Shown: piece by piece, positions 1 to 64,000 of the stretch
Layout of the letters: the number at the start of each line of letters is the position of its first letter
How positions within the stretch are numbered: position 1 is the stretch's first letter
From: Butyricicoccus sp. OM04-18BH
Lineage (GTDB): Bacteria; Bacillota; Clostridia; Oscillospirales; Butyricicoccaceae
Reading direction: 5' to 3'
Assembly: GCF_003481705.1 (NCBI RefSeq)
Contig: NZ_QULN01000008.1
Span: 45,706-109,705, forward strand
Length of the DNA stretch: 64,000 bases
Notes under the pieces: generated by a model
The model's database searches: none
The model's input: only the letters and a program-made list of their open reading frames with translations
Told to the model about the DNA's origin: nothing
Translations under genes and position numbers: made by a program

Positions 1-8
1 GATTGTAG

Positions 9-14
9 TATACT
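9..14 (+). promoter_or_regulatory. Possible -10 box upstream of yceD
   Basis: TATACT lies 25 bases before the yceD start. Any -35 box would fall outside the window, so the promoter cannot be confirmed. Confidence 0.3.
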
Positions 15-38
15 GTTTTAGTACCATGTGAGGTTGAC

Positions 39-548
39 ATGAAGATTGAGTTAAAAAAGCTGAATGCGCTGCAGCATGCCGTTCTTCCGTTTTCCGAGGT
101 CATCGACCTGAAGGATGAGAAGATGTACGGCAGAAAACCTTTTCAGAGTCCCGTCTATGTGGAAGGCGAGGTATCGAATGAGAGCGGCGTGTTACGCCTG
201 AAGGGCAGCATCAAAACCGTGTACTCCACCGAGTGCGCCCGCTGTCTGAAACCGCTCGATATTCCGCTCGAAGCGGAAGCTGACATGATCCTGTCCGACG
301 ACCCTGAGGCGGAGGAAGAGGATGATCTTTTCGTGCTGACCGGCGACAGCGTGGATCCTGCGGACGTACTTGTGCCGGCATTGATCCTGCAGGTACAGAT
401 GACTTATCTGTGCAAAGAGGACTGCAAAGGCCTCTGTCCGCACTGCGGCGCAGACCGTAACGTGACCGAATGCGACTGCGAGAGCAGGCAGATCGATCCT
501 CGTTTTGCCGCGCTGCGCGCCCTGCTCGATAACGATAAGGGCAACTGA
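39..548 (+). CDS. yceD: YceD/DUF177 family protein
   Basis: A 169-residue DUF177 (YceD) protein. The family is encoded next to rpmF in most bacteria; YceD has been linked to 23S rRNA accumulation and ribosome assembly. Visible features are a CxxC at residues 66-69 (ECARCLKP) and a second Cys cluster near the C-terminus (CPHCG, then CDC), consistent with metal binding. The start follows a TGAGGT ribosome site. rpmF follows after 51 bases, which supports co-transcription. The molecular function is not established from sequence. Confidence 0.85.
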   Translation: MKIELKKLNALQHAVLPFSEVIDLKDEKMYGRKPFQSPVYVEGEVSNESGVLRLKGSIKTVYSTECARCLKPLDIPLEAEADMILSDDPEAEEEDDLFVLTGDSVDPADVLVPALILQVQMTYLCKEDCKGLCPHCGADRNVTECDCESRQIDPRFAALRALLDNDKGN

Positions 549-599
549 TTATTGTTTTCATTTTATTTTAACAAGATTTGAGTAGGAGGTGTATCCACC

Positions 600-785
600 A
601 TGGCAGTACCTAAGAGAAAAATTTCTAAGGCCCGTCGCGATAAGCGTCGTAACTCCCACTGGAAGCTGGACCTGCCCGGCATGAGCAAGTGCCCGAAGTG
701 CGGCGAGATGAAGCTGGCGCACAGAATGTGCAAGGCTTGCGGCTATTACAATGGCCGTGAGGTTGTCGCCGTTAAGGAAGCGTAA
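600..785 (+). CDS. rpmF: 50S ribosomal protein L32
   Basis: A 61-residue L32, the usual length for the zinc-type form. It begins [17 protein letters not shown], the basic tail that enters the ribosome, and carries two CxxC pairs (CPKC and CKAC) that bind one zinc ion. The start is fixed by a strong AGGAGGTG ribosome site. A rho-independent terminator follows within 20 bases, so yceD-rpmF forms a closed unit. Confidence 0.97.
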
Positions 786-803
786 GGCTCAAACAGAACA
801 AAA

Positions 804-839
804 AGAATGGGGAAGGCGCACGCTTTCCTCATTTTTTTT
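804..839 (+). terminator. rho-independent terminator after rpmF
   Basis: A hairpin (AATGGGGAAGGCG against the GCTTTCCTCATT arm) is followed by eight T residues. Confidence 0.8.
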
Positions 840-904
840 GAAAAATTCCTGCGCACACAGCGCAGAATTATCACAGATTTGATTGCAATTTTCCTGCAAA
901 TGAC

Positions 905-1071
905 TTAAGGCAACACCGCATAATTAAAGCTGCGGTGCTTTGCGGAAATTTTTCACCCTGATTGCGTTGCGATTTCTTGCAATACGAAAGTATTGCTGCA
1001 AAACCGCGCCTTATCAGAGCGCAAAATTTGCTCGCAAATCGCTCTTGTCTAATTATGCGGTATTGCCTTAA
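905..1071. mobile_element. MITE-like element with 22-bp terminal inverted repeats
   Basis: A 167-bp non-coding element. The left end 905-926 starts TTAAGGCAACACCGC; the right end 1050-1071 is its reverse complement with one mismatch in 22. TTAA stands at both outer edges and may be a target duplication or part of the repeat. Internal hairpins include CACCGCA/TGCGGTG and GCAATAC-GAAA-GTATTGC. It fills the gap between the rpmF terminator and der, so it forms most of the der leader. Two short hairpins with the same ends occur in the prophage at 49,948 and 52,777. No transposase is present, so any movement would need one supplied in trans. Confidence 0.7.
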
Positions 1072-1096
1072 ACTGACCTTGAGGGAGGGAAAACCT

Positions 1097-2422
1097 ATGG
1101 CAAAACCTATCGTTGCGATCGTCGGCCGTCCGAATGTCGGCAAATCGCAGCTCTTCAACCGTCTGGCAGGCAAGCGCCTGTCCATTGTCGAGGACACGCC
1201 GGGCGTAACGCGCGACCGCCTGTATGCAGACAGCGACTGGCGCGGCCGTGACTTCACCGTGATCGACACCGGCGGCATCGAGCCGTCCAACGACAACGAG
1301 ATCTTACAGTTCATGCGCCTTCAGGCGGAGACCGCGATCTCGCATGCAGATGTCATCATCCTCATCACTGACCTGCGCACCGGCGTTACCGCCGCCGATC
1401 AGGACGTAGCGTCCATGCTGCTGCGCTCGGGCAAGCCGATCGTGCTCGCGGTCAACAAATGCGACAAGCCGGGCGATCCTCCGGCGGAATTTTATGAGTT
1501 CTACAATCTCGGTCTGGGCGAGCCGTTCGGCATCTCCGCTCTGCACGGCTACGGCGTGGGTGAGCTGCTCGACGCGGCTTACGAGCATTTCCCGGCGGCA
1601 GACGAGGAGGAAGAGGACGACGAGCGTATCCGCGTTGCTCTGATCGGCAAGCCGAACGTCGGCAAGTCCAGCCTGCTCAACCGCGTGCTGGGCGAGGAGC
1701 GCGTCATCGTCTCGAACGTTGCCGGCACGACGCGCGACAGCGTAGACGCTGACGTAGACAACGCGCACGGCAAGTTTACCTTCATCGACACCGCCGGCAT
1801 CCGCAAAAAGAGCAAGGTGGACGAGAAGATCGAGAAGTTCTCGGTCATGCGTTCGCTGCTCGCGGTCGAGCGTGCGGACGTCTGCGTCATCATGATCGAC
1901 GCGACAGAGGGCGTCACCGAGCAGGACACCAAGGTCGCCGGTGAGGCGCACAATGCCGGCAAGGCGTGCATCATCGTCGTCAACAAATGGGATCTGGTCG
2001 AGAAGGACGGCTCCACCATGAAGGAGTATACGCTCCGCGTGCGCGAGGGTCTGGCCTATATGCCGTATGCGCCCGTGCTGTTCATCTCTGCGCAGACCGG
2101 TCAGCGCGTGGACAAGCTGTTCGCGCTCATCCATGAGGTCTACGAGCAGAACCATATGCGCATCCCGACCGGCCGCCTGAACGCCATTCTGGCCGAGGCG
2201 ACGGCGCGCGTACAGCCGCCTACCGACAAGGGCCGCCGTCTGCGCATCTTCTACATGACGCAGGCATCCACCTGTCCGCCGACCTTCGTCTGCTTCTGCA
2301 ACGACGCACGCCTGTTCCACTTCTCGTACCAGCGCTATCTGGAAAATCAGATCCGCGAGGTGTTCGGCCTGACCGGCACGCCGGTGCGCATGGTCGTGCG
2401 CGAGCGCGGCGACAAGGAATAA
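1097..2422 (+). CDS. der: ribosome biogenesis GTPase Der
   Basis: Der (EngA), 441 residues, a tandem-GTPase that acts in 50S subunit assembly. The first P-loop is GRPNVGKS at residues 10-17 with DTPG after it; a second P-loop, GKPNVGKS, lies near residue 180 with its own DTAG switch, and NKCD/NKWD supply guanine specificity. The KH-like domain ends the protein. The reading frame stays open 135 bases further upstream, but that part runs through the MITE-like element. The MAKPIVAIVG start with GAGGGAGGG upstream fits the family, so 1097 is chosen. Confidence 0.96.
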   Translation: MAKPIVAIVGRPNVGKSQLFNRLAGKRLSIVEDTPGVTRDRLYADSDWRGRDFTVIDTGGIEPSNDNEILQFMRLQAETAISHADVIILITDLRTGVTAADQDVASMLLRSGKPIVLAVNKCDKPGDPPAEFYEFYNLGLGEPFGISALHGYGVGELLDAAYEHFPAADEEEEDDERIRVALIGKPNVGKSSLLNRVLGEERVIVSNVAGTTRDSVDADVDNAHGKFTFIDTAGIRKKSKVDEKIEKFSVMRSLLAVERADVCVIMIDATEGVTEQDTKVAGEAHNAGKACIIVVNKWDLVEKDGSTMKEYTLRVREGLAYMPYAPVLFISAQTGQRVDKLFALIHEVYEQNHMRIPTGRLNAILAEATARVQPPTDKGRRLRIFYMTQASTCPPTFVCFCNDARLFHFSYQRYLENQIREVFGLTGTPVRMVVRERGDKE

Positions 2423-2465
2423 CCGTGCGCTGCCCGAAAAAATGAATTCTGGGGGGAAAAACGTC

Positions 2466-3080
2466 ATGACACTTACGCATTTTGCGATTATTGCGGTCTG
2501 CGCGTATCTGCTCGGCTCGCTGAGCTTTGCGATCATCGTCAGCAAGCTGACACTCGGTAAGGATATCAGAAACTACGGAAGCGGAAATGCGGGTCTGACC
2601 AACGCATACCGCACCATGGGCGCGAAAAAGACGCTGCTCGTGCTGCTCGGCGACATCGCCAAGGGCGCGGCGGCGGTCTCGATCGGCATGGTGCTCGCCG
2701 GTCCGGTCGGCAAGCTGACGGCAGGCATCTTCGTCATCCTCGGCCATATGTTCCCGCTGTACTTCGGCTTCAAGGGCGGTAAGGGCGTGCTCGTCGGTGC
2801 GGTCATGCTCGCGTTTTTCGACTGGCGCGTATTCGGCATCGCGTTTGCGCTGTTCCTGCTGTCGGTCATCGTGACCAAATGGATCTCGCTCGGCTCGATT
2901 CTGGGCGCGGTCAGCTTTCCCATCACTACCTGGGTATTCTATCGCGACCCGGTGCTGACCGCGATGGCGCTCGGCATGGCGGCGGTCGTCGTATTCATGC
3001 ACCGCTCGAATATCGGACGCATTATCCGCGGAAAGGAAAACAAATTTTCCTTCAAGAGCAAGAAAACCATGTCTGACTGA
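2466..3080 (+). CDS. plsY: glycerol-3-phosphate acyltransferase PlsY
   Basis: A 204-residue integral membrane acyltransferase that moves the acyl group from acyl-phosphate to sn-glycerol-3-phosphate, the first step of phosphatidic acid synthesis. Family motifs are present: GSGNAGLTN after the first helix, the glycine-rich GFKGGKG segment, and several hydrophobic helices. ATG 2466 is preferred over 2442 because the GGGGGGA ribosome site lies between them. It sits 43 bases after der and 14 before gpsA, the enzyme that makes its substrate. Confidence 0.93.
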   Translation: MTLTHFAIIAVCAYLLGSLSFAIIVSKLTLGKDIRNYGSGNAGLTNAYRTMGAKKTLLVLLGDIAKGAAAVSIGMVLAGPVGKLTAGIFVILGHMFPLYFGFKGGKGVLVGAVMLAFFDWRVFGIAFALFLLSVIVTKWISLGSILGAVSFPITTWVFYRDPVLTAMALGMAAVVVFMHRSNIGRIIRGKENKFSFKSKKTMSD

Positions 3081-3094
3081 GAGGAGACTGCAAA

Positions 3095-4108
3095 ATGAAG
3101 GTTTTTGTACTGGGCACCGGCGGCTGGGGCATCGCGCTCGCGATGCTGCTGCATCAGAACGGCCATCAGGTGACCTCGTGGACCTATCAGCAGGCGGAAT
3201 GCGACCTGCTGCACCGCGAACGCTGCAATGAAAAGCTGCTGCCGGGCGTTGTCATCCCGGACGGCATCGAGATCACGACGGATATGTCGGGCGCAGCGGA
3301 TGCGGAGCTTGTTGTGCTTGCGGTGCCGTCGTTCGCGGTCGCGTCCACGGCGGAGAAGCTCGCAGGCATCGTAAAGCCGGAGACCGTACTCGTAAACGTC
3401 GGCAAGGGGCTGGACAGCAAACATGGCTACTGCCGCTTTTCCGAGACCATCACGCGCGCCGTGAACGGCAGAAATCCGGTCGTTGCGCTGACCGGTCCGA
3501 CGCACGCGGAGGAGGTCGCGCGCGGCATCCCGACCGCAATCGTTGCGGCGTCTGAGAGCCGCACGGCGGCGGAGCTGACGCAGGAAGCGTTCATGAACGA
3601 CACGAATTTCCGCGTTTACACCTCGTCCGACATCATCGGCTGCGAGCTCGGCGGCGCGTTCAAGAACATCATTGCGCTCGGCGCCGGCATTTCGGACGGT
3701 CTGGGTCTGGGCGATAACTCCAAGGCGGCGTTTATGACGCGCGGTCTGACCGAGATCGCTCGTCTGGGCATCAAGCTCGGCGCGAAGCAGGAGACCTTCG
3801 CCGGTCTGTCGGGCGTGGGCGACCTGATCGTTACCTGCTGCTCGATGCACTCGCGCAACCGCCGCGCCGGTATCCTGATCGGCAAGGGTGCGACCGCTGA
3901 GGAGGCCATGCGCGAGGTCGGCGCAACGGTCGAGGGCTACTACGCGACCGAGGCCGGCTATCACCTTGCTAAGCAGCAGGGCGTTTCCATGCCGATCACC
4001 GAGGCGATGTACGGCGTGCTGTACGGCGGCCTGTCCGCAAAGGACGGCATCAGGCTGCTGCTCGCGCGGCCGCGCAAGGGCGAGCACGAGGAAGTGTGGC
4101 TCGGCTGA
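3095..4108 (+). CDS. gpsA: glycerol-3-phosphate dehydrogenase [NAD(P)+]
   Basis: GpsA, 337 residues, reduces dihydroxyacetone phosphate to sn-glycerol-3-phosphate for phospholipid synthesis. The N-terminal Rossmann motif GTGGWGIA is at residues 7-14. The substrate/catalytic region includes ALTGPTHAEEVARG and GGAFKNIIALGAGI with its conserved lysine, then the GLTEIARLG and LSGVGDLIVTC motifs. It directly follows plsY, which consumes its product. A long series of hairpins follows the stop codon. Confidence 0.96.
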   Translation: MKVFVLGTGGWGIALAMLLHQNGHQVTSWTYQQAECDLLHRERCNEKLLPGVVIPDGIEITTDMSGAADAELVVLAVPSFAVASTAEKLAGIVKPETVLVNVGKGLDSKHGYCRFSETITRAVNGRNPVVALTGPTHAEEVARGIPTAIVAASESRTAAELTQEAFMNDTNFRVYTSSDIIGCELGGAFKNIIALGAGISDGLGLGDNSKAAFMTRGLTEIARLGIKLGAKQETFAGLSGVGDLIVTCCSMHSRNRRAGILIGKGATAEEAMREVGATVEGYYATEAGYHLAKQQGVSMPITEAMYGVLYGGLSAKDGIRLLLARPRKGEHEEVWLG

Positions 4109-4121
4109 GGCCTTCGCCTTC

Positions 4122-4373
4122 TAAGGGGGACGCTGTCCCCCTTAGATACGCCCCCGGTTCCTTGCGAAACCGGGGGCGATACCCCCCTCTCGTCCGCACG
4201 GCGGACGAGGCCGCGCCGCCGCGGCGCGGGCAGCGGGATAAAAGTCCGGCAGAGCTGGACTTTTATGGGGAATTTTATGCGGCCTGCTGCGGCAGGCCTG
4301 TCCGCCCTCCTTGCCGAAGGCAAGTTTGGGTGGAAATAGCGCACGCTTTGCGTGCGCGGCGTCTGGGAGGGCG
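4122..4373. repeat. array of consecutive perfect hairpins between gpsA and murB
   Basis: No credible gene lies in this stretch. At least seven hairpins follow one another: TAAGGGGGAC-GCT-GTCCCCCTTA (4122-4144), a GCCCCCGGTT stem (4150-4177), CTCGTCCGC-ACG-GCGGACGAG (4188-4208), a GC-only stem, an ATAAAAGTCC stem (about 4238-4267), GGCCTGCTGCGGCAGGCC, CTTGCCGAAGGCAAG, and GCGCACGCTTTGCGTGCGC. The last hairpin of the array is the terminator entered separately. It resembles a REP-type mosaic element or a highly folded 3' untranslated region. Confidence 0.6.
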
Positions 4374-4405
4374 CAAGCACTCGGGGAAACTCGGGTGCTT
4401 TTTTT
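4374..4405 (+). terminator. rho-independent terminator closing der-plsY-gpsA
   Basis: AAGCACTCG pairs with CGGGTGCTT around a short loop and runs into seven T residues. Confidence 0.75.
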
Positions 4406-4436
4406 AGTGTGCTGCGAAAATTTAAAAGTCTTGTAA

Positions 4437-4465
4437 TTGCACCAGGGCTGTGTTTTTGCTATAAT
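4437..4465 (+). promoter_or_regulatory. sigma-A-type promoter of murB
   Basis: TTGCAC (4437-4442), a 17-nt spacer and a consensus TATAAT (4460-4465). The transcript would carry a leader of about 115 bases before murB. Confidence 0.75.
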
Positions 4466-4585
4466 ATACTTTGTGCGAGTGCGTACTGCGTGTATCGCTC
4501 GTTTACTTCGAATTTTCTTCGGTATGCGCCGGCAGGAAGGGCATACTGTTTTTAAATATATCCTTATATCAGGAGGAATTTTATC

Positions 4586-5503
4586 ATGCTGAACAATATC
4601 AAGGGCTGCGCAGAGGCTCTGCGCGAAACCGCCCCGGAAATAGACATTCTGATCAACGAGCCGATGCGCCGCCACACGACCTTTTCCATCGGCGGCCCGG
4701 CCGACCTTTTCATCCTGCCCAAGACGCGCAGGGAGCTGATCGGCGCGCTCGAGGTGCTGCGTGCACAGGGCGTTCCGATGCTGCTGCTCGGCAACGGCTC
4801 GAACATTCTGGTCTCGGATGAGGGCGTGCGCGGCGCGGTCGTGTGCACCTCCGAGGTGGACGAGGTCCGCGTGGGCGACGACAACTCGCTGACGGCGGAG
4901 GCCGGCGCGCTCCTCAGCCGCATCGCACGCCGCGCACAGCGTGCCGGTCTGACCGGCGCGGAGTTTGCCGGCGGCATTCCGGGCAGTCTGGGCGGCGCGG
5001 TATTCATGAACGCCGGCGCATATGACGGCCAGATGGCCGGCATCGTCGAGAGCACGGAATATCTGGACGCAGAGGGCAATATCCACACGCTGCGCGGCGA
5101 GGAGCATGGCTTCGGCTACCGCCGCAGCATTTTCCGCGACCATCCGGACTGGACCGTGCTGCGCTCGGTCATCCGCCTTCAGCCGGGCGACTCGGCGGCT
5201 ATTCTGGACAAGATGAACGATTTTTCGCAGCGCCGCCGCGACAAGCAGCCGCTCAACTTCCCGTCGGCCGGCTCGACCTTCAAGCGCCCCGAGGGATATT
5301 TCGCCGGAAAGCTCATCGAGGACGCCGGACTCAAGGGAGCGTCCGTCGGCGCGGCGCAGGTTTCGGAAAAGCACGCAGGCTTTCTCATCAACCGGGGCGG
5401 CGCGACCTGCGACGATATGCTGCGCCTGATCGAGCTGGTGCAGGAGCGCGTTCGGGAGCAGTTCGGCGTCGAGCTGGAGTGCGAGGTGCGCATTGTAAGA
5501 TAA
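4586..5503 (+). CDS. murB: UDP-N-acetylenolpyruvoylglucosamine reductase
   Basis: MurB, 305 residues, an FAD enzyme that reduces UDP-GlcNAc-enolpyruvate to UDP-MurNAc in peptidoglycan synthesis. The FAD-binding part shows LLLGNGSNILVSDEG and EFAGGIPGSLGGAVFMNAGAYD. SAGSTFKRPEG contains the catalytic serine that protonates the intermediate, and the GASVGAAQVSEKHAGFLIN segment is characteristic. Start fixed by AGGAGG at 4571. It heads the murB-rapZ-whiA-dnaE run. Confidence 0.96.
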   Translation: MLNNIKGCAEALRETAPEIDILINEPMRRHTTFSIGGPADLFILPKTRRELIGALEVLRAQGVPMLLLGNGSNILVSDEGVRGAVVCTSEVDEVRVGDDNSLTAEAGALLSRIARRAQRAGLTGAEFAGGIPGSLGGAVFMNAGAYDGQMAGIVESTEYLDAEGNIHTLRGEEHGFGYRRSIFRDHPDWTVLRSVIRLQPGDSAAILDKMNDFSQRRRDKQPLNFPSAGSTFKRPEGYFAGKLIEDAGLKGASVGAAQVSEKHAGFLINRGGATCDDMLRLIELVQERVREQFGVELECEVRIVR

Positions 5504-5545
5504 ACGGGAGAAATCCCGCTGAACACGGGCAAGGAGGATGGAATT

Positions 5546-6400
5546 ATGTATTTTTTGATCATTTCCGGCATGTCCGGTGCGGGCAAGAGCCGCGCCGTCG
5601 CGACACTGGAGGATCTCGGCTATTACTGCGTCGATAATCTGCCGATCGCACTCATTCCGCGCTTCGCGGAGGTCTGCCTTGCCGCGACGGAGCGGTATGA
5701 GCGCGTCGCGCTCGTGACCGATGTGCGTGCGGGCGGTGACTTTCAGCAGCTCTTTGACTCGCTCGACTCCATCCGCGACATGGGCTGCGACTACCGCATC
5801 CTGTTCCTCGACACGGACACCGCGACGCTCATCCGCCGCTACAAGGAGACGCGCCGCAGGCATCCGCTGATGGACAAGGGTGTTTCCATGACGGCGGCGA
5901 TCGAAAAGGAGCGCACGATGCTGTCCGCGCTGCGCAACCGCGCGGATTTCGTGGTCGATACCACGGGCCTGTCCGCCGCCGGTCTGCGCGAGCGTCTGCT
6001 CGCCCTGTTCTCCACCGAGACCGGCGCAGCCTTTGAGGTCATCGTGCAGTCCTTCGGCTTCAAATACGGCATTCCGCCCGAGAGCGACCTCGTGTTCGAT
6101 GTGCGCTTCCTGCCCAATCCGTATTACGAGATGAGCCTGCGCGAGCGCAACGGCACCGACCCCGAGGTTCGTGATTATGTGTTTCAGGGCGGCACGGCCG
6201 ACGTGCTCATGCGCCATCTGACCACACTCATCGACTTCCTCCTGCCGCGCTACATGGCGGAGGGCAAGGCGAACCTCATCATCAGCATCGGCTGCACGGG
6301 CGGCAAGCACCGCTCGGTCGCGATCGCGGAAGCGCTCAGCGAGCATCTGCGCGGCCGTGAATACGGCGTTGTCACCATGCATCGAGATTATCAGAGATAA
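5546..6400 (+). CDS. rapZ: RNase adapter/nucleotide-binding protein RapZ
   Basis: RapZ/YvcJ family, 284 residues. The P-loop GMSGAGKS is at residues 8-15, and the conserved C-terminal part includes GCTGGKHRSVAIAE. In Enterobacteria RapZ binds glmZ RNA and steers GlmS levels; in Firmicutes YvcJ binds nucleotides and affects competence. The rapZ-whiA pairing is typical of Gram-positives, but the yvcK/glmR gene often found between them is missing here. GGAGGATGG precedes the start. Confidence 0.94.
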   Translation: MYFLIISGMSGAGKSRAVATLEDLGYYCVDNLPIALIPRFAEVCLAATERYERVALVTDVRAGGDFQQLFDSLDSIRDMGCDYRILFLDTDTATLIRRYKETRRRHPLMDKGVSMTAAIEKERTMLSALRNRADFVVDTTGLSAAGLRERLLALFSTETGAAFEVIVQSFGFKYGIPPESDLVFDVRFLPNPYYEMSLRERNGTDPEVRDYVFQGGTADVLMRHLTTLIDFLLPRYMAEGKANLIISIGCTGGKHRSVAIAEALSEHLRGREYGVVTMHRDYQR

Positions 6401-6442
6401 GGCTCCGGTCTGCGGAGCACCGCAGAAATGGAGGCAGAATAC

Positions 6443-7336
6443 ATGTCATTTTCTACCGAAGTCAAAAACGAGCTGTGCAGCGTTTCCATGAGCCGGGCGT
6501 GCTGCACCCGCGCGGAGGCATACGGCGCGCTGCTGCACGCCTCGGTGTTCTCGCATAAGGAGATCCGCCTTTCGGCGGAGAACGCGGTCGTCGTGCGGCG
6601 GCTCCAGGCGCTTTTGCAGCGCGCGTTCTTCGTGGACAGCGAGGCGGAAAGCTGCGGCCGCAAGCAGCAGCTCATCATCAACGACCCGCCGCGCATCGGC
6701 CGCATCTTTGACGCGCTGGGATATGACAGAAAAAATCACATCACCTACCACCTCAACCGCAACGTGCTCGAGGAGGACTGCTGCATCGCGGCCTTTCTGC
6801 GCGGCGCGTTCCTCATGGCCGGAACGGTCGCGGGACCGGACAAGAAGAGCCATCTCGAGCTCAAGAGCACCCACCAGAGCCTCGCGGGCGAGGAGACCAG
6901 TCTGATGCTCGACCTCGGTCTTGCGCCCAAGCAGGCCAGGCGCGCGAGCGCACAGCTGCTGTACTTCAAGGACAGCGCGAGCGTCGAGGACTTTCTCACG
7001 CGCATCGGTGCGCCCCACGCCGCGATGGAGCTGATGCAGGCGAAGGTGGAGAAAAACCTCAGGAACACCATCAACCGTCAGGTCAACTGCGAGACGGCGA
7101 ACCTCGTCAAGGCGGCGGATGCGTCCGCGCGGCAGATCGCCGCGATCAAAAGCGTGCTGCGCGAGGGCGGAGAGGAGGCCTTCCCGGACAATCTCCGAGA
7201 GACCGTGCGTCTGCGGCTTTCCTATCCGACCGACAGCCTGACCGAGCTGGCGCGGCGGTTCGATCCGCCCATCTCCAAGCCGGGACTGAGCCACAGGCTG
7301 AAAAAGATAACCGAATTTGCTGCAAAGGAGAACTAA
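6443..7336 (+). CDS. whiA: DNA-binding protein WhiA
   Basis: WhiA, 297 residues, with an N-terminal LAGLIDADG-like fold and a C-terminal helix-turn-helix. In Streptomyces it controls sporulation; in Bacillus it affects cell division and chromosome segregation. It starts MSFSTEVKNELC and contains FLRGAFLMAGTV; the C-terminus (LTELARRFDPPISKPGLSHRLKKI) is the DNA-binding helix-turn-helix. ATG 6443 is chosen over 6428 because GGAGGC lies between the two. The stop codon directly abuts the dnaE ATG. Confidence 0.95.
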   Translation: MSFSTEVKNELCSVSMSRACCTRAEAYGALLHASVFSHKEIRLSAENAVVVRRLQALLQRAFFVDSEAESCGRKQQLIINDPPRIGRIFDALGYDRKNHITYHLNRNVLEEDCCIAAFLRGAFLMAGTVAGPDKKSHLELKSTHQSLAGEETSLMLDLGLAPKQARRASAQLLYFKDSASVEDFLTRIGAPHAAMELMQAKVEKNLRNTINRQVNCETANLVKAADASARQIAAIKSVLREGGEEAFPDNLRETVRLRLSYPTDSLTELARRFDPPISKPGLSHRLKKITEFAAKEN

Positions 7337-10300
7337 ATGGTACCATTTGCCCATCTGCATGTGCATAGCGAATACAGTCTGCTCGACGGCGCGTGCCGCA
7401 TCGAACAGCTGGTCGAGCGTGTTTCTGACCTCGGACAGACCTCGTGTGCGCTGACCGACCACGGCGTCATGTACGGCGTGATCGACTTTTACCGCGCCTG
7501 CAAGGCGAAGGGCATCCATCCGGTCATCGGCTGCGAGGTCTACCTCGCGCCGCATTCGCGCCACGAGCGCGGCTACGTCAACGGCGAATGGCACAGCCAC
7601 CTTATCCTGCTGTGCGAGAACATGACCGGCTACAAAAACCTCATTCATATGGTGTCGCTCGCGTTTTCTGAAGGCTTCTACATGAAGCCGCGCATCGACA
7701 TGGAGCTGCTGCGCGAGCACAGCGAGGGACTGATCTGTATGTCCGCCTGCCTCGCGGGCGCGATTCCGCGCGCGATCGCGAACAGCAATATGGACAAGGC
7801 CTATGAGATTTGCGAGGAATTTCTCGAGATCTTCGACCGCGAGCATTTCTATCTCGAGATACAGGATCACGGCATCGAGGAGCAGAAAAAGGTCAACGAG
7901 GGACTGTATCAGCTCGCGAAGGAGCTGAACCTTGAGCTTGTCGCGACCAACGACGCGCATTATCTGACCCGTGCGGACGCGCGCACGCAGGACATCCTCA
8001 TGGCGATCCAGATGGGCAAGACGGTCGATGATCCGACCCGCATGAAGTTCGAAACGCAGGAGTTCTACATCAAGGACGCGGACGAAATGGCGGCGCTGTT
8101 CCCGGAGCATCCGGAGGCGCTCGCGAACACGGTCAAGATCGCGGAGCGGTGTCAGGTCGACTTTGAGTTCGGCAAGTACCACCTGCCCGAATTCGACGTT
8201 CCGGAGGGCTATACCTCGCTCGAATACCTTCAGAAGCTGTGCGATGAGGGCTTTGTGCGGCGCTATCCGGACGATGACGGCACGGTGCGCAAACGACTTC
8301 AGTACGAGATCGACATGATCGCCAAGATGGGCTTTGTCGATTATTTCCTCATCGTTTCCGACTTCATCGGCTACGCCAAGAGTCAGGGCATTCCGGTCGG
8401 CCCGGGCCGCGGTTCGGCGGCAGGCTCGATCGTTTCCTACTGTCTCGGCATCACCGACCTCGACCCCATCCATTATTCGCTGTATTTCGAACGCTTCCTC
8501 AACCCGGAGCGCGTCTCTATGCCGGATATCGACGTCGACTTCTGCTACGTCCGCCGTCCCGAGGTCATCGAATACGTCACGCGCAAGTACGGCAAGGACC
8601 GTGTCGCGCAGATCGTCACCTTCGGCACGATGGCCGCGCGCGGCGCGATTCGCGACGTCGGCCGTGCGCTCAACATCCCGTACAACGACGTGGACGCGGT
8701 CGCCAAGCAGGTGCCGAACGAGCTGCACATGACCATCGAGAAGGCGCTCACGGTCAACCCGGAGCTGAAAAAAATGTATGACGGCACGCCGCAGGTGCGC
8801 GAGCTGATCGACACGGCGCGCAAGCTCGAGGGCATGCCGCGAAACGCCTCGACCCACGCCGCCGGCGTCGTCATCACCAAAAACCCGGTCGATACCTATG
8901 TTCCGCTCTCGCGCAACGGCGACCAGATGGTAACGCAGTTCACCATGGTCACGATCGAGGAGCTCGGTCTGCTCAAGATGGACTTCCTCGGTCTGCGCAA
9001 CCTCACGGTCATCGCGGACGCCGAGAAGATGATCCGCCGCCATACGCCGGATTTCTCCATCGAAAAGGTGGACATGAACGACCCCGCGACCTATGAAATG
9101 CTCGGAAAAGGCTCGACCATGGGCGTATTTCAGCTGGAAAGCGCGGGCATTACTAACGTTGTCACCGGTCTGCGGCCGCAGTCCATCGAGGACATTACCG
9201 CAGTCGTGGCGCTGTACCGCCCGGGACCGATGCAGTCCATTCCGCGCTACATCGAGTGCCGCCATCACCCCGAAAAGGTGACCTACAAGCATCCGCTGCT
9301 CGAGCCCATCCTCGGCGTTACCTACGGCTGCATGATCTATCAGGAACAGGTTATGCAGGTGTTCCAGTCGCTCGCCGGCTACTCGCTCGGCAAGGCGGAC
9401 ATGGTGCGCCGCGCGATGAGTAAAAAGAAGATGAAGGAGCTCGAAAAGGAGCGCGTCAACTTCATCCATGGCAACGAGGAGCTTGGCATTGACGGCGCAA
9501 TCAAGCGCGGCGTGCCCGAAGCGGTCGCTGCAAGCCTGTTTGACGAGATCATGGACTTCGCAAACTACGCCTTCAACAAGGCGCACGCGGTCTGCTACGC
9601 GGTCGTGTCCTTCCGCACCGCCTACCTCAAGTGCCACTATCCGCGCGAATATATGGCGGCGCTACTTACGAGCGTGCTCGATGTTTCCGAGAAGATTTCG
9701 GAGTACATCCAGACCGCGCGCGAGATGGGCATCGCGGTGCAGCCGCCCGATGTGAACCTGTCGTATGACAGCTTTTCGGTCGCGGACAGTGACATCCGCT
9801 TCGGCCTTGCCGCCGTCAAGGGCGTCGGCCGCTCGTTTATGAAGCAGTTGGTCGACGAGCGGGAGAAGAACGGCATCTTCACCTCGTTCCAGGATTTCTG
9901 CGAGCGTATGTACGACCGCGAGCTCAACCGCCGCGCCCTCGAATGTCTCATCAAGGCGGGCGCGTTCGACTCGATGGGCTGCCGCCGCAGCCAGCTGCTG
10001 CGCGTCGCAGGCCCGGTGGTCGATGCCATCGCGCAGAACCGCAAAAAGAATATCGAGGGACAGATGGACCTGTTCGGCATGGGCAACGACGCGGTGCAGG
10101 ACACGCAGATCGCGCTGCCCGATATTCCCGAGGTCTCCAAGCGCGAGCTGCTCGCGATGGAGAAGGAGACGACCGGACTTTATCTGTCGGGGCATCCGAT
10201 GGACGAATACCGCGAGCTTGCCGCCCGCGCCAAGGCTGCGCCCGTGCGCAGGATCATTGACGACCTTTCGGGCGAGAGCGCGCAGCCGGTCTACCGGGAC

Positions 10301-10852
10301 GGCATGACCGTGCGTCTTGCCTGTGTCGTCACCGCCGTCAAGCTCAAAAGCACGAAAAACGGCTCGATGATGGCGTATGTGACCGTGGAGGACGACACAG
10401 CGGCCATCGAGCTCGTCGTATTCCCGAAGGCGCTCCAGCAGTGCGGCGCGTATCTGACGGCGGACAGCGCAGTGCTCCTCACCGGACGCATCGACGCGCG
10501 CGAGGAGGAGGCGCCCAAGGTGCTGCTGAACGAGGCGCAGCCGCTGAACGAGGGCGCGGTAAACGCGCTCACGACTGCGGAAAAGCCGGCCGCGAGCGTA
10601 TTTTCCGACGCGGAAGCGGCGAAAAGGGCGCCGCACAAGCTGTATATCCGTCTCGACAGCCTGAAGGGCGTCAAATGGCCCGGCATCCGCGCGGTGCTCT
10701 CGACCTGTCCCGGCGACACGCCGGTCTATCTGTTTCCGCTCGACACGAAGAAAAAGACGCTCGTCTCGCGCCGCCTGTGGTGCCGGCCGGACGAAAACAT
10801 TTTGCAAAAATTACGCTTCCTCTTGAGCGAGGATGATGTTATAATAAAATAG
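7337..10852 (+). CDS. dnaE: DNA polymerase III subunit alpha (DnaE)
   Basis: A 1171-residue DnaE1-type replicative polymerase. The N-terminal PHP domain starts AHLHVHSEYSLLDGA. The polymerase core has GPGRGSAAGS and the catalytic aspartates in MPDIDVDF; EQVMQVFQSLAGYSLG and NKAHAVCYA follow. Helix-hairpin-helix and OB-fold parts make up the C-terminal third (VYRDGMTVRLACVVTAVKLK). In Firmicutes DnaE works beside PolC. It is joined base-to-base with whiA. The last 50 bases appear to carry the pfkA promoter. Confidence 0.97.
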   Translation: MVPFAHLHVHSEYSLLDGACRIEQLVERVSDLGQTSCALTDHGVMYGVIDFYRACKAKGIHPVIGCEVYLAPHSRHERGYVNGEWHSHLILLCENMTGYKNLIHMVSLAFSEGFYMKPRIDMELLREHSEGLICMSACLAGAIPRAIANSNMDKAYEICEEFLEIFDREHFYLEIQDHGIEEQKKVNEGLYQLAKELNLELVATNDAHYLTRADARTQDILMAIQMGKTVDDPTRMKFETQEFYIKDADEMAALFPEHPEALANTVKIAERCQVDFEFGKYHLPEFDVPEGYTSLEYLQKLCDEGFVRRYPDDDGTVRKRLQYEIDMIAKMGFVDYFLIVSDFIGYAKSQGIPVGPGRGSAAGSIVSYCLGITDLDPIHYSLYFERFLNPERVSMPDIDVDFCYVRRPEVIEYVTRKYGKDRVAQIVTFGTMAARGAIRDVGRALNIPYNDVDAVAKQVPNELHMTIEKALTVNPELKKMYDGTPQVRELIDTARKLEGMPRNASTHAAGVVITKNPVDTYVPLSRNGDQMVTQFTMVTIEELGLLKMDFLGLRNLTVIADAEKMIRRHTPDFSIEKVDMNDPATYEMLGKGSTMGVFQLESAGITNVVTGLRPQSIEDITAVVALYRPGPMQSIPRYIECRHHPEKVTYKHPLLEPILGVTYGCMIYQEQVMQVFQSLAGYSLGKADMVRRAMSKKKMKELEKERVNFIHGNEELGIDGAIKRGVPEAVAASLFDEIMDFANYAFNKAHAVCYAVVSFRTAYLKCHYPREYMAALLTSVLDVSEKISEYIQTAREMGIAVQPPDVNLSYDSFSVADSDIRFGLAAVKGVGRSFMKQLVDEREKNGIFTSFQDFCERMYDRELNRRALECLIKAGAFDSMGCRRSQLLRVAGPVVDAIAQNRKKNIEGQMDLFGMGNDAVQDTQIALPDIPEVSKRELLAMEKETTGLYLSGHPMDEYRELAARAKAAPVRRIIDDLSGESAQPVYRDGMTVRLACVVTAVKLKSTKNGSMMAYVTVEDDTAAIELVVFPKALQQCGAYLTADSAVLLTGRIDAREEEAPKVLLNEAQPLNEGAVNALTTAEKPAASVFSDAEAAKRAPHKLYIRLDSLKGVKWPGIRAVLSTCPGDTPVYLFPLDTKKKTLVSRRLWCRPDENILQKLRFLLSEDDVIIK
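10817..10845 (+). promoter_or_regulatory. probable pfkA promoter inside the dnaE 3' end
   Basis: A consensus TATAAT (10840-10845) lies 17 bases after a weak TTCCTC -35. The -10 box is convincing and the -35 is poor. It would give a leader of about 130 bases. Confidence 0.45.
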
Positions 10853-10979
10853 AGGCAATTTGGAGCATCAGCCTCGGCAGGGCCGGATGCTTCAGGAAGA
10901 TGTAGAGGGGACAGGACGACACTGCAACAGAACAGCGCCGCCCGAAAAGCTCAAAGCACACAGAAGGAGGCTTTCTTTT

Positions 10980-11954
10980 ATGGAAAAGCAGATTCGCAGA
11001 ATTGGCGTACTTACAAGCGGCGGCGACGCGCCGGGCATGAACGCACTCATCCGCTCGGTCGTTCGAAGCGCGTCGGCAAACGACATTTCCGTTCTCGGCA
11101 TCCGCCGCGGCTACAGCGGTCTGATCAACGGCGACATCATCGAGATGGGCGCGCGCAGCGTTGACGGCATCATCCGCAAGGGCGGCACCATGCTGTACAC
11201 CGCCCGCTGCAAGGAAATGATGACCGAGGAGGGTCTCCAGAAGGCGGCCGACACCTGCAAGTACCTGGGCATCGACGGCCTGATCTGCTGCGGCGGCGAC
11301 GGTACGTTCCGCGGCGCGCAGGCGCTTTCGCGCAAGGGCGTTCCGTGCATCGGCGTGCCGGGCACGATCGACAACGATATCGTCTGCACCGACTACACCA
11401 TCGGCTTCGACACTGCGTGCAACACTGCGATCGAGTGCATCGACAAGCTGCGCGACACCATGCAGTCTCACGAGCGCTGCTCTGTCGTTGAGGTCATGGG
11501 CCGCCGCGCAGGTCATCTCGCGCTCCAGGTCGGCTGCGCTGTCGGCGCAACTGCGATCTGCCTGCCCGAGCGTCAGCTGGATTTCGACGTTGACATCGTA
11601 GAAAAGATGCGCATCGGCCGCATCAAGGGCCGCAACCACCACATCATCATCGTCGCAGAGGGCTACGGCTCCGCACAGGAGGTCGCAGACCAGATCCACG
11701 AAGCGACCGGCATCGACACCCGCGTTACCATCCTCGGCCACATTCAGCGCGGCGGCTCTCCGTCCGCCATGGACCGTGTCATGGCGACCCGCATGGGCTA
11801 CGCAGCGGTACGCGCTCTGAGGGAGGGCAAGACCAACCGCGTCATCATCTCCGACGCCAACATAGTCACCGACATCGACATTGAGGAAGGTCTGGCGAAG
11901 CATAAGGACCTCAACCAGTGCCTGTTCGAGGCACAGCAGACGGTCGCGATCTGA
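10980..11954 (+). CDS. pfkA: ATP-dependent 6-phosphofructokinase
   Basis: PfkA, 324 residues, phosphorylates fructose 6-phosphate, the committed step of glycolysis. Motifs are in order: TSGGDAPGMNA near the N-terminus, GGDGTFRGA for ATP binding, GTIDNDI with the catalytic aspartate, MGRRAGHLAL, and HIQRGGSPSA. The frame is open from 10,860, but homology begins at MEKQIRRIGVLTSGG and AGGAGG precedes ATG 10,980. Its stop overlaps the next start by one base (ATGA with 11,954), so the two genes are probably translationally coupled. Confidence 0.96.
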   Translation: MEKQIRRIGVLTSGGDAPGMNALIRSVVRSASANDISVLGIRRGYSGLINGDIIEMGARSVDGIIRKGGTMLYTARCKEMMTEEGLQKAADTCKYLGIDGLICCGGDGTFRGAQALSRKGVPCIGVPGTIDNDIVCTDYTIGFDTACNTAIECIDKLRDTMQSHERCSVVEVMGRRAGHLALQVGCAVGATAICLPERQLDFDVDIVEKMRIGRIKGRNHHIIIVAEGYGSAQEVADQIHEATGIDTRVTILGHIQRGGSPSAMDRVMATRMGYAAVRALREGKTNRVIISDANIVTDIDIEEGLAKHKDLNQCLFEAQQTVAI

Positions 11955-12664
11955 TGGGCTCGGTATTTATTACCGGCGGCTCGCGCGGCATCGGCGCTGC
12001 CTGCGTCCGCGCCTTTGCGGAGGCTGGGAGACCGGCAGCGTTTACGTATTCCGCGCGTCGCGACAAGGCGGAAGCGCTGGCGGCGGAAACGGGTGCGCTC
12101 GCGCTCTGCGCGGACAGCGCGGACAGAGACGCGGTGGAAAACGCCGTAAAAACGGCGCGCGAAAGCCTTGGCGCGATCGACACAGTTGTCTGCAACGCGG
12201 GTATCGCGCAGCAGAAGCTGTTTCAGGACATCACGGACGACGAGTGGCTGACCATGCTGAACGTCAATCTGATGGGGGCGGTACGCACGATCCGCGCGGC
12301 GCTCCCGGATATGCTGCACCGCCAGAAGGGCAGCATCGTCATCGTCTCGTCCATGTGGGGCGAGCGCGGCGCGTCCTGCGAGAGTCATTACGCCGCGAGC
12401 AAGGCGGCGCTCATCGGTCTGTCCAGATCGCTCGCGCTCGAGCTCGGGCCGAGCGGCATCCGCGTCAACTGCGTCGCGCCCGGTGTCATTGCCACCGACA
12501 TGAACGCGATGCACGGCGGGGACGTCATGCAGTCGCTTGCGGACGAAACGCCGCTTGAACGAATCGGACGCGCGGACGAGGTCGCGGACAGCATCCTGTA
12601 TCTCTGCTCGGAAAAGGCGTCCTTCGTCACCGGACAGGTGCTCGGCGTGACGGGCGGATTTTAA
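11954..12664 (+). CDS. SDR-family NAD(P)-dependent oxidoreductase (FabG/YmfI-like)
   Basis: A classical short-chain dehydrogenase, 236 residues. The N-terminal cofactor motif is TGGSRGIG; the NAG motif is VCNAGIAQ; the catalytic set is the serine in IVSSMWGE with the tyrosine and lysine of YAASKAAL. Close relatives are 3-oxoacyl-ACP reductases and YmfI, which reduces the 5-aminopentanone group on the EF-P lysine. The EF-P encoded at 25,345 has a Bacillus-like PGKGAA loop, so the YmfI role is plausible but not shown. The start overlaps the pfkA stop. A bidirectional terminator follows. Confidence 0.85.
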   Translation: MGSVFITGGSRGIGAACVRAFAEAGRPAAFTYSARRDKAEALAAETGALALCADSADRDAVENAVKTARESLGAIDTVVCNAGIAQQKLFQDITDDEWLTMLNVNLMGAVRTIRAALPDMLHRQKGSIVIVSSMWGERGASCESHYAASKAALIGLSRSLALELGPSGIRVNCVAPGVIATDMNAMHGGDVMQSLADETPLERIGRADEVADSILYLCSEKASFVTGQVLGVTGGF

Positions 12665-12680
12665 GCTGTAATCAATAAAC

Positions 12681-12715
12681 AAAAGACCTTCTCGATATTC
12701 GGGAAGGTCTTTTTT
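12681..12715. terminator. bidirectional terminator between convergent genes
   Basis: AAAAGACCTTC pairs with GGAAGGTCTTTT. There are T residues on the + side and A residues on the other, so it can serve both the SDR gene and the amidase gene. Confidence 0.85.
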
Positions 12716-12726
12716 GTGTGCGAACG

Positions 12727-13287
12727 TTATGCAAAATATTCAAGGATGCCGTTCATGATGCCCTGCGCGAAGCCGAAGGGATCGGTCTCGAGCCGCAGCG
12801 CATCCTGCGCGTTGGTCAGATAGGCGAGCTCGACCAGAATGGCCGGCATTTTCGTGCGGCGCAGGACATACAGCCCCGGCCGCACGCGCACGCCGTTGTT
12901 CCGCGTACCGGTGCGCTGCACGATGCCGTTCAGCACATGCTGCGCGAGCCAGTAGGCCTGCGTGTTTTCCCGGTAGACGTAGACCTCGGTGCCGTTGACG
13001 GCCGGATTTTCGTTCGCGTTGCAGTGGATGCTGATGAAGTAGTCGGCAGGCCAGTCGTTGGCTGCCTGCACGCGCGCGGCGAGACTGGTCGCGTTGCTCG
13101 TGCCGAGGATCTCGTCGGGAGAGGTGCGGCTGAGCCGCACCTCAAACCGGGGGTCGGCGGACAGCAGCTCGGCAAGATACAGCCCGACGGTGTAGGTGAT
13201 GTCCTGCTCGATCAGGCCGTTCCCCTCCGCGCCGGTGTTGGGGCCGCTCGGATTGTGCCCCTGATCAATAAAAATTCGGATTGCCAT
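12727..13287 (-). CDS. N-acetylmuramoyl-L-alanine amidase (Amidase_3)
   Basis: A 186-residue zinc amidase of the Amidase_3 family that cuts the bond between MurNAc and L-Ala in peptidoglycan. It starts directly with the catalytic domain: IFIDQGHNPSGPNTG holds the first zinc histidine, YFISIHCNANEN the second, and VLRRTKMPAILVELAYLTN the conserved glutamate. There is no signal peptide or binding domain, so it may act on spore or mother-cell wall or be released at lysis. It is a single gene converging on the SDR gene. Confidence 0.9.
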   Translation of the reverse strand: MAIRIFIDQGHNPSGPNTGAEGNGLIEQDITYTVGLYLAELLSADPRFEVRLSRTSPDEILGTSNATSLAARVQAANDWPADYFISIHCNANENPAVNGTEVYVYRENTQAYWLAQHVLNGIVQRTGTRNNGVRVRPGLYVLRRTKMPAILVELAYLTNAQDALRLETDPFGFAQGIMNGILEYFA

Positions 13288-13325
13288 AAGAATATCACAT
13301 CCCCTGACAGTCTATGTGATGCGGC

Positions 13326-13354
13326 TTGACGCGGTGCGGACGGTGGTGTATCCT
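13326..13354 (+). promoter_or_regulatory. promoter of the LURP-one-like gene
   Basis: TTGACG, a 17-nt spacer and TATCCT, ending 16 bases before the start codon of the downstream gene. Confidence 0.6.
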
Positions 13355-13370
13355 AAGGGTACAGGGAGGG

Positions 13371-13871
13371 ATGGATATGAATCTGTGCATGAAACAGAAG
13401 GTCTTTTCGTGGGGCGACCGGTTTACCGTCTGGGACGAGAACGGGAACGACCGCTACTATGTATGCGGCGAGGTGTTTTCGCTCGGCAAAAAGCTGCATC
13501 TGACCGACACGACCGGCGCGGAGGTCGCCTTCATCCAGCAGAAGGCGTTTTCCTTCAGGCCGCGCTTTTATGTGTACATGAACGATGTTTTGCAGGCCGA
13601 GATCGTCAAGGACTTCACCTTATTTACGCAGCACTACCGCGTGGAGGGCATGGACTGGGAGGTGAACGGCAACTTCGGCGCACACGATTATGAGATCAGC
13701 GGCGCGCGCGGCACGGTCGCGTCCGTCCACAAGCAGTGGTTCACCTGGGGCGACTGCTACGAGATCTGTATTTCGGAGAACGAGAACGAGCAGCTGGTGC
13801 TCGCGGTCGTGCTTGCCATTGATGCCGTGATGGCGCAGTCGAGTGCCGCTGCGGCAAACAGCGCAACATAA
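13371..13871 (+). CDS. LURP-one-related/Tubby-like scaffold protein
   Basis: A 166-residue protein of the LURP-one-related family (Tubby C-terminal-like beta barrel). Its pattern of short beta strands is typical: KQKVFSWGDRFTVWDENG, YYVCGEVFSLGKKLHL, QKAFSFRPRFYVYMN, and DYEISGARGTVASVHKQWFTWGD. Function in bacteria is unknown; some relatives bind membranes. ATG 13,371 is chosen for the GGGAGGG site and the promoter just upstream; a longer in-frame start at 13,326 would lie inside that promoter. Confidence 0.8.
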   Translation: MDMNLCMKQKVFSWGDRFTVWDENGNDRYYVCGEVFSLGKKLHLTDTTGAEVAFIQQKAFSFRPRFYVYMNDVLQAEIVKDFTLFTQHYRVEGMDWEVNGNFGAHDYEISGARGTVASVHKQWFTWGDCYEICISENENEQLVLAVVLAIDAVMAQSSAAAANSAT

Positions 13872-13885
13872 AGGGGAAAACAGAG

Positions 13886-14752
13886 ATGAAAGAGCTTGAC
13901 TGGGAGTATATCGACGCGCTCATGCCGCGAAGGGCGGCGGAGAGCAGCAAAAACGACTACGGGCGCATTCTTTGCGTGTGCGGCTCGGCAGGATATACGG
14001 GCGCGGCGTTCTTCGCGGCGCAGGGCGCGGTGCGCATGGGCAGCGGCGTGGTGACGCTCGCCGTCCCCGAGCGGGCGTGGCCCGTGCTCGCGGTCAAGCT
14101 CAGCGAGCCGGTCGTGCGGCCGTTCCCGTGCACGGAGGACGGCCTGTTCTCCGTCCGGGCGCTCCCGCGGCTGCTCGAGCTGGCGGAGCATGCGGACGCG
14201 CTGCTCATCGGCTGCGGACTTGGCCGTTCGGACGAGGTGACCGAGGTCGTGTGCACGCTGCTGTGCGAGGCCGCGTGCCCGATCGTGCTGGACGCAGACG
14301 GCATATTTGCGCTCGCGCAGCATAAGGATATACTGCACCGGACGGCCAAGCCGCTCGTCATGACGCCGCACGCAGGCGAATTTGCCCGTCTGTCGGGGAA
14401 AAAGCAGATGCAGCCGGAGGAGCTGCGCGCCTTTGCGAAGGAAAACCGCTGCACGGTGCTCTACAAGGCGCACCGCACGCTGATCGCCGCGCCGGACGGA
14501 CGGCTGTTCCGCAATCACACGGGCAACCCCGGCATGGCGAAGGGCGGCAGCGGCGATACGCTCGCCGGCATGCTGGTCTCGCTCATCGGGCAGGGACTCG
14601 CGCCGGAGGACGCGGCCTGCGCCGCGGCATGGCTGCACGGCGCGGCAGGCGACAGCGCCGCGAACCGGTACGGCGAGTACGGCATGACGCCGACCGACCT
14701 GCTCGCGTGCCTGCCCGGAGTCACGCGCCGATATAACACAAGGGAGTGGTGA
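13886..14752 (+). CDS. nnrD: ADP-dependent NAD(P)H-hydrate dehydratase
   Basis: A 288-residue protein corresponding to the C-terminal half of YjeF/Nnr. It dehydrates damaged NAD(P)H hydrates back to NAD(P)H using ADP (or ATP). Ribokinase-like features include MTPHAGEFARL and the NPGMAKGGSGDTLAG nucleotide/catalytic motif. The N-terminal epimerase domain of bifunctional Nnr proteins is absent. It ends one base before the presumed start of the lipoprotein gene. Confidence 0.93.
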   Translation: MKELDWEYIDALMPRRAAESSKNDYGRILCVCGSAGYTGAAFFAAQGAVRMGSGVVTLAVPERAWPVLAVKLSEPVVRPFPCTEDGLFSVRALPRLLELAEHADALLIGCGLGRSDEVTEVVCTLLCEAACPIVLDADGIFALAQHKDILHRTAKPLVMTPHAGEFARLSGKKQMQPEELRAFAKENRCTVLYKAHRTLIAAPDGRLFRNHTGNPGMAKGGSGDTLAGMLVSLIGQGLAPEDAACAAAWLHGAAGDSAANRYGEYGMTPTDLLACLPGVTRRYNTREW

Positions 14753-14753
14753 A

Positions 14754-15335
14754 CTGAAACGATGGCTGCCTTTGCTGCTGCTCGCCGCGCTGCTGTGCGG
14801 CTGCGGAACGGACGAAAACAGCGGCGAGGATGTGCGTGCGCATTATGAGAATATCAGCGGATTTTCGGCGCATGTAAAAATTTTATCCGAAACAGATGAT
14901 TTTACTATGGCGTTTGAACTGGATTACGCCTATAATAAAGAGGATGTCGATGTTTTCACGATCACCGGACCCGAGTCGGTTTCCGGGGTATCGGGCCGCA
15001 TCGCAGGGGACAGCGAAGCGACGCTCGCCCTGCAGTATGACGATCTGGTGCTCGACGACGCGCGGCCGGTCCGGCCGGGCATGACGCCGGCGGATGCTGT
15101 GTTCGGCGTCGTGTGCGCGCTGAGAGATACGCCGGCGGACGAAAGCTGGCGCGAGAGCGCGGACGGCACGGCGCTCACCGTGCTGCACTACCGAAGCGAG
15201 AGCGGAGACGAAACCATCGAAAAACTGGTCTGGCTGCGCGAGGACAATATGCAGCCGGTCTATGCCGAGCTTTTCGCGGACGGAACGCGCGAGCTGAGCA
15301 TCCGGTTTACATCGTATCAGGAAAACGGCGGATAA
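14754..15335 (+). CDS. GerS-like (LolA-fold) lipoprotein
   Basis: The frame from CTG 14,754 gives LKRWLPLLLLAALLCGCG, a complete lipoprotein signal with a lipidated cysteine; the only later start, TTG 14,772, would remove the basic residues. GGGAG is placed correctly for the CTG, so a non-AUG start is proposed. The mature part (HYENISGFSAHVKI, then beta-rich sequence ending IRFTSYQENGG) resembles LolA-fold lipoproteins. In Clostridioides difficile gerS, needed for spore cortex hydrolysis, lies directly upstream of alr2, as here. The sporulation role is inferred. Confidence 0.65.
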   Translation: MKRWLPLLLLAALLCGCGTDENSGEDVRAHYENISGFSAHVKILSETDDFTMAFELDYAYNKEDVDVFTITGPESVSGVSGRIAGDSEATLALQYDDLVLDDARPVRPGMTPADAVFGVVCALRDTPADESWRESADGTALTVLHYRSESGDETIEKLVWLREDNMQPVYAELFADGTRELSIRFTSYQENGG

Positions 15336-15361
15336 CGCCGAAAATCAGGGGATGAAGAAAA

Positions 15362-16483
15362 ATGCAGCCAAACAAGCATCGCACCTGGGCGGAGATCGAC
15401 CTCGGTGCCATCGAACATAACTACCGCGTCATCTGCGAGGCCGCGAAAGCGCCCGTGCTGTGCGTGGTCAAGGCGGACTGCTACGGCCACGGCGCTGTGC
15501 CGGTCGCAAACCGCCTGCAAAGCATGGGCGCGCCGTATTTCGCGGTCGCGACCGTGCCGGAGGCAGTTGAACTGCGCGAAAACGGCATCGAAAAGCCGAT
15601 CATTATCCTCGGCTATATCGACGCCGCGGATATGGACACTGTCGCGGAATACGGCATCACCGCGCCGGTCTACGACGAGGAGACCGCCGAGCTGCTGTCG
15701 GCGGCGGCTGTCCGCACGGGCCGCGACATCACTGTGCACTACAAGCTCGACACCGGCATGACCCGTATCGGTTTCCCGTCGTGGGAGCGCGAGGAGACCG
15801 TTCGCCGCATTCTCGAGTGCGCGAAAAAGCCGGGTCTCAGGAGCGAGGGCATCTTTACGCACTTCGCGGTGGCGGATGTGCCGTCGGGCGAGGAATACAC
15901 CGAGATGCAGTATGACCGCTTCCGCGGCGTATGCGAGGGTCTGGCGGAGAACGGCCTTGACCTGCCGCTGCGCCACTGCGCGAACAGCGGCGCGATCCAG
16001 AGCTACAAGCAGATGCACTGCACGATGACCCGCGCCGGCATCATCCTGTACGGCTACCGTCCGGATGCCTCGGTGCCGCCGGTGCTCGACCTGAAGCCCG
16101 CCATGACGGTCAAGGCGCGCGTGGTGCAGGTTCGCGACATTCCGGCGCACACGACCATCAGCTACGGCCGCACGTTTGAGACGGGCGAGCCGACGCATAT
16201 GGCGGTCGTTTCGGTCGGCTACGCAGACGGCTTTCTGCGCACGGGCTCGGGAAAGGCGCACGTTGTTCTGGACGGCAGGCTCGCGCCCGTCATGGGCCGC
16301 ATCTGCATGGATATGTGCATGGTGCGCATCCCGGAGGGCGCGCAGGTGCACCGCGGCGACGAGGTCACGGTGTTCGGCCCGGGCGCGTGGACGGCGGAGG
16401 ATGCCGCCGAGGCCGCCGGTACGATCTCGTATGAGGTGCTGTGCGCGGTCAGCCGCCGCGTGCCGAGGTACTGCATCGGTTAA
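15362..16483 (+). CDS. alr: alanine racemase
   Basis: Alr, 373 residues, a PLP enzyme interconverting L- and D-alanine for peptidoglycan and, in spore formers, for germination control. The PLP lysine lies in VVKADCYGHG near residue 37, and the catalytic tyrosine region is VGYADGFLR. MTRIGF and the beta-domain motif MGRICMDMCM are present. It is 26 bases from the GerS-like gene, and a terminator follows. Confidence 0.96.
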   Translation: MQPNKHRTWAEIDLGAIEHNYRVICEAAKAPVLCVVKADCYGHGAVPVANRLQSMGAPYFAVATVPEAVELRENGIEKPIIILGYIDAADMDTVAEYGITAPVYDEETAELLSAAAVRTGRDITVHYKLDTGMTRIGFPSWEREETVRRILECAKKPGLRSEGIFTHFAVADVPSGEEYTEMQYDRFRGVCEGLAENGLDLPLRHCANSGAIQSYKQMHCTMTRAGIILYGYRPDASVPPVLDLKPAMTVKARVVQVRDIPAHTTISYGRTFETGEPTHMAVVSVGYADGFLRTGSGKAHVVLDGRLAPVMGRICMDMCMVRIPEGAQVHRGDEVTVFGPGAWTAEDAAEAAGTISYEVLCAVSRRVPRYCIG

Positions 16484-16497
16484 AATCGCATAGAATG

Positions 16498-16539
16498 AAG
16501 CGGGGAAGCAAATCTGCAAAATTGCATCCTCGCTTTTTT
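16498..16539 (+). terminator. rho-independent terminator after alr
   Basis: AAGCGGGGA pairs with TCCTCGCTT (one G-T pair), with a nested GCAA/TTGC stem, and is followed by six T residues. Confidence 0.65.
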
Positions 16540-16550
16540 CTGTTCCCGGC

Positions 16551-16556
16551 TATAAT
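16551..16556 (+). promoter_or_regulatory. -10 box upstream of mazF
   Basis: TATAAT lies 72 bases before mazF and after the alr terminator. No convincing -35 box stands 16-18 bases upstream. Confidence 0.35.
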
Positions 16557-16628
16557 TTTCGTACAGCATGGGGACAATAGGTTTGCACCCGAAAGGGACG
16601 CGAATCTATGAGCGGAGAGTGACTGAAT

Positions 16629-16991
16629 ATGGACAGCAGCATTAAACGCGGCGATATTTACTATGCAGACCTCAGTCCGGTGGTCGGGAGCGAGCAGGGC
16701 GGAGTGCGTCCGGTGCTGATCGTGCAGAACAATGTCGGCAACCGGTACAGCCCTACCGTCATAGCCGCCGCCATTACATCGCAGGTGAACAAGGCGAAAA
16801 TGCCGACGCATATTTCGCTCGGCGCACCGAACTACGGCCTGACGCGGGATTCCATCATCCTGACCGAGCAGATCCGGACGCTCGATAAGCGCCGCCTGCG
16901 CGAAAAAATGGGTACGCTCGACGAGCGGGCGATGCGCCATGTGGATGAAGCACTGGCGGTCAGCTTCGGTCTGGGCAGCGTACAGGGCTGA
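16629..16991 (+). CDS. mazF: MazF/EndoA-type mRNA interferase
   Basis: A 120-residue PemK/MazF family endoribonuclease, close in pattern to Bacillus Endo[30 protein letters not shown] near the N-terminus, AAAITSQ, and [16 protein letters not shown]. Such toxins cut mRNA at short motifs and arrest growth. In Bacillus the antitoxin gene stands between alr and endoA. Here the 145 bases between alr and this gene contain only a terminator, a -10 box and a four-codon reading frame, so no adjacent antitoxin exists. Its own terminator follows. Confidence 0.93.
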
Positions 16992-17002
16992 GGTTCTAAC
17001 AG

Positions 17003-17045
17003 AAAACGAGACCGCGTACCTTGTAATACGACGGTCTCGTTTTTC
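17003..17045 (+). terminator. rho-independent terminator after mazF
   Basis: AACGAGACCG pairs with CGGTCTCGTT, followed by a T run. Confidence 0.85.
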
Positions 17046-17061
17046 TTATGGGGGGATGTGT

Positions 17062-17625
17062 ATGCGGACGGCGGTGTATTTTGAAGGGCGGAGGGCAGGC
17101 TCGCTCGACTGGCGGCAGGAGTCCGGCGGCGTGCGCGCCGTGCTCGACTGCGAGCTCTGCTCTGCGTGCATCCTGCGCGTTTACGCGGAAACAGAGGGAG
17201 CCGCGCCGCTCTATGTCGGTCTGCCCGAGCCGCAGGGCGGCAGGCTGCGCCTTGCAAGGCGTCTGTCGGCCGAAACACTGCGGCAGGCCGGATGGACAGG
17301 GAAAGAACCGCTGCGCGTGTACCTGGCCGAGCGGCAGGAGCAGACGCCGCGTGTCGAGCCGGAGAAACGTGCGCCGCGCACCGAGCCGCCGTGCATCGAG
17401 CCGCCGCGTACCGGGGACGCAGTGCTTGATGCGCTCATCGAGGCGGGCGCGGTCAGCGCGGTGCGGACGGAGAACGGGGTCTGCCTGTCCTGTCCGTTTT
17501 CGCCGCACGAGCCGTTCGCCCTCGCGCCGGCCTTCGTGCTGTGCCGCGCGGAGCAGGGGAGAGCGGTGCTCGACTGGAAAACAGAAGGCGCAGCCGAACC
17601 GGCTGCGCCCTCGGAAATGGAATGA
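17062..17625 (+). CDS. hypothetical protein
   Basis: A 187-residue protein I do not recognise. The N-terminal half is beta-rich (AVYFEGRRAGSLDWRQESGG, ACILRVYAETEG). The middle is a Pro/Arg/Glu-rich linker, and the C-terminal half is again compact. There is no signal peptide or membrane segment. ATG 17,062 follows GGGGGGATG; the frame is open further upstream but runs through the mazF terminator. It converges on the DUF1015 gene with three bases between stops. A GGCGCAGCC/GGCTGCGCC hairpin lies in its last codons. Confidence 0.6.
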   Translation: MRTAVYFEGRRAGSLDWRQESGGVRAVLDCELCSACILRVYAETEGAAPLYVGLPEPQGGRLRLARRLSAETLRQAGWTGKEPLRVYLAERQEQTPRVEPEKRAPRTEPPCIEPPRTGDAVLDALIEAGAVSAVRTENGVCLSCPFSPHEPFALAPAFVLCRAEQGRAVLDWKTEGAAEPAAPSEME

Positions 17626-17628
17626 TTT

Positions 17629-18939
17629 TTACTTTACGATAGCCTTTGCTTCGAGGTAGTAGCGCTTCTCGTGCGCTTCGCCCATGGAGAAGGTCTTGCG
17701 CGGCAGCACGCCGTCGAATACAACGCCGCGGAACAGGTCGTTCTTGGCGATGTCCGGCAGGATGAAGCCGAAGTTGCCCTTCTTCTCGGCGAGCGAGACG
17801 ACAACGTCCGCGCCGTGGATAAAGTCGATCTTGACGTCCTTGTGCTCGGCGAGGAAGGCGTCCAGGCCGGTCTGGATGGTCGCGACCGGGATGGCCCATT
17901 TCGGGTTCTCGACAACGAATACGCCGTTCTTCTCTGCGGAGACGAACGGATAGAAGTGTGCGCCCTCGGTCTCCGGCGCGTTGTCCGCAACATATGCCTT
18001 GCAGCCCTGTGCCTCATAGAACGCGGTGAGAGACTTCAGCAGCTCCTCACCGTCTATACCGAACAGTGCGCGGTGGATCGGCTCGATGATGATGCTCTCG
18101 TCGTGGATGTTGACGATCTCCGCGAGCGCAAAGCGAGCCGGATGGTTTTCCTGCTCCTCGGGGGTCAGACCCTTCTTGACCTCCTCCCAGTATGCCTTGG
18201 CGGTAGCCATGGAGTGGTTGCCGTCACCGACTGCGTAGGGGAGGAGCGCCTGCGCGTCCGTGCAGCCGTACTTCGCGTTGAAGGTCTCGCGGTCGCACAG
18301 CGCCTCCAGACCGCTCTCGATCGCGTCGGTGTCCTTGCCCTGCGGAATGAACCAGCCGGTGATGTGGCCGCCGTTCTGCATGAGGTCGGTATCATACAGC
18401 TTGGAGAAGGAGCCGGTCTTTTCGAACAGCGGCTCGATGATCCTGCGGTCGGGGTCGTCGATGAGGATCATGATGTGCGGCAGCTCGAGGCAGGCGCCCT
18501 CGCGCACCTTCAGACGGGGCGGGATGCGCTCAACGACCGTCTTTTCGGTCGGGCGGATAAGGGACGCCGAGCCGGGGGTGTACTCGTAGGCCTCCAGATC
18601 GACCGCGAGCACGATGCCGCGGCGCGGCGCCGAGCCACCGGACCAGCGTTCGGTCAGTACCGCGCCGGCAGGCAGGGTACGCAGCGTGCCGTCCTGCACG
18701 TACTGCTGCATGGTCTTGTGGATGCGCTCGATATGGGACGCGACGTCTGCGTCCTCGAGATAGACCTCAGGCAGGGTCAGACGCAGCGTAGACGGTGCGT
18801 CGCCGACGATGCGGTCGGTCTCTGCCCAGTATTCGGGCTGAGAGGTGTACTGGTCGCAGGCGATGACCGCCCATTTTGACAGGTCGGTGCCCTCGCGGGG
18901 CATCATGATTTCGGGAATTCGTGTGCAGCGATTTGCCAT
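17629..18939 (-). CDS. DUF1015 family protein
   Basis: A 436-residue cytoplasmic DUF1015 protein. Family hallmarks include SKWAVIACDQYTSQPEYW near the N-terminus, PHIMILIDDPDRRIIEPL, LPYAVGDGNHSMATAK and FIHGADVV. Some members are annotated as HTH proteins or kinases, but the reaction in bacteria is not settled. The start at 18,939 is preceded by AGGAGGAC; the longer frame back to 19,053 reaches into the promoter region. It is transcribed away from ptsI. Confidence 0.85.
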   Translation of the reverse strand: MANRCTRIPEIMMPREGTDLSKWAVIACDQYTSQPEYWAETDRIVGDAPSTLRLTLPEVYLEDADVASHIERIHKTMQQYVQDGTLRTLPAGAVLTERWSGGSAPRRGIVLAVDLEAYEYTPGSASLIRPTEKTVVERIPPRLKVREGACLELPHIMILIDDPDRRIIEPLFEKTGSFSKLYDTDLMQNGGHITGWFIPQGKDTDAIESGLEALCDRETFNAKYGCTDAQALLPYAVGDGNHSMATAKAYWEEVKKGLTPEEQENHPARFALAEIVNIHDESIIIEPIHRALFGIDGEELLKSLTAFYEAQGCKAYVADNAPETEGAHFYPFVSAEKNGVFVVENPKWAIPVATIQTGLDAFLAEHKDVKIDFIHGADVVVSLAEKKGNFGFILPDIAKNDLFRGVVFDGVLPRKTFSMGEAHEKRYYLEAKAIVK

Positions 18940-18976
18940 TGGGATAGTCCTCCTTACAGGGATAACATATGTTTTT

Positions 18977-18982
18977 AGTATA
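18977..18982 (-). promoter_or_regulatory. -10 box of the DUF1015 gene
   Basis: TATACT on the minus strand, 38 bases before the start, with GTGCCA 17 bases further upstream as a 4/6 -35 match. Confidence 0.4.
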
Positions 18983-19053
18983 GCAGAAAATCCGCGATAT
19001 GGCACAGAAAATATCGAATGATGCAACATTTTTTTGAGAATGCTCAGATACAC

Positions 19054-19082
19054 TTGACGGAAACGACAATATAACGTACAAT
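19054..19082 (+). promoter_or_regulatory. sigma-A-type promoter of ptsI
   Basis: TTGACG, a 17-nt spacer and TACAAT, 66 bases upstream of ptsI. Confidence 0.75.
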
Positions 19083-19148
19083 TAAGGTGGTAAAATTGTA
19101 AGGAATTACAGGAAAGCCAAGACGCATGAGAGTGGAGGAAGAAAAGAT

Positions 19149-20864
19149 ATGCTGAAAATCAAGGCAATCGGCGTTTCCGAGGGTCTCGCGCGCGCAAAGG
19201 CGCTCGTGATCCGGGACGTCGACCTGACGGTGGTAAAAAATACGGTCACGGACATCGAAGCGGAGCAGCAGCGCGCACTGGAGGCGGTCGAAAACGCCAA
19301 GGCGCAGATCGCGGCGCTGCGGGACGAGACCGAGAAGAATATCGGCCCCGAGGAGGCGGAGATCTTTGACGCGCATCTGATGATGCTCGAGGACCCGGAT
19401 TTCGTCGAGGGCATGACGAATGAGATCGCAGACGAGAGCGTGTGCGCGGAGTTTGCGTGCATGGTCAACTGCGAGAATTTCCAGGCGATGTTCCGCGCGA
19501 TGGATGACGAGTATATGCAGGCGCGCGCCGCCGACATCGGCGATATTTCGATGCGCGTGCTCAAAAACCTCAAGGGTATCGCGGAAAATCCGCTCGACAC
19601 GATCACCGAGCCGTGCATCGTCGTCGCGAACGACCTTACGCCGTCGGATACCGCGAAAATGGGCGGCAAGCCGGTCGTCGGCTTTATTACGAAGATCGGC
19701 GGCCGCACGAGCCATTCGGCCATCATGGCGCGCTCGATGGGCATTCCGGCGGTCGTCGGCGCGGGCGAAAAGCTCGACCCGATCGAGGACGGCATGGAGC
19801 TGCTGATCGACGGCGCAGCCGGCGAGCTGACCGCGCAGCCGGACGAGGAGACGCTCGTGCAGTTCGCGGAAAAGAAGGCGAAGGATGATGAGCGCCGTGC
19901 AATGCTCGCGGAGTTCCGGGACCGTCCGGGCGAGACGAGCGACGGCCGCCGTATCATCATCGAGGGCAACATCGGCACGCCGGGCGATGCGGTGCGCGTC
20001 ATGGAGCTGGGCGGCGAGGGTGTCGGCCTGTTCCGCTCGGAATTTCTGTTCATGGACCGTCCCGATCTGCCGAGCGAGGAGGAGCAGTTCCAGGCGTACA
20101 AAAAGGCGGTCGAGACCATGGACGGCCGTCCGGTCATCATCCGCACGCTCGACATCGGCGGCGACAAGGAGGTTCCGGCGCTCGATCTGGAAAAGGAGCA
20201 GAATCCGTTCCTCGGCTACCGCGCCATCCGTATCTGCCTCAACCGCACCGACCTGTTCCTCGTACAGCTGCGCGCGCTGCTGCGCGCCGCCCGGTACGGC
20301 GACCTGCGCATCATGTTCCCGATGATCTCGTCGGTCGACGAGCTGCGCAACGCGAAGCAGGTGCTCCGCGAGGCGAGTGATCTGCTCGACGCGGAGGGCG
20401 TAGACTATAACCCGAACGTCAAGGTCGGCATCATGGTCGAAATCCCGGTCGCGGCGGTCTGCGCGGATGTGCTCGCGCAGGAGGCAGACTTTTTCTCCAT
20501 CGGCACGAACGACCTCATTCAATATTCGTGCGCGGTCGACCGCATCAACGAGAAGATCTCGTATCTCTACCGTCCGCTCCATCCGGGCGTGCTGCGGCTG
20601 ATCGCCATGACCGCGAAGGCGGCAGGCGAGAACGGCATCGAGTGCGGCGTGTGCGGCGAGATGGCCGGCACGCCGGGCATGGCGAGTGTGCTGTGCGGTC
20701 TGGGCGTGACCAATCTGTCCATGTCGGCGTCCGCGATGCCGGCGGCCAAGGCAGACCTTGCGGCGCATTCGTATGCGGAGTGCCGCGAGCTGGCGCAGAG
20801 GCTGCTGAAAACCGCAAGTGCGGAGGATGCGGAGAATATCTTCGCGGAGTGGCGCGGCGAATAA
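19149..20864 (+). CDS. ptsI: phosphoenolpyruvate-protein phosphotransferase (Enzyme I)
   Basis: PTS Enzyme I, 571 residues, takes phosphate from PEP onto its active-site histidine and passes it to HPr. The phospho-histidine is in GGRTSHSAIMARS. The PEP-binding barrel shows GVGLFRSEFLFMDR, IIRTLDIGGDKEVP, the GYRAIR segment, and the metal site FSIGTNDLIQYS with CGEMAG near the end. Length is standard. No ptsH is adjacent, so HPr must be encoded elsewhere. A long terminator follows. Confidence 0.97.
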   Translation: MLKIKAIGVSEGLARAKALVIRDVDLTVVKNTVTDIEAEQQRALEAVENAKAQIAALRDETEKNIGPEEAEIFDAHLMMLEDPDFVEGMTNEIADESVCAEFACMVNCENFQAMFRAMDDEYMQARAADIGDISMRVLKNLKGIAENPLDTITEPCIVVANDLTPSDTAKMGGKPVVGFITKIGGRTSHSAIMARSMGIPAVVGAGEKLDPIEDGMELLIDGAAGELTAQPDEETLVQFAEKKAKDDERRAMLAEFRDRPGETSDGRRIIIEGNIGTPGDAVRVMELGGEGVGLFRSEFLFMDRPDLPSEEEQFQAYKKAVETMDGRPVIIRTLDIGGDKEVPALDLEKEQNPFLGYRAIRICLNRTDLFLVQLRALLRAARYGDLRIMFPMISSVDELRNAKQVLREASDLLDAEGVDYNPNVKVGIMVEIPVAAVCADVLAQEADFFSIGTNDLIQYSCAVDRINEKISYLYRPLHPGVLRLIAMTAKAAGENGIECGVCGEMAGTPGMASVLCGLGVTNLSMSASAMPAAKADLAAHSYAECRELAQRLLKTASAEDAENIFAEWRGE

Positions 20865-20904
20865 GCATATAACACAGGAAAGACCATCCGGAACCGAAAA
20901 ATGA

Positions 20905-20966
20905 TGTGCTCCCTATATAGCGAACAGTGAAATAAAACACTGAAAGCTATGTAGGGAGCATTTTTC
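20905..20966 (+). terminator. rho-independent terminator after ptsI
   Basis: TGCTCCCTATATAGC pairs with GCTATGTAGGGAGCA around a loop that contains a nested CAGTG/CACTG stem. Five T residues follow. Confidence 0.8.
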
Positions 20967-21098
20967 GCGCAAAAAACTTATTTCATTGTCCCTTTGACGG
21001 GGCGCGGTTCAAAAAAACAGCCCGGATGGTCTTTTTTTTATGTATAGATTTCTGATAGACGGCATATACTGGACTGTCAGCCGGAGGGAGGAAGGAAC

Positions 21099-21683
21099 AT
21101 GGGAGAGGAGAAAAGCGCGCGGTATACCATCATTCTCGGCGTCTGCCTGCTGCTGTGCCTGCTGATGCTCGGCAGGATGCTGGTCGGACGGTCGGAGAGC
21201 GAAGCGCCGCCGGACGGCACCGAACCGGTCGAGACCGTGCCCGAGGAGCAGCAGGAGCCGCAGCTCTCGCTCGTGATGACGATGAGCGAGAGTGATCTGG
21301 CGAATTTCCTGCTGCAATATCTGCCGTTTACGCCGCGCGGCCTTGCGGTAAGCATCGGGGCGGACGAAACCGCGTCGATGTCCATGAGCGTCGACAGGGC
21401 GGAGCTGGAGGAGAGCGGTCTGCTCACCGGCCATTTCCGCGCCGCGGCGCAGCTGCTGCCCGAACGGTGCTCGCTTGCCGGTGAATGGGGCGTTCAGGCG
21501 GAGCAGGGCAAGCTGCGGTTTACCTGTCTGAGTGCGCAGCTGAACGATGCTGACCTCCCGCAGACGGCGGCGGAGCTTGTGACGGGCGCCATGGCGAATG
21601 CGCTGAACCGTAAGCTCGAAGAGCTGAATGTCGCGCCGCAGCGCCTTGCATGGAGCGACGGCGAGATAGAGATCTACGCATAA
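21099..21683 (+). CDS. hypothetical membrane-anchored protein
   Basis: A 194-residue protein of unknown role. Residues 9-27 form one hydrophobic helix (YTIILGVCLLLCLLMLG) after a short charged N-terminus, followed by an acidic, Pro/Glu-rich linker and an extracytoplasmic domain of about 130 residues with alternating strands. The topology suggests a single-pass exported protein. GGAGGGAGG precedes the start. It converges on the NlpC/P60 gene and shares its terminator. Confidence 0.7.
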   Translation: MGEEKSARYTIILGVCLLLCLLMLGRMLVGRSESEAPPDGTEPVETVPEEQQEPQLSLVMTMSESDLANFLLQYLPFTPRGLAVSIGADETASMSMSVDRAELEESGLLTGHFRAAAQLLPERCSLAGEWGVQAEQGKLRFTCLSAQLNDADLPQTAAELVTGAMANALNRKLEELNVAPQRLAWSDGEIEIYA

Positions 21684-21716
21684 AAAAAGCACCGGCCTCG
21701 AAGGAGGTCGGTGCAG
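21682..21716. terminator. shared terminator between convergent genes
   Basis: GCACCGGCCTC-GAAG-GAGGTCGGTGC preceded by seven A residues. These give the U tract for the minus-strand hydrolase gene. Confidence 0.75.
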
Positions 21717-21725
21717 ATTGTTCTA

Positions 21726-22841
21726 TCAGTCGAAGATCACGCGGCCGCCGCCCTGGAAACGGGTAGCGTAGGAGCCGCTGAGCGAGTCATACTTGACGAC
21801 GTCGCCGGTGTGCGGTGCGTGGATGAACTGGCCGTCGCCGACATAGATGCCGACATGGCTGATCGAGTAAGCGCTGCTGCCGAAGAATACCAGATCGCCC
21901 GGCAGAAGCTCGTCACGGGAGACGCGGGTCGTGGTGTCGAACTGCGCCTGCGCCACGCGCTCGATCGAGCAGACCGTGTTCTTGTAGACGTAGGACGTAA
22001 AGCCGGAGCAGTCAAAACCGGACGGGGTGCTGCCGCCGTAGACATACGGAACGCCGAGGAACTTCGCGGCGTAATCCAGAACGGCGGTGCGCTTTGCGCT
22101 CAGACCGGAGTAGGATGCCATGTTGGCGGACGAGGATACCGAAGTGGTTATGTAGTCAGCCTTGATGTAGCCGGACTTGCCGTTAACCGAAACCTTGTAC
22201 CAGCCGTTCTCCTTGGCGCCCAGCGTGACGGCGGTGCCGTTTGCGAGGGATGCCAGAATGTTGGACGAGGTGTTCGCCTCGGCGCGGAGATTGACGGTCG
22301 AGGAGCAGGATACCTTGCCTGCGGCGGCCGCCGGAGCGGATGCCGTGGTGCCGGTGGAAGCGGAAGAGCCGCCGTTTACCTGAACATAGTCCGGGTGAAC
22401 GTAGCCGGTCTTGCCGTTAACCGAAACCTTGTACCAGCCGCCGCTGACGCCCGTGATGGTGACGGCAGTGCCGTTCGACAGGGACGCGAGAATGCTGGAC
22501 GAGGTGTTCGCTTCGCTTCTGAGGTTGACGGTAGAAGAGCAGGTGATCTTGCCAGAGCCGACGGAGAAGTCGGTCGCGGTCGTGCCGGTCAGGTAAGAGC
22601 CGCTTACGTAGCCTTCCTTGCCGTCAACGATCACCTTGTACCATTCGCTGCTGTTGTTCGTTACCGCTACAGTCGTGCCCTGAGAGAGCGTCGCAATGAC
22701 GCTGCCGCCGGGTGCAGAACGCAGGTAAAGCGAATCTGCCTTGACCTTGGCCTGATACACAGCCAGCGAGCTGGGGAGCAGCATGGATGCGGTCAGTGCA
22801 CCGGAAACGAGCAGTCGAAACAGTGTTTTGGTGGATTTCAT
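21726..22841 (-). CDS. secreted SH3b-NlpC/P60 peptidoglycan endopeptidase
   Basis: A 371-residue cell-wall hydrolase. Residues 1-27 are a signal peptide (KSTKTLFRLLVSGALTASML). Three bacterial SH3 domains follow, each with a TVNLRSEANTSS-like or SLYLRSAPGG motif and a WYKV strand; they bind the wall. The C-terminal NlpC/P60 domain has the catalytic cysteine in GFDCSGFTSYVY and a histidine in SHVGIYVG, and would cut D-Glu-diaminopimelate cross-peptides. The start at 22,841 follows GGAGGC. It is downstream of the 99-residue gene and the WalR-box promoter. Confidence 0.93.
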   Translation of the reverse strand: MKSTKTLFRLLVSGALTASMLLPSSLAVYQAKVKADSLYLRSAPGGSVIATLSQGTTVAVTNNSSEWYKVIVDGKEGYVSGSYLTGTTATDFSVGSGKITCSSTVNLRSEANTSSSILASLSNGTAVTITGVSGGWYKVSVNGKTGYVHPDYVQVNGGSSASTGTTASAPAAAAGKVSCSSTVNLRAEANTSSNILASLANGTAVTLGAKENGWYKVSVNGKSGYIKADYITTSVSSSANMASYSGLSAKRTAVLDYAAKFLGVPYVYGGSTPSGFDCSGFTSYVYKNTVCSIERVAQAQFDTTTRVSRDELLPGDLVFFGSSAYSISHVGIYVGDGQFIHAPHTGDVVKYDSLSGSYATRFQGGGRVIFD

Positions 22842-22888
22842 AATAAGCCTCCGTTTTTTAGTCGGAAAGTTGTGCGCCGTTGAGCCGC

Positions 22889-23188
22889 TTATCTGCTGCC
22901 CAGTGCGCGGTCGAGCCAGATCGAGGCGATGTCCATCGCGCTCCACAGGCTGTTCTTCTCGGTTTTCTTTACGATACGGTCCTTGTTGCGGACGTTCGCG
23001 CCGGTCTGCTGAAGCTGTACGGAAACACGCTTTGCAACCGGAAGATCCTTCATGTCAGCGGAGTCAAGGATCTGCATCATGATGATATGGGAGTCACTCA
23101 TCGAACCGTAGTAGATGATGTTGTCCTTACGCATCAGAGGATGTCCCTTGTATTCCAGAAGGTCATTCTTCTTGCTGGTGGTAGGCAT
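22889..23188 (-). CDS. conserved hypothetical protein, first gene of the hydrolase operon
   Basis: A 99-residue soluble protein of unknown function (MPTTSKKNDLLEYKGHPLMR, then IIYYGSMSDSHIIMMQIL, ending in a basic stretch and WLDRALGSR). No known domain is recognised. ATG 23,188 is chosen for AAGGAG eight bases upstream rather than GTG 23,197. It is 47 bases upstream of the NlpC/P60 gene on the same strand and directly follows the promoter with WalR-like boxes, so it is probably co-regulated with the wall hydrolase. Confidence 0.7.
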   Translation of the reverse strand: MPTTSKKNDLLEYKGHPLMRKDNIIYYGSMSDSHIIMMQILDSADMKDLPVAKRVSVQLQQTGANVRNKDRIVKKTEKNSLWSAMDIASIWLDRALGSR

Positions 23189-23216
23189 TTTCTGCACTCC
23201 TTATAGTCTGCACATA

Positions 23217-23257
23217 GTTACAAAATGGTTACATTCCAAAGTTACATTACGGTTACA
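23217..23257 (-). promoter_or_regulatory. two WalR-type boxes (TGTAAC-N5-TGTAAC twice)
   Basis: On the minus strand, TGTAAC-CGTAA-TGTAAC (23,257-23,241) and TGTAAC-CATTT-TGTAAC (23,233-23,217) both fit the published WalR consensus TGTWAH-N5-TGTWAH exactly. They cover the expected transcription start and early leader of the hydrolase operon. Confidence 0.7.
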
Positions 23258-23285
23258 GTATAACACGCTGATATAGCTTTGTCAA
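23257..23285 (-). promoter_or_regulatory. consensus promoter of the hydrolase operon
   Basis: TTGACA, a 17-nt spacer and TATACT on the minus strand, 69 bases before the 22,889-23,188 gene. Confidence 0.85.
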
Positions 23286-23478
23286 ATGTTCTTTTTCGAA
23301 ATGTCATAAAAGTTCGTTAAAACCGCGCAAGCAAACGTTTTCGACGGGTTTTGCGTGATAACCCGGAGGGTATACGAAACGTAATACCGGAAAAATGCAC
23401 AGCGCAAGGGTTACAGATGCGCCTGTTCACAAAAATGTAACAATTACCCGAAACGCCGTTCCGAGCACCGCCGCGCTC

Positions 23479-23507
23479 TTCACTCTTTCCCGTGTTTGTG
23501 CTACAAT
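23479..23507 (+). promoter_or_regulatory. promoter of mtaB
   Basis: TTCACT, a 17-nt spacer and TACAAT. The stretch 23,286-23,478 between the divergent promoters contains no gene that I can support. Confidence 0.6.
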
Positions 23508-23530
23508 AAACAGAAGCAAGAATGAAGAGA

Positions 23531-23564
23531 AGCCTGTCGGAAAAACGCAGTTTTTCGACAGGCT
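23531..23564 (+). other. strong leader hairpin before mtaB
   Basis: AGCCTGTCGGAAAAAC pairs with GTTTTTCGACAGGCT (one bulged base) and ends about six bases before the GAGGAG ribosome site. It could modulate translation or be a remnant; no T tract follows. Confidence 0.5.
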
Positions 23565-23582
23565 TATGAAGAGGAGTACGGC

Positions 23583-24860
<1,278 letters not shown>

Positions 24861-24867
24861 TGGGATT

Positions 24868-24964
24868 GCCGGCGAAACGTCAGTTTCGCGGCAGTCAGTA
24901 ACCAAAGCGGAGCCTCCTCCATAGAATGAAGTGTAAGCGGTGCGGCGCAGGAGCCGCACGCTGA
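24868..24964 (+). other. leader with two hairpins before the Cys-rich small gene
   Basis: A GCCGGCGAAAC/GTTTCGCGGC stem (24,868-24,892) and GTGCGGC-GCAGGA-GCCGCAC lie in the 127 bases between mtaB and the small gene. The first may end mtaB transcripts, but no long T tract is visible. Confidence 0.4.
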
Positions 24965-24988
24965 CAATTCTGACAGGAGGAAATACAC

Positions 24989-25126
24989 ATGTGCAACTCG
25001 AACACTCTCTGGGGCGATAACTGGCTTTGGTGGATCATCCTCATCATCATCCTGATCTGGGTATGCGGCGGTCAGAACGGCTGCTGCGGCGACAACAATA
25101 ACTGCTGCGGCGGCTGCGGCTGCTGA
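24989..25126 (+). CDS. 45-residue Cys/Gly-tailed membrane peptide
   Basis: A small gene with an excellent AGGAGG ribosome site. The product starts MCNSNTLWGDNW, has a Trp/Ile-rich hydrophobic helix (LWWIILIIILIWVCGG) and ends in a cysteine-, glycine- and asparagine-rich tail (CCGDNNNCCGGCGC). The layout of a short membrane helix with a CC/GC tail recalls small spore-coat or YjcZ-like peptides of Firmicutes. The eight cysteines could bind metal or cross-link. Function is not known. Its own terminator follows. Confidence 0.7.
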   Translation: MCNSNTLWGDNWLWWIILIIILIWVCGGQNGCCGDNNNCCGGCGC

Positions 25127-25133
25127 ATCACGC

Positions 25134-25172
25134 GCGGCGCTGTCCTGTGAGAAGGGGCAGCGCCGCCTTTTC
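25134..25172 (+). terminator. rho-independent terminator after the small Cys-rich gene
   Basis: GCGGCGCTGTCC pairs with GGGCAGCGCCGC, followed by CTTTTCC. Confidence 0.65.
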
Positions 25173-25247
25173 CGTGTGCGCCGCTCCGGCTGAAAACGCA
25201 GTTTTTGTCACACTCGGAAAAAAATCGGGAAAATTTCAGATTTCCTC

Positions 25248-25276
25248 TTGCCAAAGCGGAGGAAGTGTGGTATTCT
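25248..25276 (+). promoter_or_regulatory. promoter of efp
   Basis: TTGCCA, a 17-nt spacer and TATTCT, 68 bases before efp. Confidence 0.65.
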
Positions 25277-25344
25277 AAATAAGCACTGTTCGGGGGCGAA
25301 CTCTGAACGGAAATTTGGAATTATGATTTTGGAGGATACCGATT

Positions 25345-25905
25345 ATGACCGCAGGTGAATTTCGTAACGGCGTAACTTTTGAAATGGACGGTCAGGTACA
25401 GCAGGTTATTGAGTTCCAGCATGTAAAGCCGGGCAAGGGCGCTGCTTTTGTTCGTGTCAAGATGAAGAACGTCGTAACCGGTGCGGTTACTGAGACCTCC
25501 TTTAACCCGACTGCAAAGTTCGAGGAAGCTTTCGTAGAGCGCCGCGAGATGCAGTATCTGTACAATGAGGGCGACCTGTACTACTTCATGGACAACGAGA
25601 CCTACGAGCAGATCCCGATCAGCAAGGACACTCTGGGCGACGACTTCCGTTTCGTGAAGGAGAATGAGAACGTTAAGGTTCTTTCCTACAAGGGCAGCGT
25701 ATTCGCTGTTGAGCCGCCGCTGTTCGTTGAGCTTGAGATCACTGAGACCGAGCCGGGCGTTAAGGGCAACACCGCTACCAACGTACTCAAGCCGGCTACC
25801 GTAGAGACCGGTGCTGTCGTCAAGGTTCCGATCTTTATCGAGCAGGGTGAGCGCATTCAGATCGACACCCGTACCGGTGAGTATCTGGGCCGCAGCAAGA
25901 AGTAA
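25345..25905 (+). CDS. efp: elongation factor P
   Basis: EF-P, 186 residues, rescues ribosomes stalled at proline runs by stabilising the P-site tRNA. The N-terminal KOW-like domain holds the loop [12 protein letters not shown], whose Lys31 matches the Bacillus lysine modified with 5-aminopentanol. OB domains follow, ending with the signature [15 protein letters not shown]. The Bacillus-type loop fits the YmfI-like reductase at 11,954. It is the last chromosomal protein gene before the tRNAs. Confidence 0.97.
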
Positions 25906-25959
25906 GGTCACAACTGAAAACTGGTCACAGGGGACGGCAGTCCGCTGCCCCCTGTATTT

Positions 25960-26035
25960 GGACATTTAGCTCAGCTGGAAGAGCATCCGCTTGACGTGCG
26001 GAAGGTCAGCGGTTCGAACCCGTTAATGTCCACCA
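25960..26035 (+). tRNA. tRNA-Val (anticodon GAC)
   Basis: A complete 76-base cloverleaf: acceptor GGACATT/AATGTCC, D-arm, anticodon stem CCGC/GCGG around loop TTGACGT, T-loop TTCGAAC, and encoded CCA. Confidence 0.95.
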
Positions 26036-26039
26036 ACCT

Positions 26040-26115
26040 GGACATTTAGCTCAGCTGGAAGAGCATCCGCTTGACGTGCGGAAGGTCAGCGGTTCGAACC
26101 CGTTAATGTCCACCA
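26040..26115 (+). tRNA. tRNA-Val (anticodon GAC), second identical copy
   Basis: Identical to the preceding gene, at 80-base spacing with four bases between them. Its 3' end marks the left edge of the prophage and is the likely integration target. Confidence 0.95.
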
Positions 26116-26119
26116 GTTC

Positions 26120-26153
26120 AAATCCCGTCAGAAATGACGGGATTTTCTTTATT
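26120..26153 (+). terminator. terminator after the tRNA pair
   Basis: AAATCCCGTCA-GAAA-TGACGGGATTTT followed by further T residues. Confidence 0.8.
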
Positions 26154-26218
26154 TTACGCTGATTTGCGTTCGTGCTTCAAAAATTGTTCCTGATTTCGTG
26201 TGTTGCGGTTTTCGTGAA

Positions 26219-26378
26219 ATGCGTGATATGCGTGACAGAAACAGATGAAAATGATAACACGTGTAGGAAATGTGAAGGACGCGCGCGAGGGAGCGGGCGG
26301 AAGCTCTTAAAATTTCATCAACTTTCACTCAATGCGGAAAAATGACCGATGTAGGATTTATGTAGGACAGATGTAGGA
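26219..26378. promoter_or_regulatory. putative phage attachment region with integrase arm-type repeats
   Basis: The 250 bases between the tRNA terminator and the integrase hold no gene. They carry ATGCGTGA twice (26,219 and 26,228) and TGTAGGA four times (26,262; 26,350; 26,361; 26,372). The last three, as ATGTAGGA, are spaced exactly 11 bases apart. Such direct repeats beside an integrase resemble arm-type binding sites. Confidence 0.5.
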
Positions 26379-26391
26379 TTGAGCCAGGTTC

Positions 26392-26426
26392 GCAAAAGAC
26401 GCAGCTTAATCGGCTGCGTCTTTTGC
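26392..26426. terminator. hairpin overlapping the integrase stop codon
   Basis: GCAAAAGACGCAGC pairs perfectly with GCTGCGTCTTTTGC around a 7-base loop that includes the integrase stop codon. Confidence 0.6.
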
Positions 26427-27497
26427 TTCCTGCATTTTTCGGATGTCGTCCTCGGTAACGTGGTTGTAAATGTTGGCCGTCGTCGCTATGTCGCTGTGGC
26501 CCATCAGATACTGCGCCGTTTTCAGGTCGACGCCCTGACGTCGGAGATTGGAACAGTATGTGTGGCGCAGATAGTGCGGTGTGATGGACGGATCAAAGGC
26601 GTGCGTGATGATCTTGTTTCGGTAGATCTCGGCACCGGCGGCGCGATCACAGGCGCGGTGGAAGCTTGCCCACATCCGCCGCAGGCCGGTCGCGGTAAGC
26701 ATTCGGCCGTCCTTCCGGTGGAAAAAGTAGCGCGATTTTTTATCCAGCATCGCGGCGAGCTCGTCCGGCAGCGGCACGAAGCGCACGCCCGCGGCTGTCT
26801 TGGTATCCTTGAGCGTCGGCTGATTGCAGTCCGACTTATATTCCACCGAGTGCGAAATCTGGAGCAGGCCGTCCTTGATGTCCTGCCAGCCGATTGGCAC
26901 GGTCTCGCCGCGGCGCAGGCCGCAGTCCAGCATCAGCAGCACCCACGGCCCGGCGTAGTGATATTCCGCTACCTTGCGAACGATGTCCTCCTCCTCGTGC
27001 GTCAGCGAGCGGCGCTCTTTTTTGCGTGTGACCGGCATTTCGAGATTTCGGCAGGGCGAGGCCACGATCAGGCCGTTGATCTCCGCCTGCTCGAAGATCG
27101 CGCGGACGATGTAGCGCAGCTGCGCGGCCGTTCCTGCGCCGAGCGGCTTGCCGTCGTCCGTCCGCGCCTCGTTGAGCAGCTGCTGCACCTGGAAGGGCTT
27201 CACGTCCGCGATCGGGAGCGCGCCAAGCGTCGGAGCGATGCGCAGCCGGATGTGCGTTTCGTAATTGATGCGCTGGGACGCGCCGACGCGCGGCGCTTTG
27301 TAGGTGCGAAACCACTGCCACGCCCACTCCTCGACGGTCGTCTTGCCGGGCGCGCCGCCGCGCTCTGTCAGCGCGCGGACCTGCCGCACCTTCGCGTCAA
27401 AACGCACTTTGCTGTTGTCTTGGATGTACTTCCGGATCGGCTTGCCGTCCGGGCGGTGGCCGATGACGATGCTTGTTTTGTATTTGTAGTCGGGCAT
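26406..27497 (-). CDS. int: tyrosine-type site-specific integrase
   Basis: A 363-residue phage integrase. The N-terminal arm-binding region has YKYKTSIVIGHRPDGKPIRK, a core-binding SAM-like domain covers about 60-160, and the catalytic domain contains LDCGLRRGE (Arg I), ITPHYLRHTYCSNL (His-x-x-Arg), MGHSDIATTANIYNHVT (His and the nucleophilic Tyr). The start at 27,497 follows AGGAGAG; the longer upstream frame lacks homology. It stands next to the tRNA-Val genes and reads toward them, as expected at a phage left end. Confidence 0.95.
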   Translation of the reverse strand: MPDYKYKTSIVIGHRPDGKPIRKYIQDNSKVRFDAKVRQVRALTERGGAPGKTTVEEWAWQWFRTYKAPRVGASQRINYETHIRLRIAPTLGALPIADVKPFQVQQLLNEARTDDGKPLGAGTAAQLRYIVRAIFEQAEINGLIVASPCRNLEMPVTRKKERRSLTHEEEDIVRKVAEYHYAGPWVLLMLDCGLRRGETVPIGWQDIKDGLLQISHSVEYKSDCNQPTLKDTKTAAGVRFVPLPDELAAMLDKKSRYFFHRKDGRMLTATGLRRMWASFHRACDRAAGAEIYRNKIITHAFDPSITPHYLRHTYCSNLRRQGVDLKTAQYLMGHSDIATTANIYNHVTEDDIRKMQEAKDAAD

Positions 27498-27601
27498 GGT
27501 AATCTCTCCTAAAGTTCGGGAAATTTGCGGGAAAAGAACATTTGTTCGATTGCGCGATTGAAAATATAGCAGACCCAGAGGGTAGGGTCTGCTGTATTTT
27601 T

Positions 27602-28597
27602 TTATGCGCATTTTTTGCAGGGCGTGCGGCTGCCGACCTGATCCATAGTGACTGTGCGGGCATTCTTTCCGGCACAGCTTGCGGAACGGTGCCAACGCTT
27701 ACCGCTGGGCGTGATGTAAACGGTCTCCTGCTGCGGCGCAGCGGCTGCGGCCTGCTCGGCTGCGGCCTTTTCGGCTGCGGCTTTCTCAGCTGCGGCTTTT
27801 TCGGCGGCGGCCTGCTCGGCGGCGGCCTTCTCTGCGGCTGCTTTCTCCTCGGCGGCCTTCTGCTCGGCGGCGGCCTTTTCGGCTGCGGCTTTTTCGGCGG
27901 CGGCCTTCTCTGCGGCTGCTTTCTCCTCGGCGGCCTTCTGCTCGGCTGCTGCCTTTTCGGCTGCTGCCTTTTCGGCTGCTGCCTTTTCAGCGGCGGCCTG
28001 TTCAGCTGCGGCTTGCTGCTCGGCCTGAGCGGTCTGCTCGGCGGTGGCGTCGGCGACCGGATCGGGCGAAGCCTTGCCGCCGACGGCGAGCAAGACGAAG
28101 AGGACGGCTACGACAACCATCCAGCGGCAGCGCGGCGGCTTGTCGCCATTCCACGCGATGCGAGTGCGGCGGTAGTACAGGATAAAGCAGCCGAGGGCGG
28201 TGCCTAAGAAGCCACCGACGACGGAGACAAGCGTCAGCGTCAGGCTCATCGCTATCAGCAGGACGGCGAGGACTTTAAGCAGGGTCAGCATACCCTTCGG
28301 CGTCCGGGGCGGGCGCGGCGGCTGCGGATCGATGGGCGGAAGATCGACGGTCGGCGTATGCTCCGGCGCGGTCTGGTCATGCTTATCGGTAGACGAGGCC
28401 GCGCCGCCGCCAATCTTGCCGGTCTTGGTGTAGGACAGGCCGGTGCCCGGCAGGCCGACCGTCTTAGTAACGCGGCCCTTACTGTTGACCGACACGCGGG
28501 CACCCTTGACGCCAGCGGAGATGCCGACTGACTTCTTGCCGATATTGAGCCGCACGCCCGGTGCGATTTTTACAGATTTGCGAAATCTGAATCCCAT
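27602..28597 (-). CDS. DUF4236 protein with AAAEK repeats and Cys-containing C-terminus
   Basis: A 331-residue protein. Residues 1-60 are a DUF4236 domain (MGFRFRKSVKIAPGVRLNIG, GLPGTGLSYT). Two hydrophobic segments span about 100-170. About 110 residues of AAAEK/AAAEQKAAEE repeats predict a long helix. The C-terminus (YITPSGKRWHRSASCAGK to CKKCA) resembles small Cys/His domains found at the ends of secreted or nuclease-like proteins. It lies in the lysogeny cluster and may be expressed from the prophage; a membrane or surface role is a guess. Confidence 0.7.
   Translation of the reverse strand: MGFRFRKSVKIAPGVRLNIGKKSVGISAGVKGARVSVNSKGRVTKTVGLPGTGLSYTKTGKIGGGAASSTDKHDQTAPEHTPTVDLPPIDPQPPRPPRTPKGMLTLLKVLAVLLIAMSLTLTLVSVVGGFLGTALGCFILYYRRTRIAWNGDKPPRCRWMVVVAVLFVLLAVGGKASPDPVADATAEQTAQAEQQAAAEQAAAEKAAAEKAAAEKAAAEQKAAEEKAAAEKAAAEKAAAEKAAAEQKAAEEKAAAEKAAAEQAAAEKAAAEKAAAEKAAAEQAAAAAPQQETVYITPSGKRWHRSASCAGKNARTVTMDQVGSRTPCKKCA
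27823..27978. repeat. two tandem 78-bp repeats in the AAAEK coding region
   Basis: The segment starting CGGCCTTCTCTGCGGCTGCT recurs at 27,901 after 78 bases (26 codons). Shorter 15-base units flank it. It is a likely site of length change. Confidence 0.65.
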
Positions 28598-28615
28598 ATC
28601 CTAAACCCCTTTAGC

Positions 28616-28638
28616 AAGGTGTTCAATTTGAACACCTT
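28616..28638. repeat. dispersed palindrome, copy A (23-bp perfect form)
   Basis: The GGTGTTCAATTTGAACACC core at 28,618-28,636 is extended by AA and TT to 23 bp. It is intergenic, between the ImmA gene and the DUF4236 gene. The T-rich run lies on the + side, so it does not terminate the minus-strand genes. Confidence 0.85.
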
Positions 28639-28645
28639 TATTTTT

Positions 28646-29068
28646 TTACTCAAATTTATAGTTTTTGCGCTCGGTGTAATATGCAATCGCCCAGCGCATG
28701 AAATCCTCGGTCACATCGAAGTGCTCGGCAAGCTCCCAGACCTCGGTCATGCCGTCCCGTACAGCCTGCCGGAGCTTGCTCCACGGGATAAGCCGATACA
28801 CCGCCCATTTGTTTGCCTTGTTCTCATGCTGCTCGCGGACATCCAGCGGCGTGTACTGGTTGTAAAACCCGCCGTAGACACAGTGACCCAGCTCGTGAGA
28901 CAGTTTGACCGCCTCATCAGCAGAGGAGCGGATCTTGCGCGGGTCTAGCGCAATAGCGCAGGTGCCGCCGATCGGGACGGAGAAAGCCTCAGCTGTCTGC
29001 ATGGGGAAGTAGTCAACGTCAATGTGGTTCCGCCATGCGTATAGATATAAGCTCGTTCTGCGATCCAT
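28646..29068 (-). CDS. ImmA/IrrE family metallopeptidase
   Basis: A 140-residue zinc peptidase with the HExxH motif in SHELGHCVYGGFYN and the third-ligand region EHENKANKWA. Relatives such as ImmA of ICEBs1 cut the partner repressor to allow excision. It overlaps the repressor gene region by start/stop proximity (start 29,068, five bases from the repressor stop at 29,073), so the two form a repressor/anti-repressor pair. The start is preceded by AGGTAAC. Confidence 0.88.
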   Translation of the reverse strand: MDRRTSLYLYAWRNHIDVDYFPMQTAEAFSVPIGGTCAIALDPRKIRSSADEAVKLSHELGHCVYGGFYNQYTPLDVREQHENKANKWAVYRLIPWSKLRQAVRDGMTEVWELAEHFDVTEDFMRWAIAYYTERKNYKFE

Positions 29069-29072
29069 AAAG

Positions 29073-29405
29073 TTACCTGTTGTTGTACTGCTCACGCTTG
29101 AAACGTGCATATGCCTTGATGTCCTCTAATGTCGCGTCGTCAATGTCCGTTGTGCCGAAAAGCGCAAATTTGATGTCGTCATCGTCTACAGTCGGACGGC
29201 TGGCAGGTTTTCTTATGTCTGTATTGCCGAGAAGGTAGTCCGTTGATACATCAAAAAATGCGGCTAAAGCAGCGACCGTATCCGTATCGGGATCACGCAT
29301 GCCTTTTTCCCAGCCTGAAATTGTATTTTGAGCAACATGAAATTGCGTTGCTAAATCTTTTTGCGATAAATTTTTCTCTTTTCGCAATTCTCTGATGCGT
29401 ATCAT
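29073..29405 (-). CDS. XRE-family phage repressor (ImmR/CI-like)
   Basis: A 110-residue repressor. Residues 1-60 form an HTH_3 domain (MIRIRELRKEKNLSQKDLAT, AQNTISGWEKG, FFDVSTDYLLG), followed by a short C-terminal region likely to be the ImmA cleavage and dimer part. ATG 29,405 is used with AGGTGA upstream; GTG 29,414 is less likely. It faces the rightward promoter across about 90 bases containing operator-like palindromes, the usual lysogeny switch layout. Confidence 0.9.
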   Translation of the reverse strand: MIRIRELRKEKNLSQKDLATQFHVAQNTISGWEKGMRDPDTDTVAALAAFFDVSTDYLLGNTDIRKPASRPTVDDDDIKFALFGTTDIDDATLEDIKAYARFKREQYNNR

Positions 29406-29426
29406 ACAATTCACCTCGATGCCATC

Positions 29427-29445
29427 ATATCACTAAAAGTAATAT
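29427..29445. promoter_or_regulatory. operator O1 near the repressor start
   Basis: ATATCACT-AAA-AGTAATAT, an 8-3-8 palindrome with one mismatch. Confidence 0.6.
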
Positions 29446-29491
29446 AATTAAATATTATATCGCAACATGCGAGAAAATTTTTCAAAGCCTA

Positions 29492-29520
29492 TTGACATAT
29501 CGCGTATAGTGATATATAGT
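29492..29520 (+). promoter_or_regulatory. rightward early promoter
   Basis: TTGACA, a 17-nt spacer and TATAGT. Operator O2 occupies most of the spacer, so repressor binding would block polymerase. Confidence 0.8.
29497..29515. promoter_or_regulatory. operator O2 inside the rightward promoter
   Basis: ATATCGCG-TAT-AGTGATAT has the same 8-3-8 spacing as O1, with one strong half-site AGTGATAT. Confidence 0.55.
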
Positions 29521-29522
29521 AA

Positions 29523-29541
29523 TAATCGCAAAGAGTGATAT
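29523..29541. promoter_or_regulatory. operator O3 in the early leader
   Basis: TAATCGCA-AAG-AGTGATAT repeats the AGTGATAT half-site at the same spacing; the left half is weak. Confidence 0.45.
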
Positions 29542-29557
29542 ACGGAGGTGAGGGAGG

Positions 29558-29914
29558 GTGAACCATTTGTACGAGATCAACGAAGCGGAACTCAATGAAG
29601 TTGACCGTCTGGGGCTGGCCTATTGCAGATTGTGCGCTTGGGGCTGGGATGAAATTGTAGGTCCTAAGCCGGAAGGCTTTGACGATTTGCCGGATTTTGA
29701 TAGACGCAAATTCCGTCGTTTCAGAAAGCCAATTCGAACAAAATATGATTATATCTGGCCAAAGATGAAAGGTATTGAATTTTTAATCGGAAAAGACAAT
29801 ACCAGCAGATGCTGGTGGATATTCGAGCTGGGGCGTACAGAAGAACAATGGCGCGAATGGTGTTTAACCGGGAAGTACGATCCCCGCTATTATGTCAATG
29901 AACGTCAAAAGTAA
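29558..29914 (+). CDS. hypothetical early phage protein
   Basis: A 118-residue protein from GTG 29,558 after GAGGGAGG, the first gene of the rightward transcript. It is rich in aromatic and charged residues (CRLCAWGWDEIVGPKPEGFD, CWWIFELGRTEEQWREW) with no recognised domain. Base composition is clearly more AT-rich than the structural genes. Its 3' end overlaps the opposite-strand gene 29,864-30,202 by 51 bases. Confidence 0.6.
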   Translation: MNHLYEINEAELNEVDRLGLAYCRLCAWGWDEIVGPKPEGFDDLPDFDRRKFRRFRKPIRTKYDYIWPKMKGIEFLIGKDNTSRCWWIFELGRTEEQWREWCLTGKYDPRYYVNERQK

Positions 29915-30202
29915 CGCAATGGCTGAACAGATTTCAGCTCTTAGCAGGCGCTTGTTGGTGATTTGGATGTTTTCCAATTCTCCGCGCCCGGGAGGAGTGA
30001 TACGAAATTTATCAGTGACTGTGCCAAAAGTATCGCTATGCTGACATGATGGGTCGAATTCAATGAATTTGGAATCGAAAAGCCATTTTACATATGGCAC
30101 AACAGTTAGGATATCTGATTTAGTCAATAATGCGATATCTGTGACGCTTAATGAAGGATACTCTGTAAAACCTTCCAAAATAGAGCGTGAGAGTTTATCC
30201 AT
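29864..30202 (-). CDS. small winged-helix-like protein with C-terminal membrane helix
   Basis: A 112-residue protein starting MDKLSRSILEGFTEYPSLSV after AGGAAG. The first 70 residues look like a winged helix (DIALLTKSDILTVVPYVKWL, KFRITPPGRGELE); the end is hydrophobic (AICSAIALLLTFIDIIAGIV). It is the only minus-strand gene inside the early rightward cluster and is AT-rich. A membrane-tethered regulator or superinfection-exclusion factor is possible, without direct evidence. Confidence 0.55.
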   Translation of the reverse strand: MDKLSRSILEGFTEYPSLSVTDIALLTKSDILTVVPYVKWLFDSKFIEFDPSCQHSDTFGTVTDKFRITPPGRGELENIQITNKRLLRAEICSAIALLLTFIDIIAGIVLPG

Positions 30203-30269
30203 AGTAACACTTCCTTTCCATGAAATTTTATCACGAAAAGGGAAGAAACACCAGAAAGAAGGTGAGAAA

Positions 30270-30470
30270 ATGAAGAAAATCAAAGAGCTGCGTCTGGCAA
30301 AGGGTCTGCGACAGGTGGATATGGCGGCACATTTTGGTGTTGGCCAGACCGCAATAGTCAAGTGGGAGAGTGAAGGATTGTACCCTCCGTCCCGACTGCT
30401 GCCGGAAATCGCAATCTATCTCGGCTGCACGCTGGAAGATCTCTACAAAGACGAAAAGGAGGCTATCTAA
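30270..30470 (+). CDS. Cro-like XRE regulator
   Basis: A 66-residue HTH_3 protein (KIKELRLAKGLRQVDMAAHF, GQTAIVKWESEG, EIAIYLGCTLEDLY), the size of phage Cro proteins. ATG 30,270 is preferred over the long upstream extension because homology begins at MKKIKELR. The stop overlaps the start of the next gene at 30,470. It probably binds the same early operators. Confidence 0.8.
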   Translation: MKKIKELRLAKGLRQVDMAAHFGVGQTAIVKWESEGLYPPSRLLPEIAIYLGCTLEDLYKDEKEAI

Positions 30471-30682
30471 TGGCGGCGAAATACGCAACTACGGCTGATC
30501 TGGCCGAGCGGTGGCTCTGCTCGCCGGACTACGTCCGGATGATTATCCGGGAGGGCAAGCTCAGCGCCGTGAACCTCGGCGGGTGGAAAATCCGCTGGGA
30601 CGAGGTCTACCGCTACGAAAAGGAGCGGGAAAAGGCCGACGCCGAGATGCTGCGGCAACAGCGTCTTGGGTTTGTTCGTTGA
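30470..30682 (+). CDS. excisionase-like HTH protein
   Basis: A 70-residue HTH_17/MerR-like DNA-binding protein (TTADLAERWLCSPDYVRMII, GKLSAVNLGGWKIRWDEVYRY). Such small proteins serve as excisionases or minor regulators in temperate phages. Coupled to the Cro-like gene by a one-base overlap. Confidence 0.7.
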   Translation: MAAKYATTADLAERWLCSPDYVRMIIREGKLSAVNLGGWKIRWDEVYRYEKEREKADAEMLRQQRLGFVR

Positions 30683-30717
30683 TAAAAGAATACAGCAAAA
30701 AGAAAGGGATGTCCACG

Positions 30718-31173
30718 ATGGCAGGATACCAGAACATCTACCAAGCTGCCCGTGAGGGTGCGTCTTTGACGCAGGAAGCCGCAGCGGAGCGCCTTGGGTG
30801 GTCCGTGCGTAATTTGCAGGCCATCGAGCAGGAAGAGCGCGTGCCGACGGCGGTGCGTGTGGCCGAAATGGCCGAGCTCTACCGTGCACCATGGCTGCGC
30901 GGCTATTACTGCAATCGCTGTCCGCTCGGTACACTCTGGCAGAGGCCGGAGAGCAACGTCGAGCTTCAGCAGCTTGCGCTCGAGGTGAGGCTGGAGGTAG
31001 ATGACACAGACCAGGAGCGAGCAGACGCGCGCGAGCTGTCCATCATTGCCCTCGATCGCAAAATCGACGACGAGGAAATGCCGCGATATAACGCGATTTT
31101 GAAGCGCATGCTGCGCCGGGCGTTTCTGGCTGAAATGGCCGTTATCAGCGGCGAAACTTCAAAGGAGAAATGA
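30718..31173 (+). CDS. HTH-domain regulator with C-terminal helical region
   Basis: A 151-residue protein. Residues 1-70 carry an XRE HTH (IYQAAREGASLTQEAAAERL, RNLQAIEQEERVPTAVRVAE); a CNRCPLG segment follows, and the rest is helical. ATG 30,718 gives nine bases from the AAAGGG site; ATG 30,709 would be too close. This layout is common in Clostridia prophages. The exact target is unknown. Confidence 0.7.
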   Translation: MAGYQNIYQAAREGASLTQEAAAERLGWSVRNLQAIEQEERVPTAVRVAEMAELYRAPWLRGYYCNRCPLGTLWQRPESNVELQQLALEVRLEVDDTDQERADARELSIIALDRKIDDEEMPRYNAILKRMLRRAFLAEMAVISGETSKEK

Positions 31174-31460
31174 AAATGCAAATTTGCGCAAAAAAAAGTG
31201 CCCACACGGCGGCAACCGTGCAGACACAAATGCATAGCGAATACAGTTATTATACTAACACAAGCGCCCGGGCGCGTCAAGCTCGGAAAAAATCTTTGAC
31301 GGATAAACATATCCGTGCGGCGCTGACGGCCATCGGCTTTGCGCTGCTGATCGCGGCGGCGAGCGCCGATAATGCGGAGCTGCTGGGCGGCCGTGCGACG
31401 CTCTTTGTCGCGGCCGTCGGCGTGCTCGCCATGTGGACGGGCACCGCGCGGAATGCGTAG
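31170..31460 (+). CDS. small phage membrane protein
   Basis: A 96-residue protein with two hydrophobic helices in the second half (AALTAIGFALLIAAASA, ATLFVAAVGVLAMW) after a polar N-terminus. It overlaps the previous stop (ATGA). No family recognised. Confidence 0.55.
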   Translation: MKMQICAKKSAHTAATVQTQMHSEYSYYTNTSARARQARKKSLTDKHIRAALTAIGFALLIAAASADNAELLGGRATLFVAAVGVLAMWTGTARNA

Positions 31461-31474
31461 AAAAGGGGTTAGAT

Positions 31475-31921
31475 ATGCCAGCAAAGATAAATTGGACGGA
31501 TGAGATACTCGACCATCTCGTCCGCCAGAGGGAGGCCGGAGTACCGGCGCGAAAGATCGCGGAAGAGCTCGGCGTTGGCAACACCACGCTTGAGCAGAAA
31601 ATCGCAGAGTTGTGTCTCGAGGGGCAACCCTTGAGGAAAAGGGTGAAGCAGGAGTGGACACGGGATGATGTGAATTGCATCATCCAGATGGCCCGGGACG
31701 GCATGACCGCGCCCGAAATCGCGGAGGAGATCGATCGTTCCGCAGCGTCTGTGAACTCCAAGCTCACCAAGCTGCGGAAGGCGGGAATGCTGCCGTGGGT
31801 CGGCCAGGGAACCGGCCACAAGCACAGCAGGAAAGAACAGGACGCAGAAGTACGGGCGCTCCTGCGCCGCTTCACGGCGGCGTGCGAGGTCATCAAGGAG
31901 GCGACAGGGTATGGCAGATAA
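31475..31921 (+). CDS. HTH-rich DNA-binding protein
   Basis: A 148-residue protein with two helix-turn-helix-like units: INWTDEILDHLVRQREAGVP with KIAEELGVGNTTLEQKIAEL, and WTRDDVNCIIQMARDGMTAP with EIAEEIDRSAASVNSKLTKL. Tandem GcrA/Myb-like units are typical of phage regulators preceding the replication genes. ATG 31,475 follows AAAGGGG. It overlaps the O-like gene by 11 bases. Confidence 0.7.
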   Translation: MPAKINWTDEILDHLVRQREAGVPARKIAEELGVGNTTLEQKIAELCLEGQPLRKRVKQEWTRDDVNCIIQMARDGMTAPEIAEEIDRSAASVNSKLTKLRKAGMLPWVGQGTGHKHSRKEQDAEVRALLRRFTAACEVIKEATGYGR

Positions 31922-32630
31922 GCCGAGCTTTTACAGCATCCTGACCGCCGACGTGCGGTACGATGAGCGCCTCAGTTTTTTCGCCCGTGTGCTCTACAGC
32001 GACATCACGGCGATGTGCAACGTCAAGGGCTACTGCTCGGCCGGAAATGAGCATTTTGCGGACAAGTTCAAGCAGAGCAAACGCACAGTTTCGGGCACGA
32101 TCGCGCGCCTGGCGGAGCTCGGATACCTCCGTGTCGAGGTCATCCGAGATGTCGGAAAAACCGTCGTTGAGCGCCGAATCTGGGTGCAGGCGAACGCTCA
32201 GGAAGCAATGGAAAAAGTGGCTGGCCCTATAGAAGAAAATTTCCATACCTATAGAAAAAAACTTCCTGACCCTATAGAAGAAAATTTCCAGGATATAAAG
32301 GAGAATAATACAAGAGATAATAATAACCCCCTTACCCCCACGGGGGAGAGCGAGTTATTTGACGAGTTCTGGGCGGCCTACCCCAAGCACGTCGCCAAGA
32401 AACCGGCGCGGCGGGCGTGGGACAAGCTCCACGCAGACCGCGACCTGCTGGACGCGCTTTTGACCGCGCTCGAGTGGCAGACGCGCACGGAGGCGTGGCA
32501 GCGGGACGGCGGCCGCTACGTACCGAACCCGGCAACATGGCTTAACGGCCGCCGGTGGGAGGACGAGCCGCAGGCGGAAGCCGAGCCGGACAAGCCACCC
32601 AGGCGGCGAGAGGAGGTCGAGGTGTGGTAG
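31911..32630 (+). CDS. O-like replication initiator
   Basis: A 239-residue phage replication protein. Residues 1-95 form a winged-helix origin-binding domain (PSFYSILTADVRYDERLSFF, HFADKFKQSKRTVSGTIARL). A low-complexity linker encoded by three iterons follows (PIEENF twice). The C-terminal part (FDEFWAAYPKHVAKKPARRAW, NPATWLNGRRWEDEP) is the domain that recruits helicase in similar proteins. DnaB follows with a short overlap. Layout matches lambda O, whose gene holds the origin. Confidence 0.82.
   Translation: MADKPSFYSILTADVRYDERLSFFARVLYSDITAMCNVKGYCSAGNEHFADKFKQSKRTVSGTIARLAELGYLRVEVIRDVGKTVVERRIWVQANAQEAMEKVAGPIEENFHTYRKKLPDPIEENFQDIKENNTRDNNNPLTPTGESELFDEFWAAYPKHVAKKPARRAWDKLHADRDLLDALLTALEWQTRTEAWQRDGGRYVPNPATWLNGRRWEDEPQAEAEPDKPPRRREEVEVW
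32226..32325 (+). other. putative prophage replication origin: three iterons plus AT-rich stretch
   Basis: CCTATAGAAGAAAATTTCC occurs at 32,226 and 32,271 exactly and at 32,248 with two changes, spaced 22 and 23 bases (two helical turns). About 40 AT-rich bases follow (32,290-32,325), suited to strand opening. All lie in the O-like gene. Confidence 0.65.
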
Positions 32631-33919
32631 AGAAACGAGCAACGCTCGCCGCCGAGTACAGCGTCATCGGCGCGCTGCTGCTCGACCCGAAGATCGCAGG
32701 CGAGCTTTTCGCCGCGACGCGCGAGAGCGATTTTCTCCGCGCTGAGCTGCGGACGGTGTACACCGCGGCACGCGAGATCTTCAACCGCGGCCGGCCGCTC
32801 GACCCGGTAACGATCCGCGCCGCCATCGGCAAGGAATACGAGCCGCTGCTGATGGAGTGCATGGACGTATGCAGCACGGCGAGCGCCTGGAAAGCATACG
32901 CCGAGGCCATGCAGGAGCAGACGAAAGTCAGCCGCCTGCGGGAACTGGCCGACAAGCTCACGCAAGTGCGCACGAGCGAGGAAGGGCGCGAGCTCATCGC
33001 CGCGGCGATGGAGGTCACGGCGGAAAAACAGGGCGCGGAAATCGTCTCGCTGTCGCAGGGGCTTGAAACCTTCGCCCTCGAACAGACGACAAAGAGAAAA
33101 TTCATCGAGTACGGCTTCAGCCGACTCGACAGCCGCCTGTACAGCGACTTCGGCGATTTTGTAGTCCTTGCAGGCCGCCCGTCCGCCGGCAAGACGGCGC
33201 TCGCGCTCCAGATGGCGACGCACATGGGGCGGCGCGCGAAAGTCGGCTTTTACAGCCTCGAGACTACGCCCTCCAAGCTGATAAACCGTATCGTCTCGAA
33301 CCGCGCGATCATCGACTTCGGCCACATAAACTGCCGGGAAATGACGCCGGAGGAGTGGACGCGGCTTAACCGCCTGCAGCGCGAGATCGCCGAGAGCGAC
33401 GTCGAGCTGGTGCACGCGCCGGGGTGGAGCGTGCAGGACATCATGGACTGCGCGATACGCAGGCGGCACAAAATTGTGTTTATTGACTACCTGCAGGAGC
33501 TTACCGGACCGGGACGCGACCGCTTCGCGATCGTAACGAACATTTCGCTTGCGCTTCACGCGATGGCGCAGGAGCGCAAGATCATGGTCGTGGCGCTGTC
33601 GCAGTTTTCGCGAGCGTCCGAAGCGCGCGACGGCGAGCCGTCGCTCACCGACCTGCGCGAGTCCGGCCAGATCGAGCAGGATGCCGATGCGGTGCTTGCG
33701 CTCTACAAGAACGAGGCGGACAGCGCACCGGCAGACGAGCGCGTGCTGCAGGTGCTCAAAAATAAGGAGGGCCGCCTCGGCAAAGTCTACCTCGATTTCG
33801 ACGGCAGCGTGCAGCAGTTTGCCGAGTACATGGACGGCCAGCGCGAGGCGATCGTGCAGACGAAGAAGATGGAGAAAAAGAATGAAGCTAAGAAAAGCAA
33901 TCCAAAAGCTGCGGTTTGA
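32624..33919 (+). CDS. replicative DNA helicase (DnaB-like)
   Basis: A 431-residue DnaB-family helicase. The N-terminal domain (YSVIGALLLDPKIAGELF) is followed by the RecA-like motor with Walker A AGRPSAGKTALALQMA, Walker B VFIDYLQEL and the H4 region QFSRASEARDGEPSLTDLRESGQIEQDAD. GTG 32,624 has AGGAGG eight bases upstream and overlaps the O-like gene. It would be loaded at the iteron origin by the upstream protein. Confidence 0.93.
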   Translation: MVEKRATLAAEYSVIGALLLDPKIAGELFAATRESDFLRAELRTVYTAAREIFNRGRPLDPVTIRAAIGKEYEPLLMECMDVCSTASAWKAYAEAMQEQTKVSRLRELADKLTQVRTSEEGRELIAAAMEVTAEKQGAEIVSLSQGLETFALEQTTKRKFIEYGFSRLDSRLYSDFGDFVVLAGRPSAGKTALALQMATHMGRRAKVGFYSLETTPSKLINRIVSNRAIIDFGHINCREMTPEEWTRLNRLQREIAESDVELVHAPGWSVQDIMDCAIRRRHKIVFIDYLQELTGPGRDRFAIVTNISLALHAMAQERKIMVVALSQFSRASEARDGEPSLTDLRESGQIEQDADAVLALYKNEADSAPADERVLQVLKNKEGRLGKVYLDFDGSVQQFAEYMDGQREAIVQTKKMEKKNEAKKSNPKAAV

Positions 33920-34052
33920 CCGCCGCAGGCTGTACGCACAGAGCAAGCTCGTTGAGCCGAGGCTCGCGCGAGAGTACCGAGAGAGAGCCGAGGCCATCGG
34001 CGCGGCGCTTGGATACATCAAGAGAAATCGGAAGGGGAAACAGCATGATTGA
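33882..34052 (+). CDS. small basic phage protein
   Basis: A 56-residue basic protein (MKLRKAIQKLRFDRRRLYAQ) from ATG 33,882, which overlaps the helicase end by 38 bases and has a GGAGAAAAAG site. It is helical and may bind nucleic acid. Unrecognised. Confidence 0.55.
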   Translation: MKLRKAIQKLRFDRRRLYAQSKLVEPRLAREYRERAEAIGAALGYIKRNRKGKQHD

Positions 34053-34287
34053 GATTAAAATTGACGGAATACAGGCCGAAGGCAGATTTGATTGCGCGGA
34101 CGGAGAGATTTTGAGTGATGACATCCGCCGTGTGTTGATCGCGCTGTATCGCGTAGTTTGCGAGGCGGCGAATGACGAGACTGCCGACAAGGCGATGCAG
34201 TACATCATGGCTCTGATCGGGTCTGGCGTAATCAAGAAAGACTATGAGCAGATGATGCAGATAGCGGGAGCGGAAAATGGCAACTGA
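34045..34287 (+). CDS. hypothetical phage protein
   Basis: An 80-residue acidic protein (MIEIKIDGIQAEGRFDCADG, then a helical C-terminus with ETADKAMQYIMALIG). ATG 34,045 follows GAAGGGG and overlaps the previous stop. No function assigned. Confidence 0.55.
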   Translation: MIEIKIDGIQAEGRFDCADGEILSDDIRRVLIALYRVVCEAANDETADKAMQYIMALIGSGVIKKDYEQMMQIAGAENGN

Positions 34288-34633
34288 GACCCGCCGCGTC
34301 ATCTTCCGCCACCCGCGCGGGATTTACGAAACCGTCGAGGTGACGGGCGAGGCCTTCGGCGAGCCGTACCGCTACACCGAAACCGTCCGCACGCCGAAGC
34401 GCGACGAGCGGCGCATGGTAAACCCGAAGGAGGACGCCAAGGCGCGGTGCGAGGCAAAGCGCAACGCATCCGCGACGCCGGAGGAAAGGCAGAAGATCGT
34501 GGAGCTTTACGAGGCCGGGAACTCCATCCTCGCCATCGCGCGCGGACAGGGGCGCGCCTACGCTGTGGTCTCGGCCATCCTGCATGCCAGCGGCGTAAAA
34601 ATGCGGTCGCCCGGACCGAAAAAGAAAGGATAA
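34277..34633 (+). CDS. hypothetical HTH-containing phage protein
   Basis: A 118-residue basic protein. The C-terminal part (TPEERQKIVELYEAGNSILA, VVSAILHASGVKMRSPGPKK) has the shape of a resolvase or transposase-type helix-turn-helix. It immediately precedes parA. It may regulate or assist the partition genes, which is inference. Confidence 0.6.
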   Translation: MATETRRVIFRHPRGIYETVEVTGEAFGEPYRYTETVRTPKRDERRMVNPKEDAKARCEAKRNASATPEERQKIVELYEAGNSILAIARGQGRAYAVVSAILHASGVKMRSPGPKKKG

Positions 34634-34637
34634 AATC

Positions 34638-35399
34638 ATGAAGAGCATAAGCATAGTGAATTTAAAGGGCGGCGTCGGCAAGACCGTCACCGCGGTAAAC
34701 CTCGCAGGTATTCTGGCGGCTGATTATGGCAAGCGCGTGCTGTTGGTAGACAGCGACCCGCAGGGTGACGCCAGCCAGTACATTGGCGTTGCACCTGATG
34801 CCTGCAGCACGGCCGACCTGTTTGACGGTGGCACGGCCTACTACGAGGACGTCATCCAGCACACCATTTACCGTGATCTGGACATTATCCCGTCCGACAT
34901 GCAGCTGGCCTCGGTTGATCTGGACGCCGACATTGACCGCAAGCAGGCGGTCCGCGTGTACGCCGATCTGCGTGACGCACTGGTCGAGGATGATGCTTAT
35001 GACGTGATGATCTTCGACTGCCCGCCGTCGTTCAGTTTACCGTGCATCTCGGCGATTGCGGCAAGTGACACGGTAATTGTGCCGATCAAGCCGGGGGCGT
35101 TTGAGATGTCCGGTATGCGGCTGCTTGCCGACCAGATTGCCAGCGTGCGGAACACCGGCCTTGCCAAGCGCAGTGTTTTCGGTCTGCTGACCATCTGGCA
35201 CAACGCTGACGCAACGCGCCAGAGCGAGGACTGGCTGCGAGAGCACAGCCCGATTCCGCTGTTTTACCGGAAAATCCGCCGCACGGACAAGGTGACGGAG
35301 AGCACCTACGCCGCCCAGCCGGTTACGCGCTGGTCGCCGACCTCGGCGGCCGCCCGAGATTACCGGGCGTGGGTCAAAGAACTGATGGAGGTGGAGTGA
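34638..35399 (+). CDS. parA: ParA-family partition ATPase
   Basis: A 253-residue Walker-type ATPase. The deviant P-loop KGGVGKTVTAVNLA is at residues 10-23, the A-prime motif is LLVDSDPQGDAS, and the Walker B region is YDVMIFDCPPS. No N-terminal HTH domain is present, as in type Ib or chromosome-like ParA. It is followed after one base by parB. In P1 or N15-type phages such pairs segregate an extrachromosomal prophage. Confidence 0.92.
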   Translation: MKSISIVNLKGGVGKTVTAVNLAGILAADYGKRVLLVDSDPQGDASQYIGVAPDACSTADLFDGGTAYYEDVIQHTIYRDLDIIPSDMQLASVDLDADIDRKQAVRVYADLRDALVEDDAYDVMIFDCPPSFSLPCISAIAASDTVIVPIKPGAFEMSGMRLLADQIASVRNTGLAKRSVFGLLTIWHNADATRQSEDWLREHSPIPLFYRKIRRTDKVTESTYAAQPVTRWSPTSAAARDYRAWVKELMEVE

Positions 35400-35400
35400 T

Positions 35401-36741
35401 ATGGCAAAGAAATTTAATCTTGCGGAGCTGATGGGTGAGGCGGTGTCCAAATCGGACACCGGAGAAATGAGGGTGCAGGAGATTGCGCTTGCGGAAATTG
35501 AGGAGAACGCCGCCAACACCTACACGCAGACCGGCATTGACGAGCTGGCGGAGTCCATCGAGGTCATCGGCTTGCAGCAGCCGCTTGTGGTGCGCCGCAA
35601 GACCGAGGGCGGGTACTTATTGCTCGCCGGTCACCGCCGTCGGAACGCGCTGGCGCTACTCGACCGCAAGGCCGCGCCCTGTATTGTGCTCGATGCCGAC
35701 CTTGACCCGTCTATCCAGACGCTGATCCTGCACTGGACCAACACGATGGCACGCGGCGGCGGCGGTCTGACCGCTGAGTACACCGGACGAGCCGCAAAGG
35801 AGATCGAGGCTGCGCTCAAGGATTTGCAGGCACGCGGCGTGGTTGCACTACCGGGCAAGCTGCGCAGTTATGTCGCCGAGGTACTCAAAACGTCCGAGAG
35901 CCAGATTGCCAGGGCAAAGGCAATCGACAACGGACTGACCAAGGCGTGGAAGGGCGATTTTAAGTGTCACCGCATCAACGACAGCGCCGCCTATGAACTG
36001 AGCCAGTGCGATGCGGAATTGCAGCGCAAGCTGCACGGCGCATATCAAGGCAAAATGTACAACCTTGACGCGAAAAAGATCAAGGCGCATAAAAAGGCGG
36101 CGGAGTATCCCTTCACGCAGCTGACCTGCCCGGCGGAGAGCTTTTCGCCCCATCCCTGCACAGGCATGGATAAGCGCGCGGCGTGGGTGCGGGACGGCAA
36201 GTGTCCCGGCTGCTGCCACAGCTGCGACAAGGCGGACGGGTGCGAAAAGGTGTGCGGCGTGGTGAAACAGCGCATCACGAGCGCGAAGGACGCCGAGACG
36301 CGCAAGGCCGAGCGCCAGCAGCGCGAGGACGCCTTCATGAAATCGCCGCTCGCGATGGCGCGGCGGCATATCAAGCTCGCGCTCGCTGGCGTCGGAATTA
36401 CGAGCTATGAAGATCTTGAGAACTTCCCGAAACGCTGGTATACGAACTGGCTGTGGGATGATCCGCTGGACTGCCACGCACCCGATCTGGATGACCTTTT
36501 CTGTCTGGCCGACTGGGCGGGGGTGGACCCCTTCGAGATGATTGCCGGTCGGCCGGAGGCGAAAATCTGGCATGAGTATCCCGCCGAGCAGCCGCCCGAG
36601 GCCGTGCCGCTGCTGTGCCGCAAGGATAACGGGAGCTATGGCGAGTATGTCCGCTGGGAGGATGGCTGGCGCTTTGCTGAAGACCAGGACTGCCCGGCAA
36701 GCGTAACAGTAACGCATTGGACGGAGGTGACGCCGGAATAA
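35401..36741 (+). CDS. parB: ParB-family partition protein
   Basis: A 446-residue protein. Residues about 15-110 hold the ParB/Srx fold (IALAEIEENAANTYTQTGID, LQQPLVVRR, LLAGHRRRNALALL, the GHRR box being the CTP-binding motif). The central helical domain follows. The C-terminal half has a Cys-rich insertion (CPGCCHSCDKADGCEKVC) and acidic sequence, making it longer than chromosomal ParB. A palindrome related to the dispersed prophage repeat lies inside its 5' end (35,442-35,460). Confidence 0.87.
   Translation: MAKKFNLAELMGEAVSKSDTGEMRVQEIALAEIEENAANTYTQTGIDELAESIEVIGLQQPLVVRRKTEGGYLLLAGHRRRNALALLDRKAAPCIVLDADLDPSIQTLILHWTNTMARGGGGLTAEYTGRAAKEIEAALKDLQARGVVALPGKLRSYVAEVLKTSESQIARAKAIDNGLTKAWKGDFKCHRINDSAAYELSQCDAELQRKLHGAYQGKMYNLDAKKIKAHKKAAEYPFTQLTCPAESFSPHPCTGMDKRAAWVRDGKCPGCCHSCDKADGCEKVCGVVKQRITSAKDAETRKAERQQREDAFMKSPLAMARRHIKLALAGVGITSYEDLENFPKRWYTNWLWDDPLDCHAPDLDDLFCLADWAGVDPFEMIAGRPEAKIWHEYPAEQPPEAVPLLCRKDNGSYGEYVRWEDGWRFAEDQDCPASVTVTHWTEVTPE
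35442..35460. repeat. palindrome variant F inside parB
   Basis: GGTGTCCAAATCGGACACC. Compared with copy E it keeps the CAAATCG centre and changes both arms in a compensatory way (TT/AA to TC/GA), so pairing is preserved. Confidence 0.6.
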
Positions 36742-36947
36742 TGGCTAAGTGTAAGTTTTGCGGACAGGGTGTGCGCTCTGGTCCGATATTCCATACAGGC
36801 TGCTGGGAGCAGACGGTAAACAAGCTCGCAGGTGAGATCTGCGATGAGTATTGTAAGTTTCCTTTTGAACTGGACTATGAGGCGATGGTGGACAAGTGCG
36901 AGCGGTGTCCGATGACACGGTTAAAAGAATTGGGAGGGAAAGTATGA
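36741..36947 (+). CDS. small zinc-ribbon-like phage protein
   Basis: A 68-residue protein with paired cysteines (CKFCGQG, then CWEQ, CDEYC and CERCPM). Likely binds zinc. ATG 36,741 overlaps the parB stop. Confidence 0.6.
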   Translation: MAKCKFCGQGVRSGPIFHTGCWEQTVNKLAGEICDEYCKFPFELDYEAMVDKCERCPMTRLKELGGKV

Positions 36948-37294
36948 TACTGGAACTGACCCGTCAGGACGTTATCGCCCTGACGAACGAAAGCAAGCGC
37001 AAGGCCGTGCTGTCTGGCTGGCAGAACTGGGGCATCTGGCACAAGGCGCCTGAGATCGGGCTTAGCGTGTACCGGCTCGACCTGCCGGACGGCAGCTTTT
37101 TCACGGCCAGCTGGTATGAGGGCGACGATTTCTTTCCGGGCGGCGGTACGCATAACGTCAACCGTCCGCGTTACAACTTCGGCGACAAGGGCGGCAAACT
37201 GAAAGCTGGGAACAAGGCCGAGAGCCTGCTGACGGATAAACTCAAGGAGCTGCGGAAGGAGCTGCTGGAACGGGAGAGCAACGGCCATGCTTGA
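36944..37294 (+). CDS. hypothetical phage protein
   Basis: A 116-residue protein (MILELTRQDVIALTNESKRK, GGGTHNVNRPRYNFGDKGGK) with mixed strands and a basic helical C-terminus. ATG 36,944 follows GGGAGGG and overlaps the preceding stop. Unrecognised. Confidence 0.55.
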   Translation: MILELTRQDVIALTNESKRKAVLSGWQNWGIWHKAPEIGLSVYRLDLPDGSFFTASWYEGDDFFPGGGTHNVNRPRYNFGDKGGKLKAGNKAESLLTDKLKELRKELLERESNGHA

Positions 37295-38006
37295 AACCAA
37301 CCATTGCTACTGCATGGATTGCATGGAGGGAATGGCGCAGTTCCAAGACGGCTGTTTCGATCTCGCTGTGGTAGACCCTCCGTACTTTAGCGGACCGGAA
37401 CGCCGCCACTATTACGGCTCCAACGTAAGCCGAACCAGAGTGCGGCGCAATTATTACCCTGTATCAGCAGCATGGAAAGTGCCGGGAAAGGCATACTTTG
37501 ACGAATTGCGGCGAGTGTCAAAGCACTACATCATTTGGGGCTGCAATTATTTCAGCTATGATTTTGCGCCCGGCCGGATTGTGTGGGACAAATGCAACCA
37601 AAGCTCGAGTTTCTCGGATTGCGAGATTGCCGCCACCGACCTGTTTACCAGCGTGCGTCTATTTCGGTATATGTGGAGCGGTATGCTGCAGGGGAAAAGC
37701 GTTGCGGAGGGGCACATTCAGCAAGGGAATAAGGCACTCAATGAGGTGCGTATTCACCCGACACAGAAGCCGGTTGCGCTGTATGACTGGCTGTTTCAGC
37801 GTTATGCGTCGCCGGGTATGCGCGTGCTGGATACCCATTTAGGGAGCGGCAGCAGCCGGATCGCGGCATATAAGGCTGGACTGGATTTCACAGGTTTTGA
37901 AATCGACCGGACATATTTCGATGCTGCCGAAAAGCGGTTTAGCAAATTTGCAGATCAAATCAGTTTGTTTTATGGGGAAGGAGCGGACACATATGAAAAC
38001 CGATGA
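37287..38006 (+). CDS. DNA N6-adenine/N4-cytosine methyltransferase
   Basis: A 239-residue beta-class amino-methyltransferase: the catalytic DPPYFSG comes first (near residue 30) and the AdoMet site LDTHLGSGSSRIAA follows near the C-terminus with FTGFEID. No restriction partner is adjacent. An orphan phage methylase like this may protect phage DNA from host restriction. The target sequence cannot be read from here. Confidence 0.85.
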   Translation: MLETNHCYCMDCMEGMAQFQDGCFDLAVVDPPYFSGPERRHYYGSNVSRTRVRRNYYPVSAAWKVPGKAYFDELRRVSKHYIIWGCNYFSYDFAPGRIVWDKCNQSSSFSDCEIAATDLFTSVRLFRYMWSGMLQGKSVAEGHIQQGNKALNEVRIHPTQKPVALYDWLFQRYASPGMRVLDTHLGSGSSRIAAYKAGLDFTGFEIDRTYFDAAEKRFSKFADQISLFYGEGADTYENR

Positions 38007-38172
38007 ACTTATCGAAGCCCTCAGAAGGCTGAAAGTCCAGACCGGCTCTCTGGCCTGCCTCGGCTGCGGGCACGAGCATAACTGCGGCACGGGCGGCTGT
38101 GCGATCATCCGTGAGGCGGCCGACAAGCTGCAGGCGGTGGCAGAGTTTTGCGAGAGGAGAGGGCAAAAATGA
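37993..38172 (+). CDS. small Cys-rich phage protein
   Basis: A 59-residue protein with a possible zinc site (CLGCGHEHNCGTGGC) between helices; a common small protein type in phages of Clostridia. It overlaps the methylase end and the next gene. Confidence 0.6.
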   Translation: MKTDELIEALRRLKVQTGSLACLGCGHEHNCGTGGCAIIREAADKLQAVAEFCERRGQK

Positions 38173-38393
38173 AATCTTATGGCAAGGACGGCTACAAGCC
38201 GAACGTCGCGATCAATGATGCGGTACACGCGGTGCTGCGCGGCGAGCAGAGTGGTATGAGAAAGCTGCTTGAGGTGCTTGATGGTTCCGGCGCGGCATAC
38301 ATAAGCATTAAAGGCGGTGAACACTGCATTATCATCGGGACAAAGGAGTTTAGCGATTGGGTTGACGAGAATTACGACCCTGAGGACGATTGA
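38169..38393 (+). CDS. hypothetical phage protein
   Basis: A 74-residue acidic-ended protein (MKSYGKDGYKPNVAINDAVH, ending WVDENYDPEDD). ATG 38,169 is chosen for GAGGAGAGGG upstream. Unrecognised. Confidence 0.5.
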   Translation: MKSYGKDGYKPNVAINDAVHAVLRGEQSGMRKLLEVLDGSGAAYISIKGGEHCIIIGTKEFSDWVDENYDPEDD

Positions 38394-38471
38394 AAAAATC
38401 CCTGCGATTGACAAAAATGAAAATTGCGGATATTCTTAGTAACTACGCGGACGGGGTAACTCGTCCGCTAT

Positions 38472-38490
38472 GGTGTTCAATTTGAACACC
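38472..38490. repeat. dispersed palindrome, copy B
   Basis: A perfect GGTGTTCAATTTGAACACC just before the ribosome site of the Rep-like gene; it could overlap that gene's promoter or leader. Confidence 0.85.
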
Positions 38491-38502
38491 GGGGAGGGGA
38501 AA

Positions 38503-39336
38503 GTGAAACGAAGGAAAACAGTGCGGGCCGGACGGCTCGTCTGGGACGCGGTTTACACTGTGCCGCGGCCGAACGCCAGCAAGCAGGAGCGCAAGCGCAT
38601 CCGCGAGGTGACGGAGGAGCAGATCCAGCGCACCAACGCCAATACGGCGCAGCGCAAGCTCGAGCAGCTGATCGCGTGCAACTTTGCGGAGAACGATCTG
38701 GTTTTGACTGCGACGTATCGCGATGAGGATTTACCGGAGAGCGCCGACGTGACACGCAAGCACCTCGGCAAAGTGTTCTCGCAGATGCGGGCCTACCGCA
38801 AAGCGCGAGGTCTGCCGGATCTCAAGTACATCTACGTCCTCGAGGGCAGGCACGGAGACCACCGGCCTCACGCGCATATTATTATCAATGCAATCGGCGG
38901 CGATCTTGAGCTTTTCAAGTCGCTCTGGCTCTGGGGCGATGATGTGCAGCTCAATTACATCCGTGAGCGTGGCTACGACGGTTGGGCCGGTTATCTTACC
39001 AAAGAACGCCGGGAAGCGAGCCTGAACGGCAAAAAACAGTTTGTACCCAGTCGCAACTTTGACCGACCGGTCACGACTTACGAGTGGGTGGACGACGGCA
39101 CGAGTGTTGACGCACCACCGGGCGCACAGGTGCTCGATGAGGGCGGCGGCCGGAATGAGATCGCATCCTGTAAGTTTGTAAAATACCTGCTGCCCTGGTC
39201 GGCGGCAGTTCATAATAATAACGCAACGCGCACGCATACGCGCGTTGTTTCTGGCTTGGAATGCTCTATAACATATCAACAGGGATTGGAGAAAAAGCCA
39301 AGCAGGGGTAGACAAAGGAGTAAATCGCGTGTATAA
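38503..39336 (+). CDS. HUH-type Rep-like protein
   Basis: A 277-residue protein resembling rolling-circle replication initiators: FAENDLVLTATYRDEDLP near residue 65, the metal-binding HUH-type motif in DHRPHAHIIIN, and a YxxK candidate motif YLTK with the nucleophilic tyrosine. GTG 38,503 has GGGGAGGGG upstream; an ATG at 38,470 would translate palindrome copy B and is disfavoured. A second initiator beside the O-like gene is unusual. It may nick DNA for another replication mode or be a remnant of a plasmid or satellite. Confidence 0.72.
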   Translation: MKRRKTVRAGRLVWDAVYTVPRPNASKQERKRIREVTEEQIQRTNANTAQRKLEQLIACNFAENDLVLTATYRDEDLPESADVTRKHLGKVFSQMRAYRKARGLPDLKYIYVLEGRHGDHRPHAHIIINAIGGDLELFKSLWLWGDDVQLNYIRERGYDGWAGYLTKERREASLNGKKQFVPSRNFDRPVTTYEWVDDGTSVDAPPGAQVLDEGGGRNEIASCKFVKYLLPWSAAVHNNNATRTHTRVVSGLECSITYQQGLEKKPSRGRQRSKSRV

Positions 39337-39514
39337 TCAAAATCGAAAAAAGATCCGGTGCCCGCGATGCGGCAAGCCGACCAAGGTTTGGGTCGTGCCG
39401 GGAACAACCACGCTGCAGCAGTTTCCGCTGTGGTGCGAAAGATGCAAATGTGAGTCCACCGTCGACTACGACGGTGTAAGCCAACGTCTAAGCAGACAGG
39501 AGCTGACTTCGTAA
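39329..39514 (+). CDS. cysteine-rich KTR domain protein
   Basis: A 61-residue protein starting at GTG 39,329. KIRCPRCGKPTKVWVVPGTT and FPLWCERCKCESTV match the cysteine-rich KTR type often carried by integrative elements, which usually has two CxxC zinc ligands, as seen here. It overlaps the Rep-like gene end and ends inside a large nested terminator. Confidence 0.7.
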   Translation: MYNQNRKKIRCPRCGKPTKVWVVPGTTTLQQFPLWCERCKCESTVDYDGVSQRLSRQELTS

Positions 39515-39566
39515 CACTCGAGCGCAATGTTCGTCGAGTGTTGCAAGCCAGCTCCTGTTTTTTTTA
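39496..39566 (+). terminator. nested two-stem terminator after the KTR gene
   Basis: An outer stem ACAGGAGCTG/CAGCTCCTGT encloses an inner ACACTCGA/TCGAGTGT stem and is followed by eight T residues. It ends the early/replication operon. Confidence 0.85.
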
Positions 39567-39590
39567 TTTCCACCGGAAGGAGGCGAGGCC

Positions 39591-39794
39591 GTGCAGACGG
39601 TTGCCGAGATGATCCCGGATTACAAGAAAAATCTTGATGCGCTGCGAGCACGGCGCCGCGAGCTGATCGCCGAGCGTGAGCTCGAGCCGCGCTTCGAGCG
39701 CCGGCATGCGCTGACTGTGCGCATTATCCGGCTCGATGGCATCATCGCCAGCACGACGGCGGCGCTGCATGACATGATCGCCTATGCCGACTAA
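39591..39794 (+). CDS. small helical phage protein
   Basis: A 67-residue, highly charged, probably coiled-coil protein (DYKKNLDALRARRRELIAER, RIIRLDGIIASTTAALHDM). GGAGG precedes it. It overlaps the HNH gene start. Confidence 0.6.
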   Translation: MQTVAEMIPDYKKNLDALRARRRELIAERELEPRFERRHALTVRIIRLDGIIASTTAALHDMIAYAD

Positions 39795-40167
39795 GCCGCT
39801 GCGGCCGTGCCGCCATCCGGGCTGCCGGGAGCTCGTGAGGTGCGGATACTGCGACAAGCACAAGCCGCGAGACGCGGACCGGCGCTCGGCAGAGTCCAGG
39901 CAGTGGCGCGCATGGTACAGCACCAAGCTCTGGACGGATGATCTCCGGCCGACGCAGCTGCTGCGTGAGCCATGGTGCCGGGAGTGTGCACGGCATGGCA
40001 GACGCACCACAGCGACGGACGTGGATCACATTGAGCCGCATAACGGCGACTGGGAGAAGTTCACGGACCGCAGCAATCTGCAAAGCCTGTGCCACATCTG
40101 CCACAGCGCAAAGACCATGGCGGAAAGCCGAGCTAAATCTCGCGGCCAGAGCGGCCGGAAGGGCTGA
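39784..40167 (+). CDS. HNH endonuclease
   Basis: A 127-residue HNH nuclease. N-terminal Cys pairs (CRHPGC, CGYCDKH) precede the HNH box DVDHIEPHNGDW, SNLQSLCHICHSAKT. Many phages with HK97-type packaging carry an HNH nuclease near the terminase, where it assists genome cutting at packaging. The small terminase lies 1.5 kb downstream. Confidence 0.88.
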   Translation: MPTKPLRPCRHPGCRELVRCGYCDKHKPRDADRRSAESRQWRAWYSTKLWTDDLRPTQLLREPWCRECARHGRRTTATDVDHIEPHNGDWEKFTDRSNLQSLCHICHSAKTMAESRAKSRGQSGRKG

Positions 40168-40340
40168 CGCTTGGACGAGCGCAGTGCAGGCGCGACGTGC
40201 GCGGCTTTGGCGGGAAATCGCAAGATTTCCCGGACTACCCCCCACCCCGAAAAAGTTTTCGGCGGCGGGGCGTCTGACCGCAGCCGGGCTTCCGTGCGAG
40301 ATTTTTTCCCAATGGAGCGGGAATTTTGGAGGTTTTGGAA

Positions 40341-41618
40341 ATGGCAAACAGGAAAAGCGCCGGTCCGGCAGGTCCGGGCGAGGTAAAAGCGGCGTGGTTT
40401 ATGCCGGAGCAGCTGGCGCGGGTGCCGATCGACGAGCTGGTGCCGTATGCGCGGAACGCGAGGACGCACAGCGAGAGCCAGATCGCCCAGATCAGAGCGA
40501 GCCTGCGAGAGTTTGGTTTTGTCAATCCGGTGCTGATTGACAGCGACCGGAATATCATTGCAGGCCATGGGCGCGTACTGGCGGCGCAGGCCGAGGGCAT
40601 GACCGAGGTGCCGTGCGTACTCGTTGAGCATCTGACGGATGCGCAGCGGCGTGCATACATTCTGGCGGACAACCGGCTCGCGGAGCAGTCCGGTTGGGAC
40701 ACCGAGATGCTGGCGCTTGAGCTGGGCGAAATTCAGGCCGCGGGCATGGACCTGACGATCACCGGATTCTCGGCAGCTGATTTGGAAATGGAAGACCCGA
40801 ACGAAGAACCGCCTGCCGCCGAAGATGACGGCGACAGCGGCGAACCGGATGCCGACACGCCCAGCCGCGCACAGGACGGCGATGTGTGGAAACTCGGAGA
40901 CCACATCCTTTGGTGTGGAAATTGTACCGAAAAACCGTATTTAGACAAAATTTTCGGGGGGGGGGTAACACAAAAAGTTGATTTATTGCTTACTGACCCG
41001 CCGTATGGCGTCGATTACGTCGGCAAGACCGGCGATGCAATGACCATCGAGAATGATGGCGCTGACCGTGACGCGCTGATGGAACTGCTGACCGGCTCGT
41101 TTGGTGCTGTCAGCGAGTGGCTGCGAGAGGGCGCAGCGTATTACATCTGGTGTGCGGACAAAACGTGGGGTGTGTTCGCTCAGGCGGTGGAACAGCTTGG
41201 ATGGCCGGTGCGCCAGCAGCTGATCTGGAACAAGGACTGCTTTGTGCTGGGCCGCCAGGACTACCAATGGAAACACGAGACGTGCCTGTATGGCTGGAAG
41301 CCGGGAGCCGCGCACAAGTGGTGCAGCGACCGCAGCCAAATGACCGTGATCGACTGTCCGCGCCCGAAGGCGAACCGCGACCACCCGACCATGAAGCCGA
41401 TTCCGCTGTTTGACTACCTGATCCGCAACAGCACGGACGTTGGTGACACGGTGTATGACCCGTTCTGCGGCAGCGGCACGACGCTGCTGGCTTGCGAGCA
41501 GGCAAACCGTAAATGCGTGGCGGTGGAGCTGTCGCCGCGGTACTGCGATGTAATTTTACGCCGATGGGAGACGCTGACCGGCCGCAAGGCCGAGCGGCTT
41601 CGGAATTTGAGAGAGTGA
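40341..41618 (+). CDS. ParB-N fused DNA methyltransferase
   Basis: A 425-residue protein. Residues 20-110 are a ParB/Srx-like nuclease fold (VPIDELVPYARNARTHSESQ, GHGRVLAAQAEGM); the rest is a beta-class DNA methyltransferase with DPPYGVDYVG, then DPFCGSGTTLLACE. These fusions are common phage modification enzymes. ATG 40,341 follows TGGAGG; the upstream ATG 40,326 precedes the ribosome site. Adjacent genes suggest action around packaging. Confidence 0.9.
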   Translation: MANRKSAGPAGPGEVKAAWFMPEQLARVPIDELVPYARNARTHSESQIAQIRASLREFGFVNPVLIDSDRNIIAGHGRVLAAQAEGMTEVPCVLVEHLTDAQRRAYILADNRLAEQSGWDTEMLALELGEIQAAGMDLTITGFSAADLEMEDPNEEPPAAEDDGDSGEPDADTPSRAQDGDVWKLGDHILWCGNCTEKPYLDKIFGGGVTQKVDLLLTDPPYGVDYVGKTGDAMTIENDGADRDALMELLTGSFGAVSEWLREGAAYYIWCADKTWGVFAQAVEQLGWPVRQQLIWNKDCFVLGRQDYQWKHETCLYGWKPGAAHKWCSDRSQMTVIDCPRPKANRDHPTMKPIPLFDYLIRNSTDVGDTVYDPFCGSGTTLLACEQANRKCVAVELSPRYCDVILRRWETLTGRKAERLRNLRE

Positions 41619-41629
41619 GGTGACGAGAT

Positions 41630-42148
41630 ATGCCAGCAAGCAAGCCAATTCCGCGGGAGGCGGACGGGACGGTGGACATCAAGCAGGCGCGAAAGCGAAT
41701 GCGGGGACACCGGACGGATGCGGAGATCGAGGAGAAGGCAAAGCGCGAGGTGCGCGCGAAGGAGCCGAAGCGCATTCAGGTGCCCAAGTACCTGCCGCAG
41801 GGAATGGCGGACGAGTACCGGCAAACCGCGAAAAAGCTGGTTGCCCTGCATATCTTTTCCGACCTTGACTATGACATGCTGGCGCGGTATTTTATCGCTC
41901 GCGCCGCCTGGCAGAACGCGCAGAACTGGGCGAACCGCGCGATCATGCAGGGCGACGCCAAGGAGGCGGGCAGCTGGACCAAGACGGCGAACGTTTACTT
42001 CGGCCAGTGCCAGAGCTGCGCGGCGGCGCTTGGGCTGAGCGTGTCGGCACGCTGCCGTCTGGTAATGCCCGAGCCGCCCAAGGATGAGGCCGACGAGGAC
42101 CCGCTCAGCCGGATGCTTCGCGAGCGGGCAGAGCGCCGGAAAGCGTGA
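41630..42148 (+). CDS. terS: phage terminase small subunit (P27-like)
   Basis: A 172-residue protein of the P27 small terminase type: PKYLPQGMADEYRQTAKKLV, then helical DLDYDMLARYFIARAAWQNA and a basic C-terminus. It would bind packaging sites and direct the large subunit. The large subunit lies 3.7 kb downstream, separated by an accessory island. The end of this gene (42,128-42,144) carries a repeat motif also found further downstream. Confidence 0.75.
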   Translation: MPASKPIPREADGTVDIKQARKRMRGHRTDAEIEEKAKREVRAKEPKRIQVPKYLPQGMADEYRQTAKKLVALHIFSDLDYDMLARYFIARAAWQNAQNWANRAIMQGDAKEAGSWTKTANVYFGQCQSCAAALGLSVSARCRLVMPEPPKDEADEDPLSRMLRERAERRKA

Positions 42149-42159
42149 GGTTTGTCCGG

Positions 42160-42249
42160 GGCTGTGACGGGCAGTGCAATGCCTGCTCGAGCTTCGACCT
42201 TTGGCGGCAGGTGAGTTTTGTGATATTTCCTCGCCTGTCCGTCAGAGCC
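42160..42249. repeat. inverted-repeat module 1
   Basis: GGCTGTGACGGGCAG and CTGTCCGTCAGAGCC can pair (13 of 15 positions). It ends just before the ribosome site of the 48-residue gene. Confidence 0.55.
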
Positions 42250-42272
42250 TCGGACGAGGACAGGAGGACAAA

Positions 42273-42419
42273 ATGCAGAAACGGACGATCTGCCCGCTGA
42301 CGTGCCCGATGATCAATGCGCAGGGGTTCTGCGAGAGTTCATGGCGGCGCGCCGGGCAGGTGCGCGAATGCCCGCACGACCGGCTGCGGCGAAAGACGCG
42401 CAGGCGACGCAAAAAGTGA
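42273..42419 (+). CDS. small Cys-rich basic protein
   Basis: A 48-residue protein with CPLTCPM and a C-terminus of mostly Arg/Lys. AGGAGG precedes ATG 42,273. It lies between repeat modules. Unrecognised. Confidence 0.5.
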   Translation: MQKRTICPLTCPMINAQGFCESSWRRAGQVRECPHDRLRRKTRRRRKK

Positions 42420-42427
42420 ATATTCCG

Positions 42428-42551
42428 ACGCTCTGACGGGCGAGATGGCCGCCCGAACTCTACCCCCTTTATGTTTATCTATTCCTAACAGGGCGAACGC
42501 GGCGAGGTTTTCCTTTCTTTGTCCTCGCCCGTCCGTCAGAGCGCCGGAAAA
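42428..42551. repeat. inverted-repeat module 2
   Basis: GCTCTGACGGGCG pairs with the CGCCCGTCCGTCAGAGC arm. Its end, GTCCGTCAGAGCGCCGG plus AAAAG, is identical to that of module 3. No gene lies here. Confidence 0.6.
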
Positions 42552-42710
42552 GCTGTCGCGAGACTCCTGTCCTGCGGCGGGCGGCGATAGCCATATGCGC
42601 CGGCCGACCGCGCCGGGACGCGGGCAAGGATACGACGGATTGCACCGGAATGCTGACGAGCGGTGCGTCCGCCGGAGGGCAGGAGAAAGCGGACACGAGA
42701 GGGCAAAAAC

Positions 42711-42729
42711 GGTGTTCAATTTGAACACC
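42711..42729. repeat. dispersed palindrome, copy C
   Basis: A perfect GGTGTTCAATTTGAACACC, intergenic, eight bases before the tRNA-like sequence. Confidence 0.85.
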
Positions 42730-42736
42730 TGCAATA

Positions 42737-42820
42737 CGCGCGGCGTAGCTCAACAGGAGAGCGGCCTCTATCTAAGGGGCGCCACGATGGCGGTGCAGGT
42801 GCGAATCCTGCCGCCGCGCC
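42737..42820 (+). tRNA. tRNA-like gene, possibly tRNA-Arg(UCU)
   Basis: An 84-base cloverleaf: 7-bp acceptor CGCGGCG/CGCCGCG, D-stem GCTC/GAGC with AACAGGA loop, anticodon stem GCCTC/GGGGC with loop TATCTAA, a variable arm that can fold (GCC/GGC), T-stem GCAGG/CCTGC and encoded CCA. Two atypical bases stand out: A instead of U at position 33, and T-loop TGCGAAT with G at position 55. It may be functional, degenerate or a mimic. Confidence 0.5.
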
Positions 42821-42836
42821 CAAACTGAAAATTGAT

Positions 42837-42946
42837 CCGGCGCTGTGACGGGCGGCAAGAGCTGCCCGAGAGGCATGGGCGGGTTTTTGCAAACTCCGTC
42901 GGGCGCGACCGCTTCGCGCGGTCCGTCCGTCAGAGCGCCGGAAAAG
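42837..42946. repeat. inverted-repeat module 3
   Basis: CCGGCGCTGTGACGG pairs with the CCGTCAGAGCGCCGG arm. It ends directly before the AAGGAGAG site of the DUF6378 gene. Confidence 0.6.
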
Positions 42947-42961
42947 AAAGAAGGAGAGACC

Positions 42962-43720
42962 ATGACGCAAAAGGAAAAATACAGACGCGCCGCGTCAGCG
43001 ATGCGCAAAGCTCTGCTGAGCATTATGAGCGACGGTCCGAGCACGGAATACCTGCTGCGCGCCACGAAGGATGAAATTCGGGCAGCGTTGCCGTATGAGG
43101 ATAGCGACTACTGGAGGGCAGATGCCCCGGCCGAGGGCATTGCCGTCGAGGAAGAGGAAAAGGAGTGTGCCGAATTGACGCAGGAGAAATACAAAAAGGT
43201 CGCCGCTGCGATGCGCAGGGCGCTGATAGGCATCTGCGGAGATTTCGCGGATGTGGAGGACAGGCTGCGCACGGCGGATGTGGAAATTCAGTCGGTGCTG
43301 CTGAACGAGAGGATTTGCGCGCAGCCGGCAAGCTATCCGATCGAGGGCATTGCCGTCGAGGCGGAAAAGCTCGAAACTGAGGATGAGCCGGACGAGGGCG
43401 AGGGCGAGGCGAAAAAGCTGACGCGCGCGGCGGTGCTCGAAAAGGCACGTGCGTGCGTGTGCGGTGAGCGCGAGGAGGACTACGGCTCGCCGGAGGACAG
43501 CTTCGGCTGCATCGCAGAGCTCTGGGAGACTTATCTCCGCGCGGCGTGCGTCTCGCCGGACGCCATTGTCACGGTGACGGCGGCAGATGTCGCGATGCTG
43601 ATGGCGCTGCTTAAAATCGCGCGTGTCGGCACGAGCTGCGTCGGCGGCACGGCGGACAGCTTTGTCGACCTGGCAGGCTATGCGGCCTGCGGCGCGGAGT
43701 GCGCAGAGGTGACGGTATGA
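42962..43720 (+). CDS. DUF6378-domain phage protein
   Basis: A 252-residue protein. The N-terminal half contains an internal duplication (KYRRAASAMRKALLSIMSD and KYKKVAAAMRRALIGICGD) separated by acidic linkers. The C-terminal 100 residues (ACVCGEREEDYGSPEDSFGC, ADVAMLMALLKIARVG, DSFVDLAGYAACG) match the DUF6378 phage family of unknown role. AAGGAGAG precedes the start. Confidence 0.72.
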   Translation: MTQKEKYRRAASAMRKALLSIMSDGPSTEYLLRATKDEIRAALPYEDSDYWRADAPAEGIAVEEEEKECAELTQEKYKKVAAAMRRALIGICGDFADVEDRLRTADVEIQSVLLNERICAQPASYPIEGIAVEAEKLETEDEPDEGEGEAKKLTRAAVLEKARACVCGEREEDYGSPEDSFGCIAELWETYLRAACVSPDAIVTVTAADVAMLMALLKIARVGTSCVGGTADSFVDLAGYAACGAECAEVTV

Positions 43721-43791
43721 GCTGCGAAAACTGCCGTTTTTACGCCGAGGGCGCGGCGGTAAAGATGGAGGCTTCGAGTGATGATGCTTGA
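43717..43791 (+). CDS. 24-residue peptide with CxxC
   Basis: The ATGA overlap with the DUF6378 stop starts MSCENCRFYAEGAAV and ends after 24 residues. It may be real, or the decayed start of a zinc-binding protein. Confidence 0.3.
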   Translation: MSCENCRFYAEGAAVKMEASSDDA

Positions 43792-43984
43792 TATAGTTAC
43801 CAGAATCGCAAGCGTTTATATCTATGCGGCTGTCATTCTGGGCGGATCGATTATCACGCTTGGTTTGCTGCGGTTGTTCTTGTTCATGGGGCAGGAAACC
43901 ACAGACGCGTTTTGGAGGCTCTGTGACACGTGGAAGGACTTGCGACGCGGCAAAACAGAAACGCAGAGGGATGAACGGAAATGA
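43781..43984 (+). CDS. small membrane protein
   Basis: A 67-residue protein with one hydrophobic helix (VYIYAAVILGGSIITLGLLR) and a basic tail. ATG 43,781 follows GGAGG; it overlaps the LemA gene start by four bases. It belongs to the membrane-protein group of this island. Confidence 0.55.
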   Translation: MMLDIVTRIASVYIYAAVILGGSIITLGLLRLFLFMGQETTDAFWRLCDTWKDLRRGKTETQRDERK

Positions 43985-44535
43985 AGAAAATTGCTTTAAT
44001 CGTGCTGGCCATCGTGGCAGCGCTGGTACTTATGATTGCCGCTGCATTCATATCGGCCAATAACCGTGCGGTGTCGGCAGAGGAACAGGTCAGTTCGGCG
44101 GCAGCCGACGTACAGGTAGCCGAGAAACGCCGTGTTGACCTCGTGTACAATCTGGCGGACGCGGTGAAGTCCTACCAGAATTACGAGGGCGATACGCTGA
44201 CCAGGATTACACAGGCTCGCGCTGCTGCCGCGTCCGGTAAGGTCGAACAAGCGCAGGTTGCGTTGAACGCCGTTGCAGAGCAGTACCCGGAACTCAAGGC
44301 AAACGAAAATTACAAGCAGCTCATGACCGAGCTTGCGCTGACCGAGAACCAGATCGCGCAGTACCGCAACAACTATAATCAGCAGGTACGGACATACAAC
44401 AAACTGGTACGGTCTTTCCCAACTGGTTTCCTGCTGCGCGTAATGAACTATCAGGCAATCGACACGACCTATGCGGACTACGACGCACCGGAAGATGCTC
44501 CGCAGAACCTGTTCGGTGACAGCGATGGAAATTAA
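43981..44535 (+). CDS. LemA family protein
   Basis: A 184-residue LemA protein: an N-terminal membrane helix (ALIVLAIVAALVLMIAAAFI), then the family's helical bundle (RRVDLVYNLADAVKSYQNYE, EQYPELKANENYKQLMTEL, TENQIAQYRNNYNQQVRTYN, RSFPTGFLLR). LemA proteins are usually chromosomal and of unclear function, anchored outside the cytoplasm or in it. In a prophage late region it is probably accessory cargo. It overlaps the membrane partner gene by 11 bases. Confidence 0.85.
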   Translation: MKKIALIVLAIVAALVLMIAAAFISANNRAVSAEEQVSSAAADVQVAEKRRVDLVYNLADAVKSYQNYEGDTLTRITQARAAAASGKVEQAQVALNAVAEQYPELKANENYKQLMTELALTENQIAQYRNNYNQQVRTYNKLVRSFPTGFLLRVMNYQAIDTTYADYDAPEDAPQNLFGDSDGN

Positions 44536-45250
44536 GCCTCGTGAAATGGCATTCAGCGTTGCAATCGTGTTTGTTATGCTGGCGCTGGGATTCCTGATCG
44601 GCAGTAAAATCGGTGACCATATTGCCGAAGAAAACGAGAAATTCACCACGGCAGCGCAGATCACAGACGATGGGCAGTTTCAGTACGCGCTGGCTACCGA
44701 TTTCGGAAACATCATCGCTTACGGCAATCTGATCGCTGAACAACCTGTTTCGGCAGATGATTTGGACGGCGAATACGCAATACTGACCAAAATCACGGAA
44801 CGATACACCATGCACACGCGCGTGGTGACATCTACGGACGGAAAGGGGCACACATACACCCGCACCGAGGTGTATTGGACGTGGGACAGGGTGAAACGAG
44901 AAGAAGACAGCACGGAAACTTTTTCGTTTATGGGTGTATCATTTCCTGCGGACAAGTTTTCTGTATCCACCCATCGGCAGGGCAGTATGATTTATGACAA
45001 CAGTGAGCTGCGGCATTATTACGTAGTCGCAGACGCCAGCATGGTCGGCAGCATACATACCCGGATCAAAGATCATATGATCGCGGAAGATAATGAGTTC
45101 TATGCCGACACAGAGCCGCAGACGGTCGTAGACCGCGCTGTGAAGAATGAAGGAGTGCTTATCGTTATGTTCTGGGTGTTCTGGATCGCGCTGACCTGCG
45201 GCGCGGTATATGGTTTCTGCGCGCTGGAAAACAGGTGGCTGGACGGATAA
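44525..45250 (+). CDS. two-helix membrane protein paired with LemA
   Basis: A 241-residue protein with an N-terminal helix (AFSVAIVFVMLALGFLIGS), a soluble domain of about 170 residues (YTRTEVYWTWDRVKREE, HRQGSMIYDNSELRHYYVVA) and a C-terminal helix (GVLIVMFWVFWIALTCGAVY). It overlaps LemA at the gene level, which implies joint function at the membrane, possibly altering the lysogen envelope. No family recognised. Confidence 0.65.
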   Translation: MEIKPREMAFSVAIVFVMLALGFLIGSKIGDHIAEENEKFTTAAQITDDGQFQYALATDFGNIIAYGNLIAEQPVSADDLDGEYAILTKITERYTMHTRVVTSTDGKGHTYTRTEVYWTWDRVKREEDSTETFSFMGVSFPADKFSVSTHRQGSMIYDNSELRHYYVVADASMVGSIHTRIKDHMIAEDNEFYADTEPQTVVDRAVKNEGVLIVMFWVFWIALTCGAVYGFCALENRWLDG

Positions 45251-45333
45251 TGTACAGCCCTGAAATGAGAGAGTATCTGAAAGAAATCAAGCGCGCACTT
45301 GTAAGCGCATGGAACAGGAGAGTGGACGTATGA
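45250..45333 (+). CDS. 27-residue peptide
   Basis: The start overlaps the previous stop and the end overlaps the next start (ATGA). The product MYSPEMREYLKEIKRALVSA is helical. Tight coupling suggests it is translated; function unknown. Confidence 0.35.
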   Translation: MYSPEMREYLKEIKRALVSAWNRRVDV

Positions 45334-45491
45334 CAGGAAATAATTATCAGAGCAAGGCGATGCGTACGGCGACGCTTAAATGCTTCGACCCGGCAAATGC
45401 GGCGCTCGGCTTAACGGGCGAGGCGGGCGAAAAGCGCGGCGTGCGTCTCGCCGAACTCCATTATCACGCTGCTGCCGGTAGTTTCAAGTAG
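45330..45491 (+). pseudogene. truncated MazG-like fragment
   Basis: A 53-codon frame. NNYQSKAMRTA and ALGLTGEAGEK match the beginning of MazG-type nucleotide pyrophosphohydrolases (usual NALLGLTGEAGE box). The rest, with the catalytic metal-binding helices, is replaced by unrelated residues, and the frame ends in tandem repeats. It is probably inactive. Confidence 0.55.
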
Positions 45492-45507
45492 TTTCAAGTA
45501 GTTACAA
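45478..45507. repeat. three tandem 10-bp repeats
   Basis: GTAGTTTCAA twice and GTAGTTACAA once, in direct succession, starting a fourth GTAG. One helical turn each. Confidence 0.8.
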
Positions 45508-45700
45508 GTAGTGAGCCGGTGCTGCGGCGGGCGGCGTGGTCAGGCCGTCCGAGGTCATATGCGACTCTCCAAGGGCGGCGCGCCTTACGGAACGGGCGCG
45601 CCTTCCGCCGGAGCACCGGAGACAAACCGCTGCAAAAATGCAGCGCAAAACCAATGTCCGCTGCGTTTTCGCAGCGCGAGCCAGAGGCCAGCGAGCCTCC

Positions 45701-45752
45701 AAGCCGACATCTTTAACCCCGAAAGAGGGGTGAGGTGTCGGCTTTTCTTTTT
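45701..45752 (+). terminator. rho-independent terminator before the DnaA boxes
   Basis: AAGCCGACATC pairs with GAGGTGTCGGCTT, with a nested CCCC-GAAA-GGGG step, followed by a T-rich run. It separates the island from the packaging genes. The upstream stretch 45,511-45,700 is full of GC stems and has no supported gene. Confidence 0.8.
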
Positions 45753-45756
45753 GGCT

Positions 45757-45809
45757 TTATCCACAAGATATTGTGCCGGTGTGGATAAGGCTGTGCATGA
45801 TGTGGATAA
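45757..45809. promoter_or_regulatory. cluster of three perfect DnaA boxes
   Basis: TTATCCACA at 45,757 (+), and TGTGGATAA at 45,780 and 45,801, that is on the minus strand. Spacing is 23 and 21 bases. The cluster ends 18 bases before the large terminase start. Confidence 0.8.
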
Positions 45810-45827
45810 ACGAAAGGAGGCGGCGCG

Positions 45828-47474
45828 GTGTTTGACAGGGAGCAGGCGGATTTTGTGTGCGACTATCTCGAGTGCCTGACGTGCTCGAGCGGCGTGCCGC
45901 TGCGGCTGATCGACTGGCAGCGCGATATGGTGCAGTCGTTTTACGGCGAGATGACCGAGGACGAGGACGAGCCGGGCGAGTATCTGCGCAAATATCAATA
46001 CCTTTACCTCGAGATCCCGAAGAAGAACGGCAAGAGCGAGATCGCGGCCGGTCTCGGCACGTACCACCTGTTCGCGGACGGGGAGACCAACGGCGAGATC
46101 TACCTCGTGGCGGCGGACCGCGACAACGCGGGCATTGTGTTCGCGGCGGCGAAGTTCATGGTAGAGTCCTCGCCCGCGCTCAAAAAGCGCAGCCGCATCG
46201 TGGACTCCACCAAGACCATCTTCGACACGGTGAGCGGCTCGAAGATGAAGGTGCTGTCCTCGGAGGCCTACAGCAAGCACGGCTACAAGCCGAGCTGCGT
46301 CATTTTCGACGAGCTGCACGCGCAGCCGAACCGCGATCTGTGGGACGTTATGACGTTCGGCGCGGGCGCTGCCCGCCGTCAGCCGGTGTGGATCGTGCTG
46401 ACGACGGCAGGCGATGACCCGGACCGGAAGAGCATCGGCTGGGAGGTGCACGAGAAGGCGCTCGGCATCTGGCGGTACCGCAAAGGCGACCGCGACGAGC
46501 GGGCGCAGGACGATCCGCGCTGGCTGCCGATCATCTACGGCCTCGGCCTCGTGGAGGACGAGGATAAGCTCAAGGAGCTCAACATCTTCGACGAGCAGCT
46601 GTGGCGCGACTGCAACCCGTCGATCGGGCGGACGCTGCGGCTGAGCGCCATCCGCGCGGAAGCACAGGACGCGAAGCGTTCAGAGGCGGCGGAACGGCTG
46701 TTCCGGTGGCTCAGGCTTAACCAGTGGATCGCGACGGCAAGCGTCGGGTGGATCCCGGTGACGATCTACGACAAGACGCAGTGGAATCCGGAGGGCGCGG
46801 CGCACTGGACGGACGCGGTGCGGCTGCTGCGCGGCAAGCGCTGCTTCGGCGGCGTCGACCTCTCCAAGAGCACCGACCTTACGGCCTTCGTGCTCGTCTT
46901 TCCGCCGCAGGAGGGGCTGCCGCACTGGGTGGCGCTGCCGACCGGGTGGATGCCGCTCGACGGCATCGAGGCGCGCGAGCGCGAGGATCACTGTCCGTAC
47001 CGCGACTGGATGCGGGCGGGCTTCCTGCACGGCTGTGAGGGCGACATCATCGACTTCGAGGCGGTAGCGGACGCAGTCGTGCAAGCGGCACAGGACTACG
47101 ACCTCCAGATGGTAGGCTTTGACCCGTATCTCGGCGCGACGGTGATGCAGAACATCCGCGACCGGCTCGCCGGGACGGCGACCGAGGTAGTGGAAATCCC
47201 GCAGGGTATCCGCACGATCTCGCCGCCGATGAAGGAGCTCGAGCGGCTCATCCGCGAGCACGAGATGCTGCACGTGCACAACACGGCGGCGCGGCAGTGC
47301 TTCCTGAACGTGCGGTGCGTCACCGACGACAACGAGAACATCAAGCCGACGAAAAAGCGCAGCCGCGGCCGCATCGATATGACGGTGGCGTGGATCATCG
47401 CGTTCGCCACGGCATTGCTGACGCCGGAGCCGACGCTCGCGGACAGCGTGGCGGCGAGCGACTGGCACATGTGA
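45828..47474 (+). CDS. terL: terminase large subunit
   Basis: TerL, 548 residues, the packaging motor. The ATPase domain has a Walker A-like IPKKNGKSEIAAG near residue 65 and Walker B CVIFDELHA, then the coupling motif VLTTAGDD. The nuclease domain carries FGGVDLSKSTDLTAFVLVFP, VVGFD-like MVGFDPYL and GRIDMTVAWIIAFATA. GTG 45,828 follows AAAGGAGG. Confidence 0.94.
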   Translation: MFDREQADFVCDYLECLTCSSGVPLRLIDWQRDMVQSFYGEMTEDEDEPGEYLRKYQYLYLEIPKKNGKSEIAAGLGTYHLFADGETNGEIYLVAADRDNAGIVFAAAKFMVESSPALKKRSRIVDSTKTIFDTVSGSKMKVLSSEAYSKHGYKPSCVIFDELHAQPNRDLWDVMTFGAGAARRQPVWIVLTTAGDDPDRKSIGWEVHEKALGIWRYRKGDRDERAQDDPRWLPIIYGLGLVEDEDKLKELNIFDEQLWRDCNPSIGRTLRLSAIRAEAQDAKRSEAAERLFRWLRLNQWIATASVGWIPVTIYDKTQWNPEGAAHWTDAVRLLRGKRCFGGVDLSKSTDLTAFVLVFPPQEGLPHWVALPTGWMPLDGIEAREREDHCPYRDWMRAGFLHGCEGDIIDFEAVADAVVQAAQDYDLQMVGFDPYLGATVMQNIRDRLAGTATEVVEIPQGIRTISPPMKELERLIREHEMLHVHNTAARQCFLNVRCVTDDNENIKPTKKRSRGRIDMTVAWIIAFATALLTPEPTLADSVAASDWHM

Positions 47475-47490
47475 AAGGGGGTGAGATTAC

Positions 47491-47736
47491 ATGCGCAAGA
47501 AGAAGCTGAACTACATCGCGGCAGAGGAAGAGATCCGACGAATCGCGGCCGGCCGCAACGAGCAGTGCCGCACGGTGACATGGCGCGAGGCGGTGGAGAT
47601 GTGGGAGGAGAAGCACGGCGAGGACGCGCACGCGCGAGCTGCATTTTTCGCCTACATCGGCATCGCGACGACAGACGAGTGCGCCCTGCTCGACGAGCTG
47701 GACGCAGATGTGCCCGAGGAGGTGACAGAGGCATGA
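47491..47736 (+). CDS. hypothetical phage protein
   Basis: An 81-residue acidic helical protein (KKKLNYIAAEEEIRRIAAG, EAVEMWEEKHGEDAHARAAF) between TerL and the portal. Its stop overlaps the next gene. Unrecognised. Confidence 0.55.
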   Translation: MRKKKLNYIAAEEEIRRIAAGRNEQCRTVTWREAVEMWEEKHGEDAHARAAFFAYIGIATTDECALLDELDADVPEEVTEA

Positions 47737-47897
47737 AGAATATCGCAAAAATTCTGCCCGATCTTCTGGTCTGCGGCGGTGCTGTTTGCATCGTTGTCGG
47801 ACTGACGATGGTCAGCGTGCCGGCGGCGTTCATCGCGGCCGGGGTGTTCCTCATCGCCGAGGGCGTAATCTCCGCCATCGGGGGTGACAGCGCATGA
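47733..47897 (+). CDS. small two-helix membrane protein
   Basis: A 54-residue hydrophobic protein (LPDLLVCGGAVCIVVGLTMV, FIAAGVFLIAEGVISAIGG). Overlaps both neighbours. Similar small hydrophobic genes are common just before phage portals; role unknown. Confidence 0.6.
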   Translation: MKNIAKILPDLLVCGGAVCIVVGLTMVSVPAAFIAAGVFLIAEGVISAIGGDSA

Positions 47898-49159
47898 TCG
47901 GACAGTTTATCCGGCGCGTCACCGGGCAGGGCGGCACGCTGACGCTCGACGACCCGACGGGCTGGTACAGCAGCGACCGGCCGCTGTTCGGCGGAAAGGA
48001 AATGCAGGCGATGAAGCTGCCGGCGGTGAACGCCTGCATCGAGATCATCTCGGACAGCATCGCGAAGATGCCGGTGTACCTGATGGACAGCGGTACGCGC
48101 GAGCGCGTGACCGACCACCCGGCGCTGCGGCTGCTGACGGGCAGGCCGACCGAGGCGCTGACGGCGTTCGACTATCACAAGCTGATGGAGTCGCGGCGCA
48201 TCGCCTACGGCAACGCCTACGCGCTCATTCTGCGCGATAAGTGGGGCGTGCCGGTGGAGCTGCTGCCGATCGCGCCGGGGTACATGATGCCGCTGCTCGA
48301 CAGCAACGCAAAGCTGTGGTACGTGGGCATCAACCCGAAGACGCAGGAATACCGCAAGTTCTGGCCGGAGGATGTGCTGCACTACAAGGCATTTTCCACC
48401 GACGGCCTCGAGGGCGTGAGCTACCTCAGACGCGGCGCGGAAACCATCGAGACGGCGCTGCAGGCGCAGCGGTACGAGGGCAACTACTACAAGAACGGCG
48501 GACAGGTGTCGGGCGTGCTCGCAACGGAGACCGACCTTTCGAGCAAAACGCGCTTCGACGAGAACGGCAACGCCATCGACCTGAAAAACCGCATCCGCGA
48601 GAACTGGGAGAGCATCCACAGCGGCGCAGACAACGCCTTCCGCATCGCGGTGCTGGACAACGGCCTGAAATACACGCCGCTGACGGCCACGAACCGCGAC
48701 GCGCAGTTCATCGAGACCAAGGCGGCGAGCGTCGAGGACATCGCGCGGCTGTTCAACATTCCGTTTTACAAGCTCGGCGCAGGCAAGGAAAGCTATGCGG
48801 CGAACACACAGGCCGCCATCGAGTACATGCAGCGAACGCTCAGCCCCATCGTTTCCGAGCACGAGCAGGAGGACACGCACAAGCTGCTGCTCGAGAGCGA
48901 GAGCGCACGAGGCTTACAGCTGCGGCGCAACATGATGGGCGAGCTGAGGGGCGACTGGAGCGCCCGCGGCGCGTGGTACCAGACCATGCACCAGAACGGC
49001 GTTTACTCCGTCAACGACATCCGCGCGCTCGAGGATCTGCCGGACGTGCCCGGCGGCGGCGACAGACTGGCATCGCTCAACTATGTACCGCTCGAGGATT
49101 TCAGGGAACTCAGCCGCAGCCGCAACGGCGGCGGCAACGGTAGGGAAGGAGGTGAGTGA
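47894..49159 (+). CDS. phage portal protein (HK97 family)
   Basis: A 421-residue portal, forming the ring through which DNA enters the head. VNACIEIISDSIAKMPVYLM near the N-terminus, MESRRIAYGNAYALILRD, and IARLFNIPFYKLGAG are typical of HK97-type portals. It sits in the conserved order TerL-portal-protease-capsid. Confidence 0.94.
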   Translation: MIGQFIRRVTGQGGTLTLDDPTGWYSSDRPLFGGKEMQAMKLPAVNACIEIISDSIAKMPVYLMDSGTRERVTDHPALRLLTGRPTEALTAFDYHKLMESRRIAYGNAYALILRDKWGVPVELLPIAPGYMMPLLDSNAKLWYVGINPKTQEYRKFWPEDVLHYKAFSTDGLEGVSYLRRGAETIETALQAQRYEGNYYKNGGQVSGVLATETDLSSKTRFDENGNAIDLKNRIRENWESIHSGADNAFRIAVLDNGLKYTPLTATNRDAQFIETKAASVEDIARLFNIPFYKLGAGKESYAANTQAAIEYMQRTLSPIVSEHEQEDTHKLLLESESARGLQLRRNMMGELRGDWSARGAWYQTMHQNGVYSVNDIRALEDLPDVPGGGDRLASLNYVPLEDFRELSRSRNGGGNGREGGE

Positions 49160-49161
49160 GG

Positions 49162-49947
49162 ATGCGATACAGATTAAACGGCCACATCGTAGCGGACGGC
49201 GACGCGCCGATCCTGCGCTGGTGGGGCATTCCGGCGAGCTGCCCGGCGGACATCCGCGGCGCGCTCGCGCAGAACCCGGAGGGCGAGGAGTTCGTGCTCG
49301 AGATCAACTCGGGCGGCGGCTCGGTGTTCGCGGGGTTCGAGATGTACAGCCTGCTGCGGAACGCGTCCCGCCAGGGCGTGCACACGCGCGCCGAGGTGCA
49401 GAGCCTCGCAGGGTCGGCAGCGAGCGTCGTCATGGCGGGCGCAGATACGGCGGCGGTGTCGCCGGTGGGTCAGGTGATGATCCATCTGCCGAGCACCATT
49501 ACCGAGGGCAACCAGGGCGTGCACCGCGAGAGCGTGCAGATGCTCGAGAGTATTACAGAAAGCATTATTGCGGCCTACGAGGGCAAGGTGCGCGGAAAGA
49601 CCTCGCACGACGCGCTGCGCCGGCTGATGGACCGCGAGACCTTTCTCTCGGCACGCGCGGCGCTCGACGCGGGACTCGTCGACGAGATCATCGGCGATGA
49701 GCCGCAGCCCGGCGAGCCGGTAAATCCGGCGAACATCTTCAATGCCGTCGGCGGCCTGCCCGACATGGATAAGCTGCGCGCGGCGTACATCGAGGCGACA
49801 AAGAGCCAGAGCCCAGAGGGTAAGACCCCAGAGGCCAGAGCCGGTGAGCCCGCCGCGCCGGAGGGCGCGGTGTTCAATTTGAACACCGGCGCGATCGCAA
49901 TTGCAGAGGCCGAGGCGGCGCTGCAGCGCGCACGCGCGGAACTTTAA
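49162..49947 (+). CDS. ClpP-like prohead protease
   Basis: A 261-residue head maturation protease of the ClpP/S14 type. NSGGGSVFAGFEMYSLLR marks the oxyanion region, the nucleophilic serine is in SLAGSAASVVMAG, and the histidine in MIHLPST. A C-terminal linker contains palindrome copy D (VFNLNT) and probably acts as scaffold. ATG 49,162 is used with AAGGAGG upstream. Its stop codon lies in a MITE-type hairpin. Confidence 0.92.
   Translation: MRYRLNGHIVADGDAPILRWWGIPASCPADIRGALAQNPEGEEFVLEINSGGGSVFAGFEMYSLLRNASRQGVHTRAEVQSLAGSAASVVMAGADTAAVSPVGQVMIHLPSTITEGNQGVHRESVQMLESITESIIAAYEGKVRGKTSHDALRRLMDRETFLSARAALDAGLVDEIIGDEPQPGEPVNPANIFNAVGGLPDMDKLRAAYIEATKSQSPEGKTPEARAGEPAAPEGAVFNLNTGAIAIAEAEAALQRARAEL
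49869..49887. repeat. dispersed palindrome, copy D, inside the protease gene
   Basis: A perfect GGTGTTCAATTTGAACACC read as V-F-N-L-N-T in the C-terminal linker. Confidence 0.85.
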
Positions 49948-49984
49948 GGCAACACCGCACAATGAAAGCTGCGGCGGTATTGCC
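49948..49984. repeat. short MITE-related hairpin between protease and capsid genes
   Basis: GGCAACACCGC and GCGGTATTGCC form an 11-bp stem with one mismatch. They match the ends of the element upstream of der. The protease stop codon lies at its edge (TTAAGG). Confidence 0.7.
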
Positions 49985-50028
49985 GTAAAAAATCAACCGA
50001 ACTCTTACTCTTGAAGGAGGAAAACCAC

Positions 50029-51252
50029 ATGAAGAAGAAGCTGCTGGAGCTGCTGAACAAGAAGCAGGGCATCGTAAACCGCATGAAGTCCACCAACGAG
50101 GCGGGCGACACCGCAGGCTTTGCCGCGGCGCAGAACGAGCTCGCCGACGTCGACGCGGAGATCGCGCGCGTACAGGCCATCATGGATGCAGAGGCGTCCG
50201 TACCGGCGCCGGAGGGCGGCATGCCGCAGGAGCCGGGCGCGCAGTCCGGCGAGGGCGAGGCGGTAAACTCCGCTGAGTGCATGCACGCCTTTGCGGAGTG
50301 CATCCGCGCCCAGGCACGCGGCAACCGCCGCGCGTTCGACGAGAATGCGGACATCGTGCGCCGTGCGGCTGCCGTCGAGAACGCGAACCAGATGACCGAG
50401 GGCACCCCGGCGGACGGCGGCCTGATCGTGCCGGAGGACGTGCAGACCACCATCAACGAGCTGCGCCGCAGCCTCGTGCCGCTGGCGGACCTGTTTTCCG
50501 TCGAGAATGTGTCCTTCCTGTCCGGCACCCGCGTCGTCGACACCCAGCCGACCAAGGGCTTTACCAAGATGAGCGAGATGGAGACCATCCCGAACGACGA
50601 TAAGCCGGTCTTTGCGAAGCTCAGCTACAAGGTAGAGGACTACGGTCTGTTCCTGCCGGTTTCCAACGACCTGCTGCGCGACACCGACGAGGCGCTGCTC
50701 GCGTATATCTCGCGCTGGATGGCAAAGAAGCAGGTCATCACCGAGAACAATCTGCTCGTGACCAAGCTCGCCGCCCTGGACGCTGCGGCAACGGCTGCAA
50801 CCGCGGCGAACGTCATCGCAACGCTCAAGAAGCTGCTCAACGTCTCGCTCGACCCGGCTATCTCGGCAACCGCGCACTTCATCGTAAACCAGGACGGCTT
50901 CAACGCGCTCGACCAGCTGCTCGACGCCAACAAGCGCCCGCTGCTGCAGCCGGATCCGTCCGCCGCTGTCGGCAAGATGCTGTTCGGCCGTCCGGTCTCC
51001 GTCGTTTCCAACGGTACGCTCGCGTCCGTGACTTCGGAAACGTCCTCGCCCTCGACCACCACGCCGATCTACTTCGGTGACTTCACCCAGTACGCGACCC
51101 TGTTCCGCCGTCAGCCGATGGAGATCGCGTCTACCGACGTCGGCGGCAGCGCATGGCGCACCAACTCCACCGAGGTCCGCGCGATCACCCGTCTGGATGC
51201 GCAGGTCTTTGACTCCGCAGCGGCGGCTGCCGTTTCGCTGACCCTCTCGTAA
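50029..51252 (+). CDS. major capsid protein (HK97 fold)
   Basis: A 407-residue capsid protein. The N-terminal 100 residues form the helical scaffold (delta) domain removed by the protease (KKLLELLNKKQGIVNRMKS). The HK97 core has GTPADGGLIVPEDVQTTINE, FLSGTRVVDTQPTKGFTKM, PVSNDLLRDTDEALLAYISR and FGDFTQYATLFRRQPMEI. ATG 50,029 follows AAGGAGG; ATG 50,011 is upstream of that site. Confidence 0.95.
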   Translation: MKKKLLELLNKKQGIVNRMKSTNEAGDTAGFAAAQNELADVDAEIARVQAIMDAEASVPAPEGGMPQEPGAQSGEGEAVNSAECMHAFAECIRAQARGNRRAFDENADIVRRAAAVENANQMTEGTPADGGLIVPEDVQTTINELRRSLVPLADLFSVENVSFLSGTRVVDTQPTKGFTKMSEMETIPNDDKPVFAKLSYKVEDYGLFLPVSNDLLRDTDEALLAYISRWMAKKQVITENNLLVTKLAALDAAATAATAANVIATLKKLLNVSLDPAISATAHFIVNQDGFNALDQLLDANKRPLLQPDPSAAVGKMLFGRPVSVVSNGTLASVTSETSSPSTTTPIYFGDFTQYATLFRRQPMEIASTDVGGSAWRTNSTEVRAITRLDAQVFDSAAAAAVSLTLS

Positions 51253-51254
51253 GG

Positions 51255-51554
51255 ATGGCAGAGGCGGAGCGGCTTGCGGCCGTAAAACGCTACTGCAAGA
51301 TCGACTACAGCGAGGATGATGAGCTGCTCGCCGGTCTGCTGGCGGCGGCGGAGGCCTACCTCGACGGCGCGGGATGCGTGCGCGAGGGGCACGAGGCGAT
51401 GTACGACATCATCGCGCACGCGATGGTGCTCGAGCAGTACGAGGGGCGCTGCGTCGCGGGCGCGGCGCAGGCGCTCCAGTCTGTGCCGCCCATCGTGCGG
51501 CAGATGCTCACGCAGCTCAAGCTCGTGTGCGCTTACGAGGGAGGCGGCAGCTGA
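51255..51554 (+). CDS. head-tail connector (gp6-like)
   Basis: A 99-residue protein of the gp6/gp15-type connector family: ERLAAVKRYCKIDYSEDDEL, LLAAAEAYLDGAGC and a helical end. It binds below the portal. It immediately follows the capsid gene. Confidence 0.85.
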   Translation: MAEAERLAAVKRYCKIDYSEDDELLAGLLAAAEAYLDGAGCVREGHEAMYDIIAHAMVLEQYEGRCVAGAAQALQSVPPIVRQMLTQLKLVCAYEGGGS

Positions 51555-51910
51555 TGGCAACTCAGGTCAGCGACCTGCGCGACCGGGCGGAGGTCTGGCG
51601 CGCGGCGGCGCGCGAGCAGGACAACGGCGAGACCGTTTATGAGTACGCTTTTCAGCGGACGGTCTGGGCGGCGGTGACGCCGACGTCCGGGCGGGCGGAA
51701 AGCCTCGAGGGCGGCGCGACGCGGGCGGAGCTTACGCACCGCGTCGTGGTCCGCGAGGCAAGCCTTCCGGACATCTGCCGGGAGATGTACTTTGTCGTGC
51801 GCGGGCTGCGGCTCGATGTTTCGTACTGGCTGCCGATCTACAGCCGGCGCGGCTGGATGGAGATCTTCTGCACGGCGCACGAGGGCGAGGTGACGGCCGA
51901 TGGCACGTGA
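51554..51910 (+). CDS. head closure protein (SPP1 gp16-like)
   Basis: A 118-residue beta-rich protein: DLRDRAEVWRAAAREQDNGE, VWAAVTPTSGRAE and THRVVVR are typical of head-tail adaptors. Start overlaps the preceding stop (ATGA-type). Confidence 0.82.
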   Translation: MATQVSDLRDRAEVWRAAAREQDNGETVYEYAFQRTVWAAVTPTSGRAESLEGGATRAELTHRVVVREASLPDICREMYFVVRGLRLDVSYWLPIYSRRGWMEIFCTAHEGEVTADGT

Positions 51911-52346
51911 CGGCTTTACATGCAGCGAGATCTATGCGTTCGCGGACGCACTCCGGGACGCGGACAAGGAGACCACGAAGAAGGTCAAGAAGCTGCTGCG
52001 CGACCACGGCACGAAGCTGCGCCGAAAGACGGCGCAGAAGGCGCGCGCGAAGGTGCGCAAGCAGGCGGTGCACCGCAAGGGCGTCGAGCGTGCCGCCGGC
52101 ACGTACCACAAAAGCATCAAGCGCGGCAAGCTCTACTACCGCGGCAAGGCGGTGTGCATCCGCGTTTACTCGTCCGACCCGGTGGCGCATTTGCATGAGT
52201 ACGGCTGGCGCGTCAAAAAGCGCGACAAGAGGACCGGCAAGCTCATGGAGGGCAAGAAGGTGTTCGACTCGGCGCGCGACGAGTACGCGCCGACCTTCGC
52301 GGCGGCAGTTGAAGAACTGGCAGATGAGGTGATCCGGAAGATATGA
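51900..52346 (+). CDS. HK97 gp10-like neck protein
   Basis: A 148-residue basic protein (VKKLLRDHGTKLRRKTAQKA, GTYHKSIKRGKLYYRGKAVC, VAHLHEYGWRV) of the HK97 gp10 family that joins head and tail. Confidence 0.83.
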   Translation: MARDGFTCSEIYAFADALRDADKETTKKVKKLLRDHGTKLRRKTAQKARAKVRKQAVHRKGVERAAGTYHKSIKRGKLYYRGKAVCIRVYSSDPVAHLHEYGWRVKKRDKRTGKLMEGKKVFDSARDEYAPTFAAAVEELADEVIRKI

Positions 52347-52795
52347 GCAGCATTACATGGCAGGCGCTCGACGACGCGCTCGGCGCGGCGGTGTCGAGTG
52401 CGCTGCGGGAGGCGGCGCTTCCGGCGCTTCGCGTGCGGGACGATACGGAAAAGCCGCTGCCGCGGCCGAGCTACCGCATCGATCTCGCGGTGGCGGACGA
52501 GGCGCGGACGGCAGAATATGCCGAGCGCGGCGCGGAAGTCGAGATCTACTACTACCCGAAGGACGCACACGCGCCGAGAAACGAGCTGCTGACGGCGGCG
52601 GAGGCACTGCGCTGCGCACTCGGGGAGGGCGTCGACATCGGCGGCGTGTGGCTGTATCCCGAGGACGGGATCGAGACGGACGCCTCGGACGGCGTGCTCG
52701 CGGCAATGCTGCGGCTCGAGTGGATCGAGACGGCAGGGGAGCCCGAGGGCGAGCCGATGGAAGAGCTGGAGTACAAGGCAACACCGCACAATTAA
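52343..52795 (+). CDS. tail terminator-like protein
   Basis: A 150-residue protein (LDDALGAAVSSALREAALPA, EIYYYPKDAHAPRNELL) in the place and style of phage tail terminators. Its last residues, KATPHN, and stop codon come from an inserted MITE-related hairpin, so the original C-terminus was replaced. Confidence 0.72.
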   Translation: MSSITWQALDDALGAAVSSALREAALPALRVRDDTEKPLPRPSYRIDLAVADEARTAEYAERGAEVEIYYYPKDAHAPRNELLTAAEALRCALGEGVDIGGVWLYPEDGIETDASDGVLAAMLRLEWIETAGEPEGEPMEELEYKATPHN

Positions 52796-52807
52796 AGCGG
52801 TATTGTC
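52777..52807. repeat. short MITE-related hairpin at the tail terminator 3' end
   Basis: GGCAACACCGC pairs with GCGGTATTGTC (two mismatches) around ACAATTAAA. It supplies the end of the upstream gene. Confidence 0.65.
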
Positions 52808-52862
52808 ATAACAACACGGGCGGCGAATAAAGCCGCCCACCATTTAGAAAGGGGCGATAGAA

Positions 52863-53993
52863 ATGGCAGTAACCATGCCCAGGATTGAAATCACGTTTGA
52901 GCAGAAGGCCGTGAGCCTGCTCTCGCGCAGTGAGCGCGGCGTTGCGGTGCTCATCGTGAGAGACGACACAAGCAAAACGTTCACGCACAAGCAGTACGCG
53001 GATCTCTCTGCCGCGCAGGCGGATAAGAGCCTGTACACGGCGGACAACTACGCCGCCATCTGCGACCTGATGGGCTTTGCGCCGTATCAGGCGCACGTGT
53101 TCCGCGCGGACTCGGACGGCGCGCTCGCCGACACGCTCGCGGAGATCGGCCGCACGGTGAAAACCGGCTGGCTCGCGATTGCAGGCCAGAGCGCGGAGGA
53201 CGGTCTCGCGCTCGCGGCGTGGGTGAAGACGCAGGTGGGCACCCGCAAGAAGAGCTACAAAGCCGCGGTGTTTAACGTGACCACTGCGCCGGACGATATG
53301 CACGTCGTGCACTTCGTAAACGAGAAGGTCACCTTCGCGGACAGCCGCGGCGAGCAGGGCGGCGTGCAGTACCTGCCCTCGCTCATCGGCATCTTCGCAG
53401 TGTGCAACGTCGTGCGCGGCTGCACGAACTACCTGTGCTCGAACCTCAGGGCGGTGCAGGAGGTCGCGGATAATGACGCGGCGCTCGGCGCGGGTAAGTT
53501 TATCCTGTTCAACGACGAGGACGGCGCGGTGCGCATCGGCCAGGGCATCAACTCGATGACCACGACCGACGGCAAGACCCGCACCGAGGACATGCAGTTC
53601 ATCGAGACGGTGGAAGCGATGGACATGATGCGCGACGACATCACCTCCACCTTCCGCAGCACCTACCTCGGCAACTACCGCAACAGCCGAGACAATCAGA
53701 TGGCGTTTATCGGCGCGCTGAACGCGTCGTACTTTGCGCAGCTCGAGAGCGAGAACATTCTCGACCCCGACTACAGGAGCGAGGACGACGAGAACGGCGA
53801 ACACGGCAACAAGGCGTTCATCGACGTGGACGCGCAGCGCGCGGCGTGGGTGGCAAGCGGCAAGAGCGAGGCGGCGGACTGGGACGAGGACACCGTAAAG
53901 GCGAACCCCTTCAAGCGCACGGTCTACCTCGGCGCGAGGGTGAAGATCCTCGGCTCAATGACTGACCTCATCATGCCGATCGCGATGGCGTAA
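52863..53993 (+). CDS. tail sheath protein
   Basis: A 376-residue contractile sheath protein: FEQKAVSLLSRSERGVAVLI and LPSLIGIFAVCNVVRGCTN, ending with VKILGSMTDLIMPI. It shows that the phage has a contractile (myovirus) tail. The ribosome site AGAAAGGGG precedes it. Confidence 0.93.
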   Translation: MAVTMPRIEITFEQKAVSLLSRSERGVAVLIVRDDTSKTFTHKQYADLSAAQADKSLYTADNYAAICDLMGFAPYQAHVFRADSDGALADTLAEIGRTVKTGWLAIAGQSAEDGLALAAWVKTQVGTRKKSYKAAVFNVTTAPDDMHVVHFVNEKVTFADSRGEQGGVQYLPSLIGIFAVCNVVRGCTNYLCSNLRAVQEVADNDAALGAGKFILFNDEDGAVRIGQGINSMTTTDGKTRTEDMQFIETVEAMDMMRDDITSTFRSTYLGNYRNSRDNQMAFIGALNASYFAQLESENILDPDYRSEDDENGEHGNKAFIDVDAQRAAWVASGKSEAADWDEDTVKANPFKRTVYLGARVKILGSMTDLIMPIAMA

Positions 53994-54008
53994 AGGAGGA
54001 CAAGGACA

Positions 54009-54440
54009 ATGGCAAGAGAATTTAACCCCAACCGCATCCTGCACGGCAACGAGGGCACGGCGTGGTTTAACGGCAAGAAGCTCACGACGCTGCAGAGCAT
54101 CGAGGCAAAGGTCGCCGGTGACTTCGAGGACATCAACGTCTGCGGAGACCCGTCGACCTACCGCGTTTACAACGGCTACTCGGGCGAGGGTACGTTTACC
54201 TGCCTCAAGCTGGACTCGGACGTTGTGGCGATGATGGCGGAGGCGTACCGCACGGGCGAGATGCCGACGATCACCATCATCACCGCGCTCAGCCAGAAGG
54301 GCACGAACAAGGTCGAACGCGCGGCGCTCACGGACGTTACCATCGACGAGTTCTACCTCGCGAAGTTCGAGAAGAAGTCCAAGGTAGAAGAGGAAGTGCC
54401 GTTTAAGTTCGGCAAATTCGACCTGCTGGAGAGCATTTAA
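54009..54440 (+). CDS. tail tube protein
   Basis: A 143-residue tube protein of the XkdM type: NPNRILHGNEGTAWFNGKKL, SIEAKVAGDFEDINVCGDPS, SGEGTFTCLKLDSDV. It directly follows the sheath gene, as in other contractile tails. Confidence 0.92.
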   Translation: MAREFNPNRILHGNEGTAWFNGKKLTTLQSIEAKVAGDFEDINVCGDPSTYRVYNGYSGEGTFTCLKLDSDVVAMMAEAYRTGEMPTITIITALSQKGTNKVERAALTDVTIDEFYLAKFEKKSKVEEEVPFKFGKFDLLESI

Positions 54441-54443
54441 GCC

Positions 54444-56291
54444 ATGGCGGCCGGATATGTGGACGACCACCGCCTCATCCTGTACCGGGACGGCGCGGCG
54501 GCGCGCGACATCACCGCTTTCTGCGGCGACCTGACGGCAAAGGACGACCTCGACGCACTCAGCGTCGAGGTTACCTTCCATATTTTCAAGTCCGTGTGGG
54601 ACAAGTACACACCTGCGCTGAACCTCGCGCCGGGCGACAAGATCCGCATCGTAAACCACGGGAATACGGTGTTCTCGGGCGTTATCGTGACGGTGACGCT
54701 GGACGGGACGGTCACGGCCTACGACCGCGGCTGGTACCTCAACAAGAGCGAAATCATCTTGCAGGTGAACAACCTCGCGGCCGACCAGGTGATCCGGCAG
54801 GCGAGCGCGAAGGCGGGCGTCAGCGTGGCGAGCGTGTGCAGTCTGCCGACGAAGATCACGCAGCTCTGGACCGGAAAGACCCCGGCGGACATCTTCGACG
54901 AGGTGCTCGAGACGGCCGAGGCCGAGACGGGGAAGAACTATTATTATTACGTCGCGGAGCGCGGGCTTGTGGTAGCGCCGCTGCCGACGAGCGCCATCAA
55001 GGCGATGCACCGGCCGGCGGAGAACCTGCCGGGGTTCGACATCACGTGGGCGCTCGGGGAGGTCTCGGGCGAGGACAGCATCTCGGACACGTACAATGCG
55101 GTCGTCATCGCGGCCGAAAGCGACGGCCGGGCGTACCGCGGCGCGCAGGCGTCGAACGCGGCGTCCATCGCGCGGTACGGCTTTTTGCAGAAGGTCGAGA
55201 CCGTGACGGAGAACCCGGGCACGGCGGCGCTCGGTCAGCGGGTGCGCAACCTGCTCGCGGGCGCAGACCGCGTCGGGCGAAAGCGCCAGATCTCGGAGAT
55301 CTGGGGGTGCGACGAGGTGAGGAGCGGCGTGGTTCTGGACTTCAACTCGCCCGCCTTCGGCATTTCCGGGCGGCACCGGGTGACGAGCGTGACACATCAG
55401 TACGGCGGCGCCGGGCACGTGATGAGCCTCGAGATTTCGGCGCTCGATGAGCCGCGCGCGGCGGCGGCAGGAAAGAGCAGCGCCGAGGCCGTCAAGGCGG
55501 CGAGCGCGGACAGCGTCAAGGTATGGGGTCTGCCCGATCTCGGCGGCGGCGCGTCCGGCGGCACGACGGTGAAAGCGTTGTTCACCGCGTACTACCCGGC
55601 GGCGAACGCCCTTGAGGGCGGCTTTCTCGATGCGCAGGGCAATAAGCTCGACCCGTCGAAGAAAACGTGCGCCGCGCCGCCCTCGGTGGCCTTCGGCACG
55701 AAGGTGACGGTGCAGGGCACGGGGACAAGCCTCGACGGCGAGACCTACACGGTCAACGACCGCGGCGGCGCGATCCAGATCGAGAACGGCGTCTACCACT
55801 TCGACCTGCTGATGCGGACGAACGCGGAGTGCAGCGCATGGGGACGAAAGACCGGCACGGCCATCCTCGGCGGCACGTCCGGCGGCGGCGCGGCTCAGAG
55901 CTTCGTGAACACCGCGCTCGGCGAAGTCGGCTACCGCGAGAGAAGCGGCAACCGCACGAAGTACGGCGCCGAGATGGGCTGCGACGGCGTCGCGTGGTGC
56001 GTGATCTTCGTGTGCTGGTGCGCAAAGCACGCATCGGCGCCCATCCCGACGACCTACACGGCGGTCAGCGAGATGCGCAGCTACTTCGAGCGCCGCGGCA
56101 AGTTCAAGACAGTCGCGAGCGGGTACAGGCCGAAGGCCGGCGACCTCATGATCATCGGCAGCAGCCACATCGGTATCGTGCTGTCGGGCGGCGCGAGCTC
56201 GTGCGAGACGGTCGAGGGTAACTACAGCGGCGGCGTCGGGCGCGTGAAGCGCTCGTACAGCGAGATTACGGGCTTTTGCTGCCCGTGGTAA
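54444..56291 (+). CDS. tail hub (gpD/XkdQ-like) fused to 3D and CHAP domains
   Basis: A 615-residue fusion. Residues 1-345 resemble the late-control/XkdQ hub (SVEVTFHIFKSVWDKYTPAL, VVAPLPTSAIKAMHRPA). Residues about 378-470 form a 3D/RlpA-like barrel (FTAYYPAANALEGGFLDAQG, VNDRGGAI, HFDLLMRT). Residues about 485-615 form a CHAP-type amidase (GCDGVAWCVIFVCWCAKHAS with the catalytic Cys; SSHIGIVL with the His). A hub that carries lytic domains would open the wall at injection. It precedes the chaperone genes, an unusual order for a hub. Confidence 0.8.
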   Translation: MAAGYVDDHRLILYRDGAAARDITAFCGDLTAKDDLDALSVEVTFHIFKSVWDKYTPALNLAPGDKIRIVNHGNTVFSGVIVTVTLDGTVTAYDRGWYLNKSEIILQVNNLAADQVIRQASAKAGVSVASVCSLPTKITQLWTGKTPADIFDEVLETAEAETGKNYYYYVAERGLVVAPLPTSAIKAMHRPAENLPGFDITWALGEVSGEDSISDTYNAVVIAAESDGRAYRGAQASNAASIARYGFLQKVETVTENPGTAALGQRVRNLLAGADRVGRKRQISEIWGCDEVRSGVVLDFNSPAFGISGRHRVTSVTHQYGGAGHVMSLEISALDEPRAAAAGKSSAEAVKAASADSVKVWGLPDLGGGASGGTTVKALFTAYYPAANALEGGFLDAQGNKLDPSKKTCAAPPSVAFGTKVTVQGTGTSLDGETYTVNDRGGAIQIENGVYHFDLLMRTNAECSAWGRKTGTAILGGTSGGGAAQSFVNTALGEVGYRERSGNRTKYGAEMGCDGVAWCVIFVCWCAKHASAPIPTTYTAVSEMRSYFERRGKFKTVASGYRPKAGDLMIIGSSHIGIVLSGGASSCETVEGNYSGGVGRVKRSYSEITGFCCPW

Positions 56292-56306
56292 AGGAGATTT
56301 AAGTGA

Positions 56307-56696
56307 ATGGATAAGAAACTCTTGGAGGCGCTCTCTGCCCGCGCAGAGCAGCGCGACGAGGCAAAGCGCAAGGGCGCGAAATTTTATGTAGCGGGCGAGG
56401 AGCTCGACTTTGTGCAGCCGGGCGTGGACGTAAAGCTCAGCTATGCGGAAGCGCTGAACTCGGGCGATACCGCGGCGCTGCTGCGCTCGTGCGCGAACGT
56501 TATTTATGACTGCTGTCCGGCGCTTCAGGAGCCGGAGCTGCACGCGGCGCTCGGTGTGACCGACCCGTACGACACCATCTGGAAGCTGATGGAGCCGTAT
56601 GAGATCGACCAGCTCGGCGGAAAGCTGTACAAATGGCTCGGCCTCATCGGCGAGAAGGCCGAGGCGCGGACGGAGGAAGCCGCAAAAAACTCGTAA
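56307..56696 (+). CDS. tail assembly chaperone (zero-frame product)
   Basis: A 129-residue protein (KKLLEALSARAEQRDEAKRK, VYDCCPALQ-like region, ELHAALGVTDPYDTIWKL). It matches tail assembly chaperones in place, just before the tape measure. It ends in AAKNS, encoded by a slippery run. Confidence 0.8.
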   Translation: MDKKLLEALSARAEQRDEAKRKGAKFYVAGEELDFVQPGVDVKLSYAEALNSGDTAALLRSCANVIYDCCPALQEPELHAALGVTDPYDTIWKLMEPYEIDQLGGKLYKWLGLIGEKAEARTEEAAKNS

Positions 56697-56899
56697 TGCG
56701 CGACCCGGTGCTCGACCTTGCGGCGTTTTACGCGCCGCGGGGCATTCCGCCGGACGCGGTGCGCGCGATGTCCCTCGCGGACAGGGCGGTGCTGCGCGTC
56801 GGCCGGGCGCGCTATTACGAGGAGATGCGGTGGATGACGGCGGCCGGAGTCGCGGCCGCGTTCACGCCGCAGGAAGAGGAGGAGAATGAGGAGGGCTAA
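56307..56899 (+). CDS. tail assembly chaperone, -1 frameshift product
   Basis: A -1 shift at AAAAAAC (56,684-56,690) joins the first frame to the next one without a stop and gives a product of about 197 residues. Known phages make such G/G-T type pairs at a fixed ratio. The downstream part, MRDPVLDLAAFYAPRGIPPD to the end, could also start alone at ATG 56,696, which overlaps the first stop. Confidence 0.65.
56684..56690 (+). other. -1 ribosomal slippery heptamer
   Basis: A-AAA-AAC is aligned with the zero frame as gcA AAA AAC, the canonical X-XXY-YYZ arrangement, two codons before the stop. Confidence 0.7.
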
Positions 56900-59096
56900 A
56901 AACAAAGTTATCAACACAGTCCTGAACCTGCGCGATAACATGTCGGGCGGCCTCATTCAGGCCGCGAAGAACGCGAAGAAGAGCGGCGCGAAGATCGATG
57001 ACAGCATGATGAACGCGACGCGAAAAGTCGTTAAGTTTAAGAACGACTCGATCAAGGCTTTGCAGAGCTGGTCGAAGAAGAGCGTCGTGGCGGCGGGCGC
57101 GGCGGTGAGCGGTCTCGCGGCGGCCTTTGTGGCGCTCGACGGCGCGACCGAGGAGTACCGCGTCGCGCAGGGCAAGCTGAACGCCGGCTTTCAGGCGGCG
57201 GGCTTTGAGGCCGAAACTGCGCGCAAGAGCTATCGCAATTTCTACGCGATCCTCGGTGATACGGACACCGCCACCGAGGCAAGCCAGCTGCTCGCGAACA
57301 TGGCGAAAGACGAGGAAGAAGTGACTAAGTGGGCGCGCATCGCGGCCGGCGTGCACGGCACGTTCGGCGACTCGCTGCCGATCGAGGGCCTCGTAGAGTC
57401 CGCCAACGAGACGGCGCGGACCGGTCAGATCACGGGCGTTTTTGCGGACGCGATCAACTGGGCGACCAAGGAGGGCGAGCACTTCGGCGTCGCGCTCAAG
57501 GCCAACACCAAGGCAAACAAGGACTGGAACAAGGCAGTCAAGGCCGCGTCGAGCGCGGAGGACTACTTCAACCTCGCGCTGCAGGACTGCGCGGACGAAA
57601 GCGCCCGTCAGAAGCTTATCGTCGACACGCTCTCGGCAAGCTACGACACCGCCGCGACGAGCTTTTACAAGAACAATCAGCAGGTCATCGACGCCAGACG
57701 CAATCAGGCGACGCTCGACGAGACGCTCGCGAAGGTCGGCGACACGTCCGCGAACGTGAAAAACCGGCTGTGGGAGCTCGCCGGTGCGGCGGACGACGGC
57801 TCGGTCCGCGCCGGGTCGGCGCTCGACTGGATGCAGACAAAGGCCGACGCCTTCGGGGCGTGGGTGGAGGGGCTGGACCTGTCCGCCTTCCAGGCGCAGG
57901 TCGACCAGAAATTCCGCCAGTCGCTGCATAAGGCCGGAGAGGCGCTGCAGTGGGTGCGCGACAACTCGGACACGCTGATCGGCGTGCTGAAAAAGCTCGC
58001 GGTCGCGTGGGGTGCCGGCAAGGTACTCGCCTTCGAGAGCGCGGCCATCACGACGATACAGACTATCGGCGGATTTATCAAGACGCTGCGTGCGCTCGAC
58101 GGCATCGGCAAGCTCAGAGGCTTTGCAGACGGCACGATGAGGCTGGTCACAAATGCAGTCGAGTGGACGGTAGACACCGGTGCAATCATTGGCAACAAGG
58201 TCGCGCTGCTCGCGCACAAGGCGGTCGGCGGCGTAGTATGGCTCGCAAAGCAGATCGCGTCGCTCGGCGCGGCAAGCGCGGCGTGGATACACAACACCGT
58301 CGTCATCGGCGCGAACAAGGTCGCGCTGCTGGCGCACAAGGCGGCCGGCGGCGTGGTATGGCTCGCAAAGCAGGTCGTGGCGCTCGGCACGGCAAGCGCG
58401 GCGTGGATTCACAACACCGCAGTCATCGTCGCGAACAAGGTCAGCCTTGTTGCGAACAAGGTCGGCCTTGTCGCGAGCACGGTCGCGTCCGGCGTGGCCG
58501 CCGGTGCGACTGCCGCTCTGACGGCGGCACAGTGGGCGCTCAATGCCGCGTTTGTGGCGACGCCGATCGGCTGGGTCGTGCTCGGACTCGCGGCTATCGT
58601 CGCAGCCGGTGTGGCGCTGTACAAGAACTGGGACACGGTGAAGGCGAAGGCCGGGGAGCTGGGGACCAAGGTGAAAACCGTGTTCGGCGGCGTCCGGGAC
58701 ACCATCACGGGCGCGTTTGATGCGGCGAAGAAGAAGGTCAAGGGCTTTTTCTCGTGGCTCGACGACAAGATCAGCTCGATCCCCCTGCTCGGGGACATCT
58801 ACAGCGGCGGCAAGTCGGCGCTCAGCTGGATCGGGGGCAAGATCTCCGGGCACGCGATGGGCACGCCTTACTTCTCCGGCGGGCTGACGCGCGTCAACGA
58901 GCGCGGCGGCGAGGTCATGCGCCTGCCGAGCGGCACGCAGATCATCCCGCATGATGTGTCTGTCAAGGCGGCGGGCGGCCGCGGCGTGACGGTGAACGTG
59001 ACCATTCAGGGCAACGTCATCGGCAACCGCGAGTACGCCGAGGAGATGGGCGATTATGTCGCGCGGCGCGTGCTCGCGGCGTGCGGAAATGCGTAA
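56886..59096 (+). CDS. tape measure protein
   Basis: A 736-residue tail length protein. The N-terminus is helical (NLRDNMSGGLIQAAKNAKKS); it contains long alanine-rich helices, a tandem 40-residue duplication (NKVALLAHKA, GGVVWLAKQ, ASAAWIHNT) and hydrophobic segments (AALTAAQWALNAAFVATPIG, VVLGLAAIVAAGVALY) expected of a membrane-passing tape. The C-terminus has GTPYFSGGLTRVNERGGE, a common end motif. Confidence 0.92.
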   Translation: MRRAKNKVINTVLNLRDNMSGGLIQAAKNAKKSGAKIDDSMMNATRKVVKFKNDSIKALQSWSKKSVVAAGAAVSGLAAAFVALDGATEEYRVAQGKLNAGFQAAGFEAETARKSYRNFYAILGDTDTATEASQLLANMAKDEEEVTKWARIAAGVHGTFGDSLPIEGLVESANETARTGQITGVFADAINWATKEGEHFGVALKANTKANKDWNKAVKAASSAEDYFNLALQDCADESARQKLIVDTLSASYDTAATSFYKNNQQVIDARRNQATLDETLAKVGDTSANVKNRLWELAGAADDGSVRAGSALDWMQTKADAFGAWVEGLDLSAFQAQVDQKFRQSLHKAGEALQWVRDNSDTLIGVLKKLAVAWGAGKVLAFESAAITTIQTIGGFIKTLRALDGIGKLRGFADGTMRLVTNAVEWTVDTGAIIGNKVALLAHKAVGGVVWLAKQIASLGAASAAWIHNTVVIGANKVALLAHKAAGGVVWLAKQVVALGTASAAWIHNTAVIVANKVSLVANKVGLVASTVASGVAAGATAALTAAQWALNAAFVATPIGWVVLGLAAIVAAGVALYKNWDTVKAKAGELGTKVKTVFGGVRDTITGAFDAAKKKVKGFFSWLDDKISSIPLLGDIYSGGKSALSWIGGKISGHAMGTPYFSGGLTRVNERGGEVMRLPSGTQIIPHDVSVKAAGGRGVTVNVTIQGNVIGNREYAEEMGDYVARRVLAACGNA
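58194..58433. repeat. two tandem 120-bp repeats in the tape measure gene
   Basis: The unit starting AACAAGGTCGCGCTGCT at 58,194 recurs at 58,314, and a partial third begins at 58,434. Each encodes 40 residues. Confidence 0.8.
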
Positions 59097-59111
59097 GGGA
59101 GGTGCGGATAG

Positions 59112-59531
59112 TTGTACAAGGTGATTTTCTCGGTAAATAACAACGAGGAGGTCTGGACGCTGCCGCACGTGCCGGCAGACCTCGAGATCCCGAGCCCGGC
59201 GCAGAGCAATGAGACATACACCGGCCTCAGCCGCAACTACCGGCGCATCGGCACGATGGAGCTCATCTCGATGAGCTGGAAAGGGCTGCTGCCGGTCGGC
59301 AGGCGTTACGCCTTTATGCCGGCGGAAGCAAGCGAGGACGGCTGGGCGTACAAGGATTTCTTCGACCGCTGGCGTGACCGAAAAGTGCCTTTCCGCCTTA
59401 TCATCCTCGACAGCGGCGGCGTTGCCCGGCTCAACATCCCGGTGACGGTGGACGATTTCTCGGTCACCGTGCGCCGCAGCGGAGACCTCAACTACTCGGT
59501 GAGCGTCACCGAGTACCGATTCATTAAGTGA
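59112..59531 (+). CDS. tail/baseplate protein (XkdP-like position)
   Basis: A 139-residue beta-rich protein from TTG 59,112 (YKVIFSVNNNEEVWTLPHVP, SWKGLLPVGRRYAFMP). It occupies the place of XkdP-type proteins after the tape measure, but no LysM domain is evident. Role by position only. Confidence 0.6.
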   Translation: MYKVIFSVNNNEEVWTLPHVPADLEIPSPAQSNETYTGLSRNYRRIGTMELISMSWKGLLPVGRRYAFMPAEASEDGWAYKDFFDRWRDRKVPFRLIILDSGGVARLNIPVTVDDFSVTVRRSGDLNYSVSVTEYRFIK

Positions 59532-59543
59532 GGAGGGCGCGAG

Positions 59544-59795
59544 ATGTGGGATGTGGAGCTTGCGCGCAAGATCATGCAGCAGGGCAGGCAGAAGCTGCCG
59601 CAGGTGTGGCACCGGGCGGAGGTCGTGCAGACGACGCCGAAGCTCGTGTTTTCGATCTTTGACGGCGAGGCGAAATTTGACAGCGAGACCGGTCTCCTTA
59701 TGACGAGGACGGCCGCCTCGCGGTCATGGACGGTCGGGGCGACGGCCTGTGCGCTGCTGGACGGCGCGCAGCTGCTCGTCCTCGACGCGATGTAA
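59544..59795 (+). CDS. baseplate protein (DUF2577-like)
   Basis: An 83-residue protein (WDVELARKIMQQGRQKLPQV, SWTVGATACALLDGAQLLVL). Its size and place fit the XkdR/DUF2577 class between tape measure and XkdS. Confidence 0.6.
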   Translation: MWDVELARKIMQQGRQKLPQVWHRAEVVQTTPKLVFSIFDGEAKFDSETGLLMTRTAASRSWTVGATACALLDGAQLLVLDAM

Positions 59796-59809
59796 ATGGA
59801 GGTGATTTT

Positions 59810-60262
59810 ATGGCAGAGGTTTTTCCCGTGATCCCGTCCGGCATCCCGGCGCAGACTGCGGCGGACATCGGGCGGGCACCGGATTTTTTGTTCGACGAGA
59901 CCGGGCGCTCAGGCGCTTTTCAGCTCGTGGACGGGGCGGTGCAGGAGGTTTCGGGCGCGGCCGCGGTCCGCCGGTGGCTCGAGCTGATGCTCAGGCAGAA
60001 GCCGGGCGCTGTGCCCATCTACCGCACGGACGGAGAGACGCAGCCGGGCGTGGAGGCGGCAAGCCTCGACCGGCGCGCGCCGGAAGGGTGGGCGTTTGCC
60101 GAGATCGAGCAGGATATCCGCGACACGGCGGCGTTCTGCCCGGCAATCCGCACGGTGGACGGCTTCCGCTTTACGCGGCTGCGGCACGGCGTGGAGGTGC
60201 GGTTTACGGCGCATCTCCACACGGACGAAACTCTGGAGGTGACGACGAATGTCGGCGAATGA
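59810..60262 (+). CDS. baseplate wedge protein (DUF2634/XkdS-like)
   Basis: A 150-residue gp25-like protein: FDETGRSGAFQLVDGAVQEV, WLELMLRQKPGAVPIYRTDG. It forms part of the baseplate wedge. It overlaps the baseplate J gene. Confidence 0.78.
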   Translation: MAEVFPVIPSGIPAQTAADIGRAPDFLFDETGRSGAFQLVDGAVQEVSGAAAVRRWLELMLRQKPGAVPIYRTDGETQPGVEAASLDRRAPEGWAFAEIEQDIRDTAAFCPAIRTVDGFRFTRLRHGVEVRFTAHLHTDETLEVTTNVGE

Positions 60263-61307
60263 GGTTTTAGAGGCGCTGCTCGACGCGATGCCGGACAGCT
60301 ACCAGAAAACCATCGGCTTTCCGACCTACGACCTGCTGGCGGCGGCAAGCCTGCGGCTGGCGGAGACGGACGCGGTGATCGAGGACGCGAGGGCGGCGCT
60401 CGACCCGGAAAACCTGACGGGCGGCGAGCTCGACCGGTACATCTACCCGCGCAGCGGCATCGCGCGCAAGGCTGCGACCTTCGCGGGCGGCGTGCTGACG
60501 GTCAAGGGTACGGGCACGATCGAGCAGGGCACGCTGTTCGAGAGCGCGGGCGGCGTGCAGTTCGCGGCGGCGGAAACCGTCGCCATCGACGGCACGGGCG
60601 AGGTGCCGGTGACCTGCCGCGCGGACGGCACGGCAGGAAATCTGCCCGCGCATTCGGTGACGCAGATGCCGGTGACGGTGCAGGGCATCACGGGGTGCGA
60701 CAACGAGGCCGAGATGAGCGGCGGCTACGCCGAGGAGACGGACGCGGAGTATTACGCGCGGTTTCTGCTCAAGATGCGCACGCCTGCTACGTCGGGCAAC
60801 ATCTACCACTATGAGCAGTGGGCGCTCGAGTGCGCGGGCGTCGGGCACGTCAGGGTTTTCCCGCGCGTGCAGGGCGTGAACACGGTGGACGTCGTGATCG
60901 CGGACAGCACAGGACAGCCGGCGGGCGAGGAGCTCGTCGCGGCGGTGCAGGCGTACATCGACCCCGAGAGCGAAGGAGCCGGAAGGGGGCAGGCGCCGAT
61001 CGGCGCGCAGTGCTTTGTGTCGGCGGCGGCGGAGAAGAAGATCGCCATTGCCTGCAAGGTGTTCAAATCGAACACCGCGGAGGCGGACAGTGTGACGGCG
61101 GCAGTCAAAGCGGCGGTCGCGGCGTATCTCGCCGGGACGGTGTTCGTGCAGGACTACGTCTCTTATGCGCAGATCGCGGCGGCTATCCTGTCGGCCGACG
61201 GCGTTGTGGACTTTGAGGGCCTGACGGTCGGCGGCGGCACGGCCAACATCGCGGTCGGCGAGCGCGAGTGCGCGGTGCTGGGCGAGGTGACGATCCGCTA
61301 TGCTTGA
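60249..61307 (+). CDS. baseplate J protein
   Basis: A 352-residue gpJ-type wedge protein: FPTYDLLAAASLRLAETDAV, YIYPRSGIARKAATFAGGVL, AGNLPAHSVTQMPVTVQGI, YYARFLLKMRTPATSGNIYH. It contains palindrome variant E in the KVFKSNT codons. It overlaps the next gene by eight bases. Confidence 0.93.
   Translation: MSANEVLEALLDAMPDSYQKTIGFPTYDLLAAASLRLAETDAVIEDARAALDPENLTGGELDRYIYPRSGIARKAATFAGGVLTVKGTGTIEQGTLFESAGGVQFAAAETVAIDGTGEVPVTCRADGTAGNLPAHSVTQMPVTVQGITGCDNEAEMSGGYAEETDAEYYARFLLKMRTPATSGNIYHYEQWALECAGVGHVRVFPRVQGVNTVDVVIADSTGQPAGEELVAAVQAYIDPESEGAGRGQAPIGAQCFVSAAAEKKIAIACKVFKSNTAEADSVTAAVKAAVAAYLAGTVFVQDYVSYAQIAAAILSADGVVDFEGLTVGGGTANIAVGERECAVLGEVTIRYA
61059..61077. repeat. dispersed palindrome, variant E, inside baseplate J
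   Basis: GGTGTTCAAATCGAACACC keeps both 7-base arms of the repeat and differs from it at three central positions. Confidence 0.65.
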
Positions 61308-61827
61308 TATCATTAGGCAGCTGCCGTCGGCGTACCGCGGCGACAGGTGGGTGCGCGACCTGCTCGGCTGTATCGCCGCGCTCGACGAAAAGCAGCGCGA
61401 GAGTGCGCTCGAGACGGCGGCGCAGCTCTTCCCGGACGCGATGACGTGGCTCCTCGAAACCGAGGAGCGCATCGCCGGGCTGGAGGGCAATGCGGCGCTG
61501 ACGCTCGAGGAGCGGCGGACCGCTCTGCAGGCGCGGTGGCGCGCCGCGGGCAAGTGCGATGTGGAGCTCATCCAGCGCGTGTGCGACTCGTGGAAGAACG
61601 GCGAGATTTCTGTCGGCTTTGCCGAGGGCGTGATCGTGCTGACGTTCGTCGGCGCGTATGGCGTGCCCGAGGCGGCCGAGCTCGCGGCACTGCAGGACGC
61701 GGTGGAGCACACGATCCCGTGCCATCTGGCGGTGAGCTATCTCTACCGCTATCTGCTCGTGCGCGAGGTCGGGGCGATGACGGTGGCGGAGCTGCAGGGG
61801 CACACGATGCATGATTTTGCGTTTTAG
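61300..61827 (+). CDS. tail protein (DUF2313/YmfQ-like)
   Basis: A 175-residue protein: DIIRQLPSAYRGDRWVRDLL, LTLEERRTALQARWRAAGKC and the C-terminal PEAAELAALQDAVEHTIPCH match the DUF2313 baseplate family that follows baseplate J and precedes fibres. Confidence 0.87.
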   Translation: MLDIIRQLPSAYRGDRWVRDLLGCIAALDEKQRESALETAAQLFPDAMTWLLETEERIAGLEGNAALTLEERRTALQARWRAAGKCDVELIQRVCDSWKNGEISVGFAEGVIVLTFVGAYGVPEAAELAALQDAVEHTIPCHLAVSYLYRYLLVREVGAMTVAELQGHTMHDFAF

Positions 61828-61838
61828 AAGGTGAGAAA

Positions 61839-62666
61839 ATGAGTTTGAAAACAAAGCTGCTCGAGCTTTTTAAATATGAGCCGGACAAGGACGGCGCGCA
61901 GACGTTCAACATCAAGTCGGCGCTCAATGACAACTGGGATAAGATCGAGGCGTGGGCGCAGAGCGTGAAAACCGCGCTCGCGGGGCTCGTGCCGACGAGC
62001 CGGACGGTGAACGGGAAAACGCTGAGCGCGGATGTGACGCTGACGGGCGATGACATTGCGATGGGTGCCGATGATGCGGAGAACTTAAGGACGGCTATGG
62101 CAAAGCGCCTTAGGGCGGATGGCGATGTCACCCGTCAAGGCTTAATAGGATCGACTGTGGATAATACATATTTTGCATCTGTTATTGGTGCCAGTGGTGG
62201 TGGTTTTTTTGAATGCTACAAGGACTATACACAGAGAACTCAGCTCGTTATTAGCCCGCCGAACGATACGCCCCTTTCAGCGCGAATTGCTCAGACAGAC
62301 GATGGCACGCATTGGACATCAAAATATTTGGCAACCTGTGAAACGCCCGAGGTGCATTCATTGCCTTTAAATATTGCAGACGATATAAACACAAGCTGTT
62401 ATTCACGTGATCAATTCGGACGAGTATTTGTAAGCATTCGAGTACAGCCAACTACGCATTGGACCGAAATGAAAACAATCGGCACTATGCCGGAAGGTTT
62501 TCGGCCCGATCGGGATATTGTTGTCCCAGCACTCGTGCAAAGATACGGCAATCCTTTTCACGCAGAACAGCTATTCATTACTTCGACCGGCGCAATTATT
62601 ACTCAAGGCGATTATTCGGACGTGGATTTAATCTTTGCTCAGTTGACATATCCAGCGGCGACTTAA
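61839..62666 (+). CDS. tail fibre protein, expressed form
   Basis: A 275-residue fibre. The N-terminal 80 residues attach to the baseplate (LLELFKYEPDKDGAQTFNIK, KTLSADVTLTGDDIAMGADD) and are GC-rich. After the crossover repeat at 62,085 the sequence becomes AT-rich and encodes a receptor-binding domain (HSLPLNIADDINTSCYSRDQ, TMPEGFRPDRDIVVPAL). The stop codon overlaps the stop of the opposite-strand cassette. This C-terminus is predicted to be exchangeable. Confidence 0.85.
   Translation: MSLKTKLLELFKYEPDKDGAQTFNIKSALNDNWDKIEAWAQSVKTALAGLVPTSRTVNGKTLSADVTLTGDDIAMGADDAENLRTAMAKRLRADGDVTRQGLIGSTVDNTYFASVIGASGGGFFECYKDYTQRTQLVISPPNDTPLSARIAQTDDGTHWTSKYLATCETPEVHSLPLNIADDINTSCYSRDQFGRVFVSIRVQPTTHWTEMKTIGTMPEGFRPDRDIVVPALVQRYGNPFHAEQLFITSTGAIITQGDYSDVDLIFAQLTYPAAT
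62085..62108 (+). repeat. inverted repeat site 1 of the invertible fibre segment
   Basis: 24 bp starting TTAAGGACGGCTATGG, in frame in the fibre gene (L-R-T-A-M-A-K-R). Two mismatches to site 2. Confidence 0.85.
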
Positions 62667-63274
62667 CTCATAAACGCAAATGTTGCGAAGAAATAATCGT
62701 CGGAGGTAATTGCTACACCAGGTTGATCGGTAAGATCAACGAACAAATTACCATCTGATGTTGCCTTAATCGTCACAAGCCGACGCGAACCCTTGAAGAT
62801 TGCCGGTACTTCCAGATCGGCAGCCGGGCGAAAACCCTCTGGCAATGTTGCCAACGCTGCGGACACTCGAAAACTTTGTGTTGTTCGAGCGGCAATGCTG
62901 ACGATAACAATACTCTCTTGGGTCTTGTAGTAACGACAGGTCGCGTCAAATTTCGTCCAGCCGTCTGCAAGCGGCAGCTGATGCGTTTCCGGCGCAATAC
63001 AATCCGCAACCTTTCGCCATGGTCCACCCCATTTACCGCTTCCGGTGCTGGCCCGATGCATTACATCGTCAGAAAAAATCAACAGTGCGCGATCATTACC
63101 TGGAAAATCACCTGTTAATAAGCCTCGCCAATACAGCGGATATGGCACACCTTTAGCAGTCCTTGGCGTCAGCATAAATGTACCGCCTGCGGTCTGTGCA
63201 GAGGCCCATTCCTGCAGGTTTTCGGGCGCAATTACGCCGTACTCCACATCGCGCTTTGCCGTAGGCGTCCTTAA
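62663..63274 (-). pseudogene. silent alternative tail fibre C-terminus
   Basis: An open frame on the minus strand from the repeat (LRTPTAKRDVEYGVIAPENL) to the shared centre. HQLPLADGWTKFDATCRYYK and LATLPEGFRPAADLEVPAIF match the expressed C-terminus in order, so the two are homologous receptor-binding domains. There is no start codon or ribosome site at its beginning; the open frame only continues by chance into the neighbouring region. Inversion at sites 1 and 2 would fuse it in frame to the fibre N-terminus. Not broken, but silent in this orientation. Confidence 0.8.
63251..63274 (-). repeat. inverted repeat site 2 of the invertible fibre segment
   Basis: 24 bp on the minus strand starting TTAAGGACGCCTACGG; two mismatches to site 1, opposite orientation. 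Confidence 0.85.
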
Positions 63275-63296
63275 AATTTGAGAAAGGATGATGAAA

Positions 63297-63731
63297 ATGA
63301 ACAATGAAAAGCACTGCAGCGTCATCGACGCTGAGGGCAGGCACGTGACTTACGTGCTCGTAAAAATCCGTGACAAGCCGCTGGAGGATGGCGGCACGGA
63401 GCAGGTCGAGGAGGTGCAGAACTACACCTTAAAGGACGGCGAGCAGCTTGTCGATGCCTCGCCGCCGGTTATGCGGACACACGCCGGCAGCACTGGCTTT
63501 ATTTCGCCGGTCTGGGACGGCAGTCAGTGGGCTGAGACCGCCGCGGCCGACGAGATCGCCGCCTGGGAGCAGGAGCACCCGGCGCCGGAGATCAAGCCCA
63601 GTCCGAAATCTAACGCAGAACTGGAGCAGGAAAATAAGCTGCTGAAAGCACAACTTAACGCCGCGACCGAACGCAGTGATTTTATTGAGGACTGCATTGC
63701 GGAGATGGCGATGCAGGTTTACGCAGAATAA
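63297..63731 (+). CDS. fibre-associated phage protein with C-terminal coiled coil
   Basis: A 144-residue protein (NNEKHCSVIDAEGRHVTYVL, GFISPVWDGSQWAETAAADE) whose C-terminus is a coiled coil (NAELEQENKLLKAQLNAAT). ATG 63,297 leaves ten bases from AGAAAGG; 63,288 and 63,291 are in frame but close. Its position after the fibre suggests a fibre chaperone or accessory structural part. Confidence 0.6.
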   Translation: MNNEKHCSVIDAEGRHVTYVLVKIRDKPLEDGGTEQVEEVQNYTLKDGEQLVDASPPVMRTHAGSTGFISPVWDGSQWAETAAADEIAAWEQEHPAPEIKPSPKSNAELEQENKLLKAQLNAATERSDFIEDCIAEMAMQVYAE

Positions 63732-63766
63732 TGAACATTTTTAGACGTTTAGAAAGGTTGGTAATT

Positions 63767-63931
63767 ATGATGGCTATGTTTTTTGCCCAGAGAGTAATCC
63801 TTGGCAAGACGGAGTTCGATGCTGTGCCCAAAGCACTCAAAAAGCAGGTAGCGGAGATCCTGATCGACTCCGGCCTGCCGGAGATGGTACCGGCAGAGTT
63901 CGGCGGTACGAAGGACGTAGAAGCCGCGTAA
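63767..63931 (+). CDS. small CD1375-like phage protein
   Basis: A 54-residue protein (MFFAQRVILGKTEFDAVPKA, SGLPEMVPAEFGG) of the short XkdX/CD1375 type found after tail fibres. ATG 63,767 has AAAGG nine bases upstream; an ATG at 63,731 would add twelve residues. Confidence 0.6.
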   Translation: MMAMFFAQRVILGKTEFDAVPKALKKQVAEILIDSGLPEMVPAEFGGTKDVEAA

Positions 63932-64000
63932 ACGGCTGCACGGGCGCCTACGGCAAAGCGACCCTTGAAGCAGTACCCAAAGACGCTGGATGTGCACAAA
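63932..64000 (+). pseudogene. start of a third, start-less fibre cassette
   Basis: An open frame without a start codon that runs off the window. In the frame used by the fibre it reads RAPTAKRPLKQYPKTLDVHK, and PTAKR matches the silent cassette. It begins at the third copy of the crossover repeat, in the same orientation as site 1. Confidence 0.5.
63944..63960 (+). repeat. crossover repeat site 3 (core)
   Basis: GCGCCTACGGCAAAGCG matches the core of site 2 at 16 of 17 positions, in inverted orientation to it. Confidence 0.65.

Follow-up and report, generated by a model that had tools for sequence, protein, structure and literature searches.

The window analyzed here, meaning the whole stretch of 64 kb, closes inside a phage tail fiber locus. 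The fiber gene (fiber A) is preceded by Baseplate_J and Mu Gp48-like genes, with weak PHROG tail matches, which is the usual place of a tail fiber. A direct repeat of about 150 bp (offset, 120 bp; 87.7% identical) lies at 58194-58467, inside a likely tape-measure gene. The features from the fiber start to the end of the window are as follows:

61839..62666, + strand: tail fiber A (ORF), with a constant base (approximately residues 1 to 89) and tip LRADGDV
62085..62108, + strand: fiber-side inverted repeat, with its 19-bp core at 62089-62107
62099..62107, + strand: GGCAAAGCG, putative crossover interval on the fiber side, from the mismatch map of the window versus L003 and the arm comparison
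62108..62666, + strand: tip LRADGDV, joined to the fiber; predicted C-terminal receptor-binding-head fold
62663..63251, − strand: tip DVEYGV, silent in the window; the joined tip of fiber B in L003 and of base A in P0244
63251..63274, − strand: distal inverted repeat, with its 19-bp core at 63252-63270
63252..63260, − strand: GGCAAAGCG, putative crossover interval on the distal side, from the same mismatch map and arm comparison
63288..63731, + strand: 147-aa protein between the tip pair and the third site; weak PHROG tail-fiber match (phrog_1766; E, 0.0011)
63731..63931, + strand: 66-aa CD1375-like protein, under the Pfam and NCBIfam cutoffs
63942..63960, + strand: third 19-bp core, opening a start-less frame
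63961..64000, + strand: beginning of tip PLKQYP, truncated where the window stops, from its match to L004 3242-3184

An initial annotation of this DNA had described an invertible fiber end, and the structural elements that it listed are present. The 24-bp repeat TTAAGGACGGCTATGGCAAAGCGC at 62085-62108 recurs in inverted orientation at 63251-63274, with two mismatches (pair I1), and the 19-bp core GGRCGSCTAYGGCAAAGCG occurs at 62089 (+), 63252 (−), and 63942 (+), its only places in the 64 kb at no more than one mismatch to the degenerate core. Two open frames, 61839-62666 (+) and 62663-63325 (−), run tail to tail, so that their stop codons overlap at 62663-62666; the two tips that they encode are homologous, with 26% identity. 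The reading phase is common to both repeats, giving L-R-T-A-M-A-K-R at the fiber arm and L-R-T-P-T-A-K-R at the other. The segment is also more AT rich than the fiber base, as annotated: GC is 0.46 and 0.51 in the two tips, 0.57 in the base, and 0.61 in the window. A chance repeat was ruled out, as the pattern GCNTANGGCAAAGCG occurs at two places in the window and in none of 100 shuffles, with three core places in 64 kb.

The invariant residues of a five-row tip alignment include PE-x-H, LPL, and PEG-x-RP. In a predicted structure, the C-terminal domain of tip LRADGDV superposes on the heads of lactococcal and Listeria phage receptor-binding proteins (RBPs); only residues 167 to 275 were used in this comparison because the base and the middle of the tip were modeled with low confidence. 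The modeled tip head resembles receptor-binding heads, and the tips may decide which host cell is bound.

The prophage that carries this locus (prophage A) is also represented by IMGVR_UViG_2833286976_000002 (G001/G002; 37526 bp), which is identical to window 26406-63931 and ends 10 bp before the third core. A sister locus lies on a 7356-bp contig from a second isolate (IMGVR_UViG_2833196337_000006, here L004), whose fiber base is 99.7% identical to window 60074-62114, with 6 gap positions. Two features mark the other end of the prophage in the window:

26067..26119, no strand: probable left attachment site of prophage A; its 53 bp recur unchanged at the far end of L004 (6778-6830)
26406..27695, − strand: prophage A's own tyrosine integrase; 24.7% identity over 288 aa to P0029, a relative of the L004 fiber-locus recombinase

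Since the end of L004 carries the 53 bp of window 26067-26119, prophage A probably runs from approximately 26.07 kb to some kilobases past position 64000. Window 25987-26035 and 26067-26119 are neighboring copies of the L004 far-end sequence, downstream of an elongation factor P-like gene, and perhaps represent a duplicated attachment site. Beside the integrase, at 27602-28597, is a gene for a protein with long alanine-lysine-glutamate repeats (AAAEKAAAEK). Relative to the window, L004 has small indels that break several frames, including that of its recombinase; these are sequencing errors or real.

The tip pair of L004 differs from that of the window, with LGYNDN joined to the fiber and PLKQYP silent. 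The last 59 bp of the window, made up of the third core and 40 further bases, match the silent PLKQYP tip (L004 3242-3184) at 98.3%, in line with the earlier suggestion of more than two variants.

A second prophage carries the same tips. Prophage B, represented by IMGVR_UViG_2833196337_000005 (L003), has its own baseplate genes and a different fiber start. Window 62088-63273 matches L003 at 99.4%, and all 7 mismatches of this 1186-bp match lie in the arms; window 62099-63260 has no mismatch (1162 bp; 100% identical) and stands in the opposite orientation relative to the fiber, with DVEYGV as the joined tip in prophage B and LRADGDV in prophage A. The other L003-window matches (E, 1e-5) are 663 bp at 95.6%, 312 bp at 72%, and approximately 100 bp of stalk at approximately 72 to 73%. 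The 663-bp stretch is window 37458-38120, at the far end of the L003 contig, and overlaps a DNA methyltransferase-like gene at 37287-38006; prophages A and B therefore share at least one more piece. A prophage B in the isolate of the window's prophage (L009) has tip LINYGTEF, truncated where its contig stops. The two B prophages are 7.7% divergent over the 5.6 kb that were compared, and the lack of any difference between the tip pairs of A and B therefore suggests a recent origin.

L003 extends for 41 bases past the distal core, and over this distance it is unrelated to the window. These 41 bases match L004 immediately upstream of the start codon of its recombinase, and the L003 contig ends there; prophage B therefore probably has a copy of the recombinase beside its tips.

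All four base-tip combinations exist in public sequences: base A with LRADGDV (window), base A with DVEYGV (P0244; 99.0%), base B with DVEYGV (L003), and base B with LRADGDV (P0123; 100%). Both tips are thus found joined to the same fiber base, which supports the proposal that inversion would swap the fiber end in frame. An assembly or cross-sample artifact could in principle have joined one segment to two fibers, given that both isolates come from one database and that contigs end near the sites (L003 starts 41 bp ahead of its site, L009 stops 49 bp past its site, and G001 ends short of the third core as described above), but the joints recur in independent entries (P0123 comprises 21 contigs, P0244 carries the reciprocal joint, and many other tips are shared) and the arms retain side-specific bases; we regard such an artifact as very improbable.

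The arms indicate where exchange would fall. Identity between A and B ends at core position 10/11 on both sides, and the crossover therefore maps to GGCAAAGCG (positions 11 to 19). We compared eight arms, several of which represent the same locus in two isolates and hence are not all independent: all fiber-side arms (4/4) have G at position 6 and T at position 10, and all distal or third-site arms (4/4) have C at both, whatever the tip, and the tips diverge directly after position 19. As positions 6 and 10 follow the side and divergence sets in after position 19, exchange within GGCAAAGCG would fit both limits. Core position 3 is not strictly tied to side, since in the distal arm it differs between the window and L004; the position may be polymorphic, or some events may have involved a wider exchange.

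To place these joints among a larger set of fibers, we took the best 120 of 692 matches to fiber A and the best 120 of 825 matches to fiber B in two protein searches, giving 224 distinct relatives; a search with base C (below) as the query gave no new record. With the three local fibers, the set came to 227, of which 197 have the AMAK joint. Most of the other 30 are tips with a predicted start at or after the joint, and 3 are a base with another joint. A base of at least 60 aa is present in 195 of the 224 relatives, and its joint is AMAK in 192, PTAK in 2 (P0264 and P0328), and ATAK in 1 (P0316). Two loci with related fiber bases, L055 and L032, show no such joint in the frames translated. After one fiber was dropped (tip of <120 aa; 196 left) and five with other bases were left out, 191 fibers fell into base families A (MSLKTKLL; n = 78), B (MASKTTNY; n = 93), and C (MSFTAPKF; n = 20), with a mean identity between families of 12 to 36% and at most 53%.

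The same tips recur behind these dissimilar bases. At 95% tip identity (91 clusters), 22 of the 30 multimember clusters stand behind more than one base family, compared with 23.1 (standard deviation [SD], 2.0) for random labels; the corresponding counts are 18 of 27 at 98% (random, 20.3; SD, 2.0) and 10 of 22 at exact identity, the last being below the random-label mean of 14.8 (SD, 2.1). Because the choice of queries, the best-120 lists, and dereplication bias it, we use the random-label test as support only. Tips and bases appear to assort almost freely, with some recent linkage. Among the relatives listed, PLKQYP is joined to base A at 94.1% and to base B at 88.6%; the best tip identities behind base C are 53% (to LRADGDV) and 61% (to DVEYGV); and the LGYNDN tip, besides L004 itself, has no close relative (best, 47.4% behind A and 43.9% behind B).

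The residues just before the joint are of two types, ADIKMP and DIAMGA, and both occur in all three families (57/21 in A, 68/23 in B, and 12/7 in C), which indicates that stalks recombine too and that homologous recombination is also at work. The tips of P0159 and P0175 look mosaic, with the front of one tip type and the C-terminal head of another. It could therefore be argued that inversion operates only within a single prophage and that tips are shared between prophages by ordinary homologous recombination, the site being merely a conserved joint. The free combination of stalk types with bases, the likeness of the A and B stalks over the 100 bp before the joint, and the mosaic tips would all suit that explanation. 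What it leaves unaccounted for are the limits of the shared segment: the identical 1162 bp stops at core position 10/11 on both sides, and past the distal core homologous recombination has nothing to act on, because the loci share no sequence in the L003 bases there. We consider it unlikely as the whole account of the sharing.

No recombinase adjoins the fiber in the window, as the initial annotation had stated; the prophage's own tyrosine integrase lies at its far end. Such an absence had been named as a point against inversion, and the related prophage in L004 has a tyrosine recombinase just downstream of its tip pair (3935-4899), followed by a holin and an amidase. This recombinase, a protein different from the integrase of prophage A, has SAM-like and PF00589 domains in two frames, the frame being broken in this assembly, and has intact relatives. 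P0029 (321 aa; 430 contigs; source name, Agathobaculum butyriciproducens) is 99.5% identical to it over the last 205 residues, and P0052 (source name, unclassified Butyricicoccus) comprises 741 contigs; these matches indicate the likely host. Of 7832 relatives found, 120 were listed, and 113 of these have a length of 321 aa and 0 to 7 differences from P0029 (median, 2). The protein is XerD-like (1a0p; E, 1.5e-26), and we take R179, K203, H269, R272, H295, and Y304 to be its likely catalytic residues, with positions from motifs and the assignment from general knowledge. Exact peptides of the recombinase matched only L004 among viral contigs and only a distant acidobacterial gene among genome contigs, in a search from which near relatives of the window may be excluded. 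The locus recombinase is of the tyrosine kind, and no serine recombinase was found in the four records searched, all of them fragments.

Relatives of this enzyme adjoin other switching loci. We examined the loci of 7 of the 15 plasmid matches listed and 3 of the 20 phage matches listed. In four of the seven plasmid matches (L068, L069, L071, and L074), the recombinase adjoins a type I restriction locus with hsdS in both orientations; the remaining three are from Lysinibacillus (phage lysis genes nearby), Methanosphaera (no hsd nearby), and an unannotated Fusobacterium record. One of the three phage matches, L065 (MT835621.1, 3996-13027; filed as Bacteriophage sp.), contains hsdM, opposed hsdS, and hsdR, with a recombinase 40% identical to that of the fiber locus, and identities across these five hsdS loci are 36 to 41%. 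In L067 (PP197244.1, Terrisporobacter phage TPELB_ph1, 4914-11321), a second tyrosine recombinase lies between a tail-side gene and a holin, the same position as in L004, and another integrase is also present. In L066, the recombinase lies between an amidase and large unannotated genes that are tail-like by reading, although Pfam gave no match for the two tested. Neither L066 nor L067 has a clear tip pair, and neither a clear tip pair nor a site was found in L037 or L067, where the related recombinase is near tail genes. PADLOC gave no match for four recombinases.

The 19-bp pattern was also sought elsewhere in IMG/VR, where it occurs in 20 stretches. Four are loci of the two isolates studied (L004, L009, L013, and L015); the other 16 were set aside as chance, as none, when translated across the site, reads as a fiber plus a tip, with L012 ending too soon after the site to be judged. 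Window 60200-64000 had no match in the phage collection.

It is also conceivable that the sites are real and are served in trans by another host or phage recombinase, while the L004 enzyme does other work, such as integration. PHROGs labels such proteins integrase, the gene is absent from the window, and relatives also stand where no tip pair was found (L037 and L067). However, separate integrases occur in the prophage A and B records (G002 and G005), the gene lies at the end of the L004 tip locus, where its neighbors are fiber tips, holin, and amidase rather than hsdS, the sequence upstream of the gene recurs next to the prophage B distal site, and its relatives stand in hsdS inversion loci. 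We judge a trans-acting enzyme to be decidedly improbable, and an L004-type recombinase would act on these sites.

We therefore favor, with a probability of roughly three in four, a tail fiber shufflon worked by a tyrosine recombinase, in which tip pairs may also be exchanged between prophages as one pool; both inversion and exchange are deduced here from assembled sequences. Each tip would begin at a 19-bp site, GGRCGSCTAYGGCAAAGCG, and be read in frame from it. Most likely, the recombinase would pair the two inverted cores, exchange strands within GGCAAAGCG, and flip the tip pair, joining a different receptor-binding head to the constant fiber base. Because other prophages of the same host end their fiber base with the same site, tip pairs could pass between prophages by exchange at both sites, as in recombinase-mediated cassette exchange. 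Recombination between inverted sites does not excise the pair that they enclose, and transfer would therefore need two exchanges, one per end. The exchanging loci would share one cell, either as two prophages or as a prophage and an infecting or induced phage. The third core stands in direct orientation to the fiber core, so transfer might instead proceed through an excised circle, as at tvr.

Such an inversion system would be a further phage RBP shufflon of the Rin kind, described from prophages of Bifidobacterium (PMC6109161) and Eggerthella lenta (PMC8778435), where a tyrosine invertase acts on a phage RBP. According to those reports, Rin likewise combines a constant RBP start with alternative C-terminal pieces, a short repeat before each, and a tyrosine recombinase separate from the integrase. 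Here, too, a constant N-terminal piece and alternative C-terminal pieces are joined in frame at a repeated site; the separate tyrosine recombinase is found at the locus in L004 rather than in the window, and the alternative orientations are seen between assembled sequences rather than within one culture. Rin, compared by description, differs in its repeats, which are 11 bp (TTCCCTAACCC) and 8 bp, as opposed to a 19-bp core of another sequence here, and the same pieces on unrelated prophages are not reported for Rin in the text available from PMC6109161 and PMC8778435.

Among tyrosine recombinases that shuffle hsdS, PsrA of pneumococcus inverts hsdS in vitro (PMC7096588), and that of tvr does its shuffling by way of circles (PMC6265443). 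Related enzymes adjoin opposed hsdS genes, whereas the target here is a tail fiber; PsrA was compared by description. The R64 shufflon shares multisite C-terminal switching by a tyrosine recombinase. Its sfx site is described as a 7-bp core with a 12-bp conserved arm and a variable other arm, and Rci as having an additional C-terminal domain (PMC11852207); by analogy, 19 conserved bases are followed by divergence in the eight arms compared here. In contrast, the R64 target is the pilus tip PilV, and P0029, which ends 17 residues after the likely catalytic tyrosine, is without an Rci-like C-terminal extension. Gin of Mu and Cin of P1 are serine recombinases. Together with Min of p15B, also a serine recombinase, they invert fiber ends and change specificity, as summarized in PMC6109161. 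The recombinase of the L004 locus is of the tyrosine kind, unlike those of Mu and P1. This and the tips common to unrelated prophages go beyond the initial annotation.

What appears to be new is the tip pool common to unrelated prophages, the exchange limits within 9 bp, and the kinship with hsdS recombinases; no earlier report of this was found in the open-access literature searched. A broader reading, on which we are evenly divided, is that the tips form one library maintained jointly by unrelated prophages of a single gut species. A recombinase of the hsdS-shuffling kind that hardly varies would then trade whole pairs between phages sharing a cell, with the crossover confined to 9 bp or less, and host specificity would evolve as a property of the prophage community and not of a single phage. 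Judging from the recombinase, the host is probably Agathobaculum, a gut butyrate producer. The host range of a phage is usually taken as a trait of its lineage, and the boundaries found here point to site-specific exchange of whole tips between unrelated prophages, which may take place between phages that share a cell. Now that a site is defined and a candidate enzyme is at hand, the jumping of tips between unrelated phages becomes testable, as does the question of whether a cell with several prophages offers its phages a wider choice of tips to display. The finding also ties the shuffling of phage tips to enzymes that shuffle restriction specificity.
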